From a virus: 64,000 bases of DNA. The position numbers and the translations under genes are program-made. Below the pieces are notes generated by a model, which was given only the letters and a program-made list of their open reading frames with translations, was not told where the DNA came from and did no database searches. The stretch is from IMG/VR virus record IMGVR_UViG_3300037294_000405, positions 62,001 through 126,000 of that record; one strand, 5' to 3'. Shown here in pieces: positions 1 through 64,000 of the stretch (position 1 is its first letter; every line of letters begins with the position of its first letter).

Positions 1-530
1 TAAGAAACATTGCTTTAACTGACAACATTTCATTCCCATGGTTCGCAGTTGCTGGTATTCAAAGAGGTGATGTTGATGCTGTACAAGCTCGTAAAAAATT
101 GACTCTTGCTGAAAGAGATGAGCTTTATGATAACAGAATTAACCCAATTGCTACTTTCACATCTGACGGTATTAAAATTTGGGGTAATAAAACGTTACAA
201 GTTAAAGAGTCTGCTCTTAACAGAATTAACGTTAGAAGATTGTTATTACAAGCTAGAAAACTTATTTCTGCCGTATCTATCAGATTGTTGTTTGAACAAA
301 ACGATAGTGTTGTTAGAAACCAATTCTTAGCACTTGTAAACCCAATCTTGGATAACATTAGAAGTGAGAGAGGTTTAACCGACTTCCGTGTGGTTCTTTC
401 AAACGACCCAGAGGACATCGATAGAAACCAATTGACTGGTCAAATCTTCTTGAAACCGACTAGAGCTTTAGAGTTCATTCAATTAGAATTCGTAATTATG
501 AATACAGGTGCGTCTTTCGACAATATCTAA
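1..530 (+). CDS. Tail sheath protein, C-terminal part (gp18-like)
   Basis: The start lies upstream of the window; the reading frame is open from base 3. The visible 175 residues match the C-terminal domain of contractile-tail sheath proteins: an N-terminal FPWFAVAG-like segment, then NPIATF, GIKIWGNKTL, a helix ending RRLLLQARKLI, FEQND, and a final strand-rich part with DPEDIDRNQLTGQIFLKPT and FIQLEFVI. In this family the C-terminal domain forms the inner layer of the sheath that contacts the tail tube, which fits the tube gene lying next at 1459. A rho-independent terminator follows. Identification is from family resemblance and context; only the end of the gene is visible. Confidence 0.88.
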   Translation, partial: RNIALTDNISFPWFAVAGIQRGDVDAVQARKKLTLAERDELYDNRINPIATFTSDGIKIWGNKTLQVKESALNRINVRRLLLQARKLISAVSIRLLFEQNDSVVRNQFLALVNPILDNIRSERGLTDFRVVLSNDPEDIDRNQLTGQIFLKPTRALEFIQLEFVIMNTGASFDNI

Positions 531-553
531 TCATAAAAACATATTTAAACATC

Positions 554-579
554 AAAGCTTCCATAACGGAAGCTTTTTT
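554..579 (+). terminator. Rho-independent terminator after tail sheath
   Basis: A 9-bp perfect stem (AAAGCTTCC / GGAAGCTTT) with a 5-base loop is followed by a T run. It sits 24 bases after the sheath stop codon. Confidence 0.85.
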
Positions 580-590
580 GTTTTATAAGA

Positions 591-598
591 TATTTATA
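591..598 (+). promoter_or_regulatory. TATTTATA motif, candidate late promoter
   Basis: GATATTTATAA lies 13 bases before the ATG at 612. The same octamer recurs at similar spacing before many structural and accessory genes on both strands of this window. Function is inferred from recurrence only. Confidence 0.45.
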
Positions 599-611
599 AT
601 AAAATAATATT

Positions 612-1001
612 ATGGCTAGGCTAAAAATTACACAAGAACAATATAACAAAATTATTTTACATGAACAAGCTTCACGTTCATCGTTGTTAGTTGAAACGAC
701 AAATGAAGTTGTTTTAGGTGTTGCAAAGTTAGCTGGGTTAAAACTATCTGGTCAAAACGAAATAATCGCTAACAAAGCTTTAAATGACGCTAAAACTATG
801 GGTTTAATCAAATCTACGTTAGAGGACGAAAATAAAGTTAAAGAATTGGTTGGTAAAATGGAAGAAAAAGGTATGAAGGACGTTGAAAGTTTTTTATCTA
901 AGAATGTTGATTCGTTAGTTAAAAAATATAACCAATACGCAAAATCTGAAAAATTAGATTTTATATCAAAAACAAACCTTTTAGATTTAGGTAGTAAGTA
1001 A
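612..1001 (+). CDS. Hypothetical 129-aa protein with KIT-type N-terminus
   Basis: I do not recognise this family. The protein opens with a short amphipathic segment, LKITQEQYNKIILHE, close to the openings of the proteins encoded at 3840 and on the minus strand at 1285. The rest is lysine-rich, probably helical, with no membrane segment or catalytic motif. In T4-like phages, short N-terminal segments ending in (I/L)-x-E can be capsid-targeting peptides cut by the prohead protease; LHE at residues 17-19 would fit, but this is inference. ATG is chosen because it follows the TATTTATA motif by 13 bases. The 3' end overlaps the minus-strand gene at 987-1285 by 15 bases. Confidence 0.7.
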   Translation: MARLKITQEQYNKIILHEQASRSSLLVETTNEVVLGVAKLAGLKLSGQNEIIANKALNDAKTMGLIKSTLEDENKVKELVGKMEEKGMKDVESFLSKNVDSLVKKYNQYAKSEKLDFISKTNLLDLGSK

Positions 1002-1285
1002 TTCACATAATAAGTCATAAACAACATCTATAACTTGTTTAGTATTTAAAGTAGTTGAATCTTCATTCGTTAACAATTTTTCATTATATTTTAATAAATA
1101 TAACTCATGAAATTCTTCAATTGGTAATGGGTTATCGATATCATTTTTAGATAAAATACCATAAACAAAACCACAAACTTTTTACTATCAATATAAGTAA
1201 CCCAATCACAAATATCTAAATATTCGTCTATACTTTTATCATATTGTTCAAATAATTCTTTTTTAGTGATTTTGATTTCTTTCAT
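987..1285 (-). pseudogene. Frameshifted gene for a ~99-aa protein (minus strand)
   Basis: From the ATG at 1285 the frame reads MKEIKITKKELFEQYDKSID and on through WVTYIDSKK, then meets an early stop at 1091. Moving to the -1 frame at an A5 run near 1175 continues with phage-like codon use through VCGFVYGILS, NPLPIEEFHELYLLKYNEK and VIDVVYDLLCELLTT to a stop at 987. One base appears to be missing from the homopolymer, giving either a sequencing error or a real inactivation. The N-terminus shares the K-I-T pattern of the proteins at 612 and 3840. Function unknown. A host-type promoter element lies just upstream on this strand. Confidence 0.65.
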
Positions 1286-1303
1286 GATATTTATATTAAA
1301 GGA

Positions 1304-1311
1304 CAAAGGTA
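1304..1311 (-). promoter_or_regulatory. TACCTTTG -7 element for the minus-strand gene
   Basis: Read on the minus strand this is a perfect Bacteroidota TAnnTTTG element, 18 bases before the ATG at 1285. No clear TTG is present 20 bases further upstream, so the call is moderate. Confidence 0.45.
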
Positions 1312-1458
1312 CGATTTTTTTTTTGACATTTACTAGTATATTTTTAAAAATGATTATATTTATAGGTAAGAAGAAAAATCTAAGAAAAAATTCTTAAAAA
1401 ATAACTCTTATGATATTTATTATTAAATAAGAACAACTAAAATTAAAAACACAAAGAC

Positions 1459-1947
1459 ATGCCTGATTTATTGATGAAAATGCCCTTACCATACGAACCT
1501 AAGAAAAAGAATCGTTGGTTAATTACATTCCCAGCAGATTTGGGTATCCAACAATGGTGGTTAGCATCTGCTTCTAGACCTTCAATTACACAAAATGAAG
1601 TTGAAATCCCGTTTCTTAACACATCTACTTGGGTAATCGGTAGATTTACTTGGGAAGCAATTGATGTAACATTCCGTGACCCAATCGGTCCTTCTGCTAC
1701 ACAAGCAATTATGGAGTGGGTACGTCTTCACTCTGAATCAATCACAGGTCGTCAAGGTTACGCTGCTGGTTACAAACGTCCAGTTGAACTTGAAATGCTT
1801 GACCCAACGGGTGTTGTTATCGAAAAATGGTTACTTGATGGAACAATGTTAACTAACGTTGGATTTGGTGACTTATCAATGGATGATGATGGTATTGCTG
1901 AAATTACAGCAACCCTTAGATTTGATAGAGCAATTTTATTATTCTAA
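1459..1947 (+). CDS. Tail tube protein (gp19-like)
   Basis: A 162-aa protein of the size and layout of T4 gp19, whose stacked hexameric rings form the inner tube of contractile tails. Recognisable points are the early KNRWLITFP strand, ASRPSITQNEVEIPFLNTSTW, the W-x-A-I-D-V-T-F-R-D-P segment, and the late DGTMLTNVGFGDLSMDDDG loop before a terminal strand. It lies directly after the sheath gene, the usual sheath-tube order in T4-like phages. The leader before it (1286-1458) is AT-rich and carries TATTTATA at 1357 and a variant at 1412. No catalytic function is expected. Confident by family pattern and position. Confidence 0.92.
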   Translation: MPDLLMKMPLPYEPKKKNRWLITFPADLGIQQWWLASASRPSITQNEVEIPFLNTSTWVIGRFTWEAIDVTFRDPIGPSATQAIMEWVRLHSESITGRQGYAAGYKRPVELEMLDPTGVVIEKWLLDGTMLTNVGFGDLSMDDDGIAEITATLRFDRAILLF

Positions 1948-2067
1948 TTATTATTTCTAAGGCTAAAAAGATGGTAAACCTAAACCTAAAGCTAATAGAG
2001 GTAACCTAGTTAAGAGACTAAATATAATTAAAAAAAAACGAAGAAATTTTAAAACAATACAAATAAT

Positions 2068-2096
2068 AAAAAACCATCTGAAAAGATGGTTTTTTA
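2068..2096 (+). terminator. Rho-independent terminator after tail tube
   Basis: AAAACCATCT pairs with AGATGGTTTT across a GAAA loop, followed by T residues. Confidence 0.85.
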
Positions 2097-2173
2097 TTTA
2101 CACCTATTTACAAAAAAAATTCATTTCCTATATTTATTCTTAAATGTTATAATACAAATAAATAAGTTTTAAA

Positions 2174-3517
2174 ATGGATAAAAAACCAAACGTGATTCCT
2201 AGTAAGGAACAAATGAATGCCGCTGCTACAGAAAAAGCTAAATTAGAAGCGTATGAAACCGAAAAAGCTTTGGTTACTAATGAAGTATACGGTACTGCTA
2301 TGGCACCAGAGGATACACCTTATGGTCATATGAATGCTGTTGAAATGATGCGTCAAAGAACTTTTAATCAATTACAGCAACAACAAGAAAGTGGTGTGGT
2401 TCAAGACTCTTCATTAGCTGAAAAAACTGCTGCTAGTGTTTACGCTGAAGCGGCTCGTGAAAAAAATGAAGAACAAATGAGACTTCGTGATGAGCAGTTA
2501 AGAATAAACAATGAAAATATTCAAAAATATCAACAGCAAGCTAATCAAGCTTCTGCTAGAGAAAATAAAAACCCAGAAACAAACACTGGTTTATATAATC
2601 CAACACATAAAATGAACGAAAATACTCAAAGTACAGGTAATAACTATACTAATGATAACAACAATAGTAACAGTTATTATACCCCACCAACACCACCTAG
2701 TGTTCCACCAGTAAATTTAAACCAAAATTTTGGTCAGAACCCTTCTAATATCGACCCTTATATTTTAGAGTTAAGTCAACCTAATTACAACGCACCATTT
2801 GATGTGATTCCGTTACCTTCTAAAGGTAAAACTTATAGAAATAAAAAGGCTAATGTTAAATTAGCTTATATGACAACGGCAGATGAGAATATCCTTACTA
2901 GTCCTAACTTATTACAAAGTGGTGAATTTTTAGAAATTTTAATCAACAGAAAAATACTAGACCCAGAATTGCGTTACAAAGACCTTTTACCAGGAGATAG
3001 AAACGCAATCATGATTTGGTTACGAGCAACTGGTTATGGTGAGATGTATCCAGTAACTTTGTTAGATGAAAACGATGTTCCTTTTGATACGGAGGTTAAT
3101 TTGAACGATTTAAAAACAAAAGAATGCGCAATTGAACCAGATGAGGATGGTTTATATTCTTTCGATTTACCGATAATGAAGGTAAATGTTAAATTTAAGT
3201 TGTTGACATGTGGAGAAATAGATGGTTTGGAAAAAACAATCACTGATGAAAAAGAAAAAGGTATTCCAGTAAACAATCTAACAACTTATAAGTTTGAAAG
3301 GATGATTAAGGAAGTTAATGGTTCTAGAGATAAAAATATGATTAGAGATTTCGCTAATATTATGAGAATTTCAGACGCAAAAGTATTGGATAATTATATT
3401 GAAGAATTAGAGAGTGGCATCGACTTAAATATTACGGTTGCGACCCCTGGAGGTGGGTCTGTGGCCACCTTTCTTCCACTTAACATCCAGTTTTTTTGGC
3501 CTAACTACAGAGTATAA
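2174..3517 (+). CDS. Tail assembly chaperone / gp26-like protein, short product
   Basis: 447 aa. Residues 1-190 are low-complexity and rich in Gln, Asn and Glu. From about residue 200 comes a folded domain starting FDVIPLPSKGKTYR and running through LAYMTTADENILTS, LLPGDRNAIMIWLRATGYG and a final LPLNIQFFWP. The domain resembles the T4-like gp26/chaperone-type proteins found between tail tube and tape measure. The position (tube, this gene, small overlapping frame, tape measure) is that of the G/GT tail chaperones of other tailed phages. The stop at 3515 comes seven codons after a T7 run at 3491-3497, where a +1 or -2 shift would extend the protein. Family name moderate; role from context. 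Confidence 0.65.
   Translation: MDKKPNVIPSKEQMNAAATEKAKLEAYETEKALVTNEVYGTAMAPEDTPYGHMNAVEMMRQRTFNQLQQQQESGVVQDSSLAEKTAASVYAEAAREKNEEQMRLRDEQLRINNENIQKYQQQANQASARENKNPETNTGLYNPTHKMNENTQSTGNNYTNDNNNSNSYYTPPTPPSVPPVNLNQNFGQNPSNIDPYILELSQPNYNAPFDVIPLPSKGKTYRNKKANVKLAYMTTADENILTSPNLLQSGEFLEILINRKILDPELRYKDLLPGDRNAIMIWLRATGYGEMYPVTLLDENDVPFDTEVNLNDLKTKECAIEPDEDGLYSFDLPIMKVNVKFKLLTCGEIDGLEKTITDEKEKGIPVNNLTTYKFERMIKEVNGSRDKNMIRDFANIMRISDAKVLDNYIEELESGIDLNITVATPGGGSVATFLPLNIQFFWPNYRV
3491..3497 (+). other. T7 slippery run, candidate programmed frameshift site
   Basis: In the frame of the 2174 gene the codons are CAG TTT TTT TGG. A +1 slip (or -2) on the T run enters the frame that codes for the conserved helical domain ending at 3776. 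A small hairpin (AGGTGG / CCACCT) lies about 20 bases upstream at 3451-3470. Programmed shifting is inferred from gene layout. Confidence 0.5.
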
Positions 3518-3776
3518 AATACCTTTATTAGAAGAAATATATATTTGTACACAATATTTAAAAGGTATGAGTTATAATGATGTTCTATCTATGCCTGTTT
3601 ATGAAAGACGATTCTTTTTAGGGTTGTTAACCAAAGAAAATAGGGAGAAAGAAGAACAAGTAGAAAAAATGAAAGAACAACAAAAAACAAAAGGTACCAA
3701 AGGTAATCGAACAACAAAGGTTAGCGGTGAAGGTCTTAAAAATAGAATGAAAAATGGGGATATACCATTAACATAA
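3498..3776 (+). CDS. Tail chaperone C-terminal extension (GT-like), reached by frameshift
   Basis: This frame encodes about 92 residues: TTEYKIPLLEEIYICTQYLK, GMSYNDVLSMPVYERRFFLG, then a charged KENREKEEQVEKMKEQQ helix and a basic tail. No ATG exists before the conserved part; the first ATG is inside it at 3567, and the only earlier start in frame would be a TTG at 3438 whose translation before the T7 run does not look like protein. This favours translation as a fusion of about 533 aa with the upstream gene, as for lambda G/GT. Short helical proteins with a P-x-YERR motif occur next to tape-measure genes in other T4-like phages. A sequencing error in the T run would give a simple fused gene instead. 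Confidence 0.6.
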   Translation, partial: GLTTEYKIPLLEEIYICTQYLKGMSYNDVLSMPVYERRFFLGLLTKENREKEEQVEKMKEQQKTKGTKGNRTTKVSGEGLKNRMKNGDIPLT

Positions 3777-3809
3777 TAAAATACCCGCTTTTTTAGTGGG
3801 TATTTTTGT
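3777..3809 (+). terminator. Rho-independent terminator after chaperone pair
   Basis: AAATACCCGC pairs with GTGGGTATTT (one G-T pair) and is followed by T residues. Confidence 0.8.
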
Positions 3810-3818
3810 TTTATACGA

Positions 3819-3826
3819 TATTTATA
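3819..3826 (+). promoter_or_regulatory. TATTTATA motif, candidate late promoter
   Basis: GATATTTATAA ends 13 bases before the ATG at 3840, the same context and spacing as at 591-598. Confidence 0.45.
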
Positions 3827-3839
3827 AACAAATAATAAA

Positions 3840-5309
3840 ATGATGAATAAAAAAATAAAAATAACAGAAGCACAATACAATCGATTAATCAATTTAATGG
3901 TTGAAACACCTTTTGATGTGATGACTAAATCTAGTATTCAAAACGGAGATGTGATATCTATTACGTGGAAAGGTAGTAAAAATAACTTTAAAGTTATTAA
4001 TAATGCTTCTGGTCAAATTACTATGGACAACATCGATAAAGGTTCCACCAATATTAATTATCGTTATTTTATGGTTTATACGTCTTTAGATGGTGATGAT
4101 TTGGAATTAAGAAGAGCACATAAAACAAAAGAAGCTGATAAATTAGATGACCAAAAAAAATGGGCAAACGTTACTGTTAAAGACATTACTGATATTCAAG
4201 TCATTAGAGACGGTAAAGTAATTGATAGAGTTGACCCAGTTTCACCTAGTGCAGCTAAACAACAAAAACAAGGTAATACTGGTACTACTGAGTCTAATGA
4301 TTTTATTACAGATATAAATAATAATTTAACAATAATCTTAGAACAATTAATTGAAGGGAAGGGATTGAAATTAATTTTAAATAACGCTGAAGTTATTTTT
4401 TGTTGTAACAAAAAAACGGGAGGTGTTTTTGATTTAGAAATAATCGAAAATAAATCGATACCAGAGCTAAATAAATGGCAAACTTTTGTTTTAGATATTA
4501 AGGGTAACCCTAATGATAGTGAAACATCTATTTACGAAGCAAACAAAGATATAGTAAAAACACCAGATAACGGAAAAACTTTTAGTCTAAAATTTAAAGT
4601 TATAACTAGCGATAAAGAATCTGAAGTTTGGGTTATTGGTGGTCAAGGAGTTGCTATCACAAAATCATGTGAAGATAAAACCGATGATGATATAGAAGAT
4701 AATGAAGAAGTTAACACCAAAGAAGAAGAAGAATTAAAATTGGACGCTAAAGAAGCTTTTGAAAAAATACTTGCTGACCCAATGATACAAAAAGCTTTTT
4801 ATTCACAACCAACATTTTGGCAATCATTCGTAGCTGAATTAAAAGGTAAAAAACATCCAGGAAATGGTATAATAACCGTTTTAAATATAGTTAAAAACTA
4901 TGAATACAAACAAATAATCGAACAGATTGGTGAAGGATTTAGCGATAAAAAAGGTGATATTGTAGAATTCAAACCTTTAAAACCAACAACGATTAATTAT
5001 AACGCACAAAAAGAAGGTCGTAAAGAATTTACATTACAAACATTAAAACCAACAGAGATTAAAACTTCTGCCGATAAAAGAGAAACGGGGTTGGTTTTGG
5101 AGGTTAACTTACCTCAAGACCCAAATTATATTTTAAGGGTTATTGTTGATGGTAAAACCGAAACTGAAAACATAAAAGAATGTAGGTTAATAATAGGTAG
5201 ATTAACTAGTAATAACGTTTTTACCGCTGTTAGTAAACCAATAACTACCGAATTAGAGTTTTTAAATTCAGATGGGTATAAGATTCCAAAAAAAGAAAAT
5301 ATTAATTAA
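3840..5309 (+). CDS. Hypothetical 489-aa protein between chaperone and tape measure
   Basis: Not recognised. It opens with KKIKITEAQYNRLINLMVE, the same K-I-T-x-x-Q-Y pattern as the 612 protein, possibly a capsid or virion targeting peptide with a cut after MVE. Residues 25-100 look like a beta domain (GDVISITWKGSKNNFKVIN), followed by a linker, a second domain of about 100 residues with paired Cys (FCCNK), an acidic stretch (DDDIEDNEEVNTKEEEELK), and a C-terminal domain beginning FEKILADPMIQKAFYSQPTF. No membrane segment. Two adjacent ATGs are possible. It ends two bases before the tape measure start, so a tail-assembly or virion role is likely from position only. Confidence 0.7.
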   Translation: MMNKKIKITEAQYNRLINLMVETPFDVMTKSSIQNGDVISITWKGSKNNFKVINNASGQITMDNIDKGSTNINYRYFMVYTSLDGDDLELRRAHKTKEADKLDDQKKWANVTVKDITDIQVIRDGKVIDRVDPVSPSAAKQQKQGNTGTTESNDFITDINNNLTIILEQLIEGKGLKLILNNAEVIFCCNKKTGGVFDLEIIENKSIPELNKWQTFVLDIKGNPNDSETSIYEANKDIVKTPDNGKTFSLKFKVITSDKESEVWVIGGQGVAITKSCEDKTDDDIEDNEEVNTKEEEELKLDAKEAFEKILADPMIQKAFYSQPTFWQSFVAELKGKKHPGNGIITVLNIVKNYEYKQIIEQIGEGFSDKKGDIVEFKPLKPTTINYNAQKEGRKEFTLQTLKPTEIKTSADKRETGLVLEVNLPQDPNYILRVIVDGKTETENIKECRLIIGRLTSNNVFTAVSKPITTELEFLNSDGYKIPKKENIN

Positions 5310-5311
5310 TT

Positions 5312-7915
5312 ATGACTCCAGCAGAGATTAAACAACTTACCGAAGAGCTTACTAAACAAGCTAAGATACAACAACAAATTGGTCAATCCATTGAATCTTA
5401 TATGAGTGGAATGGATGAATATAAAAGAACTTTAAAGGAGATTAATAAAAACAAACAGCGTGAAATTGAGTTACAAAAATTAACAACTGTTGGTACCCAA
5501 AAGGAAAAAGATATAGCTAATATAAAACTTCAAGTATTACAGGACCAAACAGAGGAACTTGAAAAACAAAGTAGAATAATGGGTGGTGCTTTAGCTTCCG
5601 TCAATAAAAAATCTTTGGCTGGTGCTAAATTAATGGGTGATGCCGCAAAAGGTTTAGGTAAAGCTTTTGTTAATTTACCTGGAATGATTCAGTCGGCATA
5701 CGGCAAAATTAAAGGTTCAGGTTTATTTGAAATGGAGAAGGAGATTAAAAAATCTGCTTTATCCATGGGTGTTTTATCTAAACAAAGTGATTCTTTTAGA
5801 ACTACAATAGTCAATGCAGCTAAAGAAACCGCTATGATTGGTATAGGTGTCAAGGAATTGTCTCAAATGCAATCAGCTTATAGTGAAGAATTAGGTAGAA
5901 CGGTTACTTTAAGTAAAGAAGGCTTGGTTGCTATGGGTCAAATGGCTGTGGTTACTGGTTTAGGTGCGGAAGGTGCGGCTAAGATGTCGGCTGAAATGGA
6001 AAATCAAGGTTTATCCGCTGAAAGAACTGGTGCGTATGTTGAACAAACATTGAATGATGCTAGTGCTATGGGTATCAACGCAACCAAGGTTATGAAAAAC
6101 ATAGCCAACAACACAAAAATGCTTAATCGTTACAACTTCAAAGATGGTGTAAAAGGTTTAACTAAAATGGCTTCTCTTGTAACTAAATTAGGTGTAGATA
6201 TGGAATTTGCGTCTGGTTTTGCTGATAAATTATTTGATATCGAGGGAGCTGTTGATATGTCTGCTCAATTGCAAGTTATGGGTGGTGAATGGTCTAAGAT
6301 GGCTGACCCATTTCATTTGATGTACATGGCTAGAAATGATATGGCTGGTTTAACTGAAGAAATAGCTAAAGCTGCTTCTTCTTCTGCTACATTTAACACA
6401 ACAACTAAAGAATTTGAATTGGGTTCTATGGAAATGCATAGACTTAGAGTTATTGCGGAACAGACTGGTATATCTTACGATGAACTAGCTACAGCTGGAA
6501 AAAATGCAGCTAAATTTACAAAAATTAAAGGTCAAGTAAGTTTTACCATGGATGAGGATGAAAAAGAATTTTTAGCCAATACAGCTAAACTTGATGAAAA
6601 CGGTAAAGCTAGAATTGAAGTTGAAATTGGTGGGACACCAAAGTTATTAAGTCAGTTAACTAGTGCTGATAGAGAAGCTATAAAAAGCAGAATCACGGAA
6701 CAAGCTACTATGAAAGAAAGAGCTGAACAATCTATAACTTTTGATGAACAAATAAGTTTTTTAATAAATCAATTAAAAGTATTTATATTGCCATTGGTTC
6801 AAACAATGAATGAAAAACTTATTCCTAAATTAAGAGACTTAAGCGATAAATTCACAGGTAAAGGTGGTTGGGGGAAAAAAGTTGAGAAATTTGCTGAAGT
6901 TGTTGGTGAGATGGTTTCAGCTATTGGTGGGTTTATTATTGATAACCCTATTATGTCAGCAATGATTTATGGTGCTACTACATTTGGTGGTATGTTCTTC
7001 GATGCGGCTAAATGGTTACTTAACGGTATTGCATTGGCTAAAGGGTTTAATATGGCAGCTAGTATGGGTGGTGGTGATAGTGACCCAACAGATGGTGTTG
7101 AAAGTGTTTTAGATAAATTTGGTAAAAAAATATTTAATCAAAAAATAACAGGTGCTGCCGCAAAAACAAGTAAAGGTATGGCGGGTAATTTTAAAGGTGG
7201 ACTTAAAAGTTTTGGTGGTGTTGGTGCTAGTATTTTAGCTGGTGGTTTAGCTGCATGGGGTGAATGGAGTGAAAACGCTGAAAAAGGTATGGATAAAAGT
7301 GAAAACACTGGAAGAACTGCCACTAAAGGTGCTGGTGCTGGTTTAGGAGCATGGGGTGGTGCCGCTGCTGGTGCCGCTATTGGTTCTGCTTTTCCTATTG
7401 TTGGGACTATTATTGGTGGTCTTATTGGCGCTGCTCTAGGTGGTTTTGCTGGTGGTGCTTTAGGTGAAGCTGGTGGTGACGCAATATATGGTGATGAAGA
7501 TAGAATGACCAGACCATTAAATGATGGTATAATAGGTGGAATGGGTAGCTCTCCTTTATCTGGTATGTTAGGTTCTGCTATTAGTTCGTCTAGTAATATG
7601 TTAGGTTCTGATTTTTCTAAAGGTAGAGGGATAATACAAGGTGGTAAAATAACACCAATTGATAATAAAGACGATTTGTTGGCTATGAAACCTGGAGGTG
7701 CTATTGATAAAACTTCTAAATCACAAGGTAGTAATGTGGTTACACATTCATTTGGTAATATAAACATAAACGGTGAAATATTATTAAAAAGTCCAGGAAA
7801 TAATCCTGGAGAAGCAGTAGACTTATTAAAAGACGCTTCTTTCAAAAGAGATATATCCAGGATTATTCAAGTTGAACTTGAAAAGAATAGAAATGGTGGT
7901 AAAAATAAAGCATAA
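5312..7915 (+). CDS. Tape measure protein
   Basis: 867 aa. The first 120 residues are coiled-coil-like (KQAKIQQQIGQSIESYMSG onward). The middle is long, helical and Ala/Gly/Met rich. Residues 600-750 hold hydrophobic glycine-zipper stretches, notably GAWGGAAAGAAIGSAFPIVG and TIIGGLIGAALGGFAGGALG, typical of the membrane-active part of tape measure proteins. The C-terminal 60 residues form a compact domain. In this family the protein fills the tail tube, sets its length and enters the host envelope on injection. At the usual 1.5 angstrom per residue the length would suggest a tail near 130 nm (inference). Position after the chaperones and before baseplate hub genes supports the call. Confidence 0.88.
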   Translation: MTPAEIKQLTEELTKQAKIQQQIGQSIESYMSGMDEYKRTLKEINKNKQREIELQKLTTVGTQKEKDIANIKLQVLQDQTEELEKQSRIMGGALASVNKKSLAGAKLMGDAAKGLGKAFVNLPGMIQSAYGKIKGSGLFEMEKEIKKSALSMGVLSKQSDSFRTTIVNAAKETAMIGIGVKELSQMQSAYSEELGRTVTLSKEGLVAMGQMAVVTGLGAEGAAKMSAEMENQGLSAERTGAYVEQTLNDASAMGINATKVMKNIANNTKMLNRYNFKDGVKGLTKMASLVTKLGVDMEFASGFADKLFDIEGAVDMSAQLQVMGGEWSKMADPFHLMYMARNDMAGLTEEIAKAASSSATFNTTTKEFELGSMEMHRLRVIAEQTGISYDELATAGKNAAKFTKIKGQVSFTMDEDEKEFLANTAKLDENGKARIEVEIGGTPKLLSQLTSADREAIKSRITEQATMKERAEQSITFDEQISFLINQLKVFILPLVQTMNEKLIPKLRDLSDKFTGKGGWGKKVEKFAEVVGEMVSAIGGFIIDNPIMSAMIYGATTFGGMFFDAAKWLLNGIALAKGFNMAASMGGGDSDPTDGVESVLDKFGKKIFNQKITGAAAKTSKGMAGNFKGGLKSFGGVGASILAGGLAAWGEWSENAEKGMDKSENTGRTATKGAGAGLGAWGGAAAGAAIGSAFPIVGTIIGGLIGAALGGFAGGALGEAGGDAIYGDEDRMTRPLNDGIIGGMGSSPLSGMLGSAISSSSNMLGSDFSKGRGIIQGGKITPIDNKDDLLAMKPGGAIDKTSKSQGSNVVTHSFGNININGEILLKSPGNNPGEAVDLLKDASFKRDISRIIQVELEKNRNGGKNKA

Positions 7916-7971
7916 TTATAGTTGATAATCAACAAGTTATGTTTTTTATTAAAAATTAATGTTATAATCAC

Positions 7972-8002
7972 TTGACTTTGTGGTATAAAAACCGTATTTT
8001 TG
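7972..8002 (+). promoter_or_regulatory. Host-type promoter TTGAC-N18-TATTTTTG
   Basis: TTGAC at 7972 and TATTTTTG at 7995 are separated by the 20 bases (TTG to TA) seen at the other strong promoters in this window. It points into the 10-bp repeat region and then to a terminator, with no gene between. Confidence 0.6.
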
Positions 8003-8020
8003 TATAAATAAAAAGTATTA

Positions 8021-8070
8021 TATATATTATTATATATTATTATATATTATTATATATTATTATAAATATT
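8021..8070 (+). repeat. 10-bp AT tandem repeat (TATATATTAT x4 plus partial)
   Basis: Four exact copies of TATATATTAT occupy 8021-8060 and a degenerate fifth follows. The period of one helical turn implies easily melted or bent DNA. Confidence 0.9.
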
Positions 8071-8091
8071 TAATTATAATATAAATTAATT

Positions 8092-8117
8092 AAAGACACG
8101 TATTGTGTCTTTTTTTA
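8092..8117 (+). terminator. Rho-independent terminator before 8195 gene
   Basis: AAAGACAC pairs with GTGTCTTT across a GTATT loop, followed by a T run. Confidence 0.85.
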
Positions 8118-8171
8118 TTTGACCTTCTTTTACAATAAGCATTTATTTTATCAAAATTTTTATTAGTATAG

Positions 8172-8179
8172 TATTTATA
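8172..8179 (+). promoter_or_regulatory. TATTTATA motif, candidate late promoter
   Basis: GTATTTATA ends 15 bases before the ATG at 8195, downstream of the terminator, so it would be the main signal for the baseplate genes that follow. Confidence 0.45.
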
Positions 8180-8194
8180 TATAAATAAATAACT

Positions 8195-11100
8195 ATGCCA
8201 ATTTTTTATAATACTTCAGCCCCTACACCAACAACTAAAAATACTATTACAGATGTTGCAACTAACTATGGTATTAGGGACTTCTTATTGAACTTAAATC
8301 TACTACCAACTTACCCACAGATATCAACTTCATTGAATGGTAGTCCTAAGATTGGTGAGCCAGTATTAGACACACTTGTCAATAACGGTAGTAATGTTAT
8401 TCCATTATATTTGCCTTTGGAAACAAATGGTATTTTATTCAAGGATTTAAACATTAACATCAACACATTTCAAAACGGTTCTTCAACTGCAAATGCTTTA
8501 ACTGATATAAATTACATTAGTGCAATACCTAACGTTAATTTTCCAAATAGTGTTTGGCCACAAGGTACTCAAAATTATCCAACTACAGCTAATCAAGATG
8601 TAAATGATTACGGATTGATTGGTAAAACTATTGATGGACAATTTAGAAAGAAAAACGTAATAAAAAATTTATATTTAGATGTTTCTAAACAAATAGATAT
8701 GGCTGATTTCATCAACCTAAACCCATTAGATATAACTCAACAAGTTTCTGGTTATTTAGACACTTATGGTGGTTTAAATTTAGGTGGTAGTGGTGCTATT
8801 CAAGCTGCAAATGTTATCGGTAGCGTTATAAGTGGTCAAGGATTAGGTTTTAGTAAAGGCGGTGTAGTACCTAATTTTGATATTAGGTCTTCGTTAGCTG
8901 GTAGAATATTAGGCGCTACAGGTATTGTAAAAGATACCAAGCTAGGAAACATAGGTGGACAACAATTGGCTTTGGCTTTAGCTAATAACGCTGCTTTTAA
9001 TGTTCAACAAGAAATACTTGGTTCATTAAACGTTAAAAATAATATACTTAGTCTTATAAAAGGTGACGGTTTGGTTGGTTTAAGGCCAAGCTACAAAATT
9101 ACTATACCTAAAAGTGGTGGTGGTAGGATATTAGACACTGCTGGTAAAATATTAGGGTTTACAATACCTAGAAGTTATTTAGAACCAGAGGGTTCTATTT
9201 TTCAAACAGAAAATAATGGAGCTGGTAACATTGAACGAGCTAACTCTATGATTCTAAACACAGGTAAAGGTCAAATAGAAACCCTTTTAAAAAACATTAA
9301 AGCAAATCAAATAGGGACTAACGCTGGAGGTTCTGATAACCCTTCTAAATCTTTATTTAGAAGCGGATACGCACCAGCTTTCGCAAATAACAAAGGTCAA
9401 ACGCAAATCACCGATGCTTTGGTTTATGCTTTTAGTAAAAATGGTGCTAAAATAAATTTATTTAGCTCTACTGATGGTATTGCTGATTTAAGTTATTTAA
9501 GAGAAGAAAAAGTCAGTGGTGATGGATTTAAAAGTCCAGAAGAAAACTTTACTGGTACTTATCAAGTTTATGACTCGGTTAATGATAGAATCAAATTCAT
9601 ATCTAATTCTGGTTATGATGAAAGAAAAATTAGTGATGTTGGTTTCACATGGACTAGTAATTCTAGTAGTAAGTCAGTAAACGCTAGAGCGGATTATGAC
9701 GGAATGACTGGTGATAAAAAATCACTATTAGTTAAAACACAAATATTATTTAATAGTATTGGTATGAAAAATGTTATTTCCAGAAAAGGAGATATGAATA
9801 AACAGTCAACACAAATACAAACAGCTAACGGTAAAGGTTTTTCTAAAGGTAACGCTGTATTACAAGAAGGGTTATTCGATTTATCAACAGGTAGATATAG
9901 TGGAGGTACTTATAGTGCTGAAGATACCTATTGTAGAAGTTGGACAACATTAGATAGGTACGATACCGTGTCCAAAATGGTTAGAAGTCACGGTTTATGG
10001 GATTCAAATAATGTACCGTACAGATTAAATTCAGAAAATTCAATATTAGATGAGTATGGTTTTCCAAAAATAGCTCCTTACGCCAACGCACCAAGTGACC
10101 CTAAAAAATTTATGTTTTCTATAGAAAACTTAGCGTGGAGTGATGAATATGAAAATTTACCAGAATGTGAAGTTGGTCCAGGAGATTTATTATCTGGTAA
10201 AAAAGGTAGAATTATGTGGTTTCCACCATATGATATACAGTTTAGTGAAAATAACAGCGTTAGCTGGGAAGCTAATAATTTTATAGGTAGAGGTGAATCG
10301 GTATATACATATAACAATACTGAAAGAAGTGGTAACTTATCGTTTAAGATAGTTGTCGACCACCCAAGCTACGTAAATTCTTTTAGGGGTTCAAGTGGAC
10401 CAGATGACCATTATATTAATTCATTTTGGGCTGGTTGTATTGACCCAAATAGTGAAATGGGTAAAAAACTAACAGTTAGTGAAAGAAGTGTTTCAACCCC
10501 AGATGATTTAACAATACCAGTTAAGAAAAATCCAACACCAGAAAAACCACCAGGACCTTTATCTGTTTATTTCCCTAATGATAATTCAGAAATATACAAA
10601 CCATATGAAAATGGTTTAATGTCTGCTTCAACTACACCTATTGATTATTTAATTAATAAAAATGGCGCTGGTGAAGGTTTGGGTTCTTATAAAGCTGATT
10701 TTACACCTGGTAATCATAATAATAGTAAATTAAGTGATGGTGAAGGTTGGCCAGACAGGTATGATTATGGTTTAAATTATTCACAATCTGGTGCTTCTGG
10801 TAGTTTAGAAACAAAAACAACCCTTGTTGGTGCTGATGATTTTGAAATTAGAGGTTATTTTGACCCTAATACTGATGTTTTTATTATAAAACATTTAACT
10901 GAGGTTTGTCCACATTGTGTTGCTACAATAACTGGTTATGCTAGTCAACAAGGTAGTCCAGTTTATAATGAAAAACTAGCTAAATCTAGAGCAGAAAAAA
11001 TTAAAGAAGATATTAAACAAAAATGGTGGCCAAGTATTAAAGCTGCTTTACCAAAATTAACTGAATCAGATTTTGATAAACGTTTTAAAATTGGTGAAAC

Positions 11101-12394
11101 AAAACAATTAACTGGTACTGGTTGTAAAAAATGCCCACCAAATGTAAGCAATAAAGATAGAGATATTTTATGTCCTAACGATACGTTGCAGTGTAAACAA
11201 GATAGACGTGCAACTATTAATTTCGAGTATAGCAGTCAAATGGCAGAAGATGAAATGGCTACACCACCACCAATAATTAAAAAAAGGACTAAAACTATAA
11301 ATACAACTATAACAAATAGATTTTATACTGAATGTAATTATTTTGAACAATTAACCTATAGCGACCCTTTTGTGTTTGATAGTTTTAGAGAAAAAATTCG
11401 TTATTTTCACCCAGCCTTCCACTCAACAACACCAGAAGGTTTAAACTCTAGGTTAACGTTTTTACTACAGTGTACCAGACAAGGTAAAACTAAAGAAGAC
11501 CAAGGCGCTAATAATTTAGCTTTTGGTAGAGCTCCAGTTTGTATACTTAGAATAGGTGATTTTTACAATACAAAAATTATTATCGATAGTATTAATATTG
11601 ATTACGAACCATTGGTTTGGGACCTTAACCCAGAAGGTATAGGTGTACAACCTATGATAGCAAATGTTAGTATGTCTTTTAAATTTATAGGTGGTTCAAC
11701 ACTTATGGGACCATTAAATAAATTACAAAATGCGTTATCATTTAATTATTTTGCTAACTCACAAGTTTATGACCCTAGAGCTGATTATATTTCAAAGGAT
11801 AAACCATTAAGAAAAGATAAAGACGGTAACGATTTAGCTGATGCACCATATTATCTTAATAATTTAATTGATGAGCCACCATACAATGGAAGTGTTAAAG
11901 CTTATATTGAGGGAGGTACAGCTACAAATGAAACAATAACCGATAACACACCAGAAATCGACCAAGAAAAAGCGGCTGAACAAGCTTCTGTAGCTTTTGG
12001 ACCACAACAATCTCCCGCACCACAACCAACAACAATTGAAAAAATAGAGTGTATTGATATAAAAGTAGATGGTGTTAAAATTGGTAATGATTTTAATGGT
12101 TTATGTATATTAACTTTTAAGGCAGACAATTTAATAAAAGATTATGATTATAGAGTTACACTTTATGATGCTAAAAACACAGCAATAGAACTTGGTATTG
12201 GTAAATTAATAAAAACAGAAGCGACACCATTACCCATACCATATCTTAACGCTTTTGAGTTTCCAACTCAAAAGCGAGAATTTGTTGCTCAATTTAATTA
12301 TTTATTTAAAAGAAGTACGTATAATGAATATGTTTTTAAAATTGATGTTATTGGTAAAACAACAATAAATATAACTAAAGAAATTATTATTTAA
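8195..12394 (+). CDS. Large baseplate/hub protein with OmpA-like domain
   Basis: 1399 aa. Residues 1-300 are Gly/Asn-rich structural sequence. Residues about 880-1020 form an OmpA/MotB-like fold: FEIRGYFDPNTD, then ITGYASQQGSPVYNEKLAKS followed by RAEKI, and a closing RRATINFEYSS. The Asp that binds peptidoglycan in OmpA proteins is not obvious (GYASQQG), whereas the Arg is kept. CPHC, CKKCPP and CPNDTLQC insertions suggest metal or disulfide sites. Residues 1050-1190 (CNYFEQLTYSDPFVFDSF, YFHPAFHSTTPEGLNSR, ILRIGDFYNTKIIIDSINID) resemble the LysM/Afp7-type hub-spike connector proteins. The C-terminus is a separate beta domain. Lies between tape measure and hub. The OmpA part is clear; the exact baseplate role is inferred. 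Confidence 0.7.
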   Translation: MPIFYNTSAPTPTTKNTITDVATNYGIRDFLLNLNLLPTYPQISTSLNGSPKIGEPVLDTLVNNGSNVIPLYLPLETNGILFKDLNININTFQNGSSTANALTDINYISAIPNVNFPNSVWPQGTQNYPTTANQDVNDYGLIGKTIDGQFRKKNVIKNLYLDVSKQIDMADFINLNPLDITQQVSGYLDTYGGLNLGGSGAIQAANVIGSVISGQGLGFSKGGVVPNFDIRSSLAGRILGATGIVKDTKLGNIGGQQLALALANNAAFNVQQEILGSLNVKNNILSLIKGDGLVGLRPSYKITIPKSGGGRILDTAGKILGFTIPRSYLEPEGSIFQTENNGAGNIERANSMILNTGKGQIETLLKNIKANQIGTNAGGSDNPSKSLFRSGYAPAFANNKGQTQITDALVYAFSKNGAKINLFSSTDGIADLSYLREEKVSGDGFKSPEENFTGTYQVYDSVNDRIKFISNSGYDERKISDVGFTWTSNSSSKSVNARADYDGMTGDKKSLLVKTQILFNSIGMKNVISRKGDMNKQSTQIQTANGKGFSKGNAVLQEGLFDLSTGRYSGGTYSAEDTYCRSWTTLDRYDTVSKMVRSHGLWDSNNVPYRLNSENSILDEYGFPKIAPYANAPSDPKKFMFSIENLAWSDEYENLPECEVGPGDLLSGKKGRIMWFPPYDIQFSENNSVSWEANNFIGRGESVYTYNNTERSGNLSFKIVVDHPSYVNSFRGSSGPDDHYINSFWAGCIDPNSEMGKKLTVSERSVSTPDDLTIPVKKNPTPEKPPGPLSVYFPNDNSEIYKPYENGLMSASTTPIDYLINKNGAGEGLGSYKADFTPGNHNNSKLSDGEGWPDRYDYGLNYSQSGASGSLETKTTLVGADDFEIRGYFDPNTDVFIIKHLTEVCPHCVATITGYASQQGSPVYNEKLAKSRAEKIKEDIKQKWWPSIKAALPKLTESDFDKRFKIGETKQLTGTGCKKCPPNVSNKDRDILCPNDTLQCKQDRRATINFEYSSQMAEDEMATPPPIIKKRTKTINTTITNRFYTECNYFEQLTYSDPFVFDSFREKIRYFHPAFHSTTPEGLNSRLTFLLQCTRQGKTKEDQGANNLAFGRAPVCILRIGDFYNTKIIIDSINIDYEPLVWDLNPEGIGVQPMIANVSMSFKFIGGSTLMGPLNKLQNALSFNYFANSQVYDPRADYISKDKPLRKDKDGNDLADAPYYLNNLIDEPPYNGSVKAYIEGGTATNETITDNTPEIDQEKAAEQASVAFGPQQSPAPQPTTIEKIECIDIKVDGVKIGNDFNGLCILTFKADNLIKDYDYRVTLYDAKNTAIELGIGKLIKTEATPLPIPYLNAFEFPTQKREFVAQFNYLFKRSTYNEYVFKIDVIGKTTINITKEIII

Positions 12395-12403
12395 TATATA
12401 ATT

Positions 12404-12724
12404 ATGGGACAATATGTAGATAGATATAATGCGTTCAGAGTTAACGCTAATATGAAGCCAGTGATTGGTATAACAATACCTAATTCTGGTCAAGATAAAA
12501 ATATGATTTATAAACATGGGTTAACTAGACTTGACAAATTGAGTCAGATGTATTATAATAATCCATATAGTGGTTGGTTAATTATGTTAGCTAACCCAGA
12601 ATTTGGTGGTTTAGAATTTAATATACCAGATATGACATTAATTAGGGTACCATACCCTTTTGATAGTGCTATAGGTAGGTATAACGAACAAATTACAAAA
12701 CATAAAATATTATATGGCGAATAG
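12404..12724 (+). CDS. Small baseplate wedge protein, gp53/LysM-like
   Basis: 106 aa, starting nine bases after the previous stop. Residues 30-90 read YKHGLTRLDKLSQMYYNNPY and GWLIMLANPEFGGLEFNIPD before a hydrophobic IRVPYPF, the arrangement of LysM-like gp53 wedge or hub proteins: a helix ending in D-x-x-W-x-I, then a Pro-bounded strand. These connect the hub to wedges or to the tube. Its 3' end overlaps the start of the hub gene by 11 bases, pointing to coupled translation. Family assignment is moderate because the protein is short. Confidence 0.55.
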   Translation: MGQYVDRYNAFRVNANMKPVIGITIPNSGQDKNMIYKHGLTRLDKLSQMYYNNPYSGWLIMLANPEFGGLEFNIPDMTLIRVPYPFDSAIGRYNEQITKHKILYGE

Positions 12725-15700
12725 AATAACAAATAAGATAGGTTGTGAGGCTGGTAGAACAAAAATTGTTGACCCAAATAATTTTAGTGGTTTTGATTCT
12801 GAAAGTAATATATCGGTACCATTAGAGGACTTAAATATTTCGGTTGTTTTATCTACAACAAGAATGGGTAGAACAGTTTTAACTAGTAGTGATGATGAAA
12901 ATACTGTAGGTACTAGAGAAAGCTCTAAAACTATGACAATAAATTTTATTGAGGGAAGTGATGTTTCTGGTAGAAAAGTGTTAACTACTAACTATACCGA
13001 TTTAACTTCTCTGGGTTCAGATAGTAGTAATGATGAGGCTTTAGGTATTACAAATATTGAGATTGATTTTAATTCGTCTTATGCACCAATGGTTAATATT
13101 GATTTTGTTGATGTTAGAGGTAGCGCTATTTTCCAAAACGAACAAAATATTTCTGGTAATAACACATCAAACAAATATTCTACTTTTTTTCAATTACCAT
13201 ATCCAAAATTTGAATTAGAAATTAAAGGTTATTACGGTAAACCAGTTACATATTGTTTACACATGCTTAAATTTAATTCAAAATTTAATTCAAAAACAGG
13301 TAATTTTGAAATTTCATGCCAATTTATTGGTTATACTTATGCTATGTTATCAGATATGTTACTAGGTTATCTTAAAGCAATACCATACACAAAAATCGGT
13401 GAAGAAATACATAATAGATATAACGATGAACGTGGTTACGAAGTGATAAGATTGGTAACTTTAATGGAAAATATCCAAAAAATAAATGGTGGTGTTGAAA
13501 AAATAGCTCAAAACTCAAAAAATGCTGATTCTTTTGGTAGAGGTAATGAAGCTATTGAAAAATTAAATAATATTGAAGCGATAATTAATTCGTTAGGTAG
13601 TAATTTAGATTTAAGTCGTGAAGTAAAAGATAAACATTTTTTCGTTGTAAAAAAAAATATAGCGTTAACAGACGAACAAACTGGGTATACAGAAGATTAT
13701 AAAGTATCAGTAGTTGAAAAAATAAAAGAATTTAAAGAAATGAATTCTGGTGGTAACTTAGACGAAAATTATTTTTTACTTTTTGATAAAGTAGATACGA
13801 ATAAAGGTTTATACACATCAGTTACTAGACAAATGTTCGACCCAACTAAAAATGATTTATTTGACCAAACAACTTTATCTAAAACTTTAGGTTCACCAAA
13901 TAATTTAGAAAAATTAAAAAAAGAAATATTTTCTTATTTAAAAGATTATGAAATTGCTGATAATGTTAAATTAGACATATACAATTTTAATGGTTTATAT
14001 GATAAAATAAGCGCTGCTAGATTAGTTGTAAATGAACAAATTAATTCTAGTAAAAAAGAATTAGCTTTAGAATTAAAAGAGAACGTTGCTGAATCTTTAG
14101 GTTTTGACCCAACAGTTAGAAGGATAATTGAAATTTTCACAAATGCGATTGAGGTATTCATGGAAAGTATTTATACTGTTTCTACCGCAGCTGAAGAAAA
14201 AGGTGATGGTAGAAGAATTTTACAACTAGAATCAAAATTTGGTGTTGAAATAATAAATTCGGATATAAAAAAAGAAAAATTACAAGAAAAAGAGTTTTAT
14301 GCTTGGCCAGCTTATAGAGAAAAAGACCAATTAACCAAAACATACGTTGATAAATATTTAGGTGAAGATGGTGTCTTAGAAAAACCAGACCATGTTGATG
14401 AATTAGTTTTTATTGATGATTTATTAGATGCGTTTATATTCGCTCAAAAAGCATCCGATGACGTACTTGATGATATAACACAAAGTGAAACTACTTGGTT
14501 TCCGATTTCACCTATAGATACTAGTATTTTTATAGATACAGAACCTTATTCTAGAACTGAATTGTTAAGTAAACAAGATGTTATGAGGCTTATGTTAATA
14601 AGAGGTATGACTTTTTTAGCTTATACTAATGACCAAGACTCATTAAGTGTTAAAGAAATTGAAACAATGGCAATAGCTGAAGCAGACGCTATTGTTAGAG
14701 GTGTAACAAATAAAGATTTAAAACAAATTATAAGCAATATAAGTGCTAGTACTGTAGCTAACACCACTGGTACTATAAATGGGGTATCTAGAAACGTAGT
14801 TAAATTAGCTACAAGTATTGACGGAAAACCAGTAGACCCTTATTATTATTATGATTATATCTATAAAGACCCAAATAATTTTAAAATTATCCCAATACAA
14901 AATGGGTTTAATAATAAAACATGGGGTGATGTTAGTGGAGGTGTAAACACACAAAAAAACTATGCTAATTTACAAAAAGATAGTGAAAGTGGTAATTTAT
15001 TTTTAACAAACTATTCCTCTTCTTTTGGTTCAGCAGTACAAACGAATGTTTTAAATGGTTTTAAATCACCAATCGACCAACATTATAAATATTTAGATGG
15101 TGGTACATATATTAAAATATTAACATTAAATGAATATAATAAAACAAAACAATTATACCCTGTTGAAGGTGGCGTGGAAACAAAAATTTCACCTTTAAAA
15201 TTAAGTGTTTTAAACAATGTAGTTTTAACACCATCACAAGTGTCAGAAGCTGGTTTTAACGTATTTGCTGGTCCTTTAGGTATGCAAGAATTTTCTTTAA
15301 TGGATTTTGGTAATGGTATCCAAGGCCCATTAAGTTTTGCTTTTTACCGAGATAAAAGACCAGGTTTAGCACACACCAGAAAAGCTTCTGGTGGTAATAG
15401 TTCTATTTTTGATTTAAGTAAAAACCCACAAACAGTACCAGAAAACCAACAGAATATTAATTGGGGTGATATTATTAGTAAAAAATTACACAATAAATGG
15501 GGTAGTAATAGAGAATTATTGCTAGCTTATTATTCGGGTTATACTTCTGACTTAACTTTTCCTTTTTTATTATTACCTTTTCAATATGGTGACCCAAACG
15601 CATTTGAACCAGATTTTATTGAAAATACTGAAAGTAAAGGTATTAGTTTATTTGGCTCTACTTTATACTATAATCAAACTAGCGAATACTCTAAAGCGAT

Positions 15701-18700
15701 GTTGTTTTTACACACATTGCCTTTTGTGGGTAACGGTATTGACCAAAACTCACAATCGGATGGCCTTCTTACAGGAGAAGACTGGCCAGAAACCATTAAT
15801 TATATTAGAAATATTTTTAGTGTACGTGGTGGTTTTGTAACTGTACCAAGACTTTGGTGTGCTTATATTGGTAGTATTCTTTGGAGGTTGTCAACTGAAG
15901 CTCCAGAATTAACAGATGGAAAACAAACTGGTGGTGGTTCTGGTACTAACGACCCCATAATTTGGCGAAAAAATAAATTACCAGATAACACCATAGAAAC
16001 TTATAAAGAACCCACTAAATTTAGCTATATTGTAAGTCTTTATGATAAAGATAAAGGGTATACTGGACCTGTGTTAATCAGCCCAAGAGATTTATTAAGA
16101 ACGTTACCACAACAAGTTAAAAATGAATTTAGAAAAATATTTTTTAATTTTGTTAATGGTAGTGATAATTTAATATCATGGGATACAATTAAAAATGGTT
16201 TAGAAATTTGGGATGGTAATGGTGTTGGTTTTGAAACTTTACTAAACAATTCATATACTAACCTGTCCCAAATTAATAATTTAAAAAATAAAGATAAATA
16301 CGAGGTAATAATACCACAAAATATTTTAGGGGAAAAAGATAATTTTAGATTAGAATTAAAAGATGGTTATGGTACTAACGATTCAGTTAAAACGTTAATA
16401 AATGCTTTGGTCGAACCACTTATAATAGCTAATAATAACTATGCTATCTGGAGAGGTCCACAAAAAGAAAAATATGGTACTGATGGTGATTATAAAACAA
16501 ATCTTAGAGGGGGGATAAATGTTTACAAGGAAATTTTTGATAAATATTTCGAAAAATTAACTAACCATTTAGAAGCTACTGCGGATTCTTATTCACCTAC
16601 AAATGAAGATAAACAAATACGACAAGAAATTTTTGGTACCGCAAATGAGGATGTAATAAAACTATTATTATATAAAACATGTAAAAACGTACATGATAAG
16701 TGGTTAGCTGGTACTACAGATATAAATAATATCATTTTTCAATGCGGTGCAAATAATAGAAGTAATACTGATTCTAAATTAGCTATTCAATATAAAAGTA
16801 AAACATCGCCAAAATTAATTGACAGTTTTAGGTTTATTAGTAGGTCATTTAAAGATATTGGTGATAAATTATATGTTAATCCGTTACCAATTAATGATTT
16901 TTTATTAGAAAACCCTAACACTTCGTCTTATAGTGCTATTAGTCAATTATTATCCGATAATAATTTTGATTTTATTGCATTACCTAGTTTTATTAATTTT
17001 AAAAATAAAGAAGAAGTAGAAGCGATATTTCAACCTTATGGTAGTTACACCGAAGCTATTGCTGGTGGAACTTGTGGGCCTTCATTTGTTTGTGCGTATG
17101 TTGGTAATAAATCACAGCATTTGGATTATAGTACTTCTGATTATCCTAACGATGGTTTCGACCTTAGATGTTTATATGATGAAAAAGGTGTAAATATTAA
17201 CCCTAGTATTCCAGATGATTTTAAAACAGATGATGAGCCTTATGAGGACGCTGTTGGTGCTTTTGTGGTAAGGTACAGTCAACAAAATCAAAATTTATTT
17301 AAGGACATTAGTTTGGACCAAAGTGAGTTTACTGAAACGGATGAATCGTTACAGATACAAGATGATATATCTCAAAAAGGTGGTGCAAATAATAGAAGTA
17401 TTGCTGGTCAAAATCTTTACAATGTTTATTCAGTAAGAAGCTATACGGCCCAAATTGAAATGATGGGTAACGCTATGATACAACCTATGATGTACTTTCA
17501 ATTAGATAATATACCTATGTTTCATGGTGCATATATGATTACAAGAGTCAAACACTTAATAAAACCAAATCACATGTCAACAAATTTCACAGGTGTTAGG
17601 ATTAGGTATGCGGAAACACCTTTAATTACTGCATTGGATTTATATATGTCATTTATTGATAATTTAGGGATTACAGGTGGAAATAGTAGTGGTAGTGGTA
17701 GTGGTAGCGCTACAAGCGGTTCTTTTCCACCAATAGTTAGAACAATTATGGACAATGGTGGTTTTAACGGTGATATAGAAAAAGGTGATAACATTAAACT
17801 AACACAAACCCCTAAAATTAATAATGTTGGAAATACAGCCACAAGTAAACAAATGTTAGACGAAGCTGTTTTACCTTTAAAAGAAATGCTAGAAGCGTTT
17901 GTTATATTTGCTAAAGACCAAAATTACCCTAAAATAGGTGAAAATTATTTATCCATAACTAGTCTATATAGAAGTCAAACATATCAAAAGTCATTATATG
18001 ATGCGTGTCAGCGTAACCCTAATTGTACAAAAGGCTCTGTAGCACGACCTGGTTCATCAAATCATTCTTGGGGTATAGCTGTAGATATACAAATGATTGT
18101 TCAAAAAACTAGCCCAACTAATACGTTAAAAAAAGGTAATTTCACACCAATTAAGGCAAGTGCCGCTAAAGAAGGATTTAATTTTGAATATAATACATCT
18201 TTAAAATGGTTTATGGACAATAGCTATAAATTTGGTTTCATAATACCAATAAATTTAAGGGATGGTGTTGGTGTTGATGAGTTTTGGCATTTCGAATATC
18301 ATGGTACAGCGGCAAAATGTTTATATGACGACCAACCAACAACTTATGGTTATACTCCAGATTATAGTAAACCATATAAACCTGTGGTAAAAAACCCTAA
18401 AAATAAAGATGGTAACCCAGCAGTATATTCAGATGGAGATTGTAAATATGTTTACGTTAAAGGAGTTGCTGATGGTGGTGACAACGGCCCATCGGGTTCT
18501 AGTTATCCAAATATCAAACCTAACCAAAAACAAATAGAAATGGTTAATAATTTAAAAGGTGGCTGGGTAGAAAGAGCTAGTGAAATCATTAAATCATTTG
18601 AAGGTTTTAGTACTAAAACAACTTTTGACCAAGATAAATATAGAGGTGGTTATGGTACTGATAATATAGTTACTTCTTCTGGTGCCGCACCACAAAAAGT

Positions 18701-19037
18701 AACAAAAAATACCGTATTTACTGAACAAACAGCTTTATTAACACTACAATACGATATTAATGTTAGATTTAAAAATTCGGTGATTGATGTTTTAGGTCAA
18801 ACAAATTGGGATAAATTAAATGATAACCAAAAAGCTAGTATTATATCATATACATATAACACTGGTTCTGGTACTTTAAACACAAGAGGTATTAAAGACG
18901 ATATCGATAACTCAAATTATGATGAAGCAGCTAAAGCTATTATGGGAGGACCAATTACTGGTAAAAAAGATGGTGTTTTAAAGGGTTTGATTATTAGAAG
19001 AAAAGTTGAATCTATGATTTTTAGTAAAAAAGTTTAG
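12714..19037 (+). CDS. Giant baseplate hub protein with M15 peptidase and GH24 lysozyme domains
   Basis: 2107 aa. The N-terminal 220 residues and a domain at about 1570-1650 (YTAQIEMMGNAMIQPMMYFQ, MFHGAYMITRVKHLI) look like hub/gpD-type beta domains. After a Gly/Ser linker (GNSSGSGSGSATSG, about 1665) comes a VanY/M15 DD-carboxypeptidase-like domain with LYRSQTYQ, SNHSWGIAVDIQM (about 1781) and FWHFEYHG (about 1857), giving the His/Asp/His zinc set. A C-terminal T4-lysozyme-like GH24 domain follows from 1950: IKSFEGF with the catalytic Glu, YRGGYGTDN, then QKASIISYTYNTGSGTL and GLIIRRKVE. The protein would pierce the envelope and cut both peptide and glycan bonds of peptidoglycan locally, as T4 gp5 does with lysozyme alone. 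The stop is TAG. Confidence 0.85.
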   Translation: MANRITNKIGCEAGRTKIVDPNNFSGFDSESNISVPLEDLNISVVLSTTRMGRTVLTSSDDENTVGTRESSKTMTINFIEGSDVSGRKVLTTNYTDLTSLGSDSSNDEALGITNIEIDFNSSYAPMVNIDFVDVRGSAIFQNEQNISGNNTSNKYSTFFQLPYPKFELEIKGYYGKPVTYCLHMLKFNSKFNSKTGNFEISCQFIGYTYAMLSDMLLGYLKAIPYTKIGEEIHNRYNDERGYEVIRLVTLMENIQKINGGVEKIAQNSKNADSFGRGNEAIEKLNNIEAIINSLGSNLDLSREVKDKHFFVVKKNIALTDEQTGYTEDYKVSVVEKIKEFKEMNSGGNLDENYFLLFDKVDTNKGLYTSVTRQMFDPTKNDLFDQTTLSKTLGSPNNLEKLKKEIFSYLKDYEIADNVKLDIYNFNGLYDKISAARLVVNEQINSSKKELALELKENVAESLGFDPTVRRIIEIFTNAIEVFMESIYTVSTAAEEKGDGRRILQLESKFGVEIINSDIKKEKLQEKEFYAWPAYREKDQLTKTYVDKYLGEDGVLEKPDHVDELVFIDDLLDAFIFAQKASDDVLDDITQSETTWFPISPIDTSIFIDTEPYSRTELLSKQDVMRLMLIRGMTFLAYTNDQDSLSVKEIETMAIAEADAIVRGVTNKDLKQIISNISASTVANTTGTINGVSRNVVKLATSIDGKPVDPYYYYDYIYKDPNNFKIIPIQNGFNNKTWGDVSGGVNTQKNYANLQKDSESGNLFLTNYSSSFGSAVQTNVLNGFKSPIDQHYKYLDGGTYIKILTLNEYNKTKQLYPVEGGVETKISPLKLSVLNNVVLTPSQVSEAGFNVFAGPLGMQEFSLMDFGNGIQGPLSFAFYRDKRPGLAHTRKASGGNSSIFDLSKNPQTVPENQQNINWGDIISKKLHNKWGSNRELLLAYYSGYTSDLTFPFLLLPFQYGDPNAFEPDFIENTESKGISLFGSTLYYNQTSEYSKAMLFLHTLPFVGNGIDQNSQSDGLLTGEDWPETINYIRNIFSVRGGFVTVPRLWCAYIGSILWRLSTEAPELTDGKQTGGGSGTNDPIIWRKNKLPDNTIETYKEPTKFSYIVSLYDKDKGYTGPVLISPRDLLRTLPQQVKNEFRKIFFNFVNGSDNLISWDTIKNGLEIWDGNGVGFETLLNNSYTNLSQINNLKNKDKYEVIIPQNILGEKDNFRLELKDGYGTNDSVKTLINALVEPLIIANNNYAIWRGPQKEKYGTDGDYKTNLRGGINVYKEIFDKYFEKLTNHLEATADSYSPTNEDKQIRQEIFGTANEDVIKLLLYKTCKNVHDKWLAGTTDINNIIFQCGANNRSNTDSKLAIQYKSKTSPKLIDSFRFISRSFKDIGDKLYVNPLPINDFLLENPNTSSYSAISQLLSDNNFDFIALPSFINFKNKEEVEAIFQPYGSYTEAIAGGTCGPSFVCAYVGNKSQHLDYSTSDYPNDGFDLRCLYDEKGVNINPSIPDDFKTDDEPYEDAVGAFVVRYSQQNQNLFKDISLDQSEFTETDESLQIQDDISQKGGANNRSIAGQNLYNVYSVRSYTAQIEMMGNAMIQPMMYFQLDNIPMFHGAYMITRVKHLIKPNHMSTNFTGVRIRYAETPLITALDLYMSFIDNLGITGGNSSGSGSGSATSGSFPPIVRTIMDNGGFNGDIEKGDNIKLTQTPKINNVGNTATSKQMLDEAVLPLKEMLEAFVIFAKDQNYPKIGENYLSITSLYRSQTYQKSLYDACQRNPNCTKGSVARPGSSNHSWGIAVDIQMIVQKTSPTNTLKKGNFTPIKASAAKEGFNFEYNTSLKWFMDNSYKFGFIIPINLRDGVGVDEFWHFEYHGTAAKCLYDDQPTTYGYTPDYSKPYKPVVKNPKNKDGNPAVYSDGDCKYVYVKGVADGGDNGPSGSSYPNIKPNQKQIEMVNNLKGGWVERASEIIKSFEGFSTKTTFDQDKYRGGYGTDNIVTSSGAAPQKVTKNTVFTEQTALLTLQYDINVRFKNSVIDVLGQTNWDKLNDNQKASIISYTYNTGSGTLNTRGIKDDIDNSNYDEAAKAIMGGPITGKKDGVLKGLIIRRKVESMIFSKKV

Positions 19038-19057
19038 GTATATTAAAAATAATTTTG

Positions 19058-19065
19058 TACCTTTG
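19058..19065 (+). promoter_or_regulatory. TACCTTTG element, near-leaderless promoter
   Basis: TACCTTTG ends four bases before the ATG at 19070. In Bacteroidota, transcription starts about 5-7 bases after this element, so the mRNA would begin at or next to the start codon. The -33 TTG is weak here. Confidence 0.55.
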
Positions 19066-19069
19066 TAAA

Positions 19070-19720
19070 ATGAAGATTGCAAATATAGTATCAAACCAAA
19101 AGGTAAGTGTTTCAGAAGAATTTAATGTGGTGGTATCCATGGATGATATTATTCATGGATTACCTACATTAATAGTTGGTTTTGATTATGTTAATAAAAA
19201 TTATCCAAATTTTGATGTTATGGATAGAAAATTGGGTGAAAAACTATATTGGACACTTAAACGAACAGAAAAAAGAGATAAATATGAAGAAGATTTATCT
19301 TGGTTTATAAATAAAGTCCTTACCGACTTAATTTCAGATATAAGCTATGTTTTTGTTGACCCAATACAATATAATGCTAAAACTATTAGAAAAATAATTA
19401 GAAAATTCCATTCTATGGAAAATAAAATTACTTACCAAAATGGGCAAATGTTGTATGTTTACTCAGACAAAATTATTTTTGGTGTTGATTTAAAATTGTT
19501 AAAATATATTGGTTTAGATTATAGTAAAATAAAAGATAAAATAATTATAAAAAGCTCAGTCTTTTTGACCAATGATAAGATACTTATAGAATATAAAAAT
19601 ACCATCAATGAACTTGACAATCAAGTTAGATATATACCATATTTATATTCTATAACAAATGAACAAAACAATACTTCTAGCTTCATTCATATTCCCAGAG
19701 AGAGTGGAGTGGTTTCTTAG
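19070..19720 (+). CDS. Hypothetical 216-aa protein
   Basis: Not recognised. The start at 19070 is chosen over an in-frame upstream TTG because the promoter element at 19058-19065 overlaps that earlier region. The product opens MKIANIVSNQKVSVSEEFNV, is Lys/Ile-rich, and has alternating strand-like and helical segments (IHGLPTLIVGFDYVNKNYPN, DLSWFINKVLTDLISDISYV) but no catalytic motif I can name. Residues 85-160 hold DKIIFGVDLKLLKYIGLDYS. It overlaps the next gene by 62 bases in another frame, which suggests co-expression. It begins a four-gene block of unknown function between the tail and replication modules. Confidence 0.65.
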   Translation: MKIANIVSNQKVSVSEEFNVVVSMDDIIHGLPTLIVGFDYVNKNYPNFDVMDRKLGEKLYWTLKRTEKRDKYEEDLSWFINKVLTDLISDISYVFVDPIQYNAKTIRKIIRKFHSMENKITYQNGQMLYVYSDKIIFGVDLKLLKYIGLDYSKIKDKIIIKSSVFLTNDKILIEYKNTINELDNQVRYIPYLYSITNEQNNTSSFIHIPRESGVVS

Positions 19721-20060
19721 TTACCTAGACTCAAGATTTAAAGTTACTAAGGATAAAGTTTTCTGTTATAAAAATTTGGATGATGAGTCCAAATTAATTA
19801 TGACATTTAAAATATCAATACCAGAAGATAAACAATTAAACCTTAAAAATTTATTTACTAGTGCCGTCCCAATACATAAAAAAGGTGATGCTTTATACAC
19901 AATAAATGCTTTAAACAAACTAATCCAACAAAAATTTCCAGAATCAATTGGTAATATTGATAATAAATCGATAAAAATAGATTGGGAATTATATCAAAAC
20001 AAAATGATTCTTATTAATAATGGTGAACTCACTATTTTCAACATAAGTAGAGTTTTTTAA
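19659..20060 (+). CDS. Hypothetical 133-aa protein
   Basis: Not recognised. It starts inside the previous gene (62-base overlap). It opens MNKTILLASFIFPERVEWFL, then DSRFKVTKDKVFCYKNLDDE and a strand-rich core (KLIMTFKISIPED), a short helix (INALNKLIQQKFPES) and a final IDWELYQNKMILINNGELTI. The alternating pattern suggests a small alpha/beta protein. No signal peptide. Both this and the preceding product have coherent codon use in the overlap, so I keep both. Confidence 0.6.
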   Translation: MNKTILLASFIFPERVEWFLSYLDSRFKVTKDKVFCYKNLDDESKLIMTFKISIPEDKQLNLKNLFTSAVPIHKKGDALYTINALNKLIQQKFPESIGNIDNKSIKIDWELYQNKMILINNGELTIFNISRVF

Positions 20061-20071
20061 TGGTTTTGTGA

Positions 20072-20079
20072 TATTTATA
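20072..20079 (+). promoter_or_regulatory. TATTTATA motif, candidate late promoter
   Basis: GTGATATTTATA lies 32 bases before the ATG at 20112, in the gap after the 20060 stop; spacing is longer than at most sites. Confidence 0.35.
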
Positions 20080-20111
20080 TTAAAAAGATAATATTTACAA
20101 AAATATAAATC

Positions 20112-20303
20112 ATGGAAAATAAAGAAAACAAAAAAGAAGTTAGTAAATTAGATAAAGCCTTAGAAGGTTTTTTAAATACTGAAGGTCAAGACCCAAATTT
20201 AGATTGTAGTTCTGGTGTTTGTGTTATTAAAGGTGATAAAAGCCTTATTGAAAGAATTAATAAAAAAATAATAACAGAAGACGGAAGACAACTATTATTC
20301 TAA
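20112..20303 (+). CDS. Hypothetical 63-aa protein
   Basis: A small charged protein beginning MENKENKKEVSKLDKALEGF with a central CSSGVCVIKGDKSLIERINK segment holding two Cys five residues apart. No family recognised. Its TAA shares a base with the ATG of the next gene, so the two are probably translationally coupled. The TATTTATA motif upstream suggests late expression. Confidence 0.6.
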   Translation: MENKENKKEVSKLDKALEGFLNTEGQDPNLDCSSGVCVIKGDKSLIERINKKIITEDGRQLLF

Positions 20304-21058
20304 TGAGAAAAAATAAATTTAACCCAGAATTACTTAAAGAAGAATTGAAAAGATTCAAGGTACTTGAAAATTATGATTTCTATCATGAAGAAAAAAAAGA
20401 ACCAGAATATAATAGTGAAGCTCTTTTACTAGGTAATGATTTAGAAGAAGCTGAAGATGATGAAAACCTAAACAACTTACAACCAGCAGATGCTGAAGGT
20501 AACGGTGATGTAGACGCAAACGCTGCTGATGCTGTTGCTGGAGAGTTAGGTGTTGACTCTGAACCAACAGGTGATGAAGCGCCAGTTGGGGATATGCCAG
20601 AACCAGCTATTGAGGAACCAGCTATTGAGGAACCAGTAGATGATTCGGTTGAAGTAGACGTTACTTCTTTAGTGCAAGGTTCAGAAGAAGCTAAAGCAGC
20701 TGCTGATAATGCTAGTAAAAATTCAGAAATGTTATTGAATAAATTATCTGATTTAGAAGCACGTATAGCTAGAATGGATTCTGTTTCTGCTAAGATTGAA
20801 GATTTAGAAAAAGAAATAGTCAAAAGAAACCCAACACCTGTTGAAAAATTAGAAATGCGTTCGTTGAGTTCATTCCCTTACAGTCAGAAATTAACTGATT
20901 ATTGGGCAGATAAAGAAGGGGCATATGATGTAATGGGTAATGATAAAAAAGAAGAATACGTATTGAAACAAGATGACGTTGATTATGATTACAGTGAACC
21001 AAACATCAAAAAAAGTTTTACTGTTAACACAAACGAATTTGAAGAAGAAGACATCTAA
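20303..21058 (+). CDS. Acidic 251-aa protein, possible virion or scaffold component
   Basis: Not recognised by name. The N-terminal 25 residues are basic and amphipathic (NPELLKEELKRFKVLENYDF). Residues 40-125 are extremely acidic with Ala, Pro and Glu, including a direct PAIEEPAIEEP duplication. Residues 130-175 are a probable coiled coil (KLSDLEARIARMDSVSAKIE). The C-terminus is conserved-looking (MRSLSSFPYSQKLTDYW) and again acidic. Acidic, coiled-coil proteins with a short basic N-terminus resemble core or scaffold proteins of T4-like proheads, but that is only inference. A strong terminator follows. Confidence 0.6.
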   Translation: MRKNKFNPELLKEELKRFKVLENYDFYHEEKKEPEYNSEALLLGNDLEEAEDDENLNNLQPADAEGNGDVDANAADAVAGELGVDSEPTGDEAPVGDMPEPAIEEPAIEEPVDDSVEVDVTSLVQGSEEAKAAADNASKNSEMLLNKLSDLEARIARMDSVSAKIEDLEKEIVKRNPTPVEKLEMRSLSSFPYSQKLTDYWADKEGAYDVMGNDKKEEYVLKQDDVDYDYSEPNIKKSFTVNTNEFEEEDI

Positions 21059-21078
21059 AACAAAACAAATATACTTAT

Positions 21079-21105
21079 AAAGACCCTATTTTAGGGTCTT
21101 TTTTG
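21079..21105 (+). terminator. Rho-independent terminator before the gp32 region
   Basis: AAAGACCCTA pairs with TAGGGTCTTT across a TTT loop, followed by T residues. Confidence 0.88.
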
Positions 21106-21134
21106 TTTTATTACAATAAATGTTATTTTTTTTG

Positions 21135-21165
21135 TTGCATATACAGTAAAATCTTCGTACCTTTG
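21135..21165 (+). promoter_or_regulatory. Host-type promoter TTG-N20-TACCTTTG
   Basis: TTG at 21135 and TACCTTTG at 21158 are 20 bases apart. It lies upstream of a second promoter for the SSB gene. A 10-codon reading frame (21175-21207) follows directly and may be a leader peptide or chance. Confidence 0.65.
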
Positions 21166-21242
21166 TATAAAATTATGTGTTTATGGTTTCTTTATTTAGA
21201 AAAATAATTTAACAATATACCTTAATTTAGGGTTAAAAGCTA

Positions 21243-21273
21243 TTGACTTTTCACCTAAAAGTTACTATATTTG
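21243..21273 (+). promoter_or_regulatory. Host-type promoter TTGAC-N18-TATATTTG for SSB gene
   Basis: TTGAC at 21243 and TATATTTG at 21266 (20 bases from TTG to TA). It lies 54 bases before the gp32-like start, giving a short AT-rich leader. Confidence 0.75.
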
Positions 21274-21327
21274 TATAACAATTTAAAAGAAAATAAATAA
21301 CGTAAATATATAAAACAAGAAAAAAAA

Positions 21328-22218
21328 ATGACTACAGAAAACAACACATTAGACGCTATGCTTGCGCAGTATGAAAAAAACAATGCTCCAAGACCAGTAA
21401 AAACTGAAGCTAAGGTTTATGACCTTAAAAACTACTTTAATACTTATATTAAAGAAGGTATTGATAAAGCAACTAAGCAAATTAGAATTCTTCCAACAAA
21501 TGATGGTTCTACACCAATTGTGGAAATACACACCCATAAAGTTCAACTGGACGGTGAGTGGAAAACATTCGCATGTTTAAAACATGAAAAAGGTGAGGCT
21601 TGTCCTTTTTGTGAAGCTCGTGAGGCTCTATTATCGACAGGTAAAGATTCTGATAAAGAACTAGCTAAAAAATACAACGCACGTAAAATGTATGTGGTTA
21701 AAGTAATTGACAGAGAACGTGAAGATGAAGGCGTTAAATTCTGGAGATTTAACCATGATTACCGTAAAGAGGGTATCTATGATAAAATCATTGGTGTTCT
21801 TAATGCAATCAAAAAAGACGTTACAAACGCAGAAAATGGTCGTGATTTATTATTAACCATTAACAGAAACATGAATAGCATAGTTGTGTCGGGTGTCGCC
21901 TCACTTGACCCTTCTACGTTATCAGAAGACCAAGAATTAAAAGACTTGTGGTTGTCTGATTCTAGAGTATGGGAAGACGTTTATTCGGTAAGAACTTACG
22001 ATTACTTAGAAATTATAGTTAAAGGTGGAATTCCAGTATGGGATAAAGAAGAGAGAAAATTTGTTGCTAAAGAAGCATTAACCTCTGAAAACCCTAACGC
22101 TACTTTAGAGGCTGAGTTAACAATGGGTGTTGAGAACATCAAAGCTAACTTACAAGTTGCTGAAACTGCTGAAACTTCTTCTACTACTACTGAAGAAGAA
22201 GATGACTTACCTTTCTAA
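21328..22218 (+). CDS. Single-stranded DNA-binding protein (gp32-like)
   Basis: 296 aa, the size of T4 gp32. The core shows KQIRILPTNDG, HTHKVQLDGEWKTFACLKH and a zinc site made by Cys/His in CLKHEKGEACPFC (about residues 82-96), then KKYNARKMYVVKVIDRE. It would coat single strands during replication and recombination and recruit partner proteins. The C-terminal 25 residues are Thr/Glu-rich and end EEEDDLPF, which mimics the DDDIPF tip of bacterial SSB rather than the T4 gp32 tail. Two host-type promoters precede the gene and a terminator follows, so it is probably its own strongly expressed unit. Confidence 0.88.
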   Translation: MTTENNTLDAMLAQYEKNNAPRPVKTEAKVYDLKNYFNTYIKEGIDKATKQIRILPTNDGSTPIVEIHTHKVQLDGEWKTFACLKHEKGEACPFCEAREALLSTGKDSDKELAKKYNARKMYVVKVIDREREDEGVKFWRFNHDYRKEGIYDKIIGVLNAIKKDVTNAENGRDLLLTINRNMNSIVVSGVASLDPSTLSEDQELKDLWLSDSRVWEDVYSVRTYDYLEIIVKGGIPVWDKEERKFVAKEALTSENPNATLEAELTMGVENIKANLQVAETAETSSTTTEEEDDLPF

Positions 22219-22236
22219 TTTAAAATTAAACAAAAC

Positions 22237-22266
22237 AAAAAGAGGTGAGGAATTACCTCTTTTTTG
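22237..22266 (+). terminator. Rho-independent terminator after SSB gene
   Basis: AAAAAGAGGT pairs with ACCTCTTTTT across an 8-base loop, followed by T residues. Confidence 0.85.
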
Positions 22267-22304
22267 TTCTAAAATAATAAACAAACAAATAAAATTTATA
22301 ATAA

Positions 22305-23417
22305 ATGGCGACAAAACCACAAAAAAAAACAATTGAAAAAAAAGAATTTGATAATAAATCTATGAAAGCGTCATTAGGTTTAGGTGGTCAAATCGTTAAA
22401 GAAAAAGAATTAGCTTGGATTCCGTTTAAAAAAGCGTTCCACGATGCCGTAGGTCTTCCAGGGGTTCCACGTGGTTATACCTCACAATTTAGAGGTTTCT
22501 CGGATGTAGGTAAATCAACTAGTATTTACGAAACAATTTCTGGTGCTCAAAAATTGGGTGACTATATTGTAATATTTGACACAGAAGGAAGTTTTAGTTG
22601 GGAACACGCACGATTAGTTGGGTTTAAGTATACTGAAGTTTGCGATGAAGAAACTGGTGAGGTGATTGATTATGAAGGTGAAGATTTCCTTTATTTAGGT
22701 GGAATGGATTTAGTTAGTATGTATCAAAATTTTGACTACAAATCTGGTAAGCTGACAACATCACCACAACGTTACATTCCAGTCGTTGAAGATGTTGCAC
22801 ATGCAATGAATGACCTTATGGATAAGCAAATGAGAGGTGAATTAAATAGAAATATTACGTTCCTTTGGGATTCAATTGGTTCTATTGGTTGCTACGAAGG
22901 TGCTGTTTCAAACACAAACAACAACCAATGGACTGCTGGTGCGTTAAAAAGAGCTTTTGAGTCAATTCTAAACTTTAGAATTCCAGCTTCTAGAAGAGAA
23001 GACGCTCCTTTTATAAATACATTTGTCGCTGTGCAAAAAATCTGGTTAAGACCAAATGCCGTAGGTCAACCAACTGTTATGCACAATGGTGGTGAAGGTT
23101 TCAAATATGGTGTTAGACTCATTTTTCACATGGGTGGTATGACAACATCTTCAGCGAAAAAATTGGATGCGGTAAACGCTGGTAGAAGTTACCAATTTGG
23201 TGTTATGACTGACATAAAATGTGTTAAAAATCACGTAAATGGAATCGAACAAATGGGTTCTATCTGCTCAACACCACATGGGTTTGTGAACCCAACTGAA
23301 AAAAACGATTACGTTAAAGCAAACAAAGATTTCATTAACCAAAAGTTAGGTACATCATTTGATGATTTTGATGTTAAAGAAATCGCTTTAGATGCTGATG
23401 CATACGAAAAAGATTAA
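22305..23417 (+). CDS. RecA-type recombinase (UvsX-like)
   Basis: 370 aa. A Walker A motif, GFSDVGKST, lies at about residues 64-72, followed by YIVIFDTEGSFSWEHARLVG, and a Walker B-like NITFLWDSIGSIG near residue 190. The layout matches the phage UvsX/RecA group, which forms filaments on gp32-coated single strands and drives strand exchange and recombination-dependent replication. It follows the gp32-like gene as expected for partner functions. The C-terminal part (HGFVNPTEKNDYVKANKDF) is typical of the marine and Bacteroidota T4-like versions as far as I recall. No irregularity seen. Confidence 0.82.
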   Translation: MATKPQKKTIEKKEFDNKSMKASLGLGGQIVKEKELAWIPFKKAFHDAVGLPGVPRGYTSQFRGFSDVGKSTSIYETISGAQKLGDYIVIFDTEGSFSWEHARLVGFKYTEVCDEETGEVIDYEGEDFLYLGGMDLVSMYQNFDYKSGKLTTSPQRYIPVVEDVAHAMNDLMDKQMRGELNRNITFLWDSIGSIGCYEGAVSNTNNNQWTAGALKRAFESILNFRIPASRREDAPFINTFVAVQKIWLRPNAVGQPTVMHNGGEGFKYGVRLIFHMGGMTTSSAKKLDAVNAGRSYQFGVMTDIKCVKNHVNGIEQMGSICSTPHGFVNPTEKNDYVKANKDFINQKLGTSFDDFDVKEIALDADAYEKD

Positions 23418-23448
23418 ATCTATTTATTAACCCTTTAAATGTTCTAAT

Positions 23449-24501
23449 ATGAACAAAAGACCACCACGTAATGGTGAAATTATTTTAAAAACACAAAATA
23501 CATTATTGGTAGATGGAAACGCCCTGTTTAAGACAGGGTTTTTCGGAGCCAAAAGTCAATATAACCAACACGGTAATCATGTTGGTGGTATTTATCAATT
23601 CCTTACTACACTTAGAATGATATTAGACGATGATTTATATCATAGGGTCTATGTTTTTTGGGACGGTAACTTTAGTGGTAAGTTAAGATATGAAATTTAC
23701 GAACCATACAAAAGCGGTAGAGGTAAGGATTATAAAAACGGTACCCAACCTATTGATGAGTCTGAATTATTACAAAGAGAAATTGTTTGGGAATATCTAA
23801 ATGAAATGTATATTAGACAATTAAAAGATGAAATAATTGAGGGTGACGACTTCATAGCTTACTATTGTTTAACGAAAAAAGAAAACGAGAAAATAACTAT
23901 CATGACTAATGATAGGGATATGGCACAGTTAATTCAAGAAAATATTAAAGTTTATTTTCTAGATTTGAAGAAATATGTTGATAATGTCAACTTTTCTTCG
24001 TATTTTTGTTATCATTATGAAAATGCAGCGTTGATAAAAACAATGACTGGTGATTCAAGTGATAGTATCAAGGGTATAAAAGGTTTAGGTGAAACAACAC
24101 TAATATCATTATTTCCAGAATTGACACAAAGAAAAGTAAGTTTAACCGAAATTTTAGAAAATGCAAAAAAACAACAAGAACAAAGATTAGTCGATAAGAA
24201 AAAACCACTTAAAGTATTGGATAATATTATCAATGCTGTTACTGAAGGTGTACAAGGTGAAAAAGTTTACGAAATAAATGAAAAATTAGTTAACTTAAGA
24301 AAACCTATGATGACCGAAGATGGTATAAGAAATTTAGAAGAGTTAATTGACGGAACCCTAGACTCATCGGGTAGAGACTTAAAAAACGTTCTAATATACA
24401 TGAAAAGAGATGGGATTGATAAAACTATAGGCGAATACAGGTATCCAGAATATCTTATACCCTTTAAAAACTTAATAGCTAGAGAAAAACTAATATTTTA
24501 A
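23449..24501 (+). CDS. 5'-3' exonuclease / FEN-like nuclease (RNase H of T4 type)
   Basis: 350 aa. The N-terminal LLVDGNALFKTGFFG, VYVFWDGNFSGKLR, EPYKSGRGKDYKNG and IMTNDRDMAQL motifs carry the acidic metal ligands of the PIN/FEN superfamily. Residues about 195-225 (MTGDSSDSIKGIKGLGETTL) are the helix-hairpin-helix DNA-binding part. In T4 the related Rnh removes RNA primers from lagging-strand fragments. It lies between recombinase and helicase genes, so a replication role fits. The start at 23449 has no upstream rival. The C-terminal 100 residues are less conserved. Confidence 0.82.
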   Translation: MNKRPPRNGEIILKTQNTLLVDGNALFKTGFFGAKSQYNQHGNHVGGIYQFLTTLRMILDDDLYHRVYVFWDGNFSGKLRYEIYEPYKSGRGKDYKNGTQPIDESELLQREIVWEYLNEMYIRQLKDEIIEGDDFIAYYCLTKKENEKITIMTNDRDMAQLIQENIKVYFLDLKKYVDNVNFSSYFCYHYENAALIKTMTGDSSDSIKGIKGLGETTLISLFPELTQRKVSLTEILENAKKQQEQRLVDKKKPLKVLDNIINAVTEGVQGEKVYEINEKLVNLRKPMMTEDGIRNLEELIDGTLDSSGRDLKNVLIYMKRDGIDKTIGEYRYPEYLIPFKNLIAREKLIF

Positions 24502-24515
24502 AAAAAAACAACTAT

Positions 24516-25013
24516 ATGAACGCAAAAGAAAAAACAACCGCACCAATTATGAAAAAAATAGAAGAACAAAGATTTGAATTCGTACTTTATATTAATAATA
24601 ACATCATTTGTCAAAGATATTTCCATATTTTTGATTTTAACGAGGACTCAATCAATTCGCTAGATATTAAAGAAATGGTTGATGAAATTGCTGGTATGAA
24701 CAAGGGTGAATTTGGTACGTTAGGTATCATACCTAATTATTTAAAAAGAAAATCAATGCAGTACCTTTGGGAAAATTATAACCCATACTTTGTACAAACA
24801 GATGAATCTTATAGAGCACCAGCCAAAAAAGGTGACGAGTTTCAATTTGAATTTAAGGTCGATAAAAGAGTCGTTGTGTCAGCACAATTTTCAAACGAAT
24901 TTTTTACTTTAAACCCTAGGGTTAGTGTTGATATTAGAGAAGTTATCCCAGAAATTATGTCTGAGATTAGACAAACAACTAGTAGAAATAAATATTCAAT
25001 GGTGACAGTTTAA
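24516..25013 (+). CDS. Hypothetical 165-aa protein in replication operon
   Basis: Not recognised. It begins 15 bases after the exonuclease stop. The sequence has a beta start (QRFEFVLYINNNIICQRYFH), a helical centre (SLDIKEMVDEIAGMNKGEFG, IPNYLKRKSMQYLWENYNPY) and a beta-rich end (FQFEFKVDKRVVVSAQF, NPRVSVDIREVIPEIMSEIR). No catalytic residues stand out. The position just before the gp41-like helicase is where a helicase loader could lie, but the sequence gives no support for that and I do not claim it. Confidence 0.6.
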   Translation: MNAKEKTTAPIMKKIEEQRFEFVLYINNNIICQRYFHIFDFNEDSINSLDIKEMVDEIAGMNKGEFGTLGIIPNYLKRKSMQYLWENYNPYFVQTDESYRAPAKKGDEFQFEFKVDKRVVVSAQFSNEFFTLNPRVSVDIREVIPEIMSEIRQTTSRNKYSMVTV

Positions 25014-25067
25014 TAATTATCATTAAATATTTATTATAACACAGGTGAAAAAAAATATAAAAATAGA

Positions 25068-26471
25068 ATGGCAAAAATAGATAAAAATAATTTCGGTTAT
25101 TTAGGATACGACTACCAATTAAGGCTTATAGCACAATTTTTAACGGATAGAAAGTTTGCAAATTCTATATTAGATATCGTTGACCCAAACTACTTTGAAG
25201 ACCAGTATTTGCGAGTAATCGCTGCAACAATAAAAGATGCAAAGGCTACTGATGACATCGTTCCAGATGTTGGTAGCCTTGAATTCAGATTACTAGAAGA
25301 TGTTAAGGACGAATACCAAAGAAAATATGTTATCAGTCAACTACGTAAAATCCAAGAAGCTGACTTGAATGATACCTTGAAAGTCCAAGATATGGCGATG
25401 AGGTTTTGTAAACAACAAGAAATGAGAAAATCGATGATGCAAGTTAATAAAATCATCGAACGAGGTAACCTTGAAGATTACGAACAAGTTGAAGCTATTA
25501 TAAGGAAAGCACTTGAGCATGGTGATGCTAAAGATGATGGTATTAACGTTTTTGATGGTATAGAACATGTTTTAATTGATGATTTTAGAAAACCAATTGC
25601 TACTGGAATAAAAGGATTAGATGAAGTCATGGATGGTGGGTTATCCAGAGGTGAGTTAGCAGTAATATTAGCACCATTCGGTGTTGGTAAAACAACCATG
25701 ATGACAAAATTAGCTAACACCGCAATGGCAGATGGTTATAAAGTTTTACAAATATTTTTCGAAGACAACCCAAAAGTTATCCAAAGAAAACATTTAGCTT
25801 GTTCTTCTGGATATGAACTAAATAGTTTAAGCTTACACAAAGAAGAAATATTTGAAATTGTTGCAAAATTACCTCATGAAAACCTTAAACTTAAAAAGTT
25901 CTCTAGTGATGGTACTACAATTCCAATTATTAGACAACACATTAGAAAGTTGATAGCGCAAGGTTTTAGACCAGATATAGTTTTATTAGATTATATTGAT
26001 TGTGTTGAACCATCAAGAAAATTTGATGATATTAACGCTGGTGAAGGTAGTGTTATGCGACAATTTGAAACACTTTTATCTGAATTAGATATAGCTGGAT
26101 GGACGGCTGTTCAAGGTAATAGAAGCTCTATTTCGGCTGATGTGGTTGAAGCTAACCAAATAGGTGGTTCAATTAAAAAAGGCCAAATTGGTCACTTTAT
26201 TGTGTCTATAGCGAAAAACTTAGACCAAAAAGAAGCTAGTACTGCGACAATGGCGATACTTAAATCTCGTTTTGGTAAGGATGGTCTCATCTTTCAAGAT
26301 ATTAGATTTGATAACGCAAGAATTCAAATAGATATGGGTCAAAGTAAAGGTGCCAGAACTCAAACGGAACATAAGACTGATAAAGAAGAAGTTAACCAAA
26401 ATAGAGTTAACACAGTATTAGCGGCTGCTCAAAACAGAAACACTATATTGAATAATCCAACTCAAAGATAG
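25068..26471 (+). CDS. Replicative DNA helicase (DnaB/gp41-like)
   Basis: 467 aa. The N-terminal domain (GYDYQLRLIAQFLTDRKFAN, VDPNYFEDQYLRVIAATIKD) is the DnaB-type helical domain. The RecA-like motor has Walker A APFGVGKTTM near residue 203, LQIFFEDNPKVIQRKHLA, and Walker B PDIVLLDYIDCVEP, then a conserved AVQGNRSSIS segment. The enzyme would unwind the fork 5'-3' as a hexamer with the primase encoded at 58116. The C-terminal 35 residues are Asn/Gln-rich and likely disordered. The stop is TAG, followed at once by a pentanucleotide repeat. Confidence 0.88.
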   Translation: MAKIDKNNFGYLGYDYQLRLIAQFLTDRKFANSILDIVDPNYFEDQYLRVIAATIKDAKATDDIVPDVGSLEFRLLEDVKDEYQRKYVISQLRKIQEADLNDTLKVQDMAMRFCKQQEMRKSMMQVNKIIERGNLEDYEQVEAIIRKALEHGDAKDDGINVFDGIEHVLIDDFRKPIATGIKGLDEVMDGGLSRGELAVILAPFGVGKTTMMTKLANTAMADGYKVLQIFFEDNPKVIQRKHLACSSGYELNSLSLHKEEIFEIVAKLPHENLKLKKFSSDGTTIPIIRQHIRKLIAQGFRPDIVLLDYIDCVEPSRKFDDINAGEGSVMRQFETLLSELDIAGWTAVQGNRSSISADVVEANQIGGSIKKGQIGHFIVSIAKNLDQKEASTATMAILKSRFGKDGLIFQDIRFDNARIQIDMGQSKGARTQTEHKTDKEEVNQNRVNTVLAAAQNRNTILNNPTQR

Positions 26472-26474
26472 CGC

Positions 26475-26509
26475 AAAATAAAATAAAATAAAATAAAATA
26501 AAATAAAAT
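26475..26509 (+). repeat. (AAAAT)7 pentanucleotide repeat
   Basis: Seven exact copies of AAAAT lie between the helicase and nrdB genes, 20 bases before the nrdB start. Such tracts vary in length by slippage and could alter expression of nrdB; no evidence beyond position. Confidence 0.9.
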
Positions 26510-26528
26510 AACTATTTAATAAAAAAAA

Positions 26529-27482
26529 ATGACTGAACCAATATTAACTAACAACCCAAACAGATTTGTACTTTTCCCTATTGAACACCAAGATATTTGG
26601 GATTTGTATGAAACACAATTAAGCGCTATGTGGACAACTCAAGAAGTTGATTTATCTAAAGACATTGACCACTGGAATAATAAACTAACTGAAAAGGAAA
26701 GATTTTTTGTTAAAAACGTGTTAGCCTTCTTTGCTGCCAGTGATGGTATAGTGAATGAAAATCTAGCTATAAATTTCTTAAATGAGGTTCAATACACCGA
26801 AGCAAAGTTTTTTTATGGTTTTCAAATTATGATGGAAAACATACATAGTCAAATGTATTCCTTACTTATTGATACATACATTAAAGACACTAAAGAAAGA
26901 CAAGAATGCTTTAATGCTATTGAATACATGCCACCAGTTAAGAAAAAAGCTGAATGGGCGTTAAAATGGATTGAATCTGAATCTTTTGTTGAGAGATTAA
27001 TAGCCTTTGTTGCTGTAGAAGGTATTTTCTTTTCTGGTTCTTTCTGTAGTATTTTTTATTTAAAATCTAGGGGTTTAATGCCAGGTTTATGTGATTCAAA
27101 TACATTCATTTCTAGAGATGAAGCTATGCACGCTGATTTTGCCATTCATTTGTTAAATAACCATATAGTTGACAAACCATCTAAAGAAAGAATTAAAGAA
27201 ATTTTCTTATCTGCTTTAGAGATTGAGAAAGAATTTATTACCGAATCATTACCAGTTTCGCTTATTGGTATGAACTCTAATGTTATGAAACAATATTTAG
27301 AGTTTGTTGTTGATGGTTTATTACAACAATTAGAGTGTGATAAAGAATTTAATAGTAAAAACCCTTTTGAGTTTATGAATCAAATTGCTTTAAAAACAAA
27401 GGCAAATTTTTTCGAGGGTCGTTCAACGGAATATAAATCAGCTGATTTAAGTGGGCCAATCTCATTTGATGAAGAAATTTAA
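26529..27482 (+). CDS. nrdB: Ribonucleotide reductase class I small subunit
   Basis: 317 aa. It holds the diiron-tyrosyl radical cofactor that the large subunit needs to reduce ribonucleotides. Ligand motifs are visible: [44 protein letters not shown] and [14 protein letters not shown]. The [16 protein letters not shown] block and [12 protein letters not shown] are of the eukaryotic and Bacteroidota R2 type rather than the E. coli type. The C-terminal tail GPISFDEEI resembles the tail that docks on NrdA. It lies directly upstream of nrdA. Confidence 0.93.
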
Positions 27483-27499
27483 CATTAATAAATAAAAAT

Positions 27500-29074
27500 A
27501 TGCAAGTAATAAAAAGAAACGGTAATAAAATAGATTTCAACCCAAATAAAATTCTTACCAGAATAAAAAAACAATCCGAAGGGTTAAAAGTTAACGCTGA
27601 CGAGGTGTTTATAAAGGTTACGCAAGGTATTGCTGATGATATGACAACAAATGAGTTAGATGATTTGATTTCAGTCGTATCTGAATCATTAGCTATGAAT
27701 CATCCAGACTATTCAAAATTGGCTGCAAATATATCCATAACTAAATTACATAAAGAAACCGATGACTCGTTCATGAAGGCAATAAAAAAAATGTACAATT
27801 TAGGTTTATTGAATGATGTGTATTTTAATAAAGTTAAAGAAAATATAGAGTTAATCGAATCAACAATCGATTATTCTAGAGATTTTAATTTTGATTATTT
27901 TGGTTGGTGTTCTCTTAAAGACATATATCTTTTAAAAACAAAAGATGGTGTGATAGTAGAAAGACCACAACAAATGTATGTTAGGGTCGCTCTTATGGTG
28001 ACAGAAAACGCTGAAGATTTTATTGAAAAATACAATTACATAAGTAATCAAAAAGAAAGCCCAGCAACGCCTATAAAAATGAACATAGGAACAACAATTG
28101 GTCAAATTGCCTCGTGTAATTTATCGATTGTCCCAGATGATTCAACAGAAGGGTTATTAGATATCCTAGGTAGAATTGCTATATCATCATCAAAAGCAGA
28201 AGGTATAGGTTTAGCTATTTCAAATATTCGTTCAAAAGAAAGTAATGTGGGTAATTCAAACGGAAAAGCTGGTGGTATTTTAAAATACCTTAAAGTTGTT
28301 AATGAAACACTTAGATTCTGGAACCAAAGAGGTAAAAGACCTGGCTCTTGTGCTGTTTATATTGAACCATGGCATAAAGATGTTTTTGATGTTTTAGATA
28401 TAAGAAAAAAGACAGGTGATGATACTTTAAGGGCTCGTGACTTATTTTCAGCACTATGGATTCCAAATAATTTTATGAGAGCTGTTGAAACAAATGATGC
28501 TTGGTATTTATTCTGTCCAAACGACATAAAAGAAGCTGGTTTAAAGCCATTTTATGGTATTTATGGTAAAGAGTATGAGGAAGAATATAATAAGGCCGTA
28601 GAGATGGGTATTGGTACCAAAATTAAAGCACATGATTTATGGCTTAAAATTTTGGAATCACAAATTGAAACTGGTATGCCATATATGTGCTTTAAAGACC
28701 ACGTTAATGAGAAATCCAACCAAAAAAATATTGGTATGATTCACTCTAGTAATTTGTGTGTTGATGGTAAAACAATTATTAAAACAAAATATCATGGTAA
28801 GGAAGTTGATTTTAATATTTCCGATGTTGTTAACGATTTTAATGTAGAACACGGTATAGAAGTATTAAGTTATAATATTGAAACAAATAAACCAGAATAT
28901 AAAAAGATAACAAATGCTGCCTTAATGAATGAGTCAGCTGATGTTTTAAAGATAACTGATGAGGAAACTGGTAAACATATTATTTGCACACCAGAACACC
29001 AAATATTCACAAAAAATAGAGGATATGTGTTAGCTAAAGATTTAGTTGAGACTGATGTATTAGAAATATTTTAA
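27500..29074 (+). CDS. nrdA: Ribonucleotide reductase large subunit, N-terminal half fused to N-intein
   Basis: 524 aa. Residues 1-90 are an ATP-cone (MQVIKRNGNKIDFNPNKIL); residues 91-419 are the first part of the catalytic barrel (ERPQQMYVRVALMV, ASCNLSIVPDD, KRPGSCAVYIEPWHKD) and end in HSSNL. From Cys420 comes an intein N-domain: CVDGKTIIKTKYHGKEVDF, the block-B-like TPEHQIFTKNRGYVLAKDL, ending EIF and a stop. About 105 residues is the normal size of an N-half of a split intein. The matching C-half is encoded at 29873. Splicing in trans would rebuild a 770-aa NrdA. The break is exactly before the catalytic thiyl-radical Cys of the NLC-x-E motif. Confidence 0.92.
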   Translation: MQVIKRNGNKIDFNPNKILTRIKKQSEGLKVNADEVFIKVTQGIADDMTTNELDDLISVVSESLAMNHPDYSKLAANISITKLHKETDDSFMKAIKKMYNLGLLNDVYFNKVKENIELIESTIDYSRDFNFDYFGWCSLKDIYLLKTKDGVIVERPQQMYVRVALMVTENAEDFIEKYNYISNQKESPATPIKMNIGTTIGQIASCNLSIVPDDSTEGLLDILGRIAISSSKAEGIGLAISNIRSKESNVGNSNGKAGGILKYLKVVNETLRFWNQRGKRPGSCAVYIEPWHKDVFDVLDIRKKTGDDTLRARDLFSALWIPNNFMRAVETNDAWYLFCPNDIKEAGLKPFYGIYGKEYEEEYNKAVEMGIGTKIKAHDLWLKILESQIETGMPYMCFKDHVNEKSNQKNIGMIHSSNLCVDGKTIIKTKYHGKEVDFNISDVVNDFNVEHGIEVLSYNIETNKPEYKKITNAALMNESADVLKITDEETGKHIICTPEHQIFTKNRGYVLAKDLVETDVLEIF

Positions 29075-29081
29075 TCTTTTT

Positions 29082-29119
29082 GTGATTTCCATTATATTTA
29101 TTGTTATAATGGAAATCAC
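29082..29119. repeat. 15-bp perfect inverted repeat between split nrdA and endonuclease gene
   Basis: GTGATTTCCATTATA pairs with TATAATGGAAATCAC around an 8-base loop. It starts seven bases after the N-half stop and ends one base before the endonuclease ATG at 29121. It lacks the T tail of a normal terminator, so it may instead mask the start codon or mark an element end. Confidence 0.85.
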
Positions 29120-29120
29120 A

Positions 29121-29867
29121 ATGGAAAAAAAATATTACGTATACGCTTACCTGGACCCTAGAGAAATTGGTGAGTATAATTTTGGAAATTATATTTTTAA
29201 AAATAAACCTTTTTATATTGGAAAGGGTAAAGATAGTTCTAATAGGTTAGAAAAACATTTAAAATTAATAAAAGAACAAAATAAAGATTTAACAAATAAT
29301 ATTTATAAGTTAAATGTTATTAATCAAATATTAAAAAATGGGTTAGAACCCATAATAATAAAAATAGTTGAAGGGTTAGAAGAACAAACCGCTTATGATA
29401 TTGAAAGTTTATTAATAGATATAATGGGTTTTAGACATAATAAAAGTGGTATTCTAACCAATTTAACTAAAGGTGGGTTAGGTGGTGATACGTTTACTAA
29501 TAACCCAAATAAAGAAGAAATACGTGAAAAACATAGGTTAAACGCTACTGGTGTTAATAACAATATGTATGGGTTATCTTTAAAAGAACGACCATCACAT
29601 AAAGCTAAAATAAATGGTAATCATTGGAACTTAGGTAGAAAAGCTAATGATGAAACTTTAAAAAAGATGTCTATTAATAATACTAGAGAAAATAACCCAA
29701 ACGCTAAAACTGTTGTTAAAATGAGTGTAAATGGTGAAGAAATTGACACTTACTTAACTACTGTTGAAGCAGCTGAAAAGAATAATATTAAACATAAGTC
29801 TGGAATTAGTAGAGCTTGTAAACAAGGAACCACTGCTGGTGGTTTTAAATGGAAATTTAAAAATTAA
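29121..29867 (+). CDS. GIY-YIG homing endonuclease inside split nrdA
   Basis: About 248 aa. The GIY-YIG nuclease core is KKYYVYAYLDP at the start, PFYIGKGKD about 27 residues on, then a conserved NRLEKHL and a Glu-containing ESLLIDIMGF. After about residue 150 come NUMOD3-like repeats (HKAKINGNHWNLGRKANDET) and a C-terminal NUMOD1/helix-turn-helix (TYLTTVEAAEKNNIKHKSGI, ending GGFKWKFKN). It is in a different frame from both nrdA halves, so it is free-standing and not an intein domain. The start at 29121 is chosen because earlier in-frame codons lie within the inverted repeat. It likely mobilises this arrangement between phages. Confidence 0.88.
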   Translation: MEKKYYVYAYLDPREIGEYNFGNYIFKNKPFYIGKGKDSSNRLEKHLKLIKEQNKDLTNNIYKLNVINQILKNGLEPIIIKIVEGLEEQTAYDIESLLIDIMGFRHNKSGILTNLTKGGLGGDTFTNNPNKEEIREKHRLNATGVNNNMYGLSLKERPSHKAKINGNHWNLGRKANDETLKKMSINNTRENNPNAKTVVKMSVNGEEIDTYLTTVEAAEKNNIKHKSGISRACKQGTTAGGFKWKFKN

Positions 29868-29872
29868 AATAA

Positions 29873-31027
29873 ATGATAAAAATAGAAAAATTAAACGAAA
29901 AAATACCAGTATACGATATTACTGTTGAGGATAACCATAATTTTTTTGGTAATGATATATTAGTACATAATTGTTCGGAAATTATGGAGACGACCAATGC
30001 TGAAACAACAGCTATTTGTACACTTACTAGCATCCCAGTTCAAAAATATATTATAGATGGAGTTTACGACTTCATAGAATTAGGTAAAGTAGCACGTTCA
30101 ATAACAAAATCATTAAACATAGCTTTAGAGGTTAACGAATATTCAACACCAGAAGGTAGAAAAGGTGGTTTAGAACAAAGAGCATTAGGTATTGGTATAC
30201 AAGGTTTAGCAGATGTGTTTGCTATATTAAAATTAGCGTTCACTGGTGAAATAGCTAGACAATTAAATAAAGACATATTTGAAACGATTTATTTTAATGC
30301 TTTAAGTGAATCTTGTGCTTTAGCTAAAAAAACTGGGTTAACGTATGATGGTTACGAGGGCTCACCAATTTCTGAAGGCATTTTCCAATGGCAAATGTGG
30401 GGGTTGACTGAAGATAATTTATCTGGTATGCATGATTGGAAAGGGTTAAGAAAAGACATTAAAAAATATGGTGTTAGAAACTCTTTAGTTACAACATGCC
30501 CACCAACAGCTAGTTCAGCTCGTGTAATTGGTTCGAACGAAGCTTTCGAACCGTTCACTTCAAATCTTTATGTTCGAAGAGTGACTGGTGGTGAATTTGC
30601 TATGGTAAACAAACATTTAGTTAAAGATTTAGAGTCGGAAGGTCTATGGAATAGAGAAATTCTTAGTGAATTGATAAAAAATAATGGTAGTGTTCAAAAC
30701 ATACCAGTTATTAGTTTAGAGATGAAAGAAAGATATAAAACAGTTTGGGAGATTTCACAAAAAGCGTTAATTGAAATGTCTGCTGATAGAGCACCATTCA
30801 TTGACCAATCACAAAGTCTTAATATTTTCTTCAGCACACCTACCGTTGGTAAATTAACGACATCACATAATTTGTCTTGGAAATTAGGTCTTAAAACTGG
30901 TCAGTATTATTTAAGGAGTGAGTCCGTTGATATGAAAGCTAAACATTTAGCTATTGATATGACAAAACAAAAACAAGTAGAAAAACCTACCGAAAGTCAA
31001 TTTGAGTGTGTGGGTTGTTCAAGTTAA
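29873..31027 (+). CDS. nrdA: Ribonucleotide reductase large subunit, C-intein fused to C-terminal half
   Basis: 384 aa. Residues 1-33 are a C-intein: KIPVYDITVEDNHNFFGNDI ending LVHN, followed by +1 Cys34. Cys34 begins CSEIMETTNAET, the NrdA segment with the thiyl-radical Cys and its partner Glu (C439 and E441 in E. coli numbering). The rest completes the barrel: RALGIGIQGLADVFA, TTCPPTASSARVIGSNEAFE with the P-loop-like finger, and a C-terminal FECVGCSS redox Cys pair. N- and C-halves are in the same frame, 797 bases apart. A terminator follows. Confidence 0.92.
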   Translation: MIKIEKLNEKIPVYDITVEDNHNFFGNDILVHNCSEIMETTNAETTAICTLTSIPVQKYIIDGVYDFIELGKVARSITKSLNIALEVNEYSTPEGRKGGLEQRALGIGIQGLADVFAILKLAFTGEIARQLNKDIFETIYFNALSESCALAKKTGLTYDGYEGSPISEGIFQWQMWGLTEDNLSGMHDWKGLRKDIKKYGVRNSLVTTCPPTASSARVIGSNEAFEPFTSNLYVRRVTGGEFAMVNKHLVKDLESEGLWNREILSELIKNNGSVQNIPVISLEMKERYKTVWEISQKALIEMSADRAPFIDQSQSLNIFFSTPTVGKLTTSHNLSWKLGLKTGQYYLRSESVDMKAKHLAIDMTKQKQVEKPTESQFECVGCSS

Positions 31028-31043
31028 TAAAAGATAAATAAAT

Positions 31044-31071
31044 TAAAGGGTCCAATAGGGCCCTTTTTTTA
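31044..31071 (+). terminator. Rho-independent terminator after nrdA
   Basis: AAAGGGTCC pairs with GGGCCCTTT (one G-T pair) across an AATA loop, followed by T residues. Confidence 0.87.
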
Positions 31072-31107
31072 TTTCCCATATTTACTTATAAAAATTGTTT
31101 AGTATTA

Positions 31108-31115
31108 TATTTATC
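31108..31115 (+). promoter_or_regulatory. TATTTATC, variant of the late motif
   Basis: One base differs from TATTTATA; it ends 14 bases before the ATG at 31130. It probably belonged to gene 25 before the endonuclease gene was inserted. Confidence 0.35.
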
Positions 31116-31129
31116 AAATAAACACAATT

Positions 31130-31879
31130 ATGGCAAACGGTAAATACATAAACATAAATTACCCCAATATATACATATATGCTTTGGTTTCAGAAGAAGA
31201 CCAAAAAAACATTAAATATATTGGAGTAACTTCTAAAACACCTTCAAATCGATTAAGTAATCATATTTATGAAGCAAAAAAAACACCTAATAAAACTGAT
31301 AAAACAAAATGGATTACATCTGTAAATTATAAGTTAAAACAAATAATTTTAGATATTGTTGATTTTGAAACAGCATATTTTTGGGAACAATATTGGATAT
31401 CACAATTTAAAACATGGGGTTTTGTTTTAGTAAATTCAAATAATGGTGGTGGTGGTTTAGGTAAAAGAAGCATTGAATTTTCAGCTTGGTTAAGTAATAG
31501 GAATAAAGGTAATAAATATAATTTAGGTAAAACACATTCTGAAGATACTAAATTAAAAATGAGTAATAAAAAACTTGGTAAACCATCACCTAGAAAAGGT
31601 ATTGAAGTGTTAGAAAAAACCAAAGAAAAACAATCTAAAGCTAAAATAGGTAGTGTTGGTAATGCAACTGGTTTTAAACATACAGAAGAAACTAAAAATA
31701 AGAAAAGAAAAAAAGTTTTACAAATAAGTATTAATGGTCAAATAATAAATGAATTTACATCAGTATCTGATGTCTCAAATTATTTTTCTGTAAATATTTC
31801 TACTATATCAAAAAGATTAGATAAAAATAAAGAATATAAAGGTTTTATATTCAAAACTAAAATAGAAAACAATGGCTAA
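31130..31879 (+). CDS. GIY-YIG homing endonuclease inserted at the start of gene 25
   Basis: 249 aa. The first 12 residues, MANGKYININYP, are those of the following gp25 (MANGRFININYP) and are not part of the nuclease. The GIY-YIG core follows: YIYALVSEEDQKNIKYIGVT, then RLSNH and a Glu in FETAYFWEQYWIS. NUMOD3-like repeats (NLGKTHSEDTKLKMSNKKLG) and a C-terminal NUMOD1-type region (VSDVSNYFSVNISTISKRLD) bind DNA. The gene has taken over the native translation start, and gene 25 begins again eight bases before its end. An 18-bp identical sequence flanks the insert (31148-31165 and 31890-31907). Confidence 0.88.
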   Translation: MANGKYININYPNIYIYALVSEEDQKNIKYIGVTSKTPSNRLSNHIYEAKKTPNKTDKTKWITSVNYKLKQIILDIVDFETAYFWEQYWISQFKTWGFVLVNSNNGGGGLGKRSIEFSAWLSNRNKGNKYNLGKTHSEDTKLKMSNKKLGKPSPRKGIEVLEKTKEKQSKAKIGSVGNATGFKHTEETKNKKRKKVLQISINGQIINEFTSVSDVSNYFSVNISTISKRLDKNKEYKGFIFKTKIENNG

Positions 31880-32258
31880 TGGTCGCTTTATAAACATAAA
31901 TTACCCCTTTAAGGATAGTAACAAAGGTTTTTTCTTAGATTTGAATGATGAAGATAGTCAAGCGATAAAAGCCGACCTTCTACATATAATATTAACTAGA
32001 AAAGGTCAAAGACTTTATAAACCAGACTTTGGTACTGATTTATTAAAATTTATCTTTGAACCACAAGATGGAATGACGTTAAATGCCGTTAAAGAAGAAA
32101 TTAAATCAGTAGTAAAACTTTATTTACCAAAATTACAATTAGATGAAATTTTAGTTGAAGAAGCTACCGAAAGCGAATACGCTGCTGTGTTCACTTTAAA
32201 ATATACAATAACAGATGCTGTTTTTACAACATCAGACATAGTAGTAGTAAAACTATAA
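31872..32258 (+). CDS. Baseplate wedge protein (gp25-like)
   Basis: 128 aa, typical for the gp25/GpW lysozyme-like fold family. Characteristic parts are DSQAIKADLLHIILTRKGQR, LYKPDFGTDLLKFIFEP and the C-terminal YTITDAVFTTSDIVVV. gp25 joins the wedge to the sheath start in T4. Its first 12 codons duplicate, with synonymous and conservative changes, the opening of the preceding endonuclease gene, so the 5' end has been rebuilt by the insert. It ends eight bases before the gp6-like gene, the standard neighbour. Confidence 0.9.
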   Translation: MANGRFININYPFKDSNKGFFLDLNDEDSQAIKADLLHIILTRKGQRLYKPDFGTDLLKFIFEPQDGMTLNAVKEEIKSVVKLYLPKLQLDEILVEEATESEYAAVFTLKYTITDAVFTTSDIVVVKL

Positions 32259-32265
32259 ATAAATT

Positions 32266-34083
32266 ATGGCAAATCAAGGAATAAATTATACAGCAAGAAA
32301 TTTTGCTGATATACGTGCAGAATTAGTCGATATGGTAAGACAATATTACCCAGACATATTTAATGATTTTAATGACGCTAGTGTTGGTATGATGCTTCTA
32401 GAATTAAATGCGGCTGTAGGTGATATGTTATCAGTTAATACTGATAGAATGTTTCAAGAAACACAAATAGATTACGCAAAAGAAAGAAAATCAGTTTTAT
32501 CTATGGCTAGAACTTTTGGTTTAAAAATTCCAGGAAAAAGACCTAGTGTTACTATTGTTGATTTTAGTATAACATTACCTGTATTAGGTGACACCTTTGA
32601 TGTTTCTTATGCACCAATTATTACAACTGGTACCCAAGTTTCTGGTGGTGGTAAAATTTTTGAAACAACAAATGACATAGATTTCTCAAATCCATTCACT
32701 ATAGGTGGAGTACCAAATAGATTAATTTTACCAAATTTTGATTCTAATGGTATATTGCTTAACTATACTTTAGTGAAAAGGGAAATTGTTACAAACGGAT
32801 ATTCAAAAATTTATAAAAGAGTTATCACACAATCTGATGTTAGACCATTTTTAGAAGTTATATTACCAGAAGATAACGTAATAAGTATTGAATCTATTAT
32901 AATGCTTCCTGGTACTAATTTTGTTGGTACACCTAATATTTCTGATTTTGCAAATATAGAAAATAAATGGTTTGAGATGGGTGCTTTAGCTGAAGACAAA
33001 GTGTTTATTTCTGATAATTCAAGAACAACAGATAATGCTGGTGTAAGACCAGGAAAATGGATAACCACTAATAAAAAATTTATTAGCGAATACACTGATT
33101 TAGGTTTTACTAAAATTATATTTGGTGCTGGTACCCAAGACACTAGTAGTTTATGTGATTTTGATACTAATAAAGAATTAGTAAATCAAATTGGTGATTT
33201 TATAAATAATTTATCTTTAGGTATTGTACCAAATGCAAATACTACGATGTTTATAAGATATAGATTAGGTGGTGGTGCTGATAGTAATATAGGTCCAAAT
33301 GTTTTAAAATCTCTTGGTCTTTTAAATCTAACAATCAATGGACCAAACGAATCAATAAATCAAGCGGTTAGAAGTTCATTAAAAGTAAATAATTTGTTTC
33401 CAGCGTTAGGTGGTAAAGACGTTCCTAGTGTTGAAGAAATTAGGAATATGGTTAAATATAATTTTTCATCACAAAACAGAGCAGTAACTATTAAAGATTA
33501 TCAAACTAGAATTGCTCAAATGCCTGGAAATTTTGGGATACCTTTTAGATGTGGGGTAACTGAGGAACAAAATAAAGTTAAAATTTATGTTTTAGGTTTA
33601 GATTCAGCTGGTAAATTATCAAATAATTCAACTAGTGCTTTAAGAGAAAACATAACAACTTATTTGGCTGATTATAGGATGTTAAATGATTATGTTCAAG
33701 TAGGTAATGGTAGAATAATTAATTTATCTTTTGAGGTGGATTTGTTTATTGATAAAAAAATGCCACAATCACAAATCATTAGTCAAGTAATTACTGAGGT
33801 TAAAAACTATATGGATATTAGTAAATACCAAATGGGTGATAATATTTACATGTCACCATTAGTAGAGGTTATTAATAATGTTGGAGGCGTTATGAACGTT
33901 TTAGATGTTAGAGTTTTTAATAAAGTTAATGGTAACTATAGTTTAAATGAAATATCACAAGAATATTTTGATGTAACAACTAGACAAATTGATTTAGGTG
34001 AAAACTATACTTTATTCGGAGAGTCAAATAGTATGTTCGAAGTTAAAGTGCCAACGTTCGATATTGTTGTTAGAGTTAAATAA
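32266..34083 (+). CDS. Baseplate wedge protein (gp6 / baseplate J-like)
   Basis: 605 aa, close to T4 gp6 (660 aa). The N-terminus YTARNFADIRAELVDMVRQY and FNDASVGMMLLELNAAVGDM is the hallmark of gp6/GpJ-type wedge proteins. A central beta part and NYTLFGESNSMF near the end complete it; residues 385-500 hold VEEIRNMVKYNFSSQNRAVT and KDYQTRIAQMPGNFG, another conserved block. In T4, gp6 dimers form the ring that joins wedges round the hub. Neighbour gp25 gives strong context. No irregularity. Confidence 0.9.
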   Translation: MANQGINYTARNFADIRAELVDMVRQYYPDIFNDFNDASVGMMLLELNAAVGDMLSVNTDRMFQETQIDYAKERKSVLSMARTFGLKIPGKRPSVTIVDFSITLPVLGDTFDVSYAPIITTGTQVSGGGKIFETTNDIDFSNPFTIGGVPNRLILPNFDSNGILLNYTLVKREIVTNGYSKIYKRVITQSDVRPFLEVILPEDNVISIESIIMLPGTNFVGTPNISDFANIENKWFEMGALAEDKVFISDNSRTTDNAGVRPGKWITTNKKFISEYTDLGFTKIIFGAGTQDTSSLCDFDTNKELVNQIGDFINNLSLGIVPNANTTMFIRYRLGGGADSNIGPNVLKSLGLLNLTINGPNESINQAVRSSLKVNNLFPALGGKDVPSVEEIRNMVKYNFSSQNRAVTIKDYQTRIAQMPGNFGIPFRCGVTEEQNKVKIYVLGLDSAGKLSNNSTSALRENITTYLADYRMLNDYVQVGNGRIINLSFEVDLFIDKKMPQSQIISQVITEVKNYMDISKYQMGDNIYMSPLVEVINNVGGVMNVLDVRVFNKVNGNYSLNEISQEYFDVTTRQIDLGENYTLFGESNSMFEVKVPTFDIVVRVK

Positions 34084-34111
34084 TAGGGTTTCCTTATTAG
34101 TGTGTTATAAC

Positions 34112-34119
34112 TATATTTG
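34112..34119 (+). promoter_or_regulatory. TATATTTG -7 element
   Basis: A TAnnTTTG match 26 bases before the ATG at 34146; the expected -33 position reads TTT rather than TTG, so this is a weaker host-type promoter. Confidence 0.45.
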
Positions 34120-34145
34120 TTAATAACAAAATAAAAACAAATAAA

Positions 34146-34496
34146 ATGGGATGTAATTGTAAAAATACCGATGGGGCTAAAGAGTATAATGTATTAACAC
34201 AAAATGAAGGTGTAACTGCAACGATAATAAAATACCTAGCAAAAACCCTAGGTTTTTTAGTTGGTATGTTATTATTACCAATTATAATGTTAGCAATAGT
34301 GTGGTTTATGTTCGATACAATCGTATTGAATAAAGATATTGATTTAAGACGTGTAATTAATAGATTTGTGAAAGCAAATAAATTTTTCACAAAAGACGAT
34401 AACGATGAATATGATGATGATGATGATGACGATGAATTAACTGAAGAAGATGTAATCATGCTTAACGTAGAAGATATAACAAATAAAAGCAAATAA
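34146..34496 (+). CDS. Small membrane protein with acidic tail
   Basis: 116 aa of unknown family. Residues 35-60 form a long hydrophobic segment (TLGFLVGMLLLPIIMLAIVW), enough for one membrane span, preceded by a CNCKN Cys pair at the N-terminus. Residues 85-110 are strongly acidic (DDNDEYDDDDDDDEL). It has its own candidate promoter although it lies between two baseplate genes, so it may act on the host envelope rather than in the virion. Function is not known. Confidence 0.65.
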   Translation: MGCNCKNTDGAKEYNVLTQNEGVTATIIKYLAKTLGFLVGMLLLPIIMLAIVWFMFDTIVLNKDIDLRRVINRFVKANKFFTKDDNDEYDDDDDDDELTEEDVIMLNVEDITNKSK

Positions 34497-34503
34497 TTAA
34501 AAT

Positions 34504-37500
34504 ATGCCTAACAACACTGTTAGAATTAGGACTACACCTAATGGTACCGATAAATATTTAAAAGTAAAACTAGACCAAGAGTTTGACTTTATTGAGGTTC
34601 TTTCTCTAAAGATTTCCCAAGAAGAAGCGTATAGAAATTTTTGTTCTGATTACGGTGTGATTACTGGTAGAGTAATAATTAACAGTGGTTTTGGTGTCCC
34701 AAATGCTAGGGTTAGCGTTTTCATACCTATTGATGGTATTGATATAAATGACCCAAATATTAAAGGGTTATATCCTTATGAGATTATCACGGATAAAGAT
34801 AGTGATGGTATTAGGTATAATGTACTACCTAGAACTTCTGAAACAGATAATAATTGTTTTACACCAATTGGTACATTTCCAAATAAAAGAGAAGTATTAG
34901 ATAATCCAGAAATGTTGGGTGTTTATTGTAAATATTATAAATTTACAACAACAACAAATCATGCTGGTGATTTTATGGTTTTTGGAGTACCAGTTGGTAC
35001 ATATACTCTACATGTTGATGCAGATATTTCCGACATAGGTATTGCGTCTCAAAGACCTTACGATAGCATTAGTCAAGGAACACCGTTGAAATTTTTCGAT
35101 TCACCAACAAAATTTAAGGGTGATACTAATTTGGATAAATTAATCCAAGTAAAATCATCTAATATTGGCGTAAATGTACAACCTTTTTGGGGTGATATTG
35201 ATGCGTGTGAAATTGGCATAACTAGGGTGGATATTGATTTAAACTACTCAATAAACCCATCTGCAATATTTATGGGTAGTGTATTTGGTGACCAAGATAA
35301 AAATAGCGTTAATAAAAATTGTCAACCTAGAAAAGATTTAGGTAACCTTTGCGAACAAGTTGCAAATGAAGGCACTATTGAAATGATTAGAGAAACACTT
35401 GATGGTACTATTGAAAGTTTTGATGTTGAGGGTGGAAGAGTTATTGACGAAAACGGTGCTTGGGCTTATCAAATTCCAATGAATTTAGATTATATGGTTA
35501 CTGATGAATTTGGTGCTTTGATATTATCTGATGACCCAAATAAAGGTATACCAACTAGAGCTAGTGTTCGATTTAAAATTGGTATGGACCAAACAGGTGG
35601 TGAAGGTAGACTTAGAACTAGAGCTAAATACTTAGTTCCAAACAACCCAAATAATCAAAACGAAATTGATTATGAATTTGGTGAAAAAACTAAAAAAAGT
35701 AGTTTTAGGGATTTATATTGGAATAAAATTTATTCAGTGAGTAATTTCATTTCTAGATTCCAACAGATAACACCATTTAATTCTGGTGGTTCACGCACTA
35801 GAAACATGATGGGTATTAAAGATGTTGATGCCTGTGCTGGTGATAAAACACCGTTTCCTTTTAATAGGGTAGGGAGTCAAACATCACCTATTTTTTTTAT
35901 TATTTGTTTGATTATTAAAATCATAGGTTTTTTGATTTATGTAATGAATGCACTTATTATACCTTTAATTAATTTGGTTTTAAAAGTTGTAAATCTTTTA
36001 ATTAAAGCATGGAATTCTTTGATGAAACCTTTATGTGAAGCTAGTAAAAAAACAATATTAGGTGTTAAAATTTTTGGTTTTTTAGGTTTTACTTGTAAAT
36101 TAATTATTGACCCAATTAAATACATACCTTGTATTTTTATTAAATGCCCAACAGATGATAATCCATCTACTTTTGCCCCTGGGTGTAAAAAAGGTGGTTT
36201 AGACGGTGGTGAGGCTTTTGATTCTTTAGTTGACCAAGGTAACACACCAAAATACTATGATGGTGATAGTTTTGGTCATGGCGGTTTTGGTGATTTATGT
36301 GGTTTGGATGATTGTATAGCTTTTCAAATGGCGCAAAAATTAAACCTTTTTGAGTTTGATTTTTATAATGATTGGATAAATGGTTCATTATATACTTTTT
36401 TATTAAAATACAAAATTAGACGTAAAAACTCAGAAAAATTCTGCGAATATGATTGCGGTGATTTTAAAAACTCTACAGATAGTACAACTGTTGATGGAAA
36501 CAAAAATGGTGTACCAGATAATGATTGTAGGACTAGTCATTTATTAGATACGTGTTTTAAAGGTGATAGCGAGGACCAACAATATTCAAGTAGAAATGTT
36601 TTACTTAGAGAAGGTTTAATCAAAAAGAAAAACGATGAGTTCTTTTATGCTGCATCAACACATAACGCTAGTTTTAAGTTATTCGCTACAGATATTATTA
36701 ATTTAGGTGCGGTGTTTAATTGCGACTGGCAAGGCGTACCAAAAGTGCAAGAATATTTAATACCTACAACATATAAAATAGCACCAGCTATTCAAGAAAT
36801 TGCAGCGGATAACACAACAGTGTTAACTACTGGGCAATGTGATATTGATGGAAACACACTTGGTTTGTTTTTTAGTATAAATTGTTTAGGGTTACATGTA
36901 AATACTAGGCAATGTATGAACCTTAGACATTTATGTGAGTTTGGTGTTGAAATTGACGAATATAGGGGTGTTGGTAATGAAACAGATGGTGTGATTGGGT
37001 TAAGGGACTTAGATGCTGACGATGCTGACAGACCAAAATGGTTTAGAGATGTTTTCTTAGGGTTAAATTCAACAGTTAATTCATGGAATTTACAATTACC
37101 TTATACCAGTAATTTTAATTTAGGTGATGCTGGTATATATGATTTTACTAGTCCAGTTCAAAATGGACAGGATTATGTTAATTTTAGAAATTATTCGATG
37201 GGTAACGGGTCTGTTGGTGAAAATAGTTTTGGTCAACCAAAACACTCATATTATTTTTACTTTGGGATACTTCCTGGGAAAAGTGGGTTAGATGTTATGA
37301 ACCAAAGATTTTTTACCGCTTGCGCAACAAAAACTGATTTGGAATTTGTGATTCAAACGTCTACAACACCAACTACAACTAATACCACAACAAACGGTAC
37401 GGTAACATTCACCTTTATAGGCGGTGATGCACCATTTACCGCTACAACTAGTGGGCCTAATGGTTATACTAACGTAACAATCGTTGGTCAAAATAACACA

Positions 37501-38817
37501 CAACCAACTGGAACTTTAACTAACCTACCAATTGGTATTTATACAATAACTGGTAACGATAACTTTGGTTCGCCCGTAACGCAAACATTTATAATTTCTG
37601 GACCACCACCATTATCGGTTGATGCTTTAGTTAGTCAAGACTGCACAACAGCCGCTGCTTCTAATGGTGAAATAACAATCTCGTCAATTATTGGTGGTGT
37701 TGGTAGTGTTTATACTTATACTCTTTATAATAGTAATGGTGGTGTTGCTAGTGGTCCGCTTAATATCACTTCTGTACCACATGTTATACAAGGTCTGGCT
37801 GTGGACACTAGTTTAAACACAACTTTTCCTTTATTTACTGGGCATGGTTATACAATGACGGTAACCGATGGTTTTGAAACGGTGTATTTAGTTAATTTAG
37901 TTTTAAATGGTGCAACACCAATTACTATAACACCTACTGTTACACAAATATTATGTTATGGTCAAAATACGGGTATTATAGATATAGATATTAATGGTGG
38001 TACACCAACATATTCAGTGAATACAACATCACCTAACGGTTACGTTGGTGGAGGTTTAAATTTGACTAATTTATCTGCTGACACATACACTACAGAAGTG
38101 GTTGACGCTATGGGTACGCAATCTTTTTCGACTAATGTATTAACGTATTTGAATCCATTTATGGAAATAGAACCAGCTTCACAACAAGTTTTAGAAAAAC
38201 AGTGTGACCCAAATAATTACCATATTAAGTTATTTGTTACCAGCCCTTATACTGCTGGTTCAAGTGTTTATTTAGATTATGCTAAAGATTCAGAAGAAGA
38301 CCCATCTGGAAACCCTATTTGGTACCCATTAGTTTTAAATAATTATATTAATTCTACAACACCATTTGAAATTGTTTTACCTAGTACTACTATTACCCAG
38401 TCGATTATTTTTAGAATGACTAATGCTGCTAAAACATGTTTTAGTGAAGAAATAGAAATATTGTTAAACGAAATTAAACTACCACCAAACTTGTTAAGTA
38501 TTAACACTACAGGTGTTAACACACCTATACAATTAATAGGGGCAAATTTAGTTAAGTTTAAGTTTAATGTTAGTCATTTATTGTTAGGGCAAACAATAAG
38601 AGCACCTTATACTGTAAGTTATTCAGTTAAAGGGATTAATTCACTAGGTATGTTGGTTATAAACCCATCAACATTACCAGTAATAAATACAAATCAGCAA
38701 GAAATAATTGGAAACGTACCACAACCATTTGGCCAACCAGCAACAACAGTGATTGTTACGATAAGTATAACCGACAATGTAGGTTGCGTTTCAAATACTA
38801 TTAATATTTCTACATAA
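34504..38817 (+). CDS. Giant baseplate protein (1437 aa) with SprB-like repeats
   Basis: The N-terminal 430 residues hold domains with ITGRVIINSGFGVPNARVSV and GDFMVFGVPVGTYTLHVDAD, the pattern of carboxypeptidase-regulatory or Cna-B-like beta domains. Residues 461-509 are very hydrophobic (FFIICLIIKIIGFLIYVMNA), rare in a baseplate protein. A Cys-rich central part follows. Residues about 960-1217 hold three related beta modules; the last (TQILCYGQNTGIIDIDINGG, then LTNLSADTYTTEVVDAMGTQ) matches SprB repeats of Bacteroidota gliding adhesins. The gene follows gp6 and so may replace T4 gp7 in the wedge. Structural role is from context; the repeats are seen directly. Confidence 0.7.
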   Translation: MPNNTVRIRTTPNGTDKYLKVKLDQEFDFIEVLSLKISQEEAYRNFCSDYGVITGRVIINSGFGVPNARVSVFIPIDGIDINDPNIKGLYPYEIITDKDSDGIRYNVLPRTSETDNNCFTPIGTFPNKREVLDNPEMLGVYCKYYKFTTTTNHAGDFMVFGVPVGTYTLHVDADISDIGIASQRPYDSISQGTPLKFFDSPTKFKGDTNLDKLIQVKSSNIGVNVQPFWGDIDACEIGITRVDIDLNYSINPSAIFMGSVFGDQDKNSVNKNCQPRKDLGNLCEQVANEGTIEMIRETLDGTIESFDVEGGRVIDENGAWAYQIPMNLDYMVTDEFGALILSDDPNKGIPTRASVRFKIGMDQTGGEGRLRTRAKYLVPNNPNNQNEIDYEFGEKTKKSSFRDLYWNKIYSVSNFISRFQQITPFNSGGSRTRNMMGIKDVDACAGDKTPFPFNRVGSQTSPIFFIICLIIKIIGFLIYVMNALIIPLINLVLKVVNLLIKAWNSLMKPLCEASKKTILGVKIFGFLGFTCKLIIDPIKYIPCIFIKCPTDDNPSTFAPGCKKGGLDGGEAFDSLVDQGNTPKYYDGDSFGHGGFGDLCGLDDCIAFQMAQKLNLFEFDFYNDWINGSLYTFLLKYKIRRKNSEKFCEYDCGDFKNSTDSTTVDGNKNGVPDNDCRTSHLLDTCFKGDSEDQQYSSRNVLLREGLIKKKNDEFFYAASTHNASFKLFATDIINLGAVFNCDWQGVPKVQEYLIPTTYKIAPAIQEIAADNTTVLTTGQCDIDGNTLGLFFSINCLGLHVNTRQCMNLRHLCEFGVEIDEYRGVGNETDGVIGLRDLDADDADRPKWFRDVFLGLNSTVNSWNLQLPYTSNFNLGDAGIYDFTSPVQNGQDYVNFRNYSMGNGSVGENSFGQPKHSYYFYFGILPGKSGLDVMNQRFFTACATKTDLEFVIQTSTTPTTTNTTTNGTVTFTFIGGDAPFTATTSGPNGYTNVTIVGQNNTQPTGTLTNLPIGIYTITGNDNFGSPVTQTFIISGPPPLSVDALVSQDCTTAAASNGEITISSIIGGVGSVYTYTLYNSNGGVASGPLNITSVPHVIQGLAVDTSLNTTFPLFTGHGYTMTVTDGFETVYLVNLVLNGATPITITPTVTQILCYGQNTGIIDIDINGGTPTYSVNTTSPNGYVGGGLNLTNLSADTYTTEVVDAMGTQSFSTNVLTYLNPFMEIEPASQQVLEKQCDPNNYHIKLFVTSPYTAGSSVYLDYAKDSEEDPSGNPIWYPLVLNNYINSTTPFEIVLPSTTITQSIIFRMTNAAKTCFSEEIEILLNEIKLPPNLLSINTTGVNTPIQLIGANLVKFKFNVSHLLLGQTIRAPYTVSYSVKGINSLGMLVINPSTLPVINTNQQEIIGNVPQPFGQPATTVIVTISITDNVGCVSNTINIST

Positions 38818-38842
38818 TGAAGATAAAAAATATAAATAAATA

Positions 38843-40654
38843 ATGGGTACTGATAGAATAATAAAAAGACTTGGCGTTGAAAAATCTAAATTAGCTACAA
38901 ATACTGACGCTTTTTTAAAAATTAGTATTGAAGGTAATGAAAGGTTATTACCCACCAATGAAATTGATAGAATAGTCAATATTGCTGATAGGTTTAATGT
39001 CGAAAGACAACGAAGTAAATATTATCGATTAATCGGTACAATAAACCCTTTAATTAGTAATCCTTTATTTAATTTGAATGACCCATTATTATTAGATAAA
39101 AATACATTGGCTGGGTTTAATAATTTAGATTTTTTAGATTGGTCGTACCCAAAAGACGGTGATGTTAATGATGATGGTGATTTTACATATGCTAAATCGA
39201 TTAAGTATTATTTAAAAGAAAGAGATGGTTGGTTTGGTTATTTTGACCCAGACATTACAAAATCAAGTTTATGTGGTTATTATGATATGGAACCAAAAAG
39301 AGAACGTTTTTCTTTTTTACCAGATATCTCACCATACCATTCTCCCTCTAGTCAACCAGTTAAAAATTGGGAGTTAGTGGTAACCTACCCAAAGTTAAGT
39401 GATAAAACACATAAATTGGTTAATGGTGGTTTATTGATAGTCGAAACGCAAACAACAGTAGTTTCAACTAGAGCAATGACAGCTATTGGTATGCCTTGTT
39501 TACATAACCTATCGATTGGTGATACGGTTAGGATAAGTGGGACTAATGGTTATAATGGTGACCACGAAGTGGTTACTTTAGGTTTAAGTAACGGTGATTA
39601 CAAAGATTATTATTTTGTGATTGATGTTCCAAATACTGGGACGATAAATAACCTATCTAGAATTAAAAAACTAGTAAATGGTGTTGAGTCAGAATATTAT
39701 TTTAGAAAATTTAGAAAAATTAAAACTAGAGCTACAGCTGTTATTGAAACTGATGATTATGAAACATACCAAGTTGGGTTCAGTGAAAACTTTTTTAACG
39801 ACCAAATAACTCAATATGTTTTTAATGAAGATATTGATGTTAGTGATTTAACAGATAATTTAGGTAGACCACTTAGTGAAATTTATTTGACAATAATTAA
39901 AACTGACAGTAATAATTTATTTGGTAAGGTCTCTTCTGGTATTGAAACACCTTTTATTAATCGTTTAAACACTAGTAATATAAACCCTTATTTGTTAGAT
40001 ATTCCAGCGATTAATAAAATACACAACGGTGCCCCATTGCCTTTTCAATCACATACACCATTAGAAAACAACGTTAAAATTACTGACAACAATGGATTAC
40101 CAAGTAATATTGATTATTATGGTGATTTAGTTGAATACAATATTGAAACATTAAATGAAATAATTTTAGCAACTGTTTCTCATAGATTTAACACAATAAG
40201 CAGAGAAACACCAGCAACGATTAATTATGTTTTATCAACACCAACAGACGTTAATGGTCAACCAACATATGCTCAGACCAATTTGGGGCCTAGACAAGAA
40301 GGGTACCATTATCAAGCACATCACCAAATTAAAATTAGAGAATTTTCTAACTACGTTGAAGAAGGTGATGAATTTACTGAAGGTATGCCAGATTACGTTG
40401 TAAATATGGGTGATGGTAGGTATTTATGGAGAGACTTATTAGATATTGGTTTCAATCAAACAGATGAAAGACCATTGAACTACCCATTTTTAAATGGTAG
40501 TCATTATATGTACCAAAATCATTGTTTTTATTTAAGAAGACAAGACCAATTTTCTTTATGGAACCTCTACTATAGTAAGTTCCCAGCTGACCCAGTTGGT
40601 GAAAGAATAACAGATAATTTTACAGTAAATACAGCCAATCCAGATGTTTGTTAA
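38843..40654 (+). CDS. Structural (baseplate) protein, 603 aa
   Basis: I do not recognise the family. It opens MGTDRIIKRLGVEKSKLATN. Notable parts are a tyrosine/aspartate-rich middle (YPKDGDVNDDGDFTYAKSIK), a beta region around residues 175-260 with HNLSIGDTVRISGTNGYNGD, which looks like a small barrel, and a final YMYQNHCFYLRRQDQFSLWN. No coiled coil or membrane segment. It starts 26 bases after the 1437-aa protein and overlaps the next gene by 11 bases, so it belongs to the same baseplate/wedge operon. A virion role is inferred from position. Confidence 0.62.
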   Translation: MGTDRIIKRLGVEKSKLATNTDAFLKISIEGNERLLPTNEIDRIVNIADRFNVERQRSKYYRLIGTINPLISNPLFNLNDPLLLDKNTLAGFNNLDFLDWSYPKDGDVNDDGDFTYAKSIKYYLKERDGWFGYFDPDITKSSLCGYYDMEPKRERFSFLPDISPYHSPSSQPVKNWELVVTYPKLSDKTHKLVNGGLLIVETQTTVVSTRAMTAIGMPCLHNLSIGDTVRISGTNGYNGDHEVVTLGLSNGDYKDYYFVIDVPNTGTINNLSRIKKLVNGVESEYYFRKFRKIKTRATAVIETDDYETYQVGFSENFFNDQITQYVFNEDIDVSDLTDNLGRPLSEIYLTIIKTDSNNLFGKVSSGIETPFINRLNTSNINPYLLDIPAINKIHNGAPLPFQSHTPLENNVKITDNNGLPSNIDYYGDLVEYNIETLNEIILATVSHRFNTISRETPATINYVLSTPTDVNGQPTYAQTNLGPRQEGYHYQAHHQIKIREFSNYVEEGDEFTEGMPDYVVNMGDGRYLWRDLLDIGFNQTDERPLNYPFLNGSHYMYQNHCFYLRRQDQFSLWNLYYSKFPADPVGERITDNFTVNTANPDVC

Positions 40655-41498
40655 TAAATTTAAAATAAACCTATCAACACTAGCTAGTGGTTCAACAGCT
40701 ACCACTATTAATTTCCCTATTGATATGGAATACCAAATTGTGGATAATACCGAACTTATTGAAGAAGTTTTTGTTAAAACTGAAATAGAAAATTCAATTA
40801 ACCCAATATTAGATTATGATAGAATTAGGTTTTTACCTTTAGATTTACAAAATAATCAAATAAATAAAATAATTTATGATGTTAAGTTGTTCGGAACAGC
40901 AAATAACTATGTTGATTATTATGGTCTTATTGGTTTTAATAATAATGATATAAAATTTAGGAAAAATAGTTTTAAAGAAACATTTTTAAATCTATCTTTT
41001 TATGATAATGATAACCCATTAACACAAAAACTAGTAACTTTTTTAACTCTTTATGCTAATTTGAATAAAACTGATTATTTACCTATTTCGACAACAAATG
41101 GTGTGCCTGGACAACCAGTTGATGTTTCACAAATTCCAGTTAATTTTGTGGTAGAAAACCCATTAATTAACCCTAGAGGTTTTGCTGAAGGATTTCATTT
41201 ATATGATTACAAAGATAGCTTAGATATCGGTGAATCAAAACATATTTATATGAGAGCTAGTTTTAAAAACGCAAAGACTGGTAAATCGGTAAACCTTATG
41301 GTTAAAAATATCGCACAACCAATCGATAAATTAGTTCATGAATTATATACAAGATATAGAATGACTAGAACATCTACGGGTTATTATTATGAAATAGATA
41401 ATGTATACCATGGTAATACAGGTACTAGTAGGGCTAATAACGTAACTTATAATGGTAATACTTGTAAAGTTACATTGTATGAAATAAAAGCAACATAA
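40644..41498 (+). CDS. Structural protein, 284 aa, unknown family
   Basis: Begins inside the preceding gene (11-base overlap) and its stop shares a base with the next start codon, so three genes are coupled. Sequence highlights are LASGSTATTINFPIDMEYQI, an ISTTNG-VPGQPVDVSQIPVN stretch, AEGFHLYDYKDSLDIGESKH and a C-terminal MTRTSTGYYYEIDNVYHGNT. The composition (Asn, Tyr, beta-prone) is that of a tail or baseplate protein. No motif identifies its exact role. Confidence 0.6.
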   Translation: MFVNKFKINLSTLASGSTATTINFPIDMEYQIVDNTELIEEVFVKTEIENSINPILDYDRIRFLPLDLQNNQINKIIYDVKLFGTANNYVDYYGLIGFNNNDIKFRKNSFKETFLNLSFYDNDNPLTQKLVTFLTLYANLNKTDYLPISTTNGVPGQPVDVSQIPVNFVVENPLINPRGFAEGFHLYDYKDSLDIGESKHIYMRASFKNAKTGKSVNLMVKNIAQPIDKLVHELYTRYRMTRTSTGYYYEIDNVYHGNTGTSRANNVTYNGNTCKVTLYEIKAT

Positions 41499-42370
41499 TG
41501 GAAATAATTAAAAGAAAAATATTGTTAGAGGATAGTATTGATAGAGGTAATGGTAGCGATAAATGGGGTACTATTACAGCATCTACTTTTTATTTGAATA
41601 TTTTATTAACTCAAAATATTGATGATATGGGGTTATTTACTGATTCAGAATTTATCTCACAAGACAAGGAAAATACATCTGTTGATTATGGTGTTTTAAT
41701 TTCTAAATTAAACACGTTAGGTTATTCTTTTCCTTTTATGCTTGGAGCTGTACCTCAAACATTAACAAATTTGTATGGTACCGATAAATTAACTGTTAGG
41801 TTACCAAATTCAAATGAATCGGATTATTATATTTTTGGTAATTTACCAATTACTGGTAAAACCGATAGTAAAATTGAAGACGTAAAATCTTACAAAAGTA
41901 ACGACCAATTTAGGATTAATTTTAACACAGCGACAGAAACTTATGAAAACTACAATGGTTTAACGGTTATGGGTGTTGATAGAATAAAATCAATGGGTGA
42001 ACCTAAGATTTATGTTTTTGATACTGAAAACGATGTTAATTTAGGTACTATAAATCAAACAACAGGTATTCAATACATGGATTATAGCGGTAATACTGAA
42101 ATAAATATTAATGGTGTTTTAGAATTTATACCTTTAAATACTTTTAGGTTTATAGGTGAAGGTTGGAATAAAACAAATGTTTCTTTATCTGCATTAACCA
42201 AAGAAGAATATTTATTTGGTATTATTTCTCCACCAGAAGTACAAAGTGATGTATTTATAGATAGAGGTTCAACCAGTGTGTTGGATATGCATTTAAAATT
42301 ATCTGAAATAGGTAATATTTCAGAGTTAACTAGATACGGAAACGGTTATTATAAATTAAATAAACAATAA
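41498..42370 (+). CDS. Structural protein, 290 aa, unknown family
   Basis: Starts at the stop of the previous gene (TAATG). Contains YLNILLTQNIDDMGLFTDSE, VDYGVLISKLNTLGYSFPFM, and ITGKTDSKIEDVKSYKSNDQ. Mostly beta-prone with no catalytic signature. It ends before a 138-base AT-rich gap that holds no clear promoter or terminator, only a 25-codon ATT-initiated frame with coding-like composition. Role in the baseplate is inferred from operon position. Confidence 0.6.
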   Translation: MEIIKRKILLEDSIDRGNGSDKWGTITASTFYLNILLTQNIDDMGLFTDSEFISQDKENTSVDYGVLISKLNTLGYSFPFMLGAVPQTLTNLYGTDKLTVRLPNSNESDYYIFGNLPITGKTDSKIEDVKSYKSNDQFRINFNTATETYENYNGLTVMGVDRIKSMGEPKIYVFDTENDVNLGTINQTTGIQYMDYSGNTEININGVLEFIPLNTFRFIGEGWNKTNVSLSALTKEEYLFGIISPPEVQSDVFIDRGSTSVLDMHLKLSEIGNISELTRYGNGYYKLNKQ

Positions 42371-42508
42371 AAATATACTTTTAAAAAAAAATGTTATATT
42401 AAATAAAAACAAAACAATACGAAAAAATAAATTGGGTTAATAAAATGTAAACCAGTTAAAATTTTAGTAGTTGATAAAAATAACAAAATTATTAATAAAC
42501 AAATATAA

Positions 42509-43447
42509 ATGTATTTTGCAACAGGAACATATGGAGTAGTTAGACCAGCAGATATATCACCAGAAGACGTAGAGATATTTTATCATTTTACACCATCTAG
42601 AGATACAATCGGTGATGAAAAATTAAATAAATTAGACCCATCAGAGGTTTTAATAAAAATAGATAATCCAAACAAAGGGCAATCAAATGTAACTGGTTTT
42701 GAGGTTTTTGGTGGTATGTATACACTTAAATTACCTGTAGCCACATTCGGTGTTAAAGGATTTTACACTATAATTATAAAACCAATTGAAATAAGAACAT
42801 CAATAGTTGATGTTGGTGTTTTATCAGCTTATCCAGATATCAAAGGTTTGGTATTTGATATGTCAAACATCCCAGCAAATTTTTTAAATAGATTTGAAAA
42901 TAACGGTTTGGTTGGTTATAGGGTTGAATATTTAAACACTGATGGTTCAGCTAATTCGGTTACTGACGCTAAGATAAATAATTTTTTTAGAGTTATCACT
43001 TCAAATAATAGAGCTGAACCAGTTAATCAAAACCTTACTAATTCCAACCAAAAAGCTATTAGATATAGGTTTAATGACAATTCAACACTTACTTTTTGTA
43101 CTGTATCACCAGCTTCAGCCTCCAATGTAAAACCAAATGCGTTACCTTTTATCGGGCAACCAAACCAAAAAGTTATTATAACAAATACTTACTTTAACCC
43201 AGTTATGCTTGAAGTTGAGATGGTAGAACATGACATAGAAACAATCGCATTTGCGTTATTTGGTAATCAAAGCAAAAGTCTTGATGATGGGATTTATACT
43301 ATATACAATTTCAATAACGATATTTACAAACAATACAACTTATATGAAATAAAAGATAAGTTTACTGGTAAACCATTATTTGAAGTTAGAGAGGAACGTG
43401 CTAGTATAGATTTTAACAAAACATTTAATAATATAACAACAATCTAA
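42509..43447 (+). CDS. Structural protein, 312 aa, possible wedge component
   Basis: Opens MYFATGTYGVVRPADISPED, then VEIFYHFTPSRDTIGDEKL and a beta-rich middle (GGMYTLKLPVATFGVKGFYT). Size is near T4 gp8 (334 aa), which lies in the wedge cluster, but I see no decisive match and do not assign it. It ends eight bases before the next large gene. Composition and position support a virion protein. Confidence 0.6.
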   Translation: MYFATGTYGVVRPADISPEDVEIFYHFTPSRDTIGDEKLNKLDPSEVLIKIDNPNKGQSNVTGFEVFGGMYTLKLPVATFGVKGFYTIIIKPIEIRTSIVDVGVLSAYPDIKGLVFDMSNIPANFLNRFENNGLVGYRVEYLNTDGSANSVTDAKINNFFRVITSNNRAEPVNQNLTNSNQKAIRYRFNDNSTLTFCTVSPASASNVKPNALPFIGQPNQKVIITNTYFNPVMLEVEMVEHDIETIAFALFGNQSKSLDDGIYTIYNFNNDIYKQYNLYEIKDKFTGKPLFEVREERASIDFNKTFNNITTI

Positions 43448-43455
43448 CATAAAAA

Positions 43456-46455
43456 ATGAGTGATAACATTAAAGTAGCTGGATATGTAAAAAAAGAAACT
43501 TACAACGGTAATATAGAGTATAGAAATTTTAGCCCAGACCTAGTTGGTCTTCAACTAACTAGTGATGAGGCGTTGTTTACTATGGGTAATTTTTCTATCA
43601 CTACAAATATGGACCCTAAAAAAGATAAGTCTTATAATACGGGTAAATTTTCTGATTATTATTCTTTAGAAAACTTAAATTTAACGGTTCAACAAACACA
43701 AACCCTTTTAAATAACAACGCTGGTGTCATATTAAATTTAGATAAAACTAAATTAAAATATTACGCTATGTTTGGTTCTTTGGTTGAATTTGTGCGTGTT
43801 AGTTTAGAAGAAATAATAACTAAATGGCCAGCATCTTTATTTTTATCTCCTTTCATTATTAATGATTTAGGGCAATCAATAGTTGATAACACATATTCTG
43901 ATTATTCTTATGATTTAATTTCTAATTCAGCAACTTTTAAAATAAACACATCATTAATCACCAACAAATTCAATATTAATTATTTAAAAAATGGAACTAT
44001 TGTTAACACATTTAATGAAACAAACGATATTAGAAATTTAACAGTTAACTATGGTTCGTATGTTATATTAAGAGATAATTTAGAATATGATGTGATAGGT
44101 TTTACTGGTTCTACTGAATTAACTAATGATTATATTTATTTTAAAGTTAAAGGTGATGTTTTTTCTGGTCAACAAACAACAATTAATTACCATATAAAAC
44201 CTAGTAAGATAAATGAAGATTTATTTTTCAATGGTTTAAGTAATTTTGAAGGTTATTTATTAAATAGAAAATCATCTCCAAAATATAAAGCAACTTTTAA
44301 TTCACCTATTATTTCAGAACAAGGTATAGTACTTTACGTAGATAAAGATATAATTTGGCCAGTATCTGATGGGTATAATATTGATTTTGATAGTGGTGAA
44401 TATATTGATTATGTTTCACAATTACTAAAAATTTCAGAAGATAATGACTTAAGTAATAGTAATTTAATGAATAGATTCTTAGTGTCTGAGTCTATTTCTG
44501 ATTTTGATACGACTCCAGTTCATTTAGCTGAAGAACATTTGGATACTTCTGGTCAAAAAATTAATAAAACACTTAGCATTTATGGTAGGTCTTTTGATGA
44601 TATAAACACATTTATTTACAGTATTTCATTTGCGAATGTTGTTACTTATAATAAACAAGATAACATGCCAGACAAATACTTAAAAGATTTGGCAAACGTT
44701 TTGGGATGGGATTTAATTTCTTCTATTTTAGAAAATAATTTACTGAAGAATTACGTTAAAACTTCAAAGTCAATATATTCTGGTGAAGAAGTTGGTTTAA
44801 CCGACATTGAAGCTGATGTAGAATTATGGAGAAGAATTATATTAAACTCTCCTTGGATATGGAAATCGAAAGGTGCACGTAAATCTGTTGAGTTTTTACT
44901 TAAATTTATTGGTACACCAAAAGGTTTAATTGAGTTTAATGAGTATGTTTATTTAGCGGATGCACCTATAAATACTGAACTTTTCCAAAAAATATTAGAG
45001 TTAAATAATTTAGATAATGATTTGAGTCTTTATCCAATAGATAATGATGGGTACCCTAAATTTTTCGAAGATAACCCAAACATGTATTTCCAATCCGATG
45101 GTCTTTGGTATAGGGAAACTGGTGGAAGCGGTTCAACAATAGATATTCTAAACGGAAATAACCCACACGCTGGCCCATACGATGGTGGTAGTAAATACAT
45201 CAATCAATTAAGAAAACTTATACCTAATTTTTCGGCAGTAACTATTACTGCTGAAACAGTATCTAGTGGGTCAACTAATTTGTTTATTAATTATGATTTA
45301 GGTCAAATTACTGATTATGTTGGTGATACTTATGTGGATGTTATTAACACTGATGGTACAAACTTAAGTGATTGTATTGTATATACTGCCGAAATAGTAA
45401 AAGACCCAATACCAGAAGATGTTTTAACAGCTTGTGGTTGTCCACGTGGTTTAGGTGATGATGCTTTGAGTGTTTGTGTTAAGAAAATAGAAAAACCACA
45501 ACCAAAACCATGTAGTGGGTTTATTTTCACACCAAAAAAAAATACCGATACAGGTTATTATGTTTTCAGTTATTACCAATATAACCAAGATGGTTCAGTG
45601 TTCGAATCAAATGGTCAACCCATAATTAGAACGTCTAATTTTACTGACAGAGAATGTTGTAAAGCACTAAACGGAAAATCAGTATATAGTGAATTTGTCG
45701 ACCCAATAACTAATAATGTGGAAAGCGGTTATGTTTGTTGTTTTAGTGAAAAATGTGGGTGTAGTACATCATGTAATTGGGTGTTAAATAATGAACCATT
45801 ATATTTAGATAACAACGCTTTTTTATCGTTTATAACTCTTTACGGTGCTGGAGTAAACAAAGTGACTTTACCAGACGCATCAGCTTGCCCAGTTGGATGG
45901 ACAACACCTGTGACAAATATAGTGGACCCATTTACAAATGAAATAGGTGTTGGTTGTAAATTAACAACATATGGTTTACAAAATTACCAAACATTAGTAA
46001 CTTTATTTGCGAATAGAGCTGATAAGGGTGATTGTTGTAATTTTAATTGGCCAACATTATCAGCACCATCTATTGTTTATAGAATATATTCTAAGGTAGT
46101 TTATCCTAACAAAGATAATTCACAAATGATGGTTTATGAGTTTAACAACGCAACAATAGAACAAGTTAAGTGTGTAACGTTAAATTATGGAACATTATAT
46201 GTTAGTAGCGGTATAATCGGTCAAACTCCATTACCATGGAGTTTTACACCAATTACTGTGGGTACACAATTATATGTTTCAAACACTTTAGGTGCTGCAC
46301 CATATAATACATTAAACGGTAACTTTTCAATAGATGTTACTAGTGTAAATAGTACAATAAATACTGGTTTACAATTAAACCAAAAATACGTTATTCAAGT
46401 TAATAACGGTGTGGTTACAAACATTATTAATTTTAATACGCTACCAGCGTGTTAA
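43456..46455 (+). CDS. Large tail protein (999 aa) with gpI-like domain and Cys-rich end
   Basis: Residues about 390-500 read KYLKDLANVLGWDLISSILE, ADVELWRRIILNSPWIWKSK and GARKSVEFLLKFIGTPKGLI, the pattern of phage tail protein I (a wedge component: a conserved helix, then K-G-T/A-x-x-x-V/L-x-x-x-L). Earlier residues are beta-rich. From about 650 on, the protein is Cys-rich with paired Cys (TACGCPRGLG, DRECCKALNG, YVCCFSEKCGCSTSC), suggesting disulfide or metal-bound knots in a receptor-facing region. The final 130 residues are another beta domain. Wedge role from the gpI part; the Cys-rich function is unknown. Confidence 0.65.
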   Translation: MSDNIKVAGYVKKETYNGNIEYRNFSPDLVGLQLTSDEALFTMGNFSITTNMDPKKDKSYNTGKFSDYYSLENLNLTVQQTQTLLNNNAGVILNLDKTKLKYYAMFGSLVEFVRVSLEEIITKWPASLFLSPFIINDLGQSIVDNTYSDYSYDLISNSATFKINTSLITNKFNINYLKNGTIVNTFNETNDIRNLTVNYGSYVILRDNLEYDVIGFTGSTELTNDYIYFKVKGDVFSGQQTTINYHIKPSKINEDLFFNGLSNFEGYLLNRKSSPKYKATFNSPIISEQGIVLYVDKDIIWPVSDGYNIDFDSGEYIDYVSQLLKISEDNDLSNSNLMNRFLVSESISDFDTTPVHLAEEHLDTSGQKINKTLSIYGRSFDDINTFIYSISFANVVTYNKQDNMPDKYLKDLANVLGWDLISSILENNLLKNYVKTSKSIYSGEEVGLTDIEADVELWRRIILNSPWIWKSKGARKSVEFLLKFIGTPKGLIEFNEYVYLADAPINTELFQKILELNNLDNDLSLYPIDNDGYPKFFEDNPNMYFQSDGLWYRETGGSGSTIDILNGNNPHAGPYDGGSKYINQLRKLIPNFSAVTITAETVSSGSTNLFINYDLGQITDYVGDTYVDVINTDGTNLSDCIVYTAEIVKDPIPEDVLTACGCPRGLGDDALSVCVKKIEKPQPKPCSGFIFTPKKNTDTGYYVFSYYQYNQDGSVFESNGQPIIRTSNFTDRECCKALNGKSVYSEFVDPITNNVESGYVCCFSEKCGCSTSCNWVLNNEPLYLDNNAFLSFITLYGAGVNKVTLPDASACPVGWTTPVTNIVDPFTNEIGVGCKLTTYGLQNYQTLVTLFANRADKGDCCNFNWPTLSAPSIVYRIYSKVVYPNKDNSQMMVYEFNNATIEQVKCVTLNYGTLYVSSGIIGQTPLPWSFTPITVGTQLYVSNTLGAAPYNTLNGNFSIDVTSVNSTINTGLQLNQKYVIQVNNGVVTNIINFNTLPAC

Positions 46456-46470
46456 AAAAAAATTAAAGAA

Positions 46471-46478
46471 TATTTATA
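46471..46478 (+). promoter_or_regulatory. TATTTATA motif, candidate late promoter
   Basis: GAATATTTATAA ends 12 bases before the ATG at 46491. Confidence 0.45.
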
Positions 46479-46490
46479 ATAAAAAATAAA

Positions 46491-49112
46491 ATGGGAATAA
46501 ACCTAACAGATATAATCAGAGGGTGTAATGTATTTTGGAGTTCCGTTATAGCGCAAAATGGTTTGGTTAAAAATACAGACGGCACTATTTCTGTATATTT
46601 ACCCAATAGTAATGGTGCACCATCACCAACATATGTATCGCAACAATGTTGTAGTGTTTTGGCTGAAATAACAAGCGAACCATATTATTATGATTTAGAC
46701 GCTCAAAAATGTAGATGGTCTGATAAGTCTAGTATAGATTGTGCGGATAACCAACCAATTAAAATAGTCTTAAATCCAAAGGGTAATGACGGAACTATTT
46801 TCTATCTTCAAGATAATGAAAAATGTTCTTTGGTTGTCGATTTTGATTATTTGTTTAAACTAGACTGCGAAATGCTTAGTAAAGTATTATCACAAACTAG
46901 TGTTAGTAACCCAATTTTACACAACCAAATTTTTATATTACAACAACAAATTGATGAACAAACAGTTAGGTGTGAGGAGATAAACACGCAGTTACTTTAT
47001 TTGCTAGACCAATATGATAAAACAAGTTATTCGATAACATGCGATAGATTCCCATCTATGGCAATCATTGATTTGGAAGCAATCGAATATTTGCCAAGTG
47101 AAATTATAAAACCAACACAAACACAAAAAGAGCCTTTTACTAGAACTGGGTTTAACGGAGGGTTAGCACCTTTTTCTTTTCCTAGGATAAAACACACTAG
47201 TGTTAATTTTTGTTTAACAACTGAGGGTCTTACTATTTGGCAAAATATTTTGGGTCCTAATAAATACCAACAGTTTTTAAATGGTGACCCATCATCTTAT
47301 ACATGCGAAGATGTCATCAATATATACAATCAAAATCAAACATTATTATCAATAACCAGAAACGTTAACCCACTTATTTTAGAATGTACAACGCTTTTTG
47401 GTACTAAAACAGAAATTAAAAATAAAATAGATGCACTTGTAGTTAAACAAACTGAATGTAATGATTTATTGCTAACCTTACAAACAGAATTGGATAATTT
47501 ACTAACGCAGCAACAAGACTTAACTGTTAGTTGTAGTACACCGATTGGTGTTATGGAAAATTTAAGTGTTTCTATGAGTATAGATATTGTCGATGATGAC
47601 GGTAATCTAACAACAGCTTATGAAGATAATTTTTTTCCATCTATAGGTGCTGGTAATTTATATAATTATTTAACTTCCAACCCAACAAATAGTGGTTTCT
47701 TTGTTTGTGGTGAACCTAGCGCTAACGAATCTTGGGCTACTGGGTGCACACCATTAAGTTACCCAGAATTATCACCACAAATTCAAGGTGATAATGTTAT
47801 TGATGGTCAAACAAACGTTTCAAACTGTTTAAGGATTAGAGATTACATTTTACAAGAGTTATTTAACCAATCTGAATTGGGTGGACAAACAAATGGCCAA
47901 TCAGTGTTTAATAATTCATTATCGCCAACAATATTATCTTCTTCGTGGTTACAATACACCAATTTTATTGATGATGTTGACGTAATTAATATGATTACCA
48001 ACAAAAAAATTAAGTTAAGTCTTAATATTAATAGTAGTTGTGGTGATTTTTGTGTTATGATTGATAGGATTTCGTTAACAAAACAATGTGTTGATGTTGA
48101 CGGTACTAATCTGTTTATCAGTCAATCACCAGGTTTTAATATAACTAGAGTTGTCGACAATAAAAAATCTTGGGTGAATAACACAGATTTAGTAAATAGA
48201 GAATTTGATATTAAAAACGTTAGTGGTTTTAATAGTATTAGACAAACAGATTATGATGTATTTGATGAAAGATTGGTAATCAACACCAAAGAAATTGATT
48301 TAGATATGAATATCGCTTCTGCGGTGGAACATGATGTTTGGTGTTATTTATCAGATAACCCATGTTTATTGACTGGTGTAACATATTGTGACCCATGCGT
48401 TCTTTGTGGTGATAAAACTTTTCAAGATGACGAATGTTTTAATTTTCAAGATTCTAACGTTTATGATTTTATGGACAGCACGTCAAATAATATCCAATTA
48501 TTTTCACAATCATATTGTTGTGGTGACAACCAAATAGATTTTACTAGTTTGTTTACAACTGATTTATCAACAATTAAAACAATTGATAAATTCCAAAATT
48601 TATTGGTTTCCGAATTAATAAATGTTAAAAACAGACAAACAATATCTGGGTATCCAACACTTAAAGCACTATACGAAAGATACTTAAATAGTTTAGATTA
48701 TTGTATTACAAAAAGTTCTGCTTTTGACTATTATACAATGGACCAATTTGCTAATCTTATAGGTGATTATTGGGTTGATGTAATCGAACAAGTTATTCCA
48801 GCGACAACAATTTGGGGTAGTGTTAAAATTTATACCAATACAATATTTGACCAACAGAAGTTTAAATATAAACAATATTCCTCATTATTCGGTAGTAACC
48901 CTTTTGAATATTTAAACGTATTAAGTCCGATAAATGGAGTTTCTGGTCAGTGTCAAAACATCGATGTTGTTACAAGTGTTATTTCAACACCAAAAGAAGG
49001 TGAGTTAAGACCAAAACCAGTATATAATCATTTAGATAAACTTTGTGTTTCGCAGATGAATTGGGGTTCTGAATTTATAGGTAGCGTGGCTATTATAGAG
49101 ATTAAAGATTAA
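46491..49112 (+). CDS. Cys-rich structural protein, 873 aa
   Basis: Unknown family. The N-terminus has the same paired-Cys module as the preceding protein (YVSQQCCSVLAEITSEPYYY, then AQKCRW). Two coiled-coil stretches contain Cys (FILQQQIDEQTVRCEEINTQ near residue 150; VKQTECNDLLLTLQTELDNL near 325). Residues 510-640 hold KIKLSLNINSSCGDFCVMID and CDPCVLCGDKTFQDDECF. The end is compact, finishing with LCVSQMNWGSEFIGSVAIIE. Coiled coils plus Cys-rich knots suggest a trimeric or elongated tail appendage. It precedes the fibre genes, in keeping with an adhesion apparatus; this is inference. Confidence 0.62.
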   Translation: MGINLTDIIRGCNVFWSSVIAQNGLVKNTDGTISVYLPNSNGAPSPTYVSQQCCSVLAEITSEPYYYDLDAQKCRWSDKSSIDCADNQPIKIVLNPKGNDGTIFYLQDNEKCSLVVDFDYLFKLDCEMLSKVLSQTSVSNPILHNQIFILQQQIDEQTVRCEEINTQLLYLLDQYDKTSYSITCDRFPSMAIIDLEAIEYLPSEIIKPTQTQKEPFTRTGFNGGLAPFSFPRIKHTSVNFCLTTEGLTIWQNILGPNKYQQFLNGDPSSYTCEDVINIYNQNQTLLSITRNVNPLILECTTLFGTKTEIKNKIDALVVKQTECNDLLLTLQTELDNLLTQQQDLTVSCSTPIGVMENLSVSMSIDIVDDDGNLTTAYEDNFFPSIGAGNLYNYLTSNPTNSGFFVCGEPSANESWATGCTPLSYPELSPQIQGDNVIDGQTNVSNCLRIRDYILQELFNQSELGGQTNGQSVFNNSLSPTILSSSWLQYTNFIDDVDVINMITNKKIKLSLNINSSCGDFCVMIDRISLTKQCVDVDGTNLFISQSPGFNITRVVDNKKSWVNNTDLVNREFDIKNVSGFNSIRQTDYDVFDERLVINTKEIDLDMNIASAVEHDVWCYLSDNPCLLTGVTYCDPCVLCGDKTFQDDECFNFQDSNVYDFMDSTSNNIQLFSQSYCCGDNQIDFTSLFTTDLSTIKTIDKFQNLLVSELINVKNRQTISGYPTLKALYERYLNSLDYCITKSSAFDYYTMDQFANLIGDYWVDVIEQVIPATTIWGSVKIYTNTIFDQQKFKYKQYSSLFGSNPFEYLNVLSPINGVSGQCQNIDVVTSVISTPKEGELRPKPVYNHLDKLCVSQMNWGSEFIGSVAIIEIKD

Positions 49113-49184
49113 TAAAAAAATAAATTTAAAAACAAATGTGTTTTTAATTAAATGAAATAAAGACCTTGTTTCAATAAAATAATA

Positions 49185-49192
49185 TATTTATA
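49185..49192 (+). promoter_or_regulatory. TATTTATA motif, candidate late promoter
   Basis: ATATATTTATATATAA ends 19 bases before the ATG at 49212, after a 99-base gap. Confidence 0.42.
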
Positions 49193-49211
49193 TATAAAAG
49201 AAAAGAAAAAA

Positions 49212-50312
49212 ATGAAATTAACTAGTAGAAACATAGCCCCTTCAGTTGGTTTGGACGATATTCTCCACATCGTTTTGGTAAACGACCAATCACAAGACCC
49301 TTACGGTAGTTCTTATAAAGCTACGGTTCAACAACTTTTGAACAATATAGCTTTACCCACTGACGTAACAGTTACTGGCGGTACTTATAATTCTGGGATA
49401 GCAACATTCGCCAATAACACAGGTGGTACGTTTAATGTAACAGGTTTTTTAACTGGTGATAGTCTTTGGGAAGTTGGTTCAACGGGTGTCGCCTCAATCA
49501 AAGCCATTAATGGTACTGGATTAGATGCGACAGGTGATTATGCAGTTGCTGAAGGTAATGGGACACAAGCTAATGGTGAAGCATCACACGCTGAAGGTTT
49601 TGAATCGGTAGCTGTTGGGAGCGCATCACACGCTGAAGGTAATGGGGCACAAGCTAATGGTGAAGCATCACACGCTGAAGGTGATACAACACAAGCTAAT
49701 GGTAATTATTCACACGCTGAAGGTATATACACACTAGCTAATGGTGAAGCATCACACGCTGAAGGTGATACAACACAAGCTAATGGTAATTATTCACACG
49801 CTGAAGGTATATACACACTAGCTAGTGGTAATGGTTCACATGCCGAAGGTGGTAATTTCATTCTAGGTATTTTCCCAACACCAAATGTTTGGATATCTGG
49901 AGGTACAGCTTCTGGTAGTGGCTCTCACGCTGAGGGGTTAGGAACTAAAGCTAGTGGTATATCTAGTCACGCTGAAGGCTTTGGGGCGATAGCTGGTGGT
50001 GATGCATCACATGCTGAAGGTACTGGCACAATGGCAATGGGTATTTCATCACATGCTGGTGGTATTGAAAGCATTGCTAGTGGTAGTTATTCATTTGTTC
50101 ATGGTTATGGTTCAACGGCTAGTCATGTTAATACGATTGTTTTAGGTGCCGAAATTAATAGTACTGTGGATAATGCAACATATGTTGATAGATTAAGTAT
50201 TAAAACATACGGACCATACGATGATGACGCTCAAGCTGATGCAGATACATCGATGCCTTCTGGTGGTCTTTATTTGTTAATAGGTTCTAGAGCAGTTTAT
50301 CTAAAACCATAA
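49212..50312 (+). CDS. Tail fibre with YadA-like head repeats
   Basis: 366 aa. Residues 1-110 are a virion-attachment domain. Residues about 113-300 are tandem 14-residue coils of the form (A/Y)SHAEG-x-x-x-x-A-x-G, the Hep/Hag repeat that makes the left-handed beta-roll head of trimeric autotransporter adhesins such as YadA. Some coils are exact copies. The end (SGGLYLLIGSRAVYLKP) would cap the roll. The protein would be a trimeric receptor-binding fibre. The repeats are encoded by DNA repeats that include an 84-bp exact unit and can expand or contract by recombination. Confidence 0.82.
   Translation: MKLTSRNIAPSVGLDDILHIVLVNDQSQDPYGSSYKATVQQLLNNIALPTDVTVTGGTYNSGIATFANNTGGTFNVTGFLTGDSLWEVGSTGVASIKAINGTGLDATGDYAVAEGNGTQANGEASHAEGFESVAVGSASHAEGNGAQANGEASHAEGDTTQANGNYSHAEGIYTLANGEASHAEGDTTQANGNYSHAEGIYTLASGNGSHAEGGNFILGIFPTPNVWISGGTASGSGSHAEGLGTKASGISSHAEGFGAIAGGDASHAEGTGTMAMGISSHAGGIESIASGSYSFVHGYGSTASHVNTIVLGAEINSTVDNATYVDRLSIKTYGPYDDDAQADADTSMPSGGLYLLIGSRAVYLKP
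49683..49850 (+). repeat. 84-bp direct repeat in fibre gene
   Basis: The sequence starting GATACAACACAAGCTAATGG at 49683 recurs at 49767, an 84-base period (28 codons, two coils), with near identity until the copies diverge around 49821. Shorter SHAEG-coding repeats extend from about 49550 to 50060. Confidence 0.85.
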
Positions 50313-50316
50313 TATT

Positions 50317-50559
50317 ATGCCTAAATTAATCAAAAACATACAAGGTGAAGTGTTAACGAATGTTATAGATAATATTAGTTATATTTCCACAATTACAGGT
50401 GAGATACAACAAGAAGATTTCATTAACTTGAACGGTTTTGTTGCGTATTTACAGAATTTAACAAAAGCAGAAGAAACAACTGCTTTGACTATTCCACAAT
50501 CTTTTGGTTTACAGAATAGTTATAATAAAACAATGATTACACTAGAAATAAATTACTAA
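50317..50559 (+). CDS. Hypothetical 80-aa protein of fibre operon
   Basis: Starts five bases after the fibre stop and shares a stop/start base with the next gene. It reads MPKLIKNIQGEVLTNVIDNI, TGEIQQEDFINLNGFVAYLQ and ends KTMITLEINY. No family recognised. A small strand-rich protein between fibre genes may be a connector or chaperone; not shown by sequence. Confidence 0.6.
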   Translation: MPKLIKNIQGEVLTNVIDNISYISTITGEIQQEDFINLNGFVAYLQNLTKAEETTALTIPQSFGLQNSYNKTMITLEINY

Positions 50560-51989
50560 TGAGATATCAAGAACCAATATACATTCAAAATGAAAACGGT
50601 GCGGTAAGAAACAAAGATATTCTGAATGTCAACATGAGTTCAGATATTTGTGTTTTTCAAAGCCCACAATATTCACTTAGTGGTGCATCTAAAATAGATT
50701 GTTCTGGTTCAACTAGCGGCACTTCTTATATTATTACTGCTACGATACAAAATATTCCTCTAACTTTTGATTTTACTGCGAACACTATTTCATTTATTGA
50801 TACTGGTGCTTTGTTTAGGTTTGAGGTTTATAAATATTCAGATATTTTTAGTGGGTTTAGTTCAACACCTGTATATAAATCAGAAACACTAAATTATTCG
50901 ACATTTAGCGCTACTAATATGACTACACAATATGTTCCATCTAGTGGTTTAACTCTTGATGGTGAATACATAATTAAACCATATTATTCTTTTGGTGTAT
51001 GTACTGATTTTTTGAGTAAATTAAACAAAACTGTCGACACATCGACATTCATTTCTGGAACAGAATACGGTATTTATGACAAAGAATTTGATTATTATTT
51101 TATGGCGATGAAACAAGCCGAAATACCTGTTTTAACACAAAATAGTAGTAATTCAGCTGAAATAGGTCAATTAACACAACAAGTAATTATACCTAGTGAT
51201 GGGCAAGTAACCTTTAATATTCAAAACGGTGTTATTGGTGATTTTGTTGTTACGTTAAACGGTTTGGTGTTAGCTTTAGGTGAAGATTATTCTTTTTCTG
51301 GTAATGTAGTATATTTGAGTGGTGAAACTTTTTCTGACGACATAATTACAGCTATTTATTCAACTAGTGGTGGTTACAATATGGTAAGTGATAACATAAA
51401 TATAAAAACACCTATTGTGAGTGGTTTTACTGATAGTCAAGGTTCTAATGATGTTTATTTTAACACAAACACTGATAAATACGAAATATATGCTTCAATT
51501 ACACCACAGGATGGTGGTAGTGTTATAGTGATGTTAAATGGAGCTACGTTAGCAAATAATATAGACTATTTCCAATCAATTACTAACCCAAAAAGAATTA
51601 TCCTTCAAGGTACGTTGATAGTTAACGATATTATAACAATAGTGTATTTTCCTAGAGCCACCTCTTCTATGGGTTTAAATACAAACACACCAATTGTATC
51701 TTGGGGTATAAACGAATCACCAACGATTCAAAATGGTTATTTTACCCTAGAGGTATCGACTGGTGATACATTTAATTCATTATATTATAGTGGTATTACG
51801 GATTATCAAGTCGGTGTTAGTTATTATAGTCAAGGTTTCGTTGCTGATGGAACAGTAGGTACTACTTTATACTATAGAGTAAAAAATGAAAAAAATTACA
51901 TAACTATTTGTGGTGATAACGTTAACAGTACATCGTATAGTGAAATAATTCCAGTGATAATTCAAAGTAATTCGATAAATTCGTATTAA
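50559..51989 (+). CDS. Tail fibre/collar protein, 476 aa
   Basis: Coupled to the previous gene (TAATG). Residues about 200-275 and 290-370 are two related beta domains: GDFVVTLNGLVLALGEDYSF in the first and GSVIVMLNGATLANNIDYFQ in the second, both followed by an I-I-T-x-x-Y element. This strand-turn repeat is common in phage fibre and neck-whisker proteins. The first 190 residues and last 100 are separate beta domains. No enzymatic motif. A fibre role is inferred from repeats and position. Confidence 0.65.
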   Translation: MRYQEPIYIQNENGAVRNKDILNVNMSSDICVFQSPQYSLSGASKIDCSGSTSGTSYIITATIQNIPLTFDFTANTISFIDTGALFRFEVYKYSDIFSGFSSTPVYKSETLNYSTFSATNMTTQYVPSSGLTLDGEYIIKPYYSFGVCTDFLSKLNKTVDTSTFISGTEYGIYDKEFDYYFMAMKQAEIPVLTQNSSNSAEIGQLTQQVIIPSDGQVTFNIQNGVIGDFVVTLNGLVLALGEDYSFSGNVVYLSGETFSDDIITAIYSTSGGYNMVSDNINIKTPIVSGFTDSQGSNDVYFNTNTDKYEIYASITPQDGGSVIVMLNGATLANNIDYFQSITNPKRIILQGTLIVNDIITIVYFPRATSSMGLNTNTPIVSWGINESPTIQNGYFTLEVSTGDTFNSLYYSGITDYQVGVSYYSQGFVADGTVGTTLYYRVKNEKNYITICGDNVNSTSYSEIIPVIIQSNSINSY

Positions 51990-52006
51990 TATTATTTACT
52001 ATTGGA

Positions 52007-52014
52007 TATTTATA
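52007..52014 (+). promoter_or_regulatory. TATTTATA motif, upstream of two before 52046
   Basis: GGATATTTATAA ends 31 bases before the ATG at 52046; a second copy follows at 52034. Confidence 0.42.
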
Positions 52015-52033
52015 AGTAAAATAAAGAAAAAGA

Positions 52034-52041
52034 TATTTATA
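52034..52041 (+). promoter_or_regulatory. TATTTATA motif, adjacent to start codon
   Basis: AGATATTTATAA ends four bases before the ATG at 52046, too close for a promoter of that gene with a normal leader, so the copy at 52007 may be the active one. Confidence 0.35.
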
Positions 52042-52045
52042 AAAT

Positions 52046-54181
52046 ATGAGTTACATAATTAAAAACACAAGTCCGTTTGTTAGCATAAAGTTAACACAAA
52101 AAGGACGTGAGCAATTGGCCCAAGGTAAATTAAATTTTAATTACTGGGCAATTGGAGATTCTGAAATTAACTACAATAGAGAAGCTATTGTGGACGCAAA
52201 CCCTACTGACGTAACATTATCAGCAACTAGTGCTGTGTTTAGACCATTTGATAAACAACCAAATATAAAAACATTTATCACACCAAACGGTACCATCGAC
52301 CCATTTCAAACGGTTAATGGTTCGGTTTTAAATGTTGTCAAAGCGATTGTTAATAATGAAGCTGATGAAAGAGGGTTTTTTCAACGTTCTGGTTCAACAT
52401 TTACAACACTTACTGATTCAACTTATACTCTATTCTCAACAAACTTATCAAATTCAGTGTTTACTGGTGGTACTAGTTTTAACATTACAAGTACGGATAT
52501 AAATGTTGGTGATGTTATTTTAATCAAATTAGTGAATGACACAATTGGTAACATTATTAATAATGAAAACAGTAGAGCACTTCCAAATCTTTGGTTTAAA
52601 GTTCAAGCAACTGGAATTGGGTATGTTACTGTAGATAGAAACTTACCAAATTTATCTGCTCAAACTGCATCAAGCCAAGTTATTGTTTATAGAGGTGGTG
52701 AGGTTTACGAAACTATAGCTACTGGAACAACAACGGCTTATTGGGATTCTGGTACTTTATCTTTTGATTCAAACGTAAATGTTACGTGTCAAGATGTCCC
52801 AGTTTGGAATATGAATAATGTTTGGTGTGAAGATATTGCTGGTGTTACTGGTTTGTCTACTACTAACTTATACGAAAACTACACTAAGTTTGGTTCGTAT
52901 AGATATTTAGGCGCTAAAAACCCTTATATGGAATATCTTTGTCAATCAACTGGTCAAACTCTAACATTTAATTGTAACGGTCCAGGTGTAAGTTATCCAG
53001 ATGATGTGGTTAAATCTATTTCTATTATTCACTACACAAATAATACTATATCTAATTTATATGGTGAATTCTTTTACACTGATTCAGTATCTGGTAAGTA
53101 TTTGAGTTTGCATATGCCAGATTTAATGTATCATAGGCATTCTGGTACTACTGGTAGTGGAACATCTATGGGTATGACATTTATAGCTACAGGTGCAACA
53201 CAAGTAATGACTAATAGTGATATAGAATATATTGATTTAATTGAAGACCCTACACTAATCGCTTTGGCATCGACACCTAAAGTTGTTGGTAGAATTTACC
53301 CGCAATTAAAAACATGTGTTATTCATGACGATGAAATTGTTGCGGCAACTTCTTATAAATCAAACAGAAACTGGACACTCCCAGAATTAGCTGCAACATT
53401 ACAAGCACCTACTGGTGGTACATCTAATGGTGTATTAGCCATTAACGATACAATGTATTTAACGTACATTTTAGAAAACACTACAGGTACTGGTTTAACG
53501 ACTTCTATGTCTTGCCAAGAATATATCAAAATAACAAATAATACTTCATCTGCTAAAGATGTTGCATTTAGAATCAACGAAACTGATTTATTACCTTACA
53601 TGCGTAAATTAGAATCTGGTTATGATGGTTACGGTTTTTATGCTGATAAATTCACATTAGTTTATCAAATGGTACAAGACCCAACTGACCGTCCAGACCC
53701 AGGAGCGTGGAAAGCTTTTGATTTTACAACAACAGCAATTACTGGTGGTGCTGGTGAAACTATTGACCCTAAATTATTAGAAGGTCAAACACCAACAACG
53801 ACTGGGTTTATTATTGATAAATTAAAAGACTTGTCAGCAACAACATTTAGTCTTATCGCTGCGTTAAATTTACCAGCAAACACACAACCAGAAGAATTAC
53901 AATTCGGTGATGAAAGATTCTTTTACGGAAATTTAACAACATTCATCGGTGCAACAATATACAAAACAATCTTCGATATTAGAGTTGACGCTAGCCTGTT
54001 TAATACGACTACTAACCCAACTAGAAGCAAAGATTTGTTAACAAACCCACCAAATATTAAAATTACTGAGGTAGGAATTTACGATACGGATAAAAATCTT
54101 GTATGTATTGGTAAATTATCTAATCCAGTTCCTTTGGTTGGTGGTAATATAATAATGATTGAATTATCAATGGACTTTTAA
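52046..54181 (+). CDS. Tail-collar fibre protein with DUF3751-like N-terminus (711 aa)
   Basis: The first 50 residues, PFVSIKLTQKGREQLAQGKL then NFNYWAIGDSEINY, match the tail-collar fibre N-terminal domain (Phage_tail_fib, DUF3751: I-T-x-x-G-x-x-x-x-A ... A-x-G-D). The last 60 residues (PPNIKITEVGIYDTDKNLVC, IGKLSNPVPLVGG) are the matching C-terminal EVG motif of that family. In between lies a long variable beta domain, with WCEDIAGV and a His-rich MPDLMYHRHSGTTGSG stretch near residue 360. This suggests a baseplate-attached fibre. Its paralogue follows immediately. Confidence 0.75.
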   Translation: MSYIIKNTSPFVSIKLTQKGREQLAQGKLNFNYWAIGDSEINYNREAIVDANPTDVTLSATSAVFRPFDKQPNIKTFITPNGTIDPFQTVNGSVLNVVKAIVNNEADERGFFQRSGSTFTTLTDSTYTLFSTNLSNSVFTGGTSFNITSTDINVGDVILIKLVNDTIGNIINNENSRALPNLWFKVQATGIGYVTVDRNLPNLSAQTASSQVIVYRGGEVYETIATGTTTAYWDSGTLSFDSNVNVTCQDVPVWNMNNVWCEDIAGVTGLSTTNLYENYTKFGSYRYLGAKNPYMEYLCQSTGQTLTFNCNGPGVSYPDDVVKSISIIHYTNNTISNLYGEFFYTDSVSGKYLSLHMPDLMYHRHSGTTGSGTSMGMTFIATGATQVMTNSDIEYIDLIEDPTLIALASTPKVVGRIYPQLKTCVIHDDEIVAATSYKSNRNWTLPELAATLQAPTGGTSNGVLAINDTMYLTYILENTTGTGLTTSMSCQEYIKITNNTSSAKDVAFRINETDLLPYMRKLESGYDGYGFYADKFTLVYQMVQDPTDRPDPGAWKAFDFTTTAITGGAGETIDPKLLEGQTPTTTGFIIDKLKDLSATTFSLIAALNLPANTQPEELQFGDERFFYGNLTTFIGATIYKTIFDIRVDASLFNTTTNPTRSKDLLTNPPNIKITEVGIYDTDKNLVCIGKLSNPVPLVGGNIIMIELSMDF

Positions 54182-54182
54182 T

Positions 54183-55385
54183 ATGGGATTTAATAACACT
54201 GCAACAACACTTACGCTAACGGCTAAGTTAACTCCACTTGGTAGACAAAAAATTGTATCTACCAATAATGCATTAATCAAAACTTTTAGTCTTGGTGACT
54301 CAGATGCTAATTACCACACTAACTTAACACTAGGTACTGGTCAAATACCTGGAATTGGTGGTGATATTGGTACTAACTCTACAATTAGTAATAGTACAAC
54401 ACAGTCTATTGGTATGAAAACTATGCTTATAGTAAACTCTAGTGGTGTGTTAACCAAACCTGTTTCTTCTCAATCAATTAATGTTTTGTCCGAAATAATA
54501 CCTAATGGTGTGGTTACGGTTAATGCTGCTAATATATCACAATCTTTAGTTAATAGAAACGACATAACTACTGATAACTTGGTTAATTTATTTTATTCAT
54601 TTGGTTTACCTTTAAACACTAATGATGACACAAAATATACTGGTATTACTTACACGAATGGTGGTTACTCCGATACTGCTTTAAGTGCTTTTAGTGCAAC
54701 AAAAATACTTGTAATTGCGATAAATAATAATAACTACGGTGAGTGTATTGATGGTAAAACATTTAAACTTGAACTACCAACATCTGCTGGGACGTATACT
54801 ATTTATTCTACTTATTTAGGTGGGAACAATACATTGGTAACATTAGATAATCTTATTTCAGATAACGCATTGCAAACTAATCAATTTGGTAATAATGTGG
54901 CTGCTTTGGTTTCTGATGATATCATGAAACCAAATGGCGGTGATGCGGCTAAAAGTTGGGCTACGGGTTATAATACTGAAAAACCGTTCTCGTTAAACCA
55001 AAAACAAACATACAATTTTCAAACAAATTCTAATTTAGGTGTTACGGCTGACACATTGGTTGGTATGGTTTATTTAGATAAAGGGTTTGCTGTCATTACT
55101 GACCAAACAATAGTAAATAATTTCAATCAATCTGCTTCAACAGCAACGACAGTAATGTTTAATAGTGTTTCAACAAATGTATATCAAAGTATAACATGTA
55201 TTGCTGATAGAGGTGAGTTCGGTTCAACAACAAACCCTACTTTTGATATTGGAGATATCCCTAGAATTAGTGAAGTTGGTTTATTTGATGATGCTGGTAA
55301 TTTAATTGCTGTCGCTAAAACAGACCGTCACATAATAAAAAACGTTAACGAATTTTTGGCTTTGGGAATAAAAATAACTCTTTAA
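54183..55385 (+). CDS. Tail-collar fibre protein, shorter paralogue (400 aa)
   Basis: Starts one base after the previous stop; the ATG at 54183 is chosen because the upstream extension would lie inside that gene. Residues 8-45 (TLTLTAKLTPLGRQKIVSTN, then KTFSLGDSDANYHTNL) and the end (PRISEVGLFDDAGNLIAVAK, FLALGIKITL) align with the two ends of the 711-aa protein, while the middle differs in length and sequence. This looks like a duplication with diversification of the middle. A fibre or spike on the baseplate is the likely location. Confidence 0.75.
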   Translation: MGFNNTATTLTLTAKLTPLGRQKIVSTNNALIKTFSLGDSDANYHTNLTLGTGQIPGIGGDIGTNSTISNSTTQSIGMKTMLIVNSSGVLTKPVSSQSINVLSEIIPNGVVTVNAANISQSLVNRNDITTDNLVNLFYSFGLPLNTNDDTKYTGITYTNGGYSDTALSAFSATKILVIAINNNNYGECIDGKTFKLELPTSAGTYTIYSTYLGGNNTLVTLDNLISDNALQTNQFGNNVAALVSDDIMKPNGGDAAKSWATGYNTEKPFSLNQKQTYNFQTNSNLGVTADTLVGMVYLDKGFAVITDQTIVNNFNQSASTATTVMFNSVSTNVYQSITCIADRGEFGSTTNPTFDIGDIPRISEVGLFDDAGNLIAVAKTDRHIIKNVNEFLALGIKITL

Positions 55386-55430
55386 GGTTTATTTTTTTTG
55401 TTTATAGGTTAAATTAATGTAAAAAGTGTT

Positions 55431-55493
55431 ATGATTAAAGAACCAGAATTTTTATTGGCGTTAGATGTATCAACATCAAAATTATTTAATTAA
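55431..55493 (+). pseudogene. 5' remnant of RuvC-like resolvase gene
   Basis: ATG is followed by 19 further codons, IKEPEFLLALDVSTSK then LFN and a stop. The first 16 residues match the start of the intact resolvase at 56431 (KEPEFLLSLDVSTST), at both protein and DNA level with about 85% identity by eye. The rest of the gene is missing here; its 3' end lies at 57901-58074. The break falls just after the catalytic Asp motif LDVSTS. Confidence 0.75.
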
Positions 55494-55529
55494 AGTGTCA
55501 TTAAAATACAACTTTTTATTTTATCGTGA

Positions 55530-55537
55530 TATTTATA
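55530..55537 (+). promoter_or_regulatory. TATTTATA motif before ribbon-helix-helix gene
   Basis: GTGATATTTATAA ends 15 bases before the ATG at 55553. The motif lies inside the mobile cassette. Confidence 0.45.
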
Positions 55538-55552
55538 ATAAACAAAAATATT

Positions 55553-55702
55553 ATGGCAAGACCAAAATTAAAAGAAGAAGATAAAAAAATTAGACTAGGT
55601 GTAACAATATCTAGAGAACTATATAAAAAAATTGATTCGGAAACAAACAATAAATCTGAATTTATTGAGAAACTATTAACTAAATATTTTTATGAAAAGT
55701 AA
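55553..55702 (+). CDS. Small ribbon-helix-helix (CopG/Arc-type) protein
   Basis: 49 aa: MARPKLKEEDKKIRLGVTIS, RELYKKIDSETNNKSEFIEK, then LLTKYFYEK. A basic N-terminus, a short strand (RLGVTIS) and two helices with the N-x-S-E-F-I-E turn are the ribbon-helix-helix signature. Such proteins bind DNA as dimers through the strand and usually repress their own operon. It overlaps the following GIY-YIG gene by 11 bases, so it may control that endonuclease. The TATTTATA motif lies 15 bases upstream. Confidence 0.75.
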   Translation: MARPKLKEEDKKIRLGVTISRELYKKIDSETNNKSEFIEKLLTKYFYEK

Positions 55703-56441
55703 TGGTATTTATAGGATAGTTAATAATATAAACGGTAAAGTTTATATTGGAAGTACTGGAAGCAAAGGTGGTTTTAAAAAAAGATGGTCATATCATTTAA
55801 CTGATTTGAAACAAAATAAACACCATTCCAGACATTTACAAAGAGCTTGGAATAAATATGGTGAAAATTCATTTGTATTTGGAATAATAGAAATAATTGA
55901 AAATTTTACTAAAGAAACGTTATTAATTAGAGAACAATATTATTTAGATTTATATAAATCATATGATGTTAATTTAGGTTATAATATATGTAAGAATGCT
56001 GGTAGTTCTTTAGGTGTTAAAAAAACACCAGAACAAATAAAACAAATGTCTGAGTTAAGAAAAGGAAAACCAATACCATGGTTGAATAATGGTCAACCAA
56101 GAAGTAAAGAGCATATAGAAAATTTAAAAAATGCCTGTATTGGTAAAATATCTGAGAAATTAGATAAGACATATGAAGAAATTTACGGTGAGGAAAAAGC
56201 TATAAAATTAAAGAAAAAATTAAGTGAATCACATATTGGGGTTAATACTGGTGAAAAACACCCGAAAGCAAAATTAGTACAACAATTTGATATGGATAAT
56301 AATTTAATTAACGAATTCAGTTGTTCAATTACAGCTAGCGAAGTATTAAATATACCAGCAAAAAGTATAAGAATGTGTTGTGGTGGGTTTGCAAAAACAG
56401 CATATGGTTTTAAATGGAAATATAAAAATTATGAAAAATAA
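55692..56441 (+). CDS. GIY-YIG homing endonuclease in resolvase locus
   Basis: 249 aa. GIY-YIG core: NGIYRIVNNINGKVYIGSTG, KRWSYHL, then REQYYLDLYKSYD with the conserved Glu. NUMOD3-like segments follow (TPEQIKQMSELRKGKPIPWL, SESHIGVNTGEKHPKAKLVQ) and the C-terminus is a NUMOD1-type domain (ITASEVLNIPAKSIRMCCGG, YGFKWKYKN). The end overlaps the resolvase start by 11 bases. Together with the ribbon-helix-helix gene, the resolvase and the HNH gene it forms a cassette inserted into an older resolvase gene. Confidence 0.87.
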   Translation: MKSNGIYRIVNNINGKVYIGSTGSKGGFKKRWSYHLTDLKQNKHHSRHLQRAWNKYGENSFVFGIIEIIENFTKETLLIREQYYLDLYKSYDVNLGYNICKNAGSSLGVKKTPEQIKQMSELRKGKPIPWLNNGQPRSKEHIENLKNACIGKISEKLDKTYEEIYGEEKAIKLKKKLSESHIGVNTGEKHPKAKLVQQFDMDNNLINEFSCSITASEVLNIPAKSIRMCCGGFAKTAYGFKWKYKNYEK

Positions 56442-57093
56442 AATAGAAAAAGAACCAGAATTTCTTTTAAGTCTGGATGTATCAACTTCAACCATTGGTA
56501 TTGCATTATTTGAAGATATGGGTAACAAGGGTGAATTAAAACTTTTACACCATGTATCACCAAAAGTTAAACCAAAACCAGAAACAAAAACGGAAGAATT
56601 GTTTAGGAAAATTGAAATATTTGAAAATGAATTTCTTTCACACTATAGTGATTTTGGTATTACTAGGGTTGTTATCGAAGAACCACTACTTCAGTCAAAC
56701 AATGTTTACACGATTGCCACCTTATTAAGGTTTAATGGTATGATTTCAAAATCTATTTACGATACTTTAGGTATTGTACCAGAGTTCATCTCTTCTTATG
56801 ATGCACGTAAATACGCATTTCCAGAGCTTATGGACGTTAGAAAAGCAAAAAAGGATGGAACACCTTTAGCTGATAAACAAATAGCTAAAAACGCTCCTGT
56901 GTTGTTTGGGGGTTATCCATTTAATGTTGACAAGAAAATGGTGATTTTCGAAAATGTATGTGATTTAGAACCGCAAATAAAATGGATGTTAGATAAAAAA
57001 AATAAACTAAAAAAAGAAAATTTCGACATGAGTGATGCCTATGCTTGTGGGTTAGCTTGGTTTAACCTTAGAAAGATAAAAAGAGATAATTAA
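56431..57093 (+). CDS. RuvC-like Holliday junction resolvase (intact copy)
   Basis: 220 aa with the RNase H fold of RuvC: first strand LLSLDVSTSTIGIALFED (catalytic Asp about residue 17), RVVIEEPLLQSNN (Glu about 85), an FISSYDARKYAFPEL segment, and a final DMSDAYACGLAW with Asp. T4 resolves branches with gp49, an unrelated fold; RuvC-like resolvases are used by many other phages. The ATG at 56431 lies in the overlap with the preceding endonuclease gene. The gene is a divergent second copy: the 5' and 3' ends of another copy flank the cassette. The last four residues (KRDN) are encoded in a palindrome shared with the converging HNH gene. Confidence 0.78.
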   Translation: MKNKIEKEPEFLLSLDVSTSTIGIALFEDMGNKGELKLLHHVSPKVKPKPETKTEELFRKIEIFENEFLSHYSDFGITRVVIEEPLLQSNNVYTIATLLRFNGMISKSIYDTLGIVPEFISSYDARKYAFPELMDVRKAKKDGTPLADKQIAKNAPVLFGGYPFNVDKKMVIFENVCDLEPQIKWMLDKKNKLKKENFDMSDAYACGLAWFNLRKIKRDN

Positions 57094-57105
57094 TTATCTC
57101 TTTTT
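57078..57105. terminator. 28-bp perfect palindrome, bidirectional terminator
   Basis: AAAAAGAGATAATT is followed by its exact complement. It lies over the converging ends of the resolvase and HNH genes, has T runs in both directions, and codes for KRDN plus stop on both strands. Confidence 0.8.
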
Positions 57106-57836
57106 ATTACTCTATTTATATAACCACATAATGGTTTAAGGTTAGTATAGTGGTTAAGTTTAATTAATTCGTCTTCACACATTGCTTTTGATTGTGGTAT
57201 GATATGGTCAATATCCCAACCATAATTTTTTGTCCCATTATATATTCCTCTATTATCCCAAGTCATCCATGATTCCCAAAGTGATTCAATATGTTGTTTA
57301 AAATATTCATAAGAACATCCTAATATTTCATGTGACCTAGATTTTTTAGTAAACCCATTCTTTTTTAATGCGCTGTTAATCATTCGATTCATATAACATC
57401 TTAAATTAAAAACTGGGTCGATTTTTTTTCTTTCTTTTGTTTTTTCATTTCGAATCTGTTTATATTGTTCGTTATACTCTTTGTAGTATTCTGGATTTTT
57501 ATTATTCCATTCTTTTTTATAATTCGGGTTATTAATAACCCATTCTTTTTGCTTTTCTTTTATGTTAAGAATATTTTCCTCTCTATATTTTTTTGATGTC
57601 TCTTTTATATTTTCTATGTTATTATAATAATAACTTTTACTTTTTTGTTTAATTATTTCGCTGTTATCCTTATAATATTCTTTAATTGTTTCGCTGTTAT
57701 CCTTATAATATTCTTTAGAATAATTCGAATTACATATTTTACATATTGTTCTTAATCCATCTTTAGTAATTTTATGTTTACCAAATTCTGTTATTGGTTT
57801 TAATACTTCACATTTTTTACATTTTTTAATTTCCAT
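57090..57836 (-). CDS. HNH homing endonuclease (minus strand)
   Basis: 248 aa. Residues 5-40 hold a zinc-knuckle pair (CKKCEVL... and TICKICNSN). A long charged helical linker follows, with tandem YYKDNSE(T/I)IK repeats that are also 30-bp DNA repeats. The HNH nuclease is at the C-terminus: NYGWDIDHIIPQSKAM, then LIKLNHYTNLKPLC. It converges on the resolvase gene with a four-base overlap of stop codons. The TATTTATA motif is 13 bases before its ATG. It is the right-hand gene of the resolvase cassette. Confidence 0.86.
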   Translation of the reverse strand: MEIKKCKKCEVLKPITEFGKHKITKDGLRTICKICNSNYSKEYYKDNSETIKEYYKDNSEIIKQKSKSYYYNNIENIKETSKKYREENILNIKEKQKEWVINNPNYKKEWNNKNPEYYKEYNEQYKQIRNEKTKERKKIDPVFNLRCYMNRMINSALKKNGFTKKSRSHEILGCSYEYFKQHIESLWESWMTWDNRGIYNGTKNYGWDIDHIIPQSKAMCEDELIKLNHYTNLKPLCGYINRVIKRDN

Positions 57837-57849
57837 AATCTTGTTTTAT

Positions 57850-57857
57850 TATAAATA
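57850..57857 (-). promoter_or_regulatory. TATTTATA motif (minus strand) before HNH gene
   Basis: On the minus strand ATATTTATAATAAAA ends 13 bases before the HNH ATG at 57836, the same spacing as on the plus strand. Confidence 0.45.
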
Positions 57858-57900
57858 TATTGAAATTACAAAAAAACATATTTTTTTAAGTTTGTGATAC

Positions 57901-58074
57901 AAGAAATATGTTTTATGGGAAAAAGTTGCTGAATTAGAACCACAAGTTACTTGGTTTTATGATAAAAACAACAAATTAAAAAAGGAAACATTCGATACAT
58001 CTGACGCATACGTTTGTGCTATAGGTTATATGAATAAAATAGGTCTTTGGCCTAGGCAACCAAATCAATTCTAA
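57901..58074 (+). pseudogene. 3' remnant of RuvC-like resolvase gene
   Basis: An open frame without start codes for 57 residues, KKYVLWEKVAELEPQVTWFY, KKETFDTSDAYVCAIGY and an end LWPRQPNQF. It aligns with the last third of the intact copy (KKMVIFENVCDLEPQIKW, KKENFDMSDAYACGLAW). With the 55431 fragment it gives the ends of the original gene; about 145 internal codons are missing. The catalytic Asp of DTSDAY is still present. Confidence 0.8.
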
Positions 58075-58080
58075 AATTAT

Positions 58081-58111
58081 TTGGAAAAACAGTTTTAATT
58101 TCGTACCTTTG
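58081..58111 (+). promoter_or_regulatory. Host-type promoter TTG-N20-TACCTTTG, leaderless primase
   Basis: TTG at 58081 and TACCTTTG at 58104, exactly 20 bases apart. TACCTTTG ends four bases before the ATG at 58116, so the transcript would start at or next to the start codon. Confidence 0.72.
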
Positions 58112-58115
58112 TCGA

Positions 58116-59072
58116 ATGGCAATGTTATTAGTTAACATATTAGAAAGTTTTTTAGGTGAAACTAGAAAACATAATGAAGACACTGGGCAAATCGCATTTG
58201 ATTGTCCAGCATGTTCTGCTGAAAAAGGTTTAATAGATGGTGATGGTAAAGGTAATCTAGAGATTAACTATCAAATGAACAAGTTTAAATGTTGGTCATG
58301 TCATGAAATTAACCATATGCGTGGCCCAGTTTTAAAACTTTTAAAAAAATACGCAACACCTAAAAATATTCGAGATTATTTATTGGTAAAACCAGATGCT
58401 GAATTTATTACCAATATAGAACGTGAACGAGTATTATTAACCCTACCAGAAGGGTATAAACGACTGTCTGATTGCACAGAAAAAGACTACAAAGCAAATT
58501 TAGCGTTAAATTATTTAAAAACCAGAGGTATTACAGATGATATCATAGATGAATACGATATTGGTTATACTTATCGTGGTAAATTCTTCAATAGGATAAT
58601 TATTCCGTCTTACGATTCGGAAGGTGAATTAAATTATTTTATCGCTAGATGGTTTGATAAAGAATACACAAAATTAAAGTATCTAAATCCAGACGCTGAA
58701 AAACAAGAAATCATATTTAACGAAGGGCGATTGAACTTAGATGCAACAATTTATTTAGTTGAGGGCGCAACTGACCACATAGTAACACCAAATTCTATTC
58801 CATTACTAGGTAAATTCCTTTCAAATAATCTTTTAGAGTTATTGCATGATAAGTCAGCTGGTTTTGTTGTGATTGTTTTAGATGATGATGCGTGGGAAGA
58901 TGCTAAAATTTTGTATCAACAACTAAATTTTGGTAACTTAAGAGGTAGAATAAAATTAGTTAGACCACCAGAGGGTTATGACCCATCTAAGATTTATGAA
59001 AATTTAGGTAATAAGGGTATGACTAAACTTCTTATGGGTGCTTTTAAACCAGAGGATAAAGATGTATATTAA
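58116..59072 (+). CDS. DNA primase (gp61 / DnaG-type)
   Basis: 318 aa. A zinc ribbon is visible: DCPACSAEKGL (about residues 30-33) and FKCWSCHEINH (about 59-62). The catalytic part includes LNYLKTRGITDDIIDEYDIG and a Toprim domain with YLVEGATDHIVTP (Glu about 216) and FVVIVLDDDAWEDAKI (Asp cluster about 250). It makes RNA primers for lagging-strand synthesis with the gp41-like helicase at 25068. The size is close to T4 gp61 (342 aa). It converges on the GNAT gene with a four-base overlap. Confidence 0.85.
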   Translation: MAMLLVNILESFLGETRKHNEDTGQIAFDCPACSAEKGLIDGDGKGNLEINYQMNKFKCWSCHEINHMRGPVLKLLKKYATPKNIRDYLLVKPDAEFITNIERERVLLTLPEGYKRLSDCTEKDYKANLALNYLKTRGITDDIIDEYDIGYTYRGKFFNRIIIPSYDSEGELNYFIARWFDKEYTKLKYLNPDAEKQEIIFNEGRLNLDATIYLVEGATDHIVTPNSIPLLGKFLSNNLLELLHDKSAGFVVIVLDDDAWEDAKILYQQLNFGNLRGRIKLVRPPEGYDPSKIYENLGNKGMTKLLMGAFKPEDKDVY

Positions 59073-59455
59073 ATTGAGACAAAACCAGTATCCGTAGTGG
59101 TTGCAAAACCATTAGAGACTAAACTACCCCATACATTTTCTGCATCTGGTGATAAATAATCATCAGAATATAATTTTTTATCTTCTTTGGCGAGTGTTCT
59201 AATAATGTATTTATACATACCTTTACCCAAGCCTTGGTTTCTAAATTTATCATAAAGAACCACCCCAAATATTTTATAACCGTCTTCAAATGGTTTAAGT
59301 CTAAAACCACCCATTCTTTCGTTTTCGTAAAAAGGTATAAAAACTAACAAATTATTCACTATTTGTCTTTTTATTTTTATCTTAGATGTATCAATTTTTT
59401 CGTTTTCAGATTCTAATATTGCTTTTCTAAACTGTTCTTTAATAAAATCTTTCAT
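59069..59455 (-). CDS. GNAT-type N-acetyltransferase
   Basis: 128 aa on the minus strand. The acetyl-CoA binding motif is VVLYDKFRNQGLGKGMYKYI (R-x-x-G-x-G/A core), preceded by GFRLKPFEDGYKIFG and followed by a terminal NVWGSLVSNGFATT strand. The N-terminal 15 residues (MKDFIKEQFRKAILE) are an amphipathic helix ending I-L-E, like capsid-targeting peptides, and are not needed for the GNAT fold. The substrate is unknown. It is one of the few minus-strand genes and has its own TATTTATA motif. Confidence 0.72.
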   Translation of the reverse strand: MKDFIKEQFRKAILESENEKIDTSKIKIKRQIVNNLLVFIPFYENERMGGFRLKPFEDGYKIFGVVLYDKFRNQGLGKGMYKYIIRTLAKEDKKLYSDDYLSPDAENVWGSLVSNGFATTTDTGFVSI

Positions 59456-59468
59456 GGTATTCTTTTAA

Positions 59469-59476
59469 TATAAATA
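59469..59476 (-). promoter_or_regulatory. TATTTATA motif (minus strand) before GNAT gene
   Basis: On the minus strand AAGTATTTATATTAAAAG ends 13 bases before the ATG at 59455. Confidence 0.45.
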
Positions 59477-59477
59477 C

Positions 59478-59508
59478 TTGCAATATAGAATAAAATTTCG
59501 TACCTTTG
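59478..59508 (+). promoter_or_regulatory. Host-type promoter TTG-N20-TACCTTTG
   Basis: TTG at 59478 and TACCTTTG at 59501, 20 bases apart, with the ATG at 59523. It is divergent from the GNAT start and shares the same 67-base gap. Confidence 0.72.
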
Positions 59509-59522
59509 TAATAAAAGTAAAT

Positions 59523-60305
59523 ATGAGTAAAGCTAAATTATGGGAAGGTCCAGTATTTCTAGAACCAATAGAACATAAATACCATCACAGGGTAACTGGT
59601 AAGACTTATAAGTCAGTTACGACAACCCTTTCATCGATTGAACCTCACTTTGATTCAGAGGCGGTTTCAGCTGCTATCGTAAACCAATTAGATAACGTTA
59701 AACAAGAACGTTATATCGGTTTAACACAACAACAAATACTTGATTTTTGGCAAATGCTTAATGATGAAGCGAATGTATATGGTACTAAGGTCCATGACAT
59801 CGTTGAGCGTTATTTATTAGCTAACAAATGGTATTTTCCAACAGATGATGAAGAAGGTGAGTTTGAACAATGCGTTATAGATGGTTTTAATGCGTTAAAA
59901 ATTGATGAGGGTGTGGCAATGTGGCCAGAACGTATATTGTTTTCTGAACAATACGAGTTAGCTGGTATGTCTGACCTTATTATAGATATTGATGAAAAAT
60001 ACTTTGATGTGTGGGATTGGAAAACAAATAGAGAGTTTAACTTCTTTAACCAATACGGTAATGAAACGTTGTTTAAACCTTTTGACCACTTACAAGCGTG
60101 TCAATGGTCAATTTATACGCTTCAGTTAAGTGTTTATACATATATGTATGAATTAGAGTTTACTGGGCGTAAATGTAGACAAATATGTATTGGGTATTGG
60201 GATAAAGAGAAAAAAACTTTTGAAAAAATTCAAATTATGTATTTGAAACATGAAGCTAAAAAGCTTATTGAGATGCATCACTATAACTTAATGAAAAACT
60301 TATAA
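59523..60305 (+). CDS. PD-(D/E)XK exonuclease (RecB/Cas4-like)
   Basis: 260 aa. The ATG at 59523 is used because the promoter lies at 59478-59508. Core motifs: YGTKVHDIVERYLLANKWY with the leading His, SEQYELAGMSDLIIDIDEKY (Asp), VWDWKTNREFNF (D-x-K), and HLQACQWSIYTLQLSVYTYM (Q-x-x-x-Y). These are the RecB-family nuclease signature. In this cluster of Dda, gp47 and gp46 genes it probably processes DNA ends or recombination intermediates, or helps host DNA breakdown. Confidence 0.75.
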   Translation: MSKAKLWEGPVFLEPIEHKYHHRVTGKTYKSVTTTLSSIEPHFDSEAVSAAIVNQLDNVKQERYIGLTQQQILDFWQMLNDEANVYGTKVHDIVERYLLANKWYFPTDDEEGEFEQCVIDGFNALKIDEGVAMWPERILFSEQYELAGMSDLIIDIDEKYFDVWDWKTNREFNFFNQYGNETLFKPFDHLQACQWSIYTLQLSVYTYMYELEFTGRKCRQICIGYWDKEKKTFEKIQIMYLKHEAKKLIEMHHYNLMKNL

Positions 60306-60306
60306 T

Positions 60307-61689
60307 ATGATATTAGAGGAAAATTTTTTGAAACTACCAAAAATAGTTGACGGATTGACGGTTAAAAAAACCACAATTATACAAAAACCTAATATTGACA
60401 CGTTAACTAAAGAACAATTAGAAATATTTAACGAGATAACTAAAATTTCAACTAATGTGTTTTCACAATCTTTATTGACGGGTTATTCTGGTACTGGAAA
60501 ATCTTTTTTGGTGTCTAAGATAATTGAAGAATTGTTATTTATGAAAAAATCGATTAGGATAGCGATAACTGCACCTACAAATAAAGCTGTTAGAGTGTTA
60601 AAAAATCTATCGATGATTAGTGATGATAATGTTAGGGTTGATTTTATTACGTTACATTCATTATTAGGTCTTAAACGTAATATAACGCATGAGGGTAAGG
60701 AAGAATATAAACAATTATTTAATGGTGGCAACTTGGATGAATATAGTGTTGTTTTAGTTGATGAGGTTTCTATGTTAGATAATGAACTTTACGGGGTCTT
60801 AAAATCTCAAGCAGAAATAAATAAAATAATGCTTTTGTTTATTGGAGATAGAGGTCAAATACCACCAGTTAATGGTGGTGAATCAATTTTGTTTAATAGT
60901 TTGTTAGATAATAATTACAATTTAACTGAAATTATTCGTCAATCTAATGGAAACCCAATAATTAAATTGGCTCAAACTATTAGACAAAACGAAAAGTTTG
61001 AAAAAGAAACTATAATAGATGAAAAGAACAATGGGGTTGCGTATTTGAAAATAAACACTGAACAATTATTGTTAGATACATATTTTAATTCTGAACATTT
61101 TAGAAAAAACGCTAATTTTGTTAAAGTATTAGCGTGGACCAATAGTGCTGTTAATTATTATAATTCTAAAATCAGAACATTAATTTATGGTGAAAATTGC
61201 GGTAAATTATGTGTTGGTGAAAAAATGGTTTGTAATAAACCTATCACCAACAGTAAAAACCAAGTAATATTAAATAATAACGATGAATTTGAGGTCATAT
61301 CTTTTGTTATGAAAAAAGAAACTAGAAGTTATGATTTTTCATATTATGAAGTGACTATTAATTGTGATGGGAATATCCTCAAGATTAAATTATTGGCCGA
61401 AAAATCTGAAACCGCTTTTTCTAAACAAGTTAATGTTTTAAAAAAAGCCGCTGAAAACGCCAAAGTTATGGGTAGAAGAAGCGCTTGGACAAAATACTAT
61501 AGATTTTTAGAAAGATATGCTGATGTTAAATACAACTACGCTTTAACTGTTCATAAATCACAAGGTAGTACGTTTGATAATGTTATAGTCATTAATGTAG
61601 ATATAAATAGGGTTTTAAACCAAATCGAACGAAATAAATTGTTATATACAGCTATAACTAGAGCTAAGAATAGGTTATTTGTTATTTAA
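60307..61689 (+). CDS. SF1B DNA helicase (Dda/RecD-like)
   Basis: 460 aa. Walker A LTGYSGTGKSFLVSKI about residue 59, APTNKAVRVL, Walker B VVLVDEVSMLDNELY about 148, GDRGQIPPVNGGES, and C-terminal motifs ALTVHKSQGSTFDNVIVI and LLYTAITRAKNRLFVI. These are the 5'-3' SF1B motifs of T4 Dda, used in replication start, protein displacement and recombination. It starts one base after the nuclease stop. The next gene starts 25 bases after its stop. Confidence 0.88.
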   Translation: MILEENFLKLPKIVDGLTVKKTTIIQKPNIDTLTKEQLEIFNEITKISTNVFSQSLLTGYSGTGKSFLVSKIIEELLFMKKSIRIAITAPTNKAVRVLKNLSMISDDNVRVDFITLHSLLGLKRNITHEGKEEYKQLFNGGNLDEYSVVLVDEVSMLDNELYGVLKSQAEINKIMLLFIGDRGQIPPVNGGESILFNSLLDNNYNLTEIIRQSNGNPIIKLAQTIRQNEKFEKETIIDEKNNGVAYLKINTEQLLLDTYFNSEHFRKNANFVKVLAWTNSAVNYYNSKIRTLIYGENCGKLCVGEKMVCNKPITNSKNQVILNNNDEFEVISFVMKKETRSYDFSYYEVTINCDGNILKIKLLAEKSETAFSKQVNVLKKAAENAKVMGRRSAWTKYYRFLERYADVKYNYALTVHKSQGSTFDNVIVINVDINRVLNQIERNKLLYTAITRAKNRLFVI

Positions 61690-61714
61690 TACATTAAAAA
61701 ATAAAAAAAAATAT

Positions 61715-62536
61715 ATGGAGAATAAAATAAAAAAATGTGTTCATCTTGCGGATATTCATATTAGGACGTTTAGATTACACGATGAATATAAAGATTCTTT
61801 TAACACTCTTTTAAAAGAGTTAGGTGAATTGTTGGAAGGATATAAAAGAGAAGAAATTAGAATAGTAATCGCTGGTGACCTTGTTCACCAAAAAATTGTT
61901 ATTTCTAACGAACAATTGATGTTAGGTACTTGGTTTTTGAGAGAATTAGAAAAAATAGGGCCAGTTGTTATTATTGCTGGTAACCACGATTTATTAGAAA
62001 ATAATAAAGACCGAATGGATAGTATTAGCCCGATGGTTCAATTTTTACCAGACCAAAACATAAACTATTTTAAAGAATCTAAATGTTATTTAGATGGTGA
62101 TGTTGTATGGTGCGTGTATTCAATTTTTGAAGAAAATACAAGACCAGATATTGAATCAGCTAGATTACAGTTTGGTGATGATAAAACATATATTGGTTTA
62201 TTTCATGCTCCAGTATTAAACGCTAAAACAGATATTGGTTATGAAATTGACCATGGTGCTGGGTTAGAAATATTCGAAGGTTGTGATATTGTAATGTTAG
62301 GTGATATACATAAAAGACAAGTGTTCAACCACAAAGGTATATTAATAGCTTACCCATCATCGTTGATACAACAAAATTTTGGTGAAAACATAACAAAACA
62401 TGGGTTTTTATTGTGGGATATTCCAACTAAAACATATACAGAACACGATGTTGAAAATAAGTTTCCTTATTATCAATTTAAAATTAAATCGATTGAGGAT
62501 ATTGAAAACGGTACAGAAAAAATAACAAATTTATGA
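61715..62536 (+). CDS. Recombination nuclease subunit gp47 (Mre11/SbcD-like)
   Basis: 273 aa from the ATG at 61715; an earlier in-frame start would lie inside the helicase gene. Calcineurin-type phosphoesterase motifs occur in order: HLADIHIR, VIAGDLVHQ, IAGNHDLLE, LFHAPV, and VMLGDIHKRQ. With the gp46-like ATPase at 63183 it forms the complex that resects DNA ends for recombination-dependent replication. It overlaps the next small gene by four bases, stop TGA. Confidence 0.88.
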   Translation: MENKIKKCVHLADIHIRTFRLHDEYKDSFNTLLKELGELLEGYKREEIRIVIAGDLVHQKIVISNEQLMLGTWFLRELEKIGPVVIIAGNHDLLENNKDRMDSISPMVQFLPDQNINYFKESKCYLDGDVVWCVYSIFEENTRPDIESARLQFGDDKTYIGLFHAPVLNAKTDIGYEIDHGAGLEIFEGCDIVMLGDIHKRQVFNHKGILIAYPSSLIQQNFGENITKHGFLLWDIPTKTYTEHDVENKFPYYQFKIKSIEDIENGTEKITNL

Positions 62537-62766
62537 TGCTAAAAGAGTTAAAAACGTTCATCAATAGTATACCAGAAAATATGGATGAATTTGAGATGGT
62601 TAATGGTGAATTTGGTTTGGGTTCTGATGGTAACACGTTTGTAATGACAAACAATTCAATTATGACAATCTATGTAGATGAAAATAACGGTGAAATTCAA
62701 TTCCTACATCAAACAGATAAAGATGTAAAAAACATATTACTAGATGGAGATTCCGAAAAAAATTAA
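62533..62766 (+). CDS. Hypothetical 77-aa protein between gp47 and gp46
   Basis: Two adjacent ATGs; product begins MMLKELKTFINSIPENMDEF, then VNGEFGLGSDGNTFVMTN and MTIYVDENNGEIQFLHQT. A small acidic alpha/beta protein, unknown family. Overlaps both neighbours (4 and 23 bases), so it is co-translated with the recombination nuclease genes. Confidence 0.65.
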   Translation: MMLKELKTFINSIPENMDEFEMVNGEFGLGSDGNTFVMTNNSIMTIYVDENNGEIQFLHQTDKDVKNILLDGDSEKN

Positions 62767-63193
62767 AGATGAAATTTGGGATTATTGTCGTTTGAACAAT
62801 GTAACCAATATCGATGAGTTTACTATAAAATTAGTTAAGCAAGGTTTTACGGTTGAGAAATTTGGTGCCACACCATCCGTTGCTGAAAAAATAGTGAAAA
62901 AGATAGTAGAAAAGATGGTTGAAGTACCTGTTGAAGTTGAAAAAGTGGTTGAAAAAGTGGTTGAAAAAATTGTTGAGGTAATGGTTGAAAAAGAAGTTTA
63001 TATTACTGATGATTCACAAACAAAAAAAATGGTTGATAAAATTGCTAAATTACAAAAAGAATCAACAACTAATAATAGTGTACAAAGCAAATTAAAAGAA
63101 CAAATATCAAAATTAACTGAACAGTTAAAAACAGTTAATAAAGAATTAGAAAAAGAAAAAAATAAAAGTAAAACTGACATTTATGGCGAATAA
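62744..63193 (+). CDS. Coiled-coil protein, 149 aa, before gp46
   Basis: Residues 1-40 are a small domain (IPKKIKDEIWDYCRLNNVTN, then EFTIKLVKQGFTVEKFG). Residues 45-85 are a Val/Glu/Lys repeat (VVEKVVEKIVE) from tandem DNA repeats, and residues 90-145 are a clear coiled coil (KLKEQISKLTEQLKTVNKEL). It starts within the previous gene and runs 11 bases into the gp46-like gene. Possibly an accessory to the gp46/gp47 complex; function unknown. Confidence 0.65.
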   Translation: MEIPKKIKDEIWDYCRLNNVTNIDEFTIKLVKQGFTVEKFGATPSVAEKIVKKIVEKMVEVPVEVEKVVEKVVEKIVEVMVEKEVYITDDSQTKKMVDKIAKLQKESTTNNSVQSKLKEQISKLTEQLKTVNKELEKEKNKSKTDIYGE

Positions 63194-63776
63194 CACAGAT
63201 ACCGCAGATAACACATTAATATCACCGTACTCCAAGATTAAAGTGTATTGGGATGACCAGCCGCACAACTACAGCAAAGAGGCTAAAAATAAGATTAGAA
63301 ACTACATAGCTAACAAGTACGGTGTTCAAAAAAACAATATAACTGTTGTTTATAGACCAGTTAGGTTCAATACCGATGGTGATGCCATTGAAATCACTGG
63401 TGCTGGTATAGAAAATATCATGGATATTAACTATCAAAGAGCGCTTATGAAAGAGTTAATTACTAGAGATGGTAAGAATATTGACTTCAACCGTATTGTT
63501 GCTTTAGATGACAAGGTAAACGGTGAATTAAATGTTGATTTAACGCAAACAACACATAGGAGCTGGTCAATTAAATGGGTCATGATAGATAATTTCTTAT
63601 CCTTTGGTGAAAGTAATTACGTTCCTTTTAGTAAATTAAAAGGTTTAACTATAGTAAATTCAGTTCCAGCTAATCAAGGTGGGAAATGTGTTAGGTCTGA
63701 CACTCAAGTAGTTATATCTTATAATCAAGATGAAATCATTAAAAAACTAGGTTTTTTACCAGATGAATTAAAATAA
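63183..63776 (+). CDS. Recombination ATPase gp46 (Rad50/SbcC-like), N-terminal part running into intein
   Basis: Residues 1-165 carry a small N-terminal extension and then SWSIKWVMIDNFLSFGESNY, KLKGLTIVNSVPANQGGK, the Rad50-type P-loop start. Directly after GGK comes CVRSDTQVVISYNQ, which is the start of an intein (Cys1), replacing the Ser or Thr of the P-loop. The frame then stops at 63774, but a +1 shift at an A4 run continues as coding-like sequence, so the stop may be an artefact or true damage. The intein insertion between GK and S/T of a P-loop is a well-known intein site. The extein resumes beyond the window. Confidence 0.8.
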   Translation: MANNTDTADNTLISPYSKIKVYWDDQPHNYSKEAKNKIRNYIANKYGVQKNNITVVYRPVRFNTDGDAIEITGAGIENIMDINYQRALMKELITRDGKNIDFNRIVALDDKVNGELNVDLTQTTHRSWSIKWVMIDNFLSFGESNYVPFSKLKGLTIVNSVPANQGGKCVRSDTQVVISYNQDEIIKKLGFLPDELK

Positions 63777-63872
63777 TTTAACAAATACTTTACCTTCTTG
63801 GTTAATTGGTTATCATGAATTATTAAGGACATTATATGAAATAAGTTTAGAAATTTAAAAATAAAAAAGTAT
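63777..63872 (+). other. Coding-like stretch between intein frames
   Basis: In the +1 frame this reads NNLTNTLPSWLIGYHELLRT then LYEISLEI and a stop at 63856; a -1 step at a T3 run joins it to LKIKKY and the ATG at 63873. Two one-base indels in homopolymers would make one open intein frame from 63708 to the window end. Confidence 0.5.
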
Positions 63873-64000
63873 ATGAATAAAGAAATTACGATAGGTGAAT
63901 TACATGAAATTTACCAAAAATACGGAGACCTAGATTTTAAAGTTGATACACCATACGGTTTTAAAGATATTGAATGGTGTGGTATTACGGAAGAAAATGC
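63873..64000 (+). CDS. Intein continuation (partial)
   Basis: The visible 42 residues, MNKEITIGELHEIYQKYGDL then KVDTPYGFKDIEWCGITEEN, show the ITIGEL ... V-x-T-P-x-G-F-x-x-I pattern of the N-terminal splicing domain (Hint) of inteins, after block A. It is therefore more likely the continuation of the intein begun at 63708 than an independent gene, though the ATG would allow separate translation. Runs off the window. Confidence 0.55.
   Translation, partial: MNKEITIGELHEIYQKYGDLDFKVDTPYGFKDIEWCGITEEN

What the first reader, a model, noticed from the sequence alone, without database searches (positions are those of the whole stretch)
55431..58074. Resolvase locus rebuilt by a mobile cassette: two ends of an old RuvC gene flank a new intact RuvC copy
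The first 16 codons (55431) and last 57 codons (57901-58074) of a RuvC-like gene remain, while between them lie a ribbon-helix-helix gene, GIY-YIG, an intact but divergent RuvC, and an HNH gene. The insert carries its own functional copy of the gene it destroys, bracketed by nucleases. This looks like homing with replacement of an essential allele rather than a simple insertion; the break is right after the catalytic LDVSTS codons, a conserved target.
Basis: partly seen in the sequence, partly recalled or inferred. Interest (0 to 1): 0.85.

Follow-up and report, generated by a model that had tools for sequence, protein, structure and literature searches.

The report
Nuclease cassettes that rebuild broken genes
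In this uncultured phage, two DNA-cutting selfish genes have inserted into the two ends of one DNA-repair gene, and each brought a differently spelled replacement for the end it displaced, so the gene stays whole; near-identical phages with and without such inserts show this is a recurrent, natural version of the engineered "home-and-rescue" gene drive.

Summary
Window 55431-58074 holds a 16-codon 5' remnant, RHH, GIY-YIG, an intact RuvC, a convergent HNH gene and a 57-codon 3' remnant. Dozens of relatives have one uninterrupted RuvC between the same flanking genes.

The insert is not one cassette carrying a complete new RuvC. 5' remnant + RuvC middle + 3' remnant align without internal gaps to empty relatives' RuvC (84-89%), better than the intact RuvC does (74-80%). 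So the middle is the resident gene. Two separate elements each inserted near one end, and each brought a substitute end encoding a similar peptide in different codons.

Near-isogenic contigs show this directly at other genes. In L009/L010, 100% identical flanks are interrupted by [recoded last 19 codons + HNH], followed by the native 3' end verbatim. In L005/L059, [RHH/GIY + recoded first codons] sits in the primase. The window has a third such cassette (gp25-like gene, 31130-32258) and its record a fourth. I found at least nine target ends, with GIY-YIG, HNH and DUF723-type nucleases.

The design is known from fungal mitochondria (mORFs). I found no phage report in the open literature searched. 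Nuclease activity is inferred, not tested.

The parts
55431..55493 (+). 5' remnant of the resident RuvC: native start and first 16 codons (MIKEPEFLLALDVSTS), then 4 codons of cassette DNA and a stop
   Evidence: clusters with native RuvC 5' ends of empty relatives
55553..55702 (+). ribbon-helix-helix-like small protein of the 5' cassette (49 aa); it accompanies GIY-YIG in the RuvC and primase 5' cassettes
   Evidence: no Pfam/PHROG search hit was obtained, so RHH is by sequence look only
55692..56441 (+). GIY-YIG homing-endonuclease gene of the 5' cassette; its 3' end overlaps the restored RuvC start by 11 nt
   Evidence: Pfam GIY-YIG 35.7 bits, PHROG homing endonuclease
56431..56490 (+). substitute (recoded) 5' end of RuvC brought by the GIY cassette
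   Evidence: 0.95 nt identity to the substitute end in L083, 0.77 to its own remnant
56491..56931 (+). resident middle of RuvC
56932..57093 (+). substitute 3' end of RuvC brought by the HNH cassette (58% aa, 66% nt to the remnant)
   Evidence: L006 has the same type of end plus an HNH scar
57075..57108 (.). perfect hairpin with U-runs on both strands over the two convergent stop codons; probable shared bidirectional terminator
   Evidence: fold z = -5.7 and -5.2
57090..57836 (-). HNH / endonuclease VII-type gene of the 3' cassette, convergent with RuvC
   Evidence: PHROG endonuclease VII 8e-15; Pfam HNH just below cut-off
57901..58074 (+). 3' remnant of the resident RuvC (57 codons plus stop)
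   Evidence: 87-96% aa to many empty relatives against 58% to the substitute end
58116..59072 (+). DnaG-type primase downstream (flank); itself a cassette target in L008, L012, L025, L059 (5') and L030 (3')
31130..31879 (+). third cassette: GIY-YIG-like gene fused in frame to the native first 12 codons (MANGKYININYP) of a gp25-like gene
   Evidence: NUMOD3 4e-7; sister L164 is empty here
31872..32258 (+). gp25-like baseplate gene rebuilt with a recoded start (MANGRFININYP)
   Evidence: first 36 nt 72% to sister L164, rest 96%; remnant 92%; Pfam gp25 7e-12

Best explanation
These are intron-less homing cassettes that carry a substitute gene end. Each consists of a homing-endonuclease gene plus a short segment encoding the beginning (5' type) or the end (3' type) of one particular phage gene, in different codons. 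The nuclease cuts the uninterrupted gene at a conserved spot near that end. Break repair copies the cassette in, and the substitute end joins in frame to the rest of the resident gene, so the protein stays whole without splicing. The displaced native end is left behind as a dead remnant. The occupied allele should resist cutting because the remnant lacks half of the site and the substitute end spells it differently. In the window this happened twice in RuvC (RHH+GIY at codon 16, HNH near codon 167) and once in a gp25-like gene. Shown: clean insertion, divergent/recoded ends, resident middle, recurrence, shared substitute ends between phages. Inferred: cleavage specificity, protection by recoding, repair-driven spread.
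For: 1) Near-isogenic pairs. L009 (empty) and L010 (occupied) are identical up to L009:8402. L010 then has the last 19 codons of nuc at 72% nt identity and an HNH gene, followed by the native 3' end verbatim, with no target DNA lost. L005/L059 and L009/L008 show the same at the primase 5' end. 2) The window's sister L164 (95-96%) is empty at gp25. In the window the remnant is 92%, the substitute end 72% and the body 96% identical to L164. 3) N-rem+middle+C-rem matches the empty relatives' RuvC at 84-89% with no internal gaps; the hybrid RuvC is 74-80%. The middle tracks the flanks. 4) Substitute ends belong to cassettes, not genomes. Window versus L083 substitute 5' ends are 0.95 identical, but only 0.77 to their own remnants. 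In L025 versus L059, GIY is 0.89 and the substitute end 0.85, but primase body 0.69 and up408 0.67. 5) Recurrence at nine or more target ends with three nuclease families.
Against: No cleavage assay. For RuvC itself no near-identical empty allele was found, so its junctions are inferred from 74-83% (nt) relatives. The RuvC 3' substitute end differs from the remnant in 42% of residues, so it comes from another allele and is not merely recoded. Some occupied loci (L016 primase) show no remnant. A set of cultured-phage HEGs examined (T4-like, Bacillus, Klebsiella, Flavobacterium) lacked clear remnants.
Confidence: 0.87

Rival explanations
1. Whole-gene replacement: one cassette GIY-RuvC'-HNH from another phage replaced the middle of the resident RuvC.
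For: Architecture of the window alone; both ends of the intact copy differ from the remnants.
Against: The middle of RuvC is the resident's: composite fit 84-89% against 74-80%, r=0.92 with flanks. The 5' element exists without an HNH gene (L006, L047, L079, L083), and one-end exchange is direct in the near-isogenic pairs.
Confidence: 0.06
2. Free-standing HEGs inserted beside the gene; the remnants are scars of illegitimate end joining with a divergent donor, so the extra ends are by-products and not part of the mobile unit.
For: Could explain how such elements first arose; substitute ends look like ends of divergent orthologues (RuvC 3': 58% aa).
Against: The same substitute end travels with the same nuclease into different genomes at the same codon, which needs one creation event followed by homing of the whole unit.
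Confidence: 0.05
3. Group I intron, intein or trans-splicing arrangement that rejoins the remnants.
For: Introns and inteins with HEGs are common in phages; an in-frame insert sits in nuc of L003.
Against: No Rfam intron in the window or 8 relatives; the hybrid RuvC is a complete ORF with its own start and stop; both remnants duplicate parts already present in it.
Confidence: 0.01
4. Metagenome assembly chimera.
For: All genomes of this clade are uncultured contigs.
Against: Same structures in independent assemblies (L003/L004, L008/L054, L030/L031, L172/L173) and at different genes.
Confidence: 0.01

Closest known systems
Fungal mitochondrial mobile ORF elements (mORFs) in atp6, atp9, cox2, nad3 of Glomus and atp6 of Allomyces (PMC3630166)
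   Same: Endonuclease ORF plus a foreign gene end fused in frame; the native end is left downstream as a duplicate; the substitute end is mostly synonymous (atp6: 63.5% nt, 91% aa to native).
   Different: Mitochondrial, LAGLIDADG or GIY-YIG, 3' ends. Here: phage; GIY-YIG, HNH and DUF723-type; both 5' and 3' ends, even both ends of one gene; several per genome.
'Introns with N-terminal duplication' in Tremella fuciformis mitochondria (PMC7315562)
   Same: 5'-end duplication and exchange of the gene's beginning through element gain and loss.
   Different: Described as (predicted) introns of fungal mtDNA. Here no intron was found, and the nuclease reading frame is sometimes fused to the native start codons.
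Free-standing phage homing endonucleases (T4 seg/mob; review PMC2988022)
   Same: GIY-YIG and HNH nucleases without introns, double-strand-break repair with co-conversion.
   Different: The terms 'duplicat', 'recod', 'truncat' and 'in-frame' do not occur in that review's main text; here the nuclease sits inside a gene and brings a substitute gene end.
Synthetic home-and-rescue / cleave-and-rescue gene drives (PMC7968924, PMC7951863)
   Same: Nuclease targets an essential gene and the element carries a resistant rescue (works like; details from general knowledge and the abstracts).
   Different: Engineered, CRISPR-based, in animals; here natural and the rescue is only the missing end.

Membership tests
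End-replacing endonuclease elements (mORF type) | Endonuclease ORF between the rebuilt gene and a displaced native gene end | tested here: met
End-replacing endonuclease elements (mORF type) | Native end identical or close to uninterrupted relatives; substitute end divergent | tested here: met
End-replacing endonuclease elements (mORF type) | Substitute end in frame with the resident gene | tested here: met
   single ORF 56431-57093, also nuc, primase, gp25-like
End-replacing endonuclease elements (mORF type) | Encoded endonuclease cleaves the element-free allele | not testable with these tools
   needs biochemistry
Free-standing phage homing endonuclease | GIY-YIG or HNH catalytic domain, no intron or intein around it | tested here: met
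Free-standing phage homing endonuclease | Located between genes, leaving neighbours uninterrupted | tested here: not met
   inserted inside RuvC, primase, nuc and gp25-like reading frames
Mobile group I intron / intein | Recognisable self-splicing RNA or splicing domain restoring the interrupted product | tested here: not met
   no Rfam match; the gene is already complete
Transposon insertion with target-site duplication | Identical fixed-length duplicated target | tested here: not met
   duplicated ends are 53-81% identical in nt and of varying length

The most novel reading that the evidence does not exclude
A widespread and apparently undescribed class of phage mobile elements: natural home-and-rescue drives in which unrelated nuclease families (GIY-YIG, HNH, DUF723-type) have each adopted a recoded gene end as a built-in rescue. 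They occur several to a genome, some hijack the target's start codon or share its terminator, and they steadily rewrite the ends of essential phage genes. Extension to crAss-like phages rests on one clear case (L091, assigned by gene resemblance) and two short matches (cr6_1, cr125_1).
Probability: 0.6. Interest if true: 0.85.

Novelty: new variant of a known kind. Interest (0 to 1): 0.76.

Why it matters
It shows a third way, besides introns and inteins, for a selfish nuclease to sit inside a gene it would otherwise destroy: bring a substitute end. It gives a natural precedent for engineered home-and-rescue drives, with sequence evidence of how they spread, get stuck and decay. It explains mosaic essential genes, spurious short ORFs and odd N- or C-termini in phage annotation. 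The empty/occupied allele pairs make the protection-by-recoding idea directly testable in vitro.

Tried and rejected
tblastn of RuvC against 50,697 phage records found nothing, so there is no close cultured relative. An HNH scan of IMG/VR gave only one relative. HEGs of cultured or named phages (Bacillus FADO and PJN02, EcS1, elemo, JBD44, crAss001, tikkala, FpV4, KP13-7, Lak-B4) showed no clear remnants. The self-duplication scan also reports paralogous tail genes (20-45% identity) and tandem HEGs, which I discarded. Target-site duplication, intron, assembly chimera and whole-gene replacement were considered and rejected. A 45% hit at 31130 looked like noise until sister L164 showed it was a third cassette.

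Full report
OBSERVATION. The window lies in a 155,282-base IMG/VR virus record (G000:C1:62001-126000). Family assignments: GIY-YIG (Pfam 35.7 bits), endonuclease VII/HNH (PHROG 8e-15; Pfam HNH just under cut-off), RuvC-like resolvase (PHROG 3e-9), primase (PHROG 5e-34).

EMPTY ALLELES. A scan of IMG/VR with the intact RuvC returned 80 loci. In most, one uninterrupted RuvC lies between the same upstream tail gene and the same primase. N remnant + RuvC middle + C remnant, read as one protein, matches the RuvC of empty relatives over full length without internal gaps (L023 191/215, L024 188/215, L014 188/220, L035 181/216, L028 180/215, L036 179/214). The actual hybrid RuvC matches them less well (74-80%). 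Identity of the middle part to the window follows the flanking genes across relatives (r = 0.92 with the tail gene, 0.90 with the primase). That of the substitute 3' end does not (r = 0.42 with the primase). The middle is therefore the resident gene, and only the two ends are foreign.

NEAR-ISOGENIC PAIRS. L009 and L010 agree at 99.3-99.9% on both sides of an insert at the 3' end of the PD-(D/E)XK nuclease gene (nuc). Identity is 100% over the last kilobase up to L009:8402. L010 then reads the last 19 codons of nuc at 72% nucleotide but 84% amino-acid identity, a convergent HNH gene, and the native 3' end letter for letter. L005/L059 and L009/L008 show the mirror image at the primase 5' end: native first codons, an RHH/GIY-YIG pair (here on the opposite strand), then the primase with recoded first codons, while the rest stays ~99-100% (L005/L059) or 96% (L008) identical. 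The window's own sister (L164, 95-96%) is empty at a gp25-like baseplate gene. In the window the native first 12 codons are fused in frame to a GIY-YIG-like gene, which is followed by the gp25-like gene with a recoded start (remnant 92%, substitute 72%, body 96% to L164).

RECURRENCE. Distinct target ends found: RuvC 5' (window, L083, L006, L047, L079; degraded in L003); RuvC 3' (window; HNH scar in L006); primase 5' (L008, L012, L025, L059); primase 3' (L030); nuc 3' (L008, L010); tail gene up711 5' (L030, nuclease fused to the native start); tail gene up408 3' (L016); gp25-like 5' (window, L172, L173, L220); and a 379-aa gene 3' in the same record outside the window (G000:C1 ~46062-48216; L301). 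At that last site the remnant ends LERGAKEATDLNTSMKYRPLGFWVY exactly as in empty relatives L274 and L275, while the rebuilt gene ends LERGALEAGYLNTSMKYRPLGFWVY. L161, L241, L116 and L091 add unrelated targets. The record thus carries four such cassettes. In crAss-like genomes cr6_1 and cr125_1 the GIY gene shares only 4-7 starting residues with the downstream gene, which is suggestive only.

CASSETTE IDENTITY. Substitute ends go with cassettes, not with host genomes. The window and L083 substitute RuvC 5' ends are 0.95 identical, yet 0.77 to their own remnants; the window remnant matches most empty relatives at 0.85-0.90. Between L025 and L059 the GIY gene is 0.89 and the substitute end 0.85 identical, against 0.67-0.69 for the upstream tail gene and the primase body. 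This indicates horizontal movement of nuclease and substitute end as one unit.

ANATOMY. In 5'-type cassettes on the gene's strand the substitute start codon overlaps the end of the nuclease gene (window RuvC 11 nt, gp25-like 8 nt), which suggests translational coupling. In 3'-type HNH cassettes the nuclease is convergent. In the window the two stop codons lie in one perfect hairpin with U-runs on both strands (z = -5.7 and -5.2), a likely shared terminator. The break points lie at conserved motifs: RuvC LDVSTS, primase HNEDTGQ before the zinc-binding cysteines.

MECHANISM (inferred from established homing biology). The nuclease cuts the uninterrupted gene at the conserved motif. Repair from an occupied genome uses the upstream sequence plus remnant and the gene body as homology arms and installs nuclease plus substitute end. 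Neither copy of the end now carries the whole site. Cleavage and protection were not tested.

DECAY. L003/L004, the closest relatives, have lost most of the GIY gene by a deletion between two GTTA repeats. They carry a RuvC whose 3' end switches from substitute-like to native-like at ..GCTTGTG|CTATAGG, consistent with loss of an HNH cassette by recombination between the duplicated ends. L006 keeps the substitute 3' end and only a short scar of the HNH gene. Substitute-like 3' ends also occur in several loci without an adjacent HNH gene (L005, L021, L037, L042), which may be footprints of past visits.

KNOWN WORK. Fungal mitochondrial mORFs have this architecture at 3' ends (PMC3630166, which also cites the Allomyces atp6 case), and N-terminal duplications are reported in Tremella (PMC7315562). 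Searches for a phage equivalent in the open PubMed Central library found none. A T4 review (PMC2988022) and an ICP1 study (PMC10448857) do not describe it in the passages searched. Subscription literature was not searched. The working principle matches engineered home-and-rescue drives (PMC7968924).

Noticed in passing
G000:C1 about 46062-48216 (L265:10062-12216): Fourth end-replacing cassette of the same record: a DUF723-like nuclease ORF convergent with a 379-aa gene whose last ~20 codons are substituted, with the native end left as remnant.
   Followed up: yes
window 29873-31027: ORF begins with an intein-like C-terminal end (..DNHNFFGNDILVHN|CSEIM) inside what looks like a ribonucleotide reductase gene.
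   Followed up: no
L003:8125-9909, L006, L007, L074: The orthologue of window gene 59478-60305 carries a 1005-bp in-frame, intein-like insert after residue 182; the window copy is uninterrupted.
   Followed up: partly
L016:8165-10007, L020:8703-10560, L042:10411-11338: SbcD-like gene (window 61679) split into two ORFs with extra tails, with or without a HEG-like ORF between: a gene-in-pieces arrangement of unclear function.
   Followed up: no
L030:1608-2609: DUF723-type nuclease ORF fused in frame to the native first 25 codons of the tail gene, so it would use that gene's own start signal.
   Followed up: yes
L091:1671-4716; NC_055900.1 and NC_055894.1: crAss-like genomes: GIY-YIG gene begins with the first 16 (L091) or 4-7 (cr6_1, cr125_1) residues of the downstream virion protein; possible same kind of cassette.
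   Followed up: partly
80 RuvC loci L003-L082: RuvC C-termini fall into two sequence types across relatives, poorly correlated with genome kinship and mostly without a nuclease gene nearby; possible footprints of lost cassettes.
   Followed up: partly
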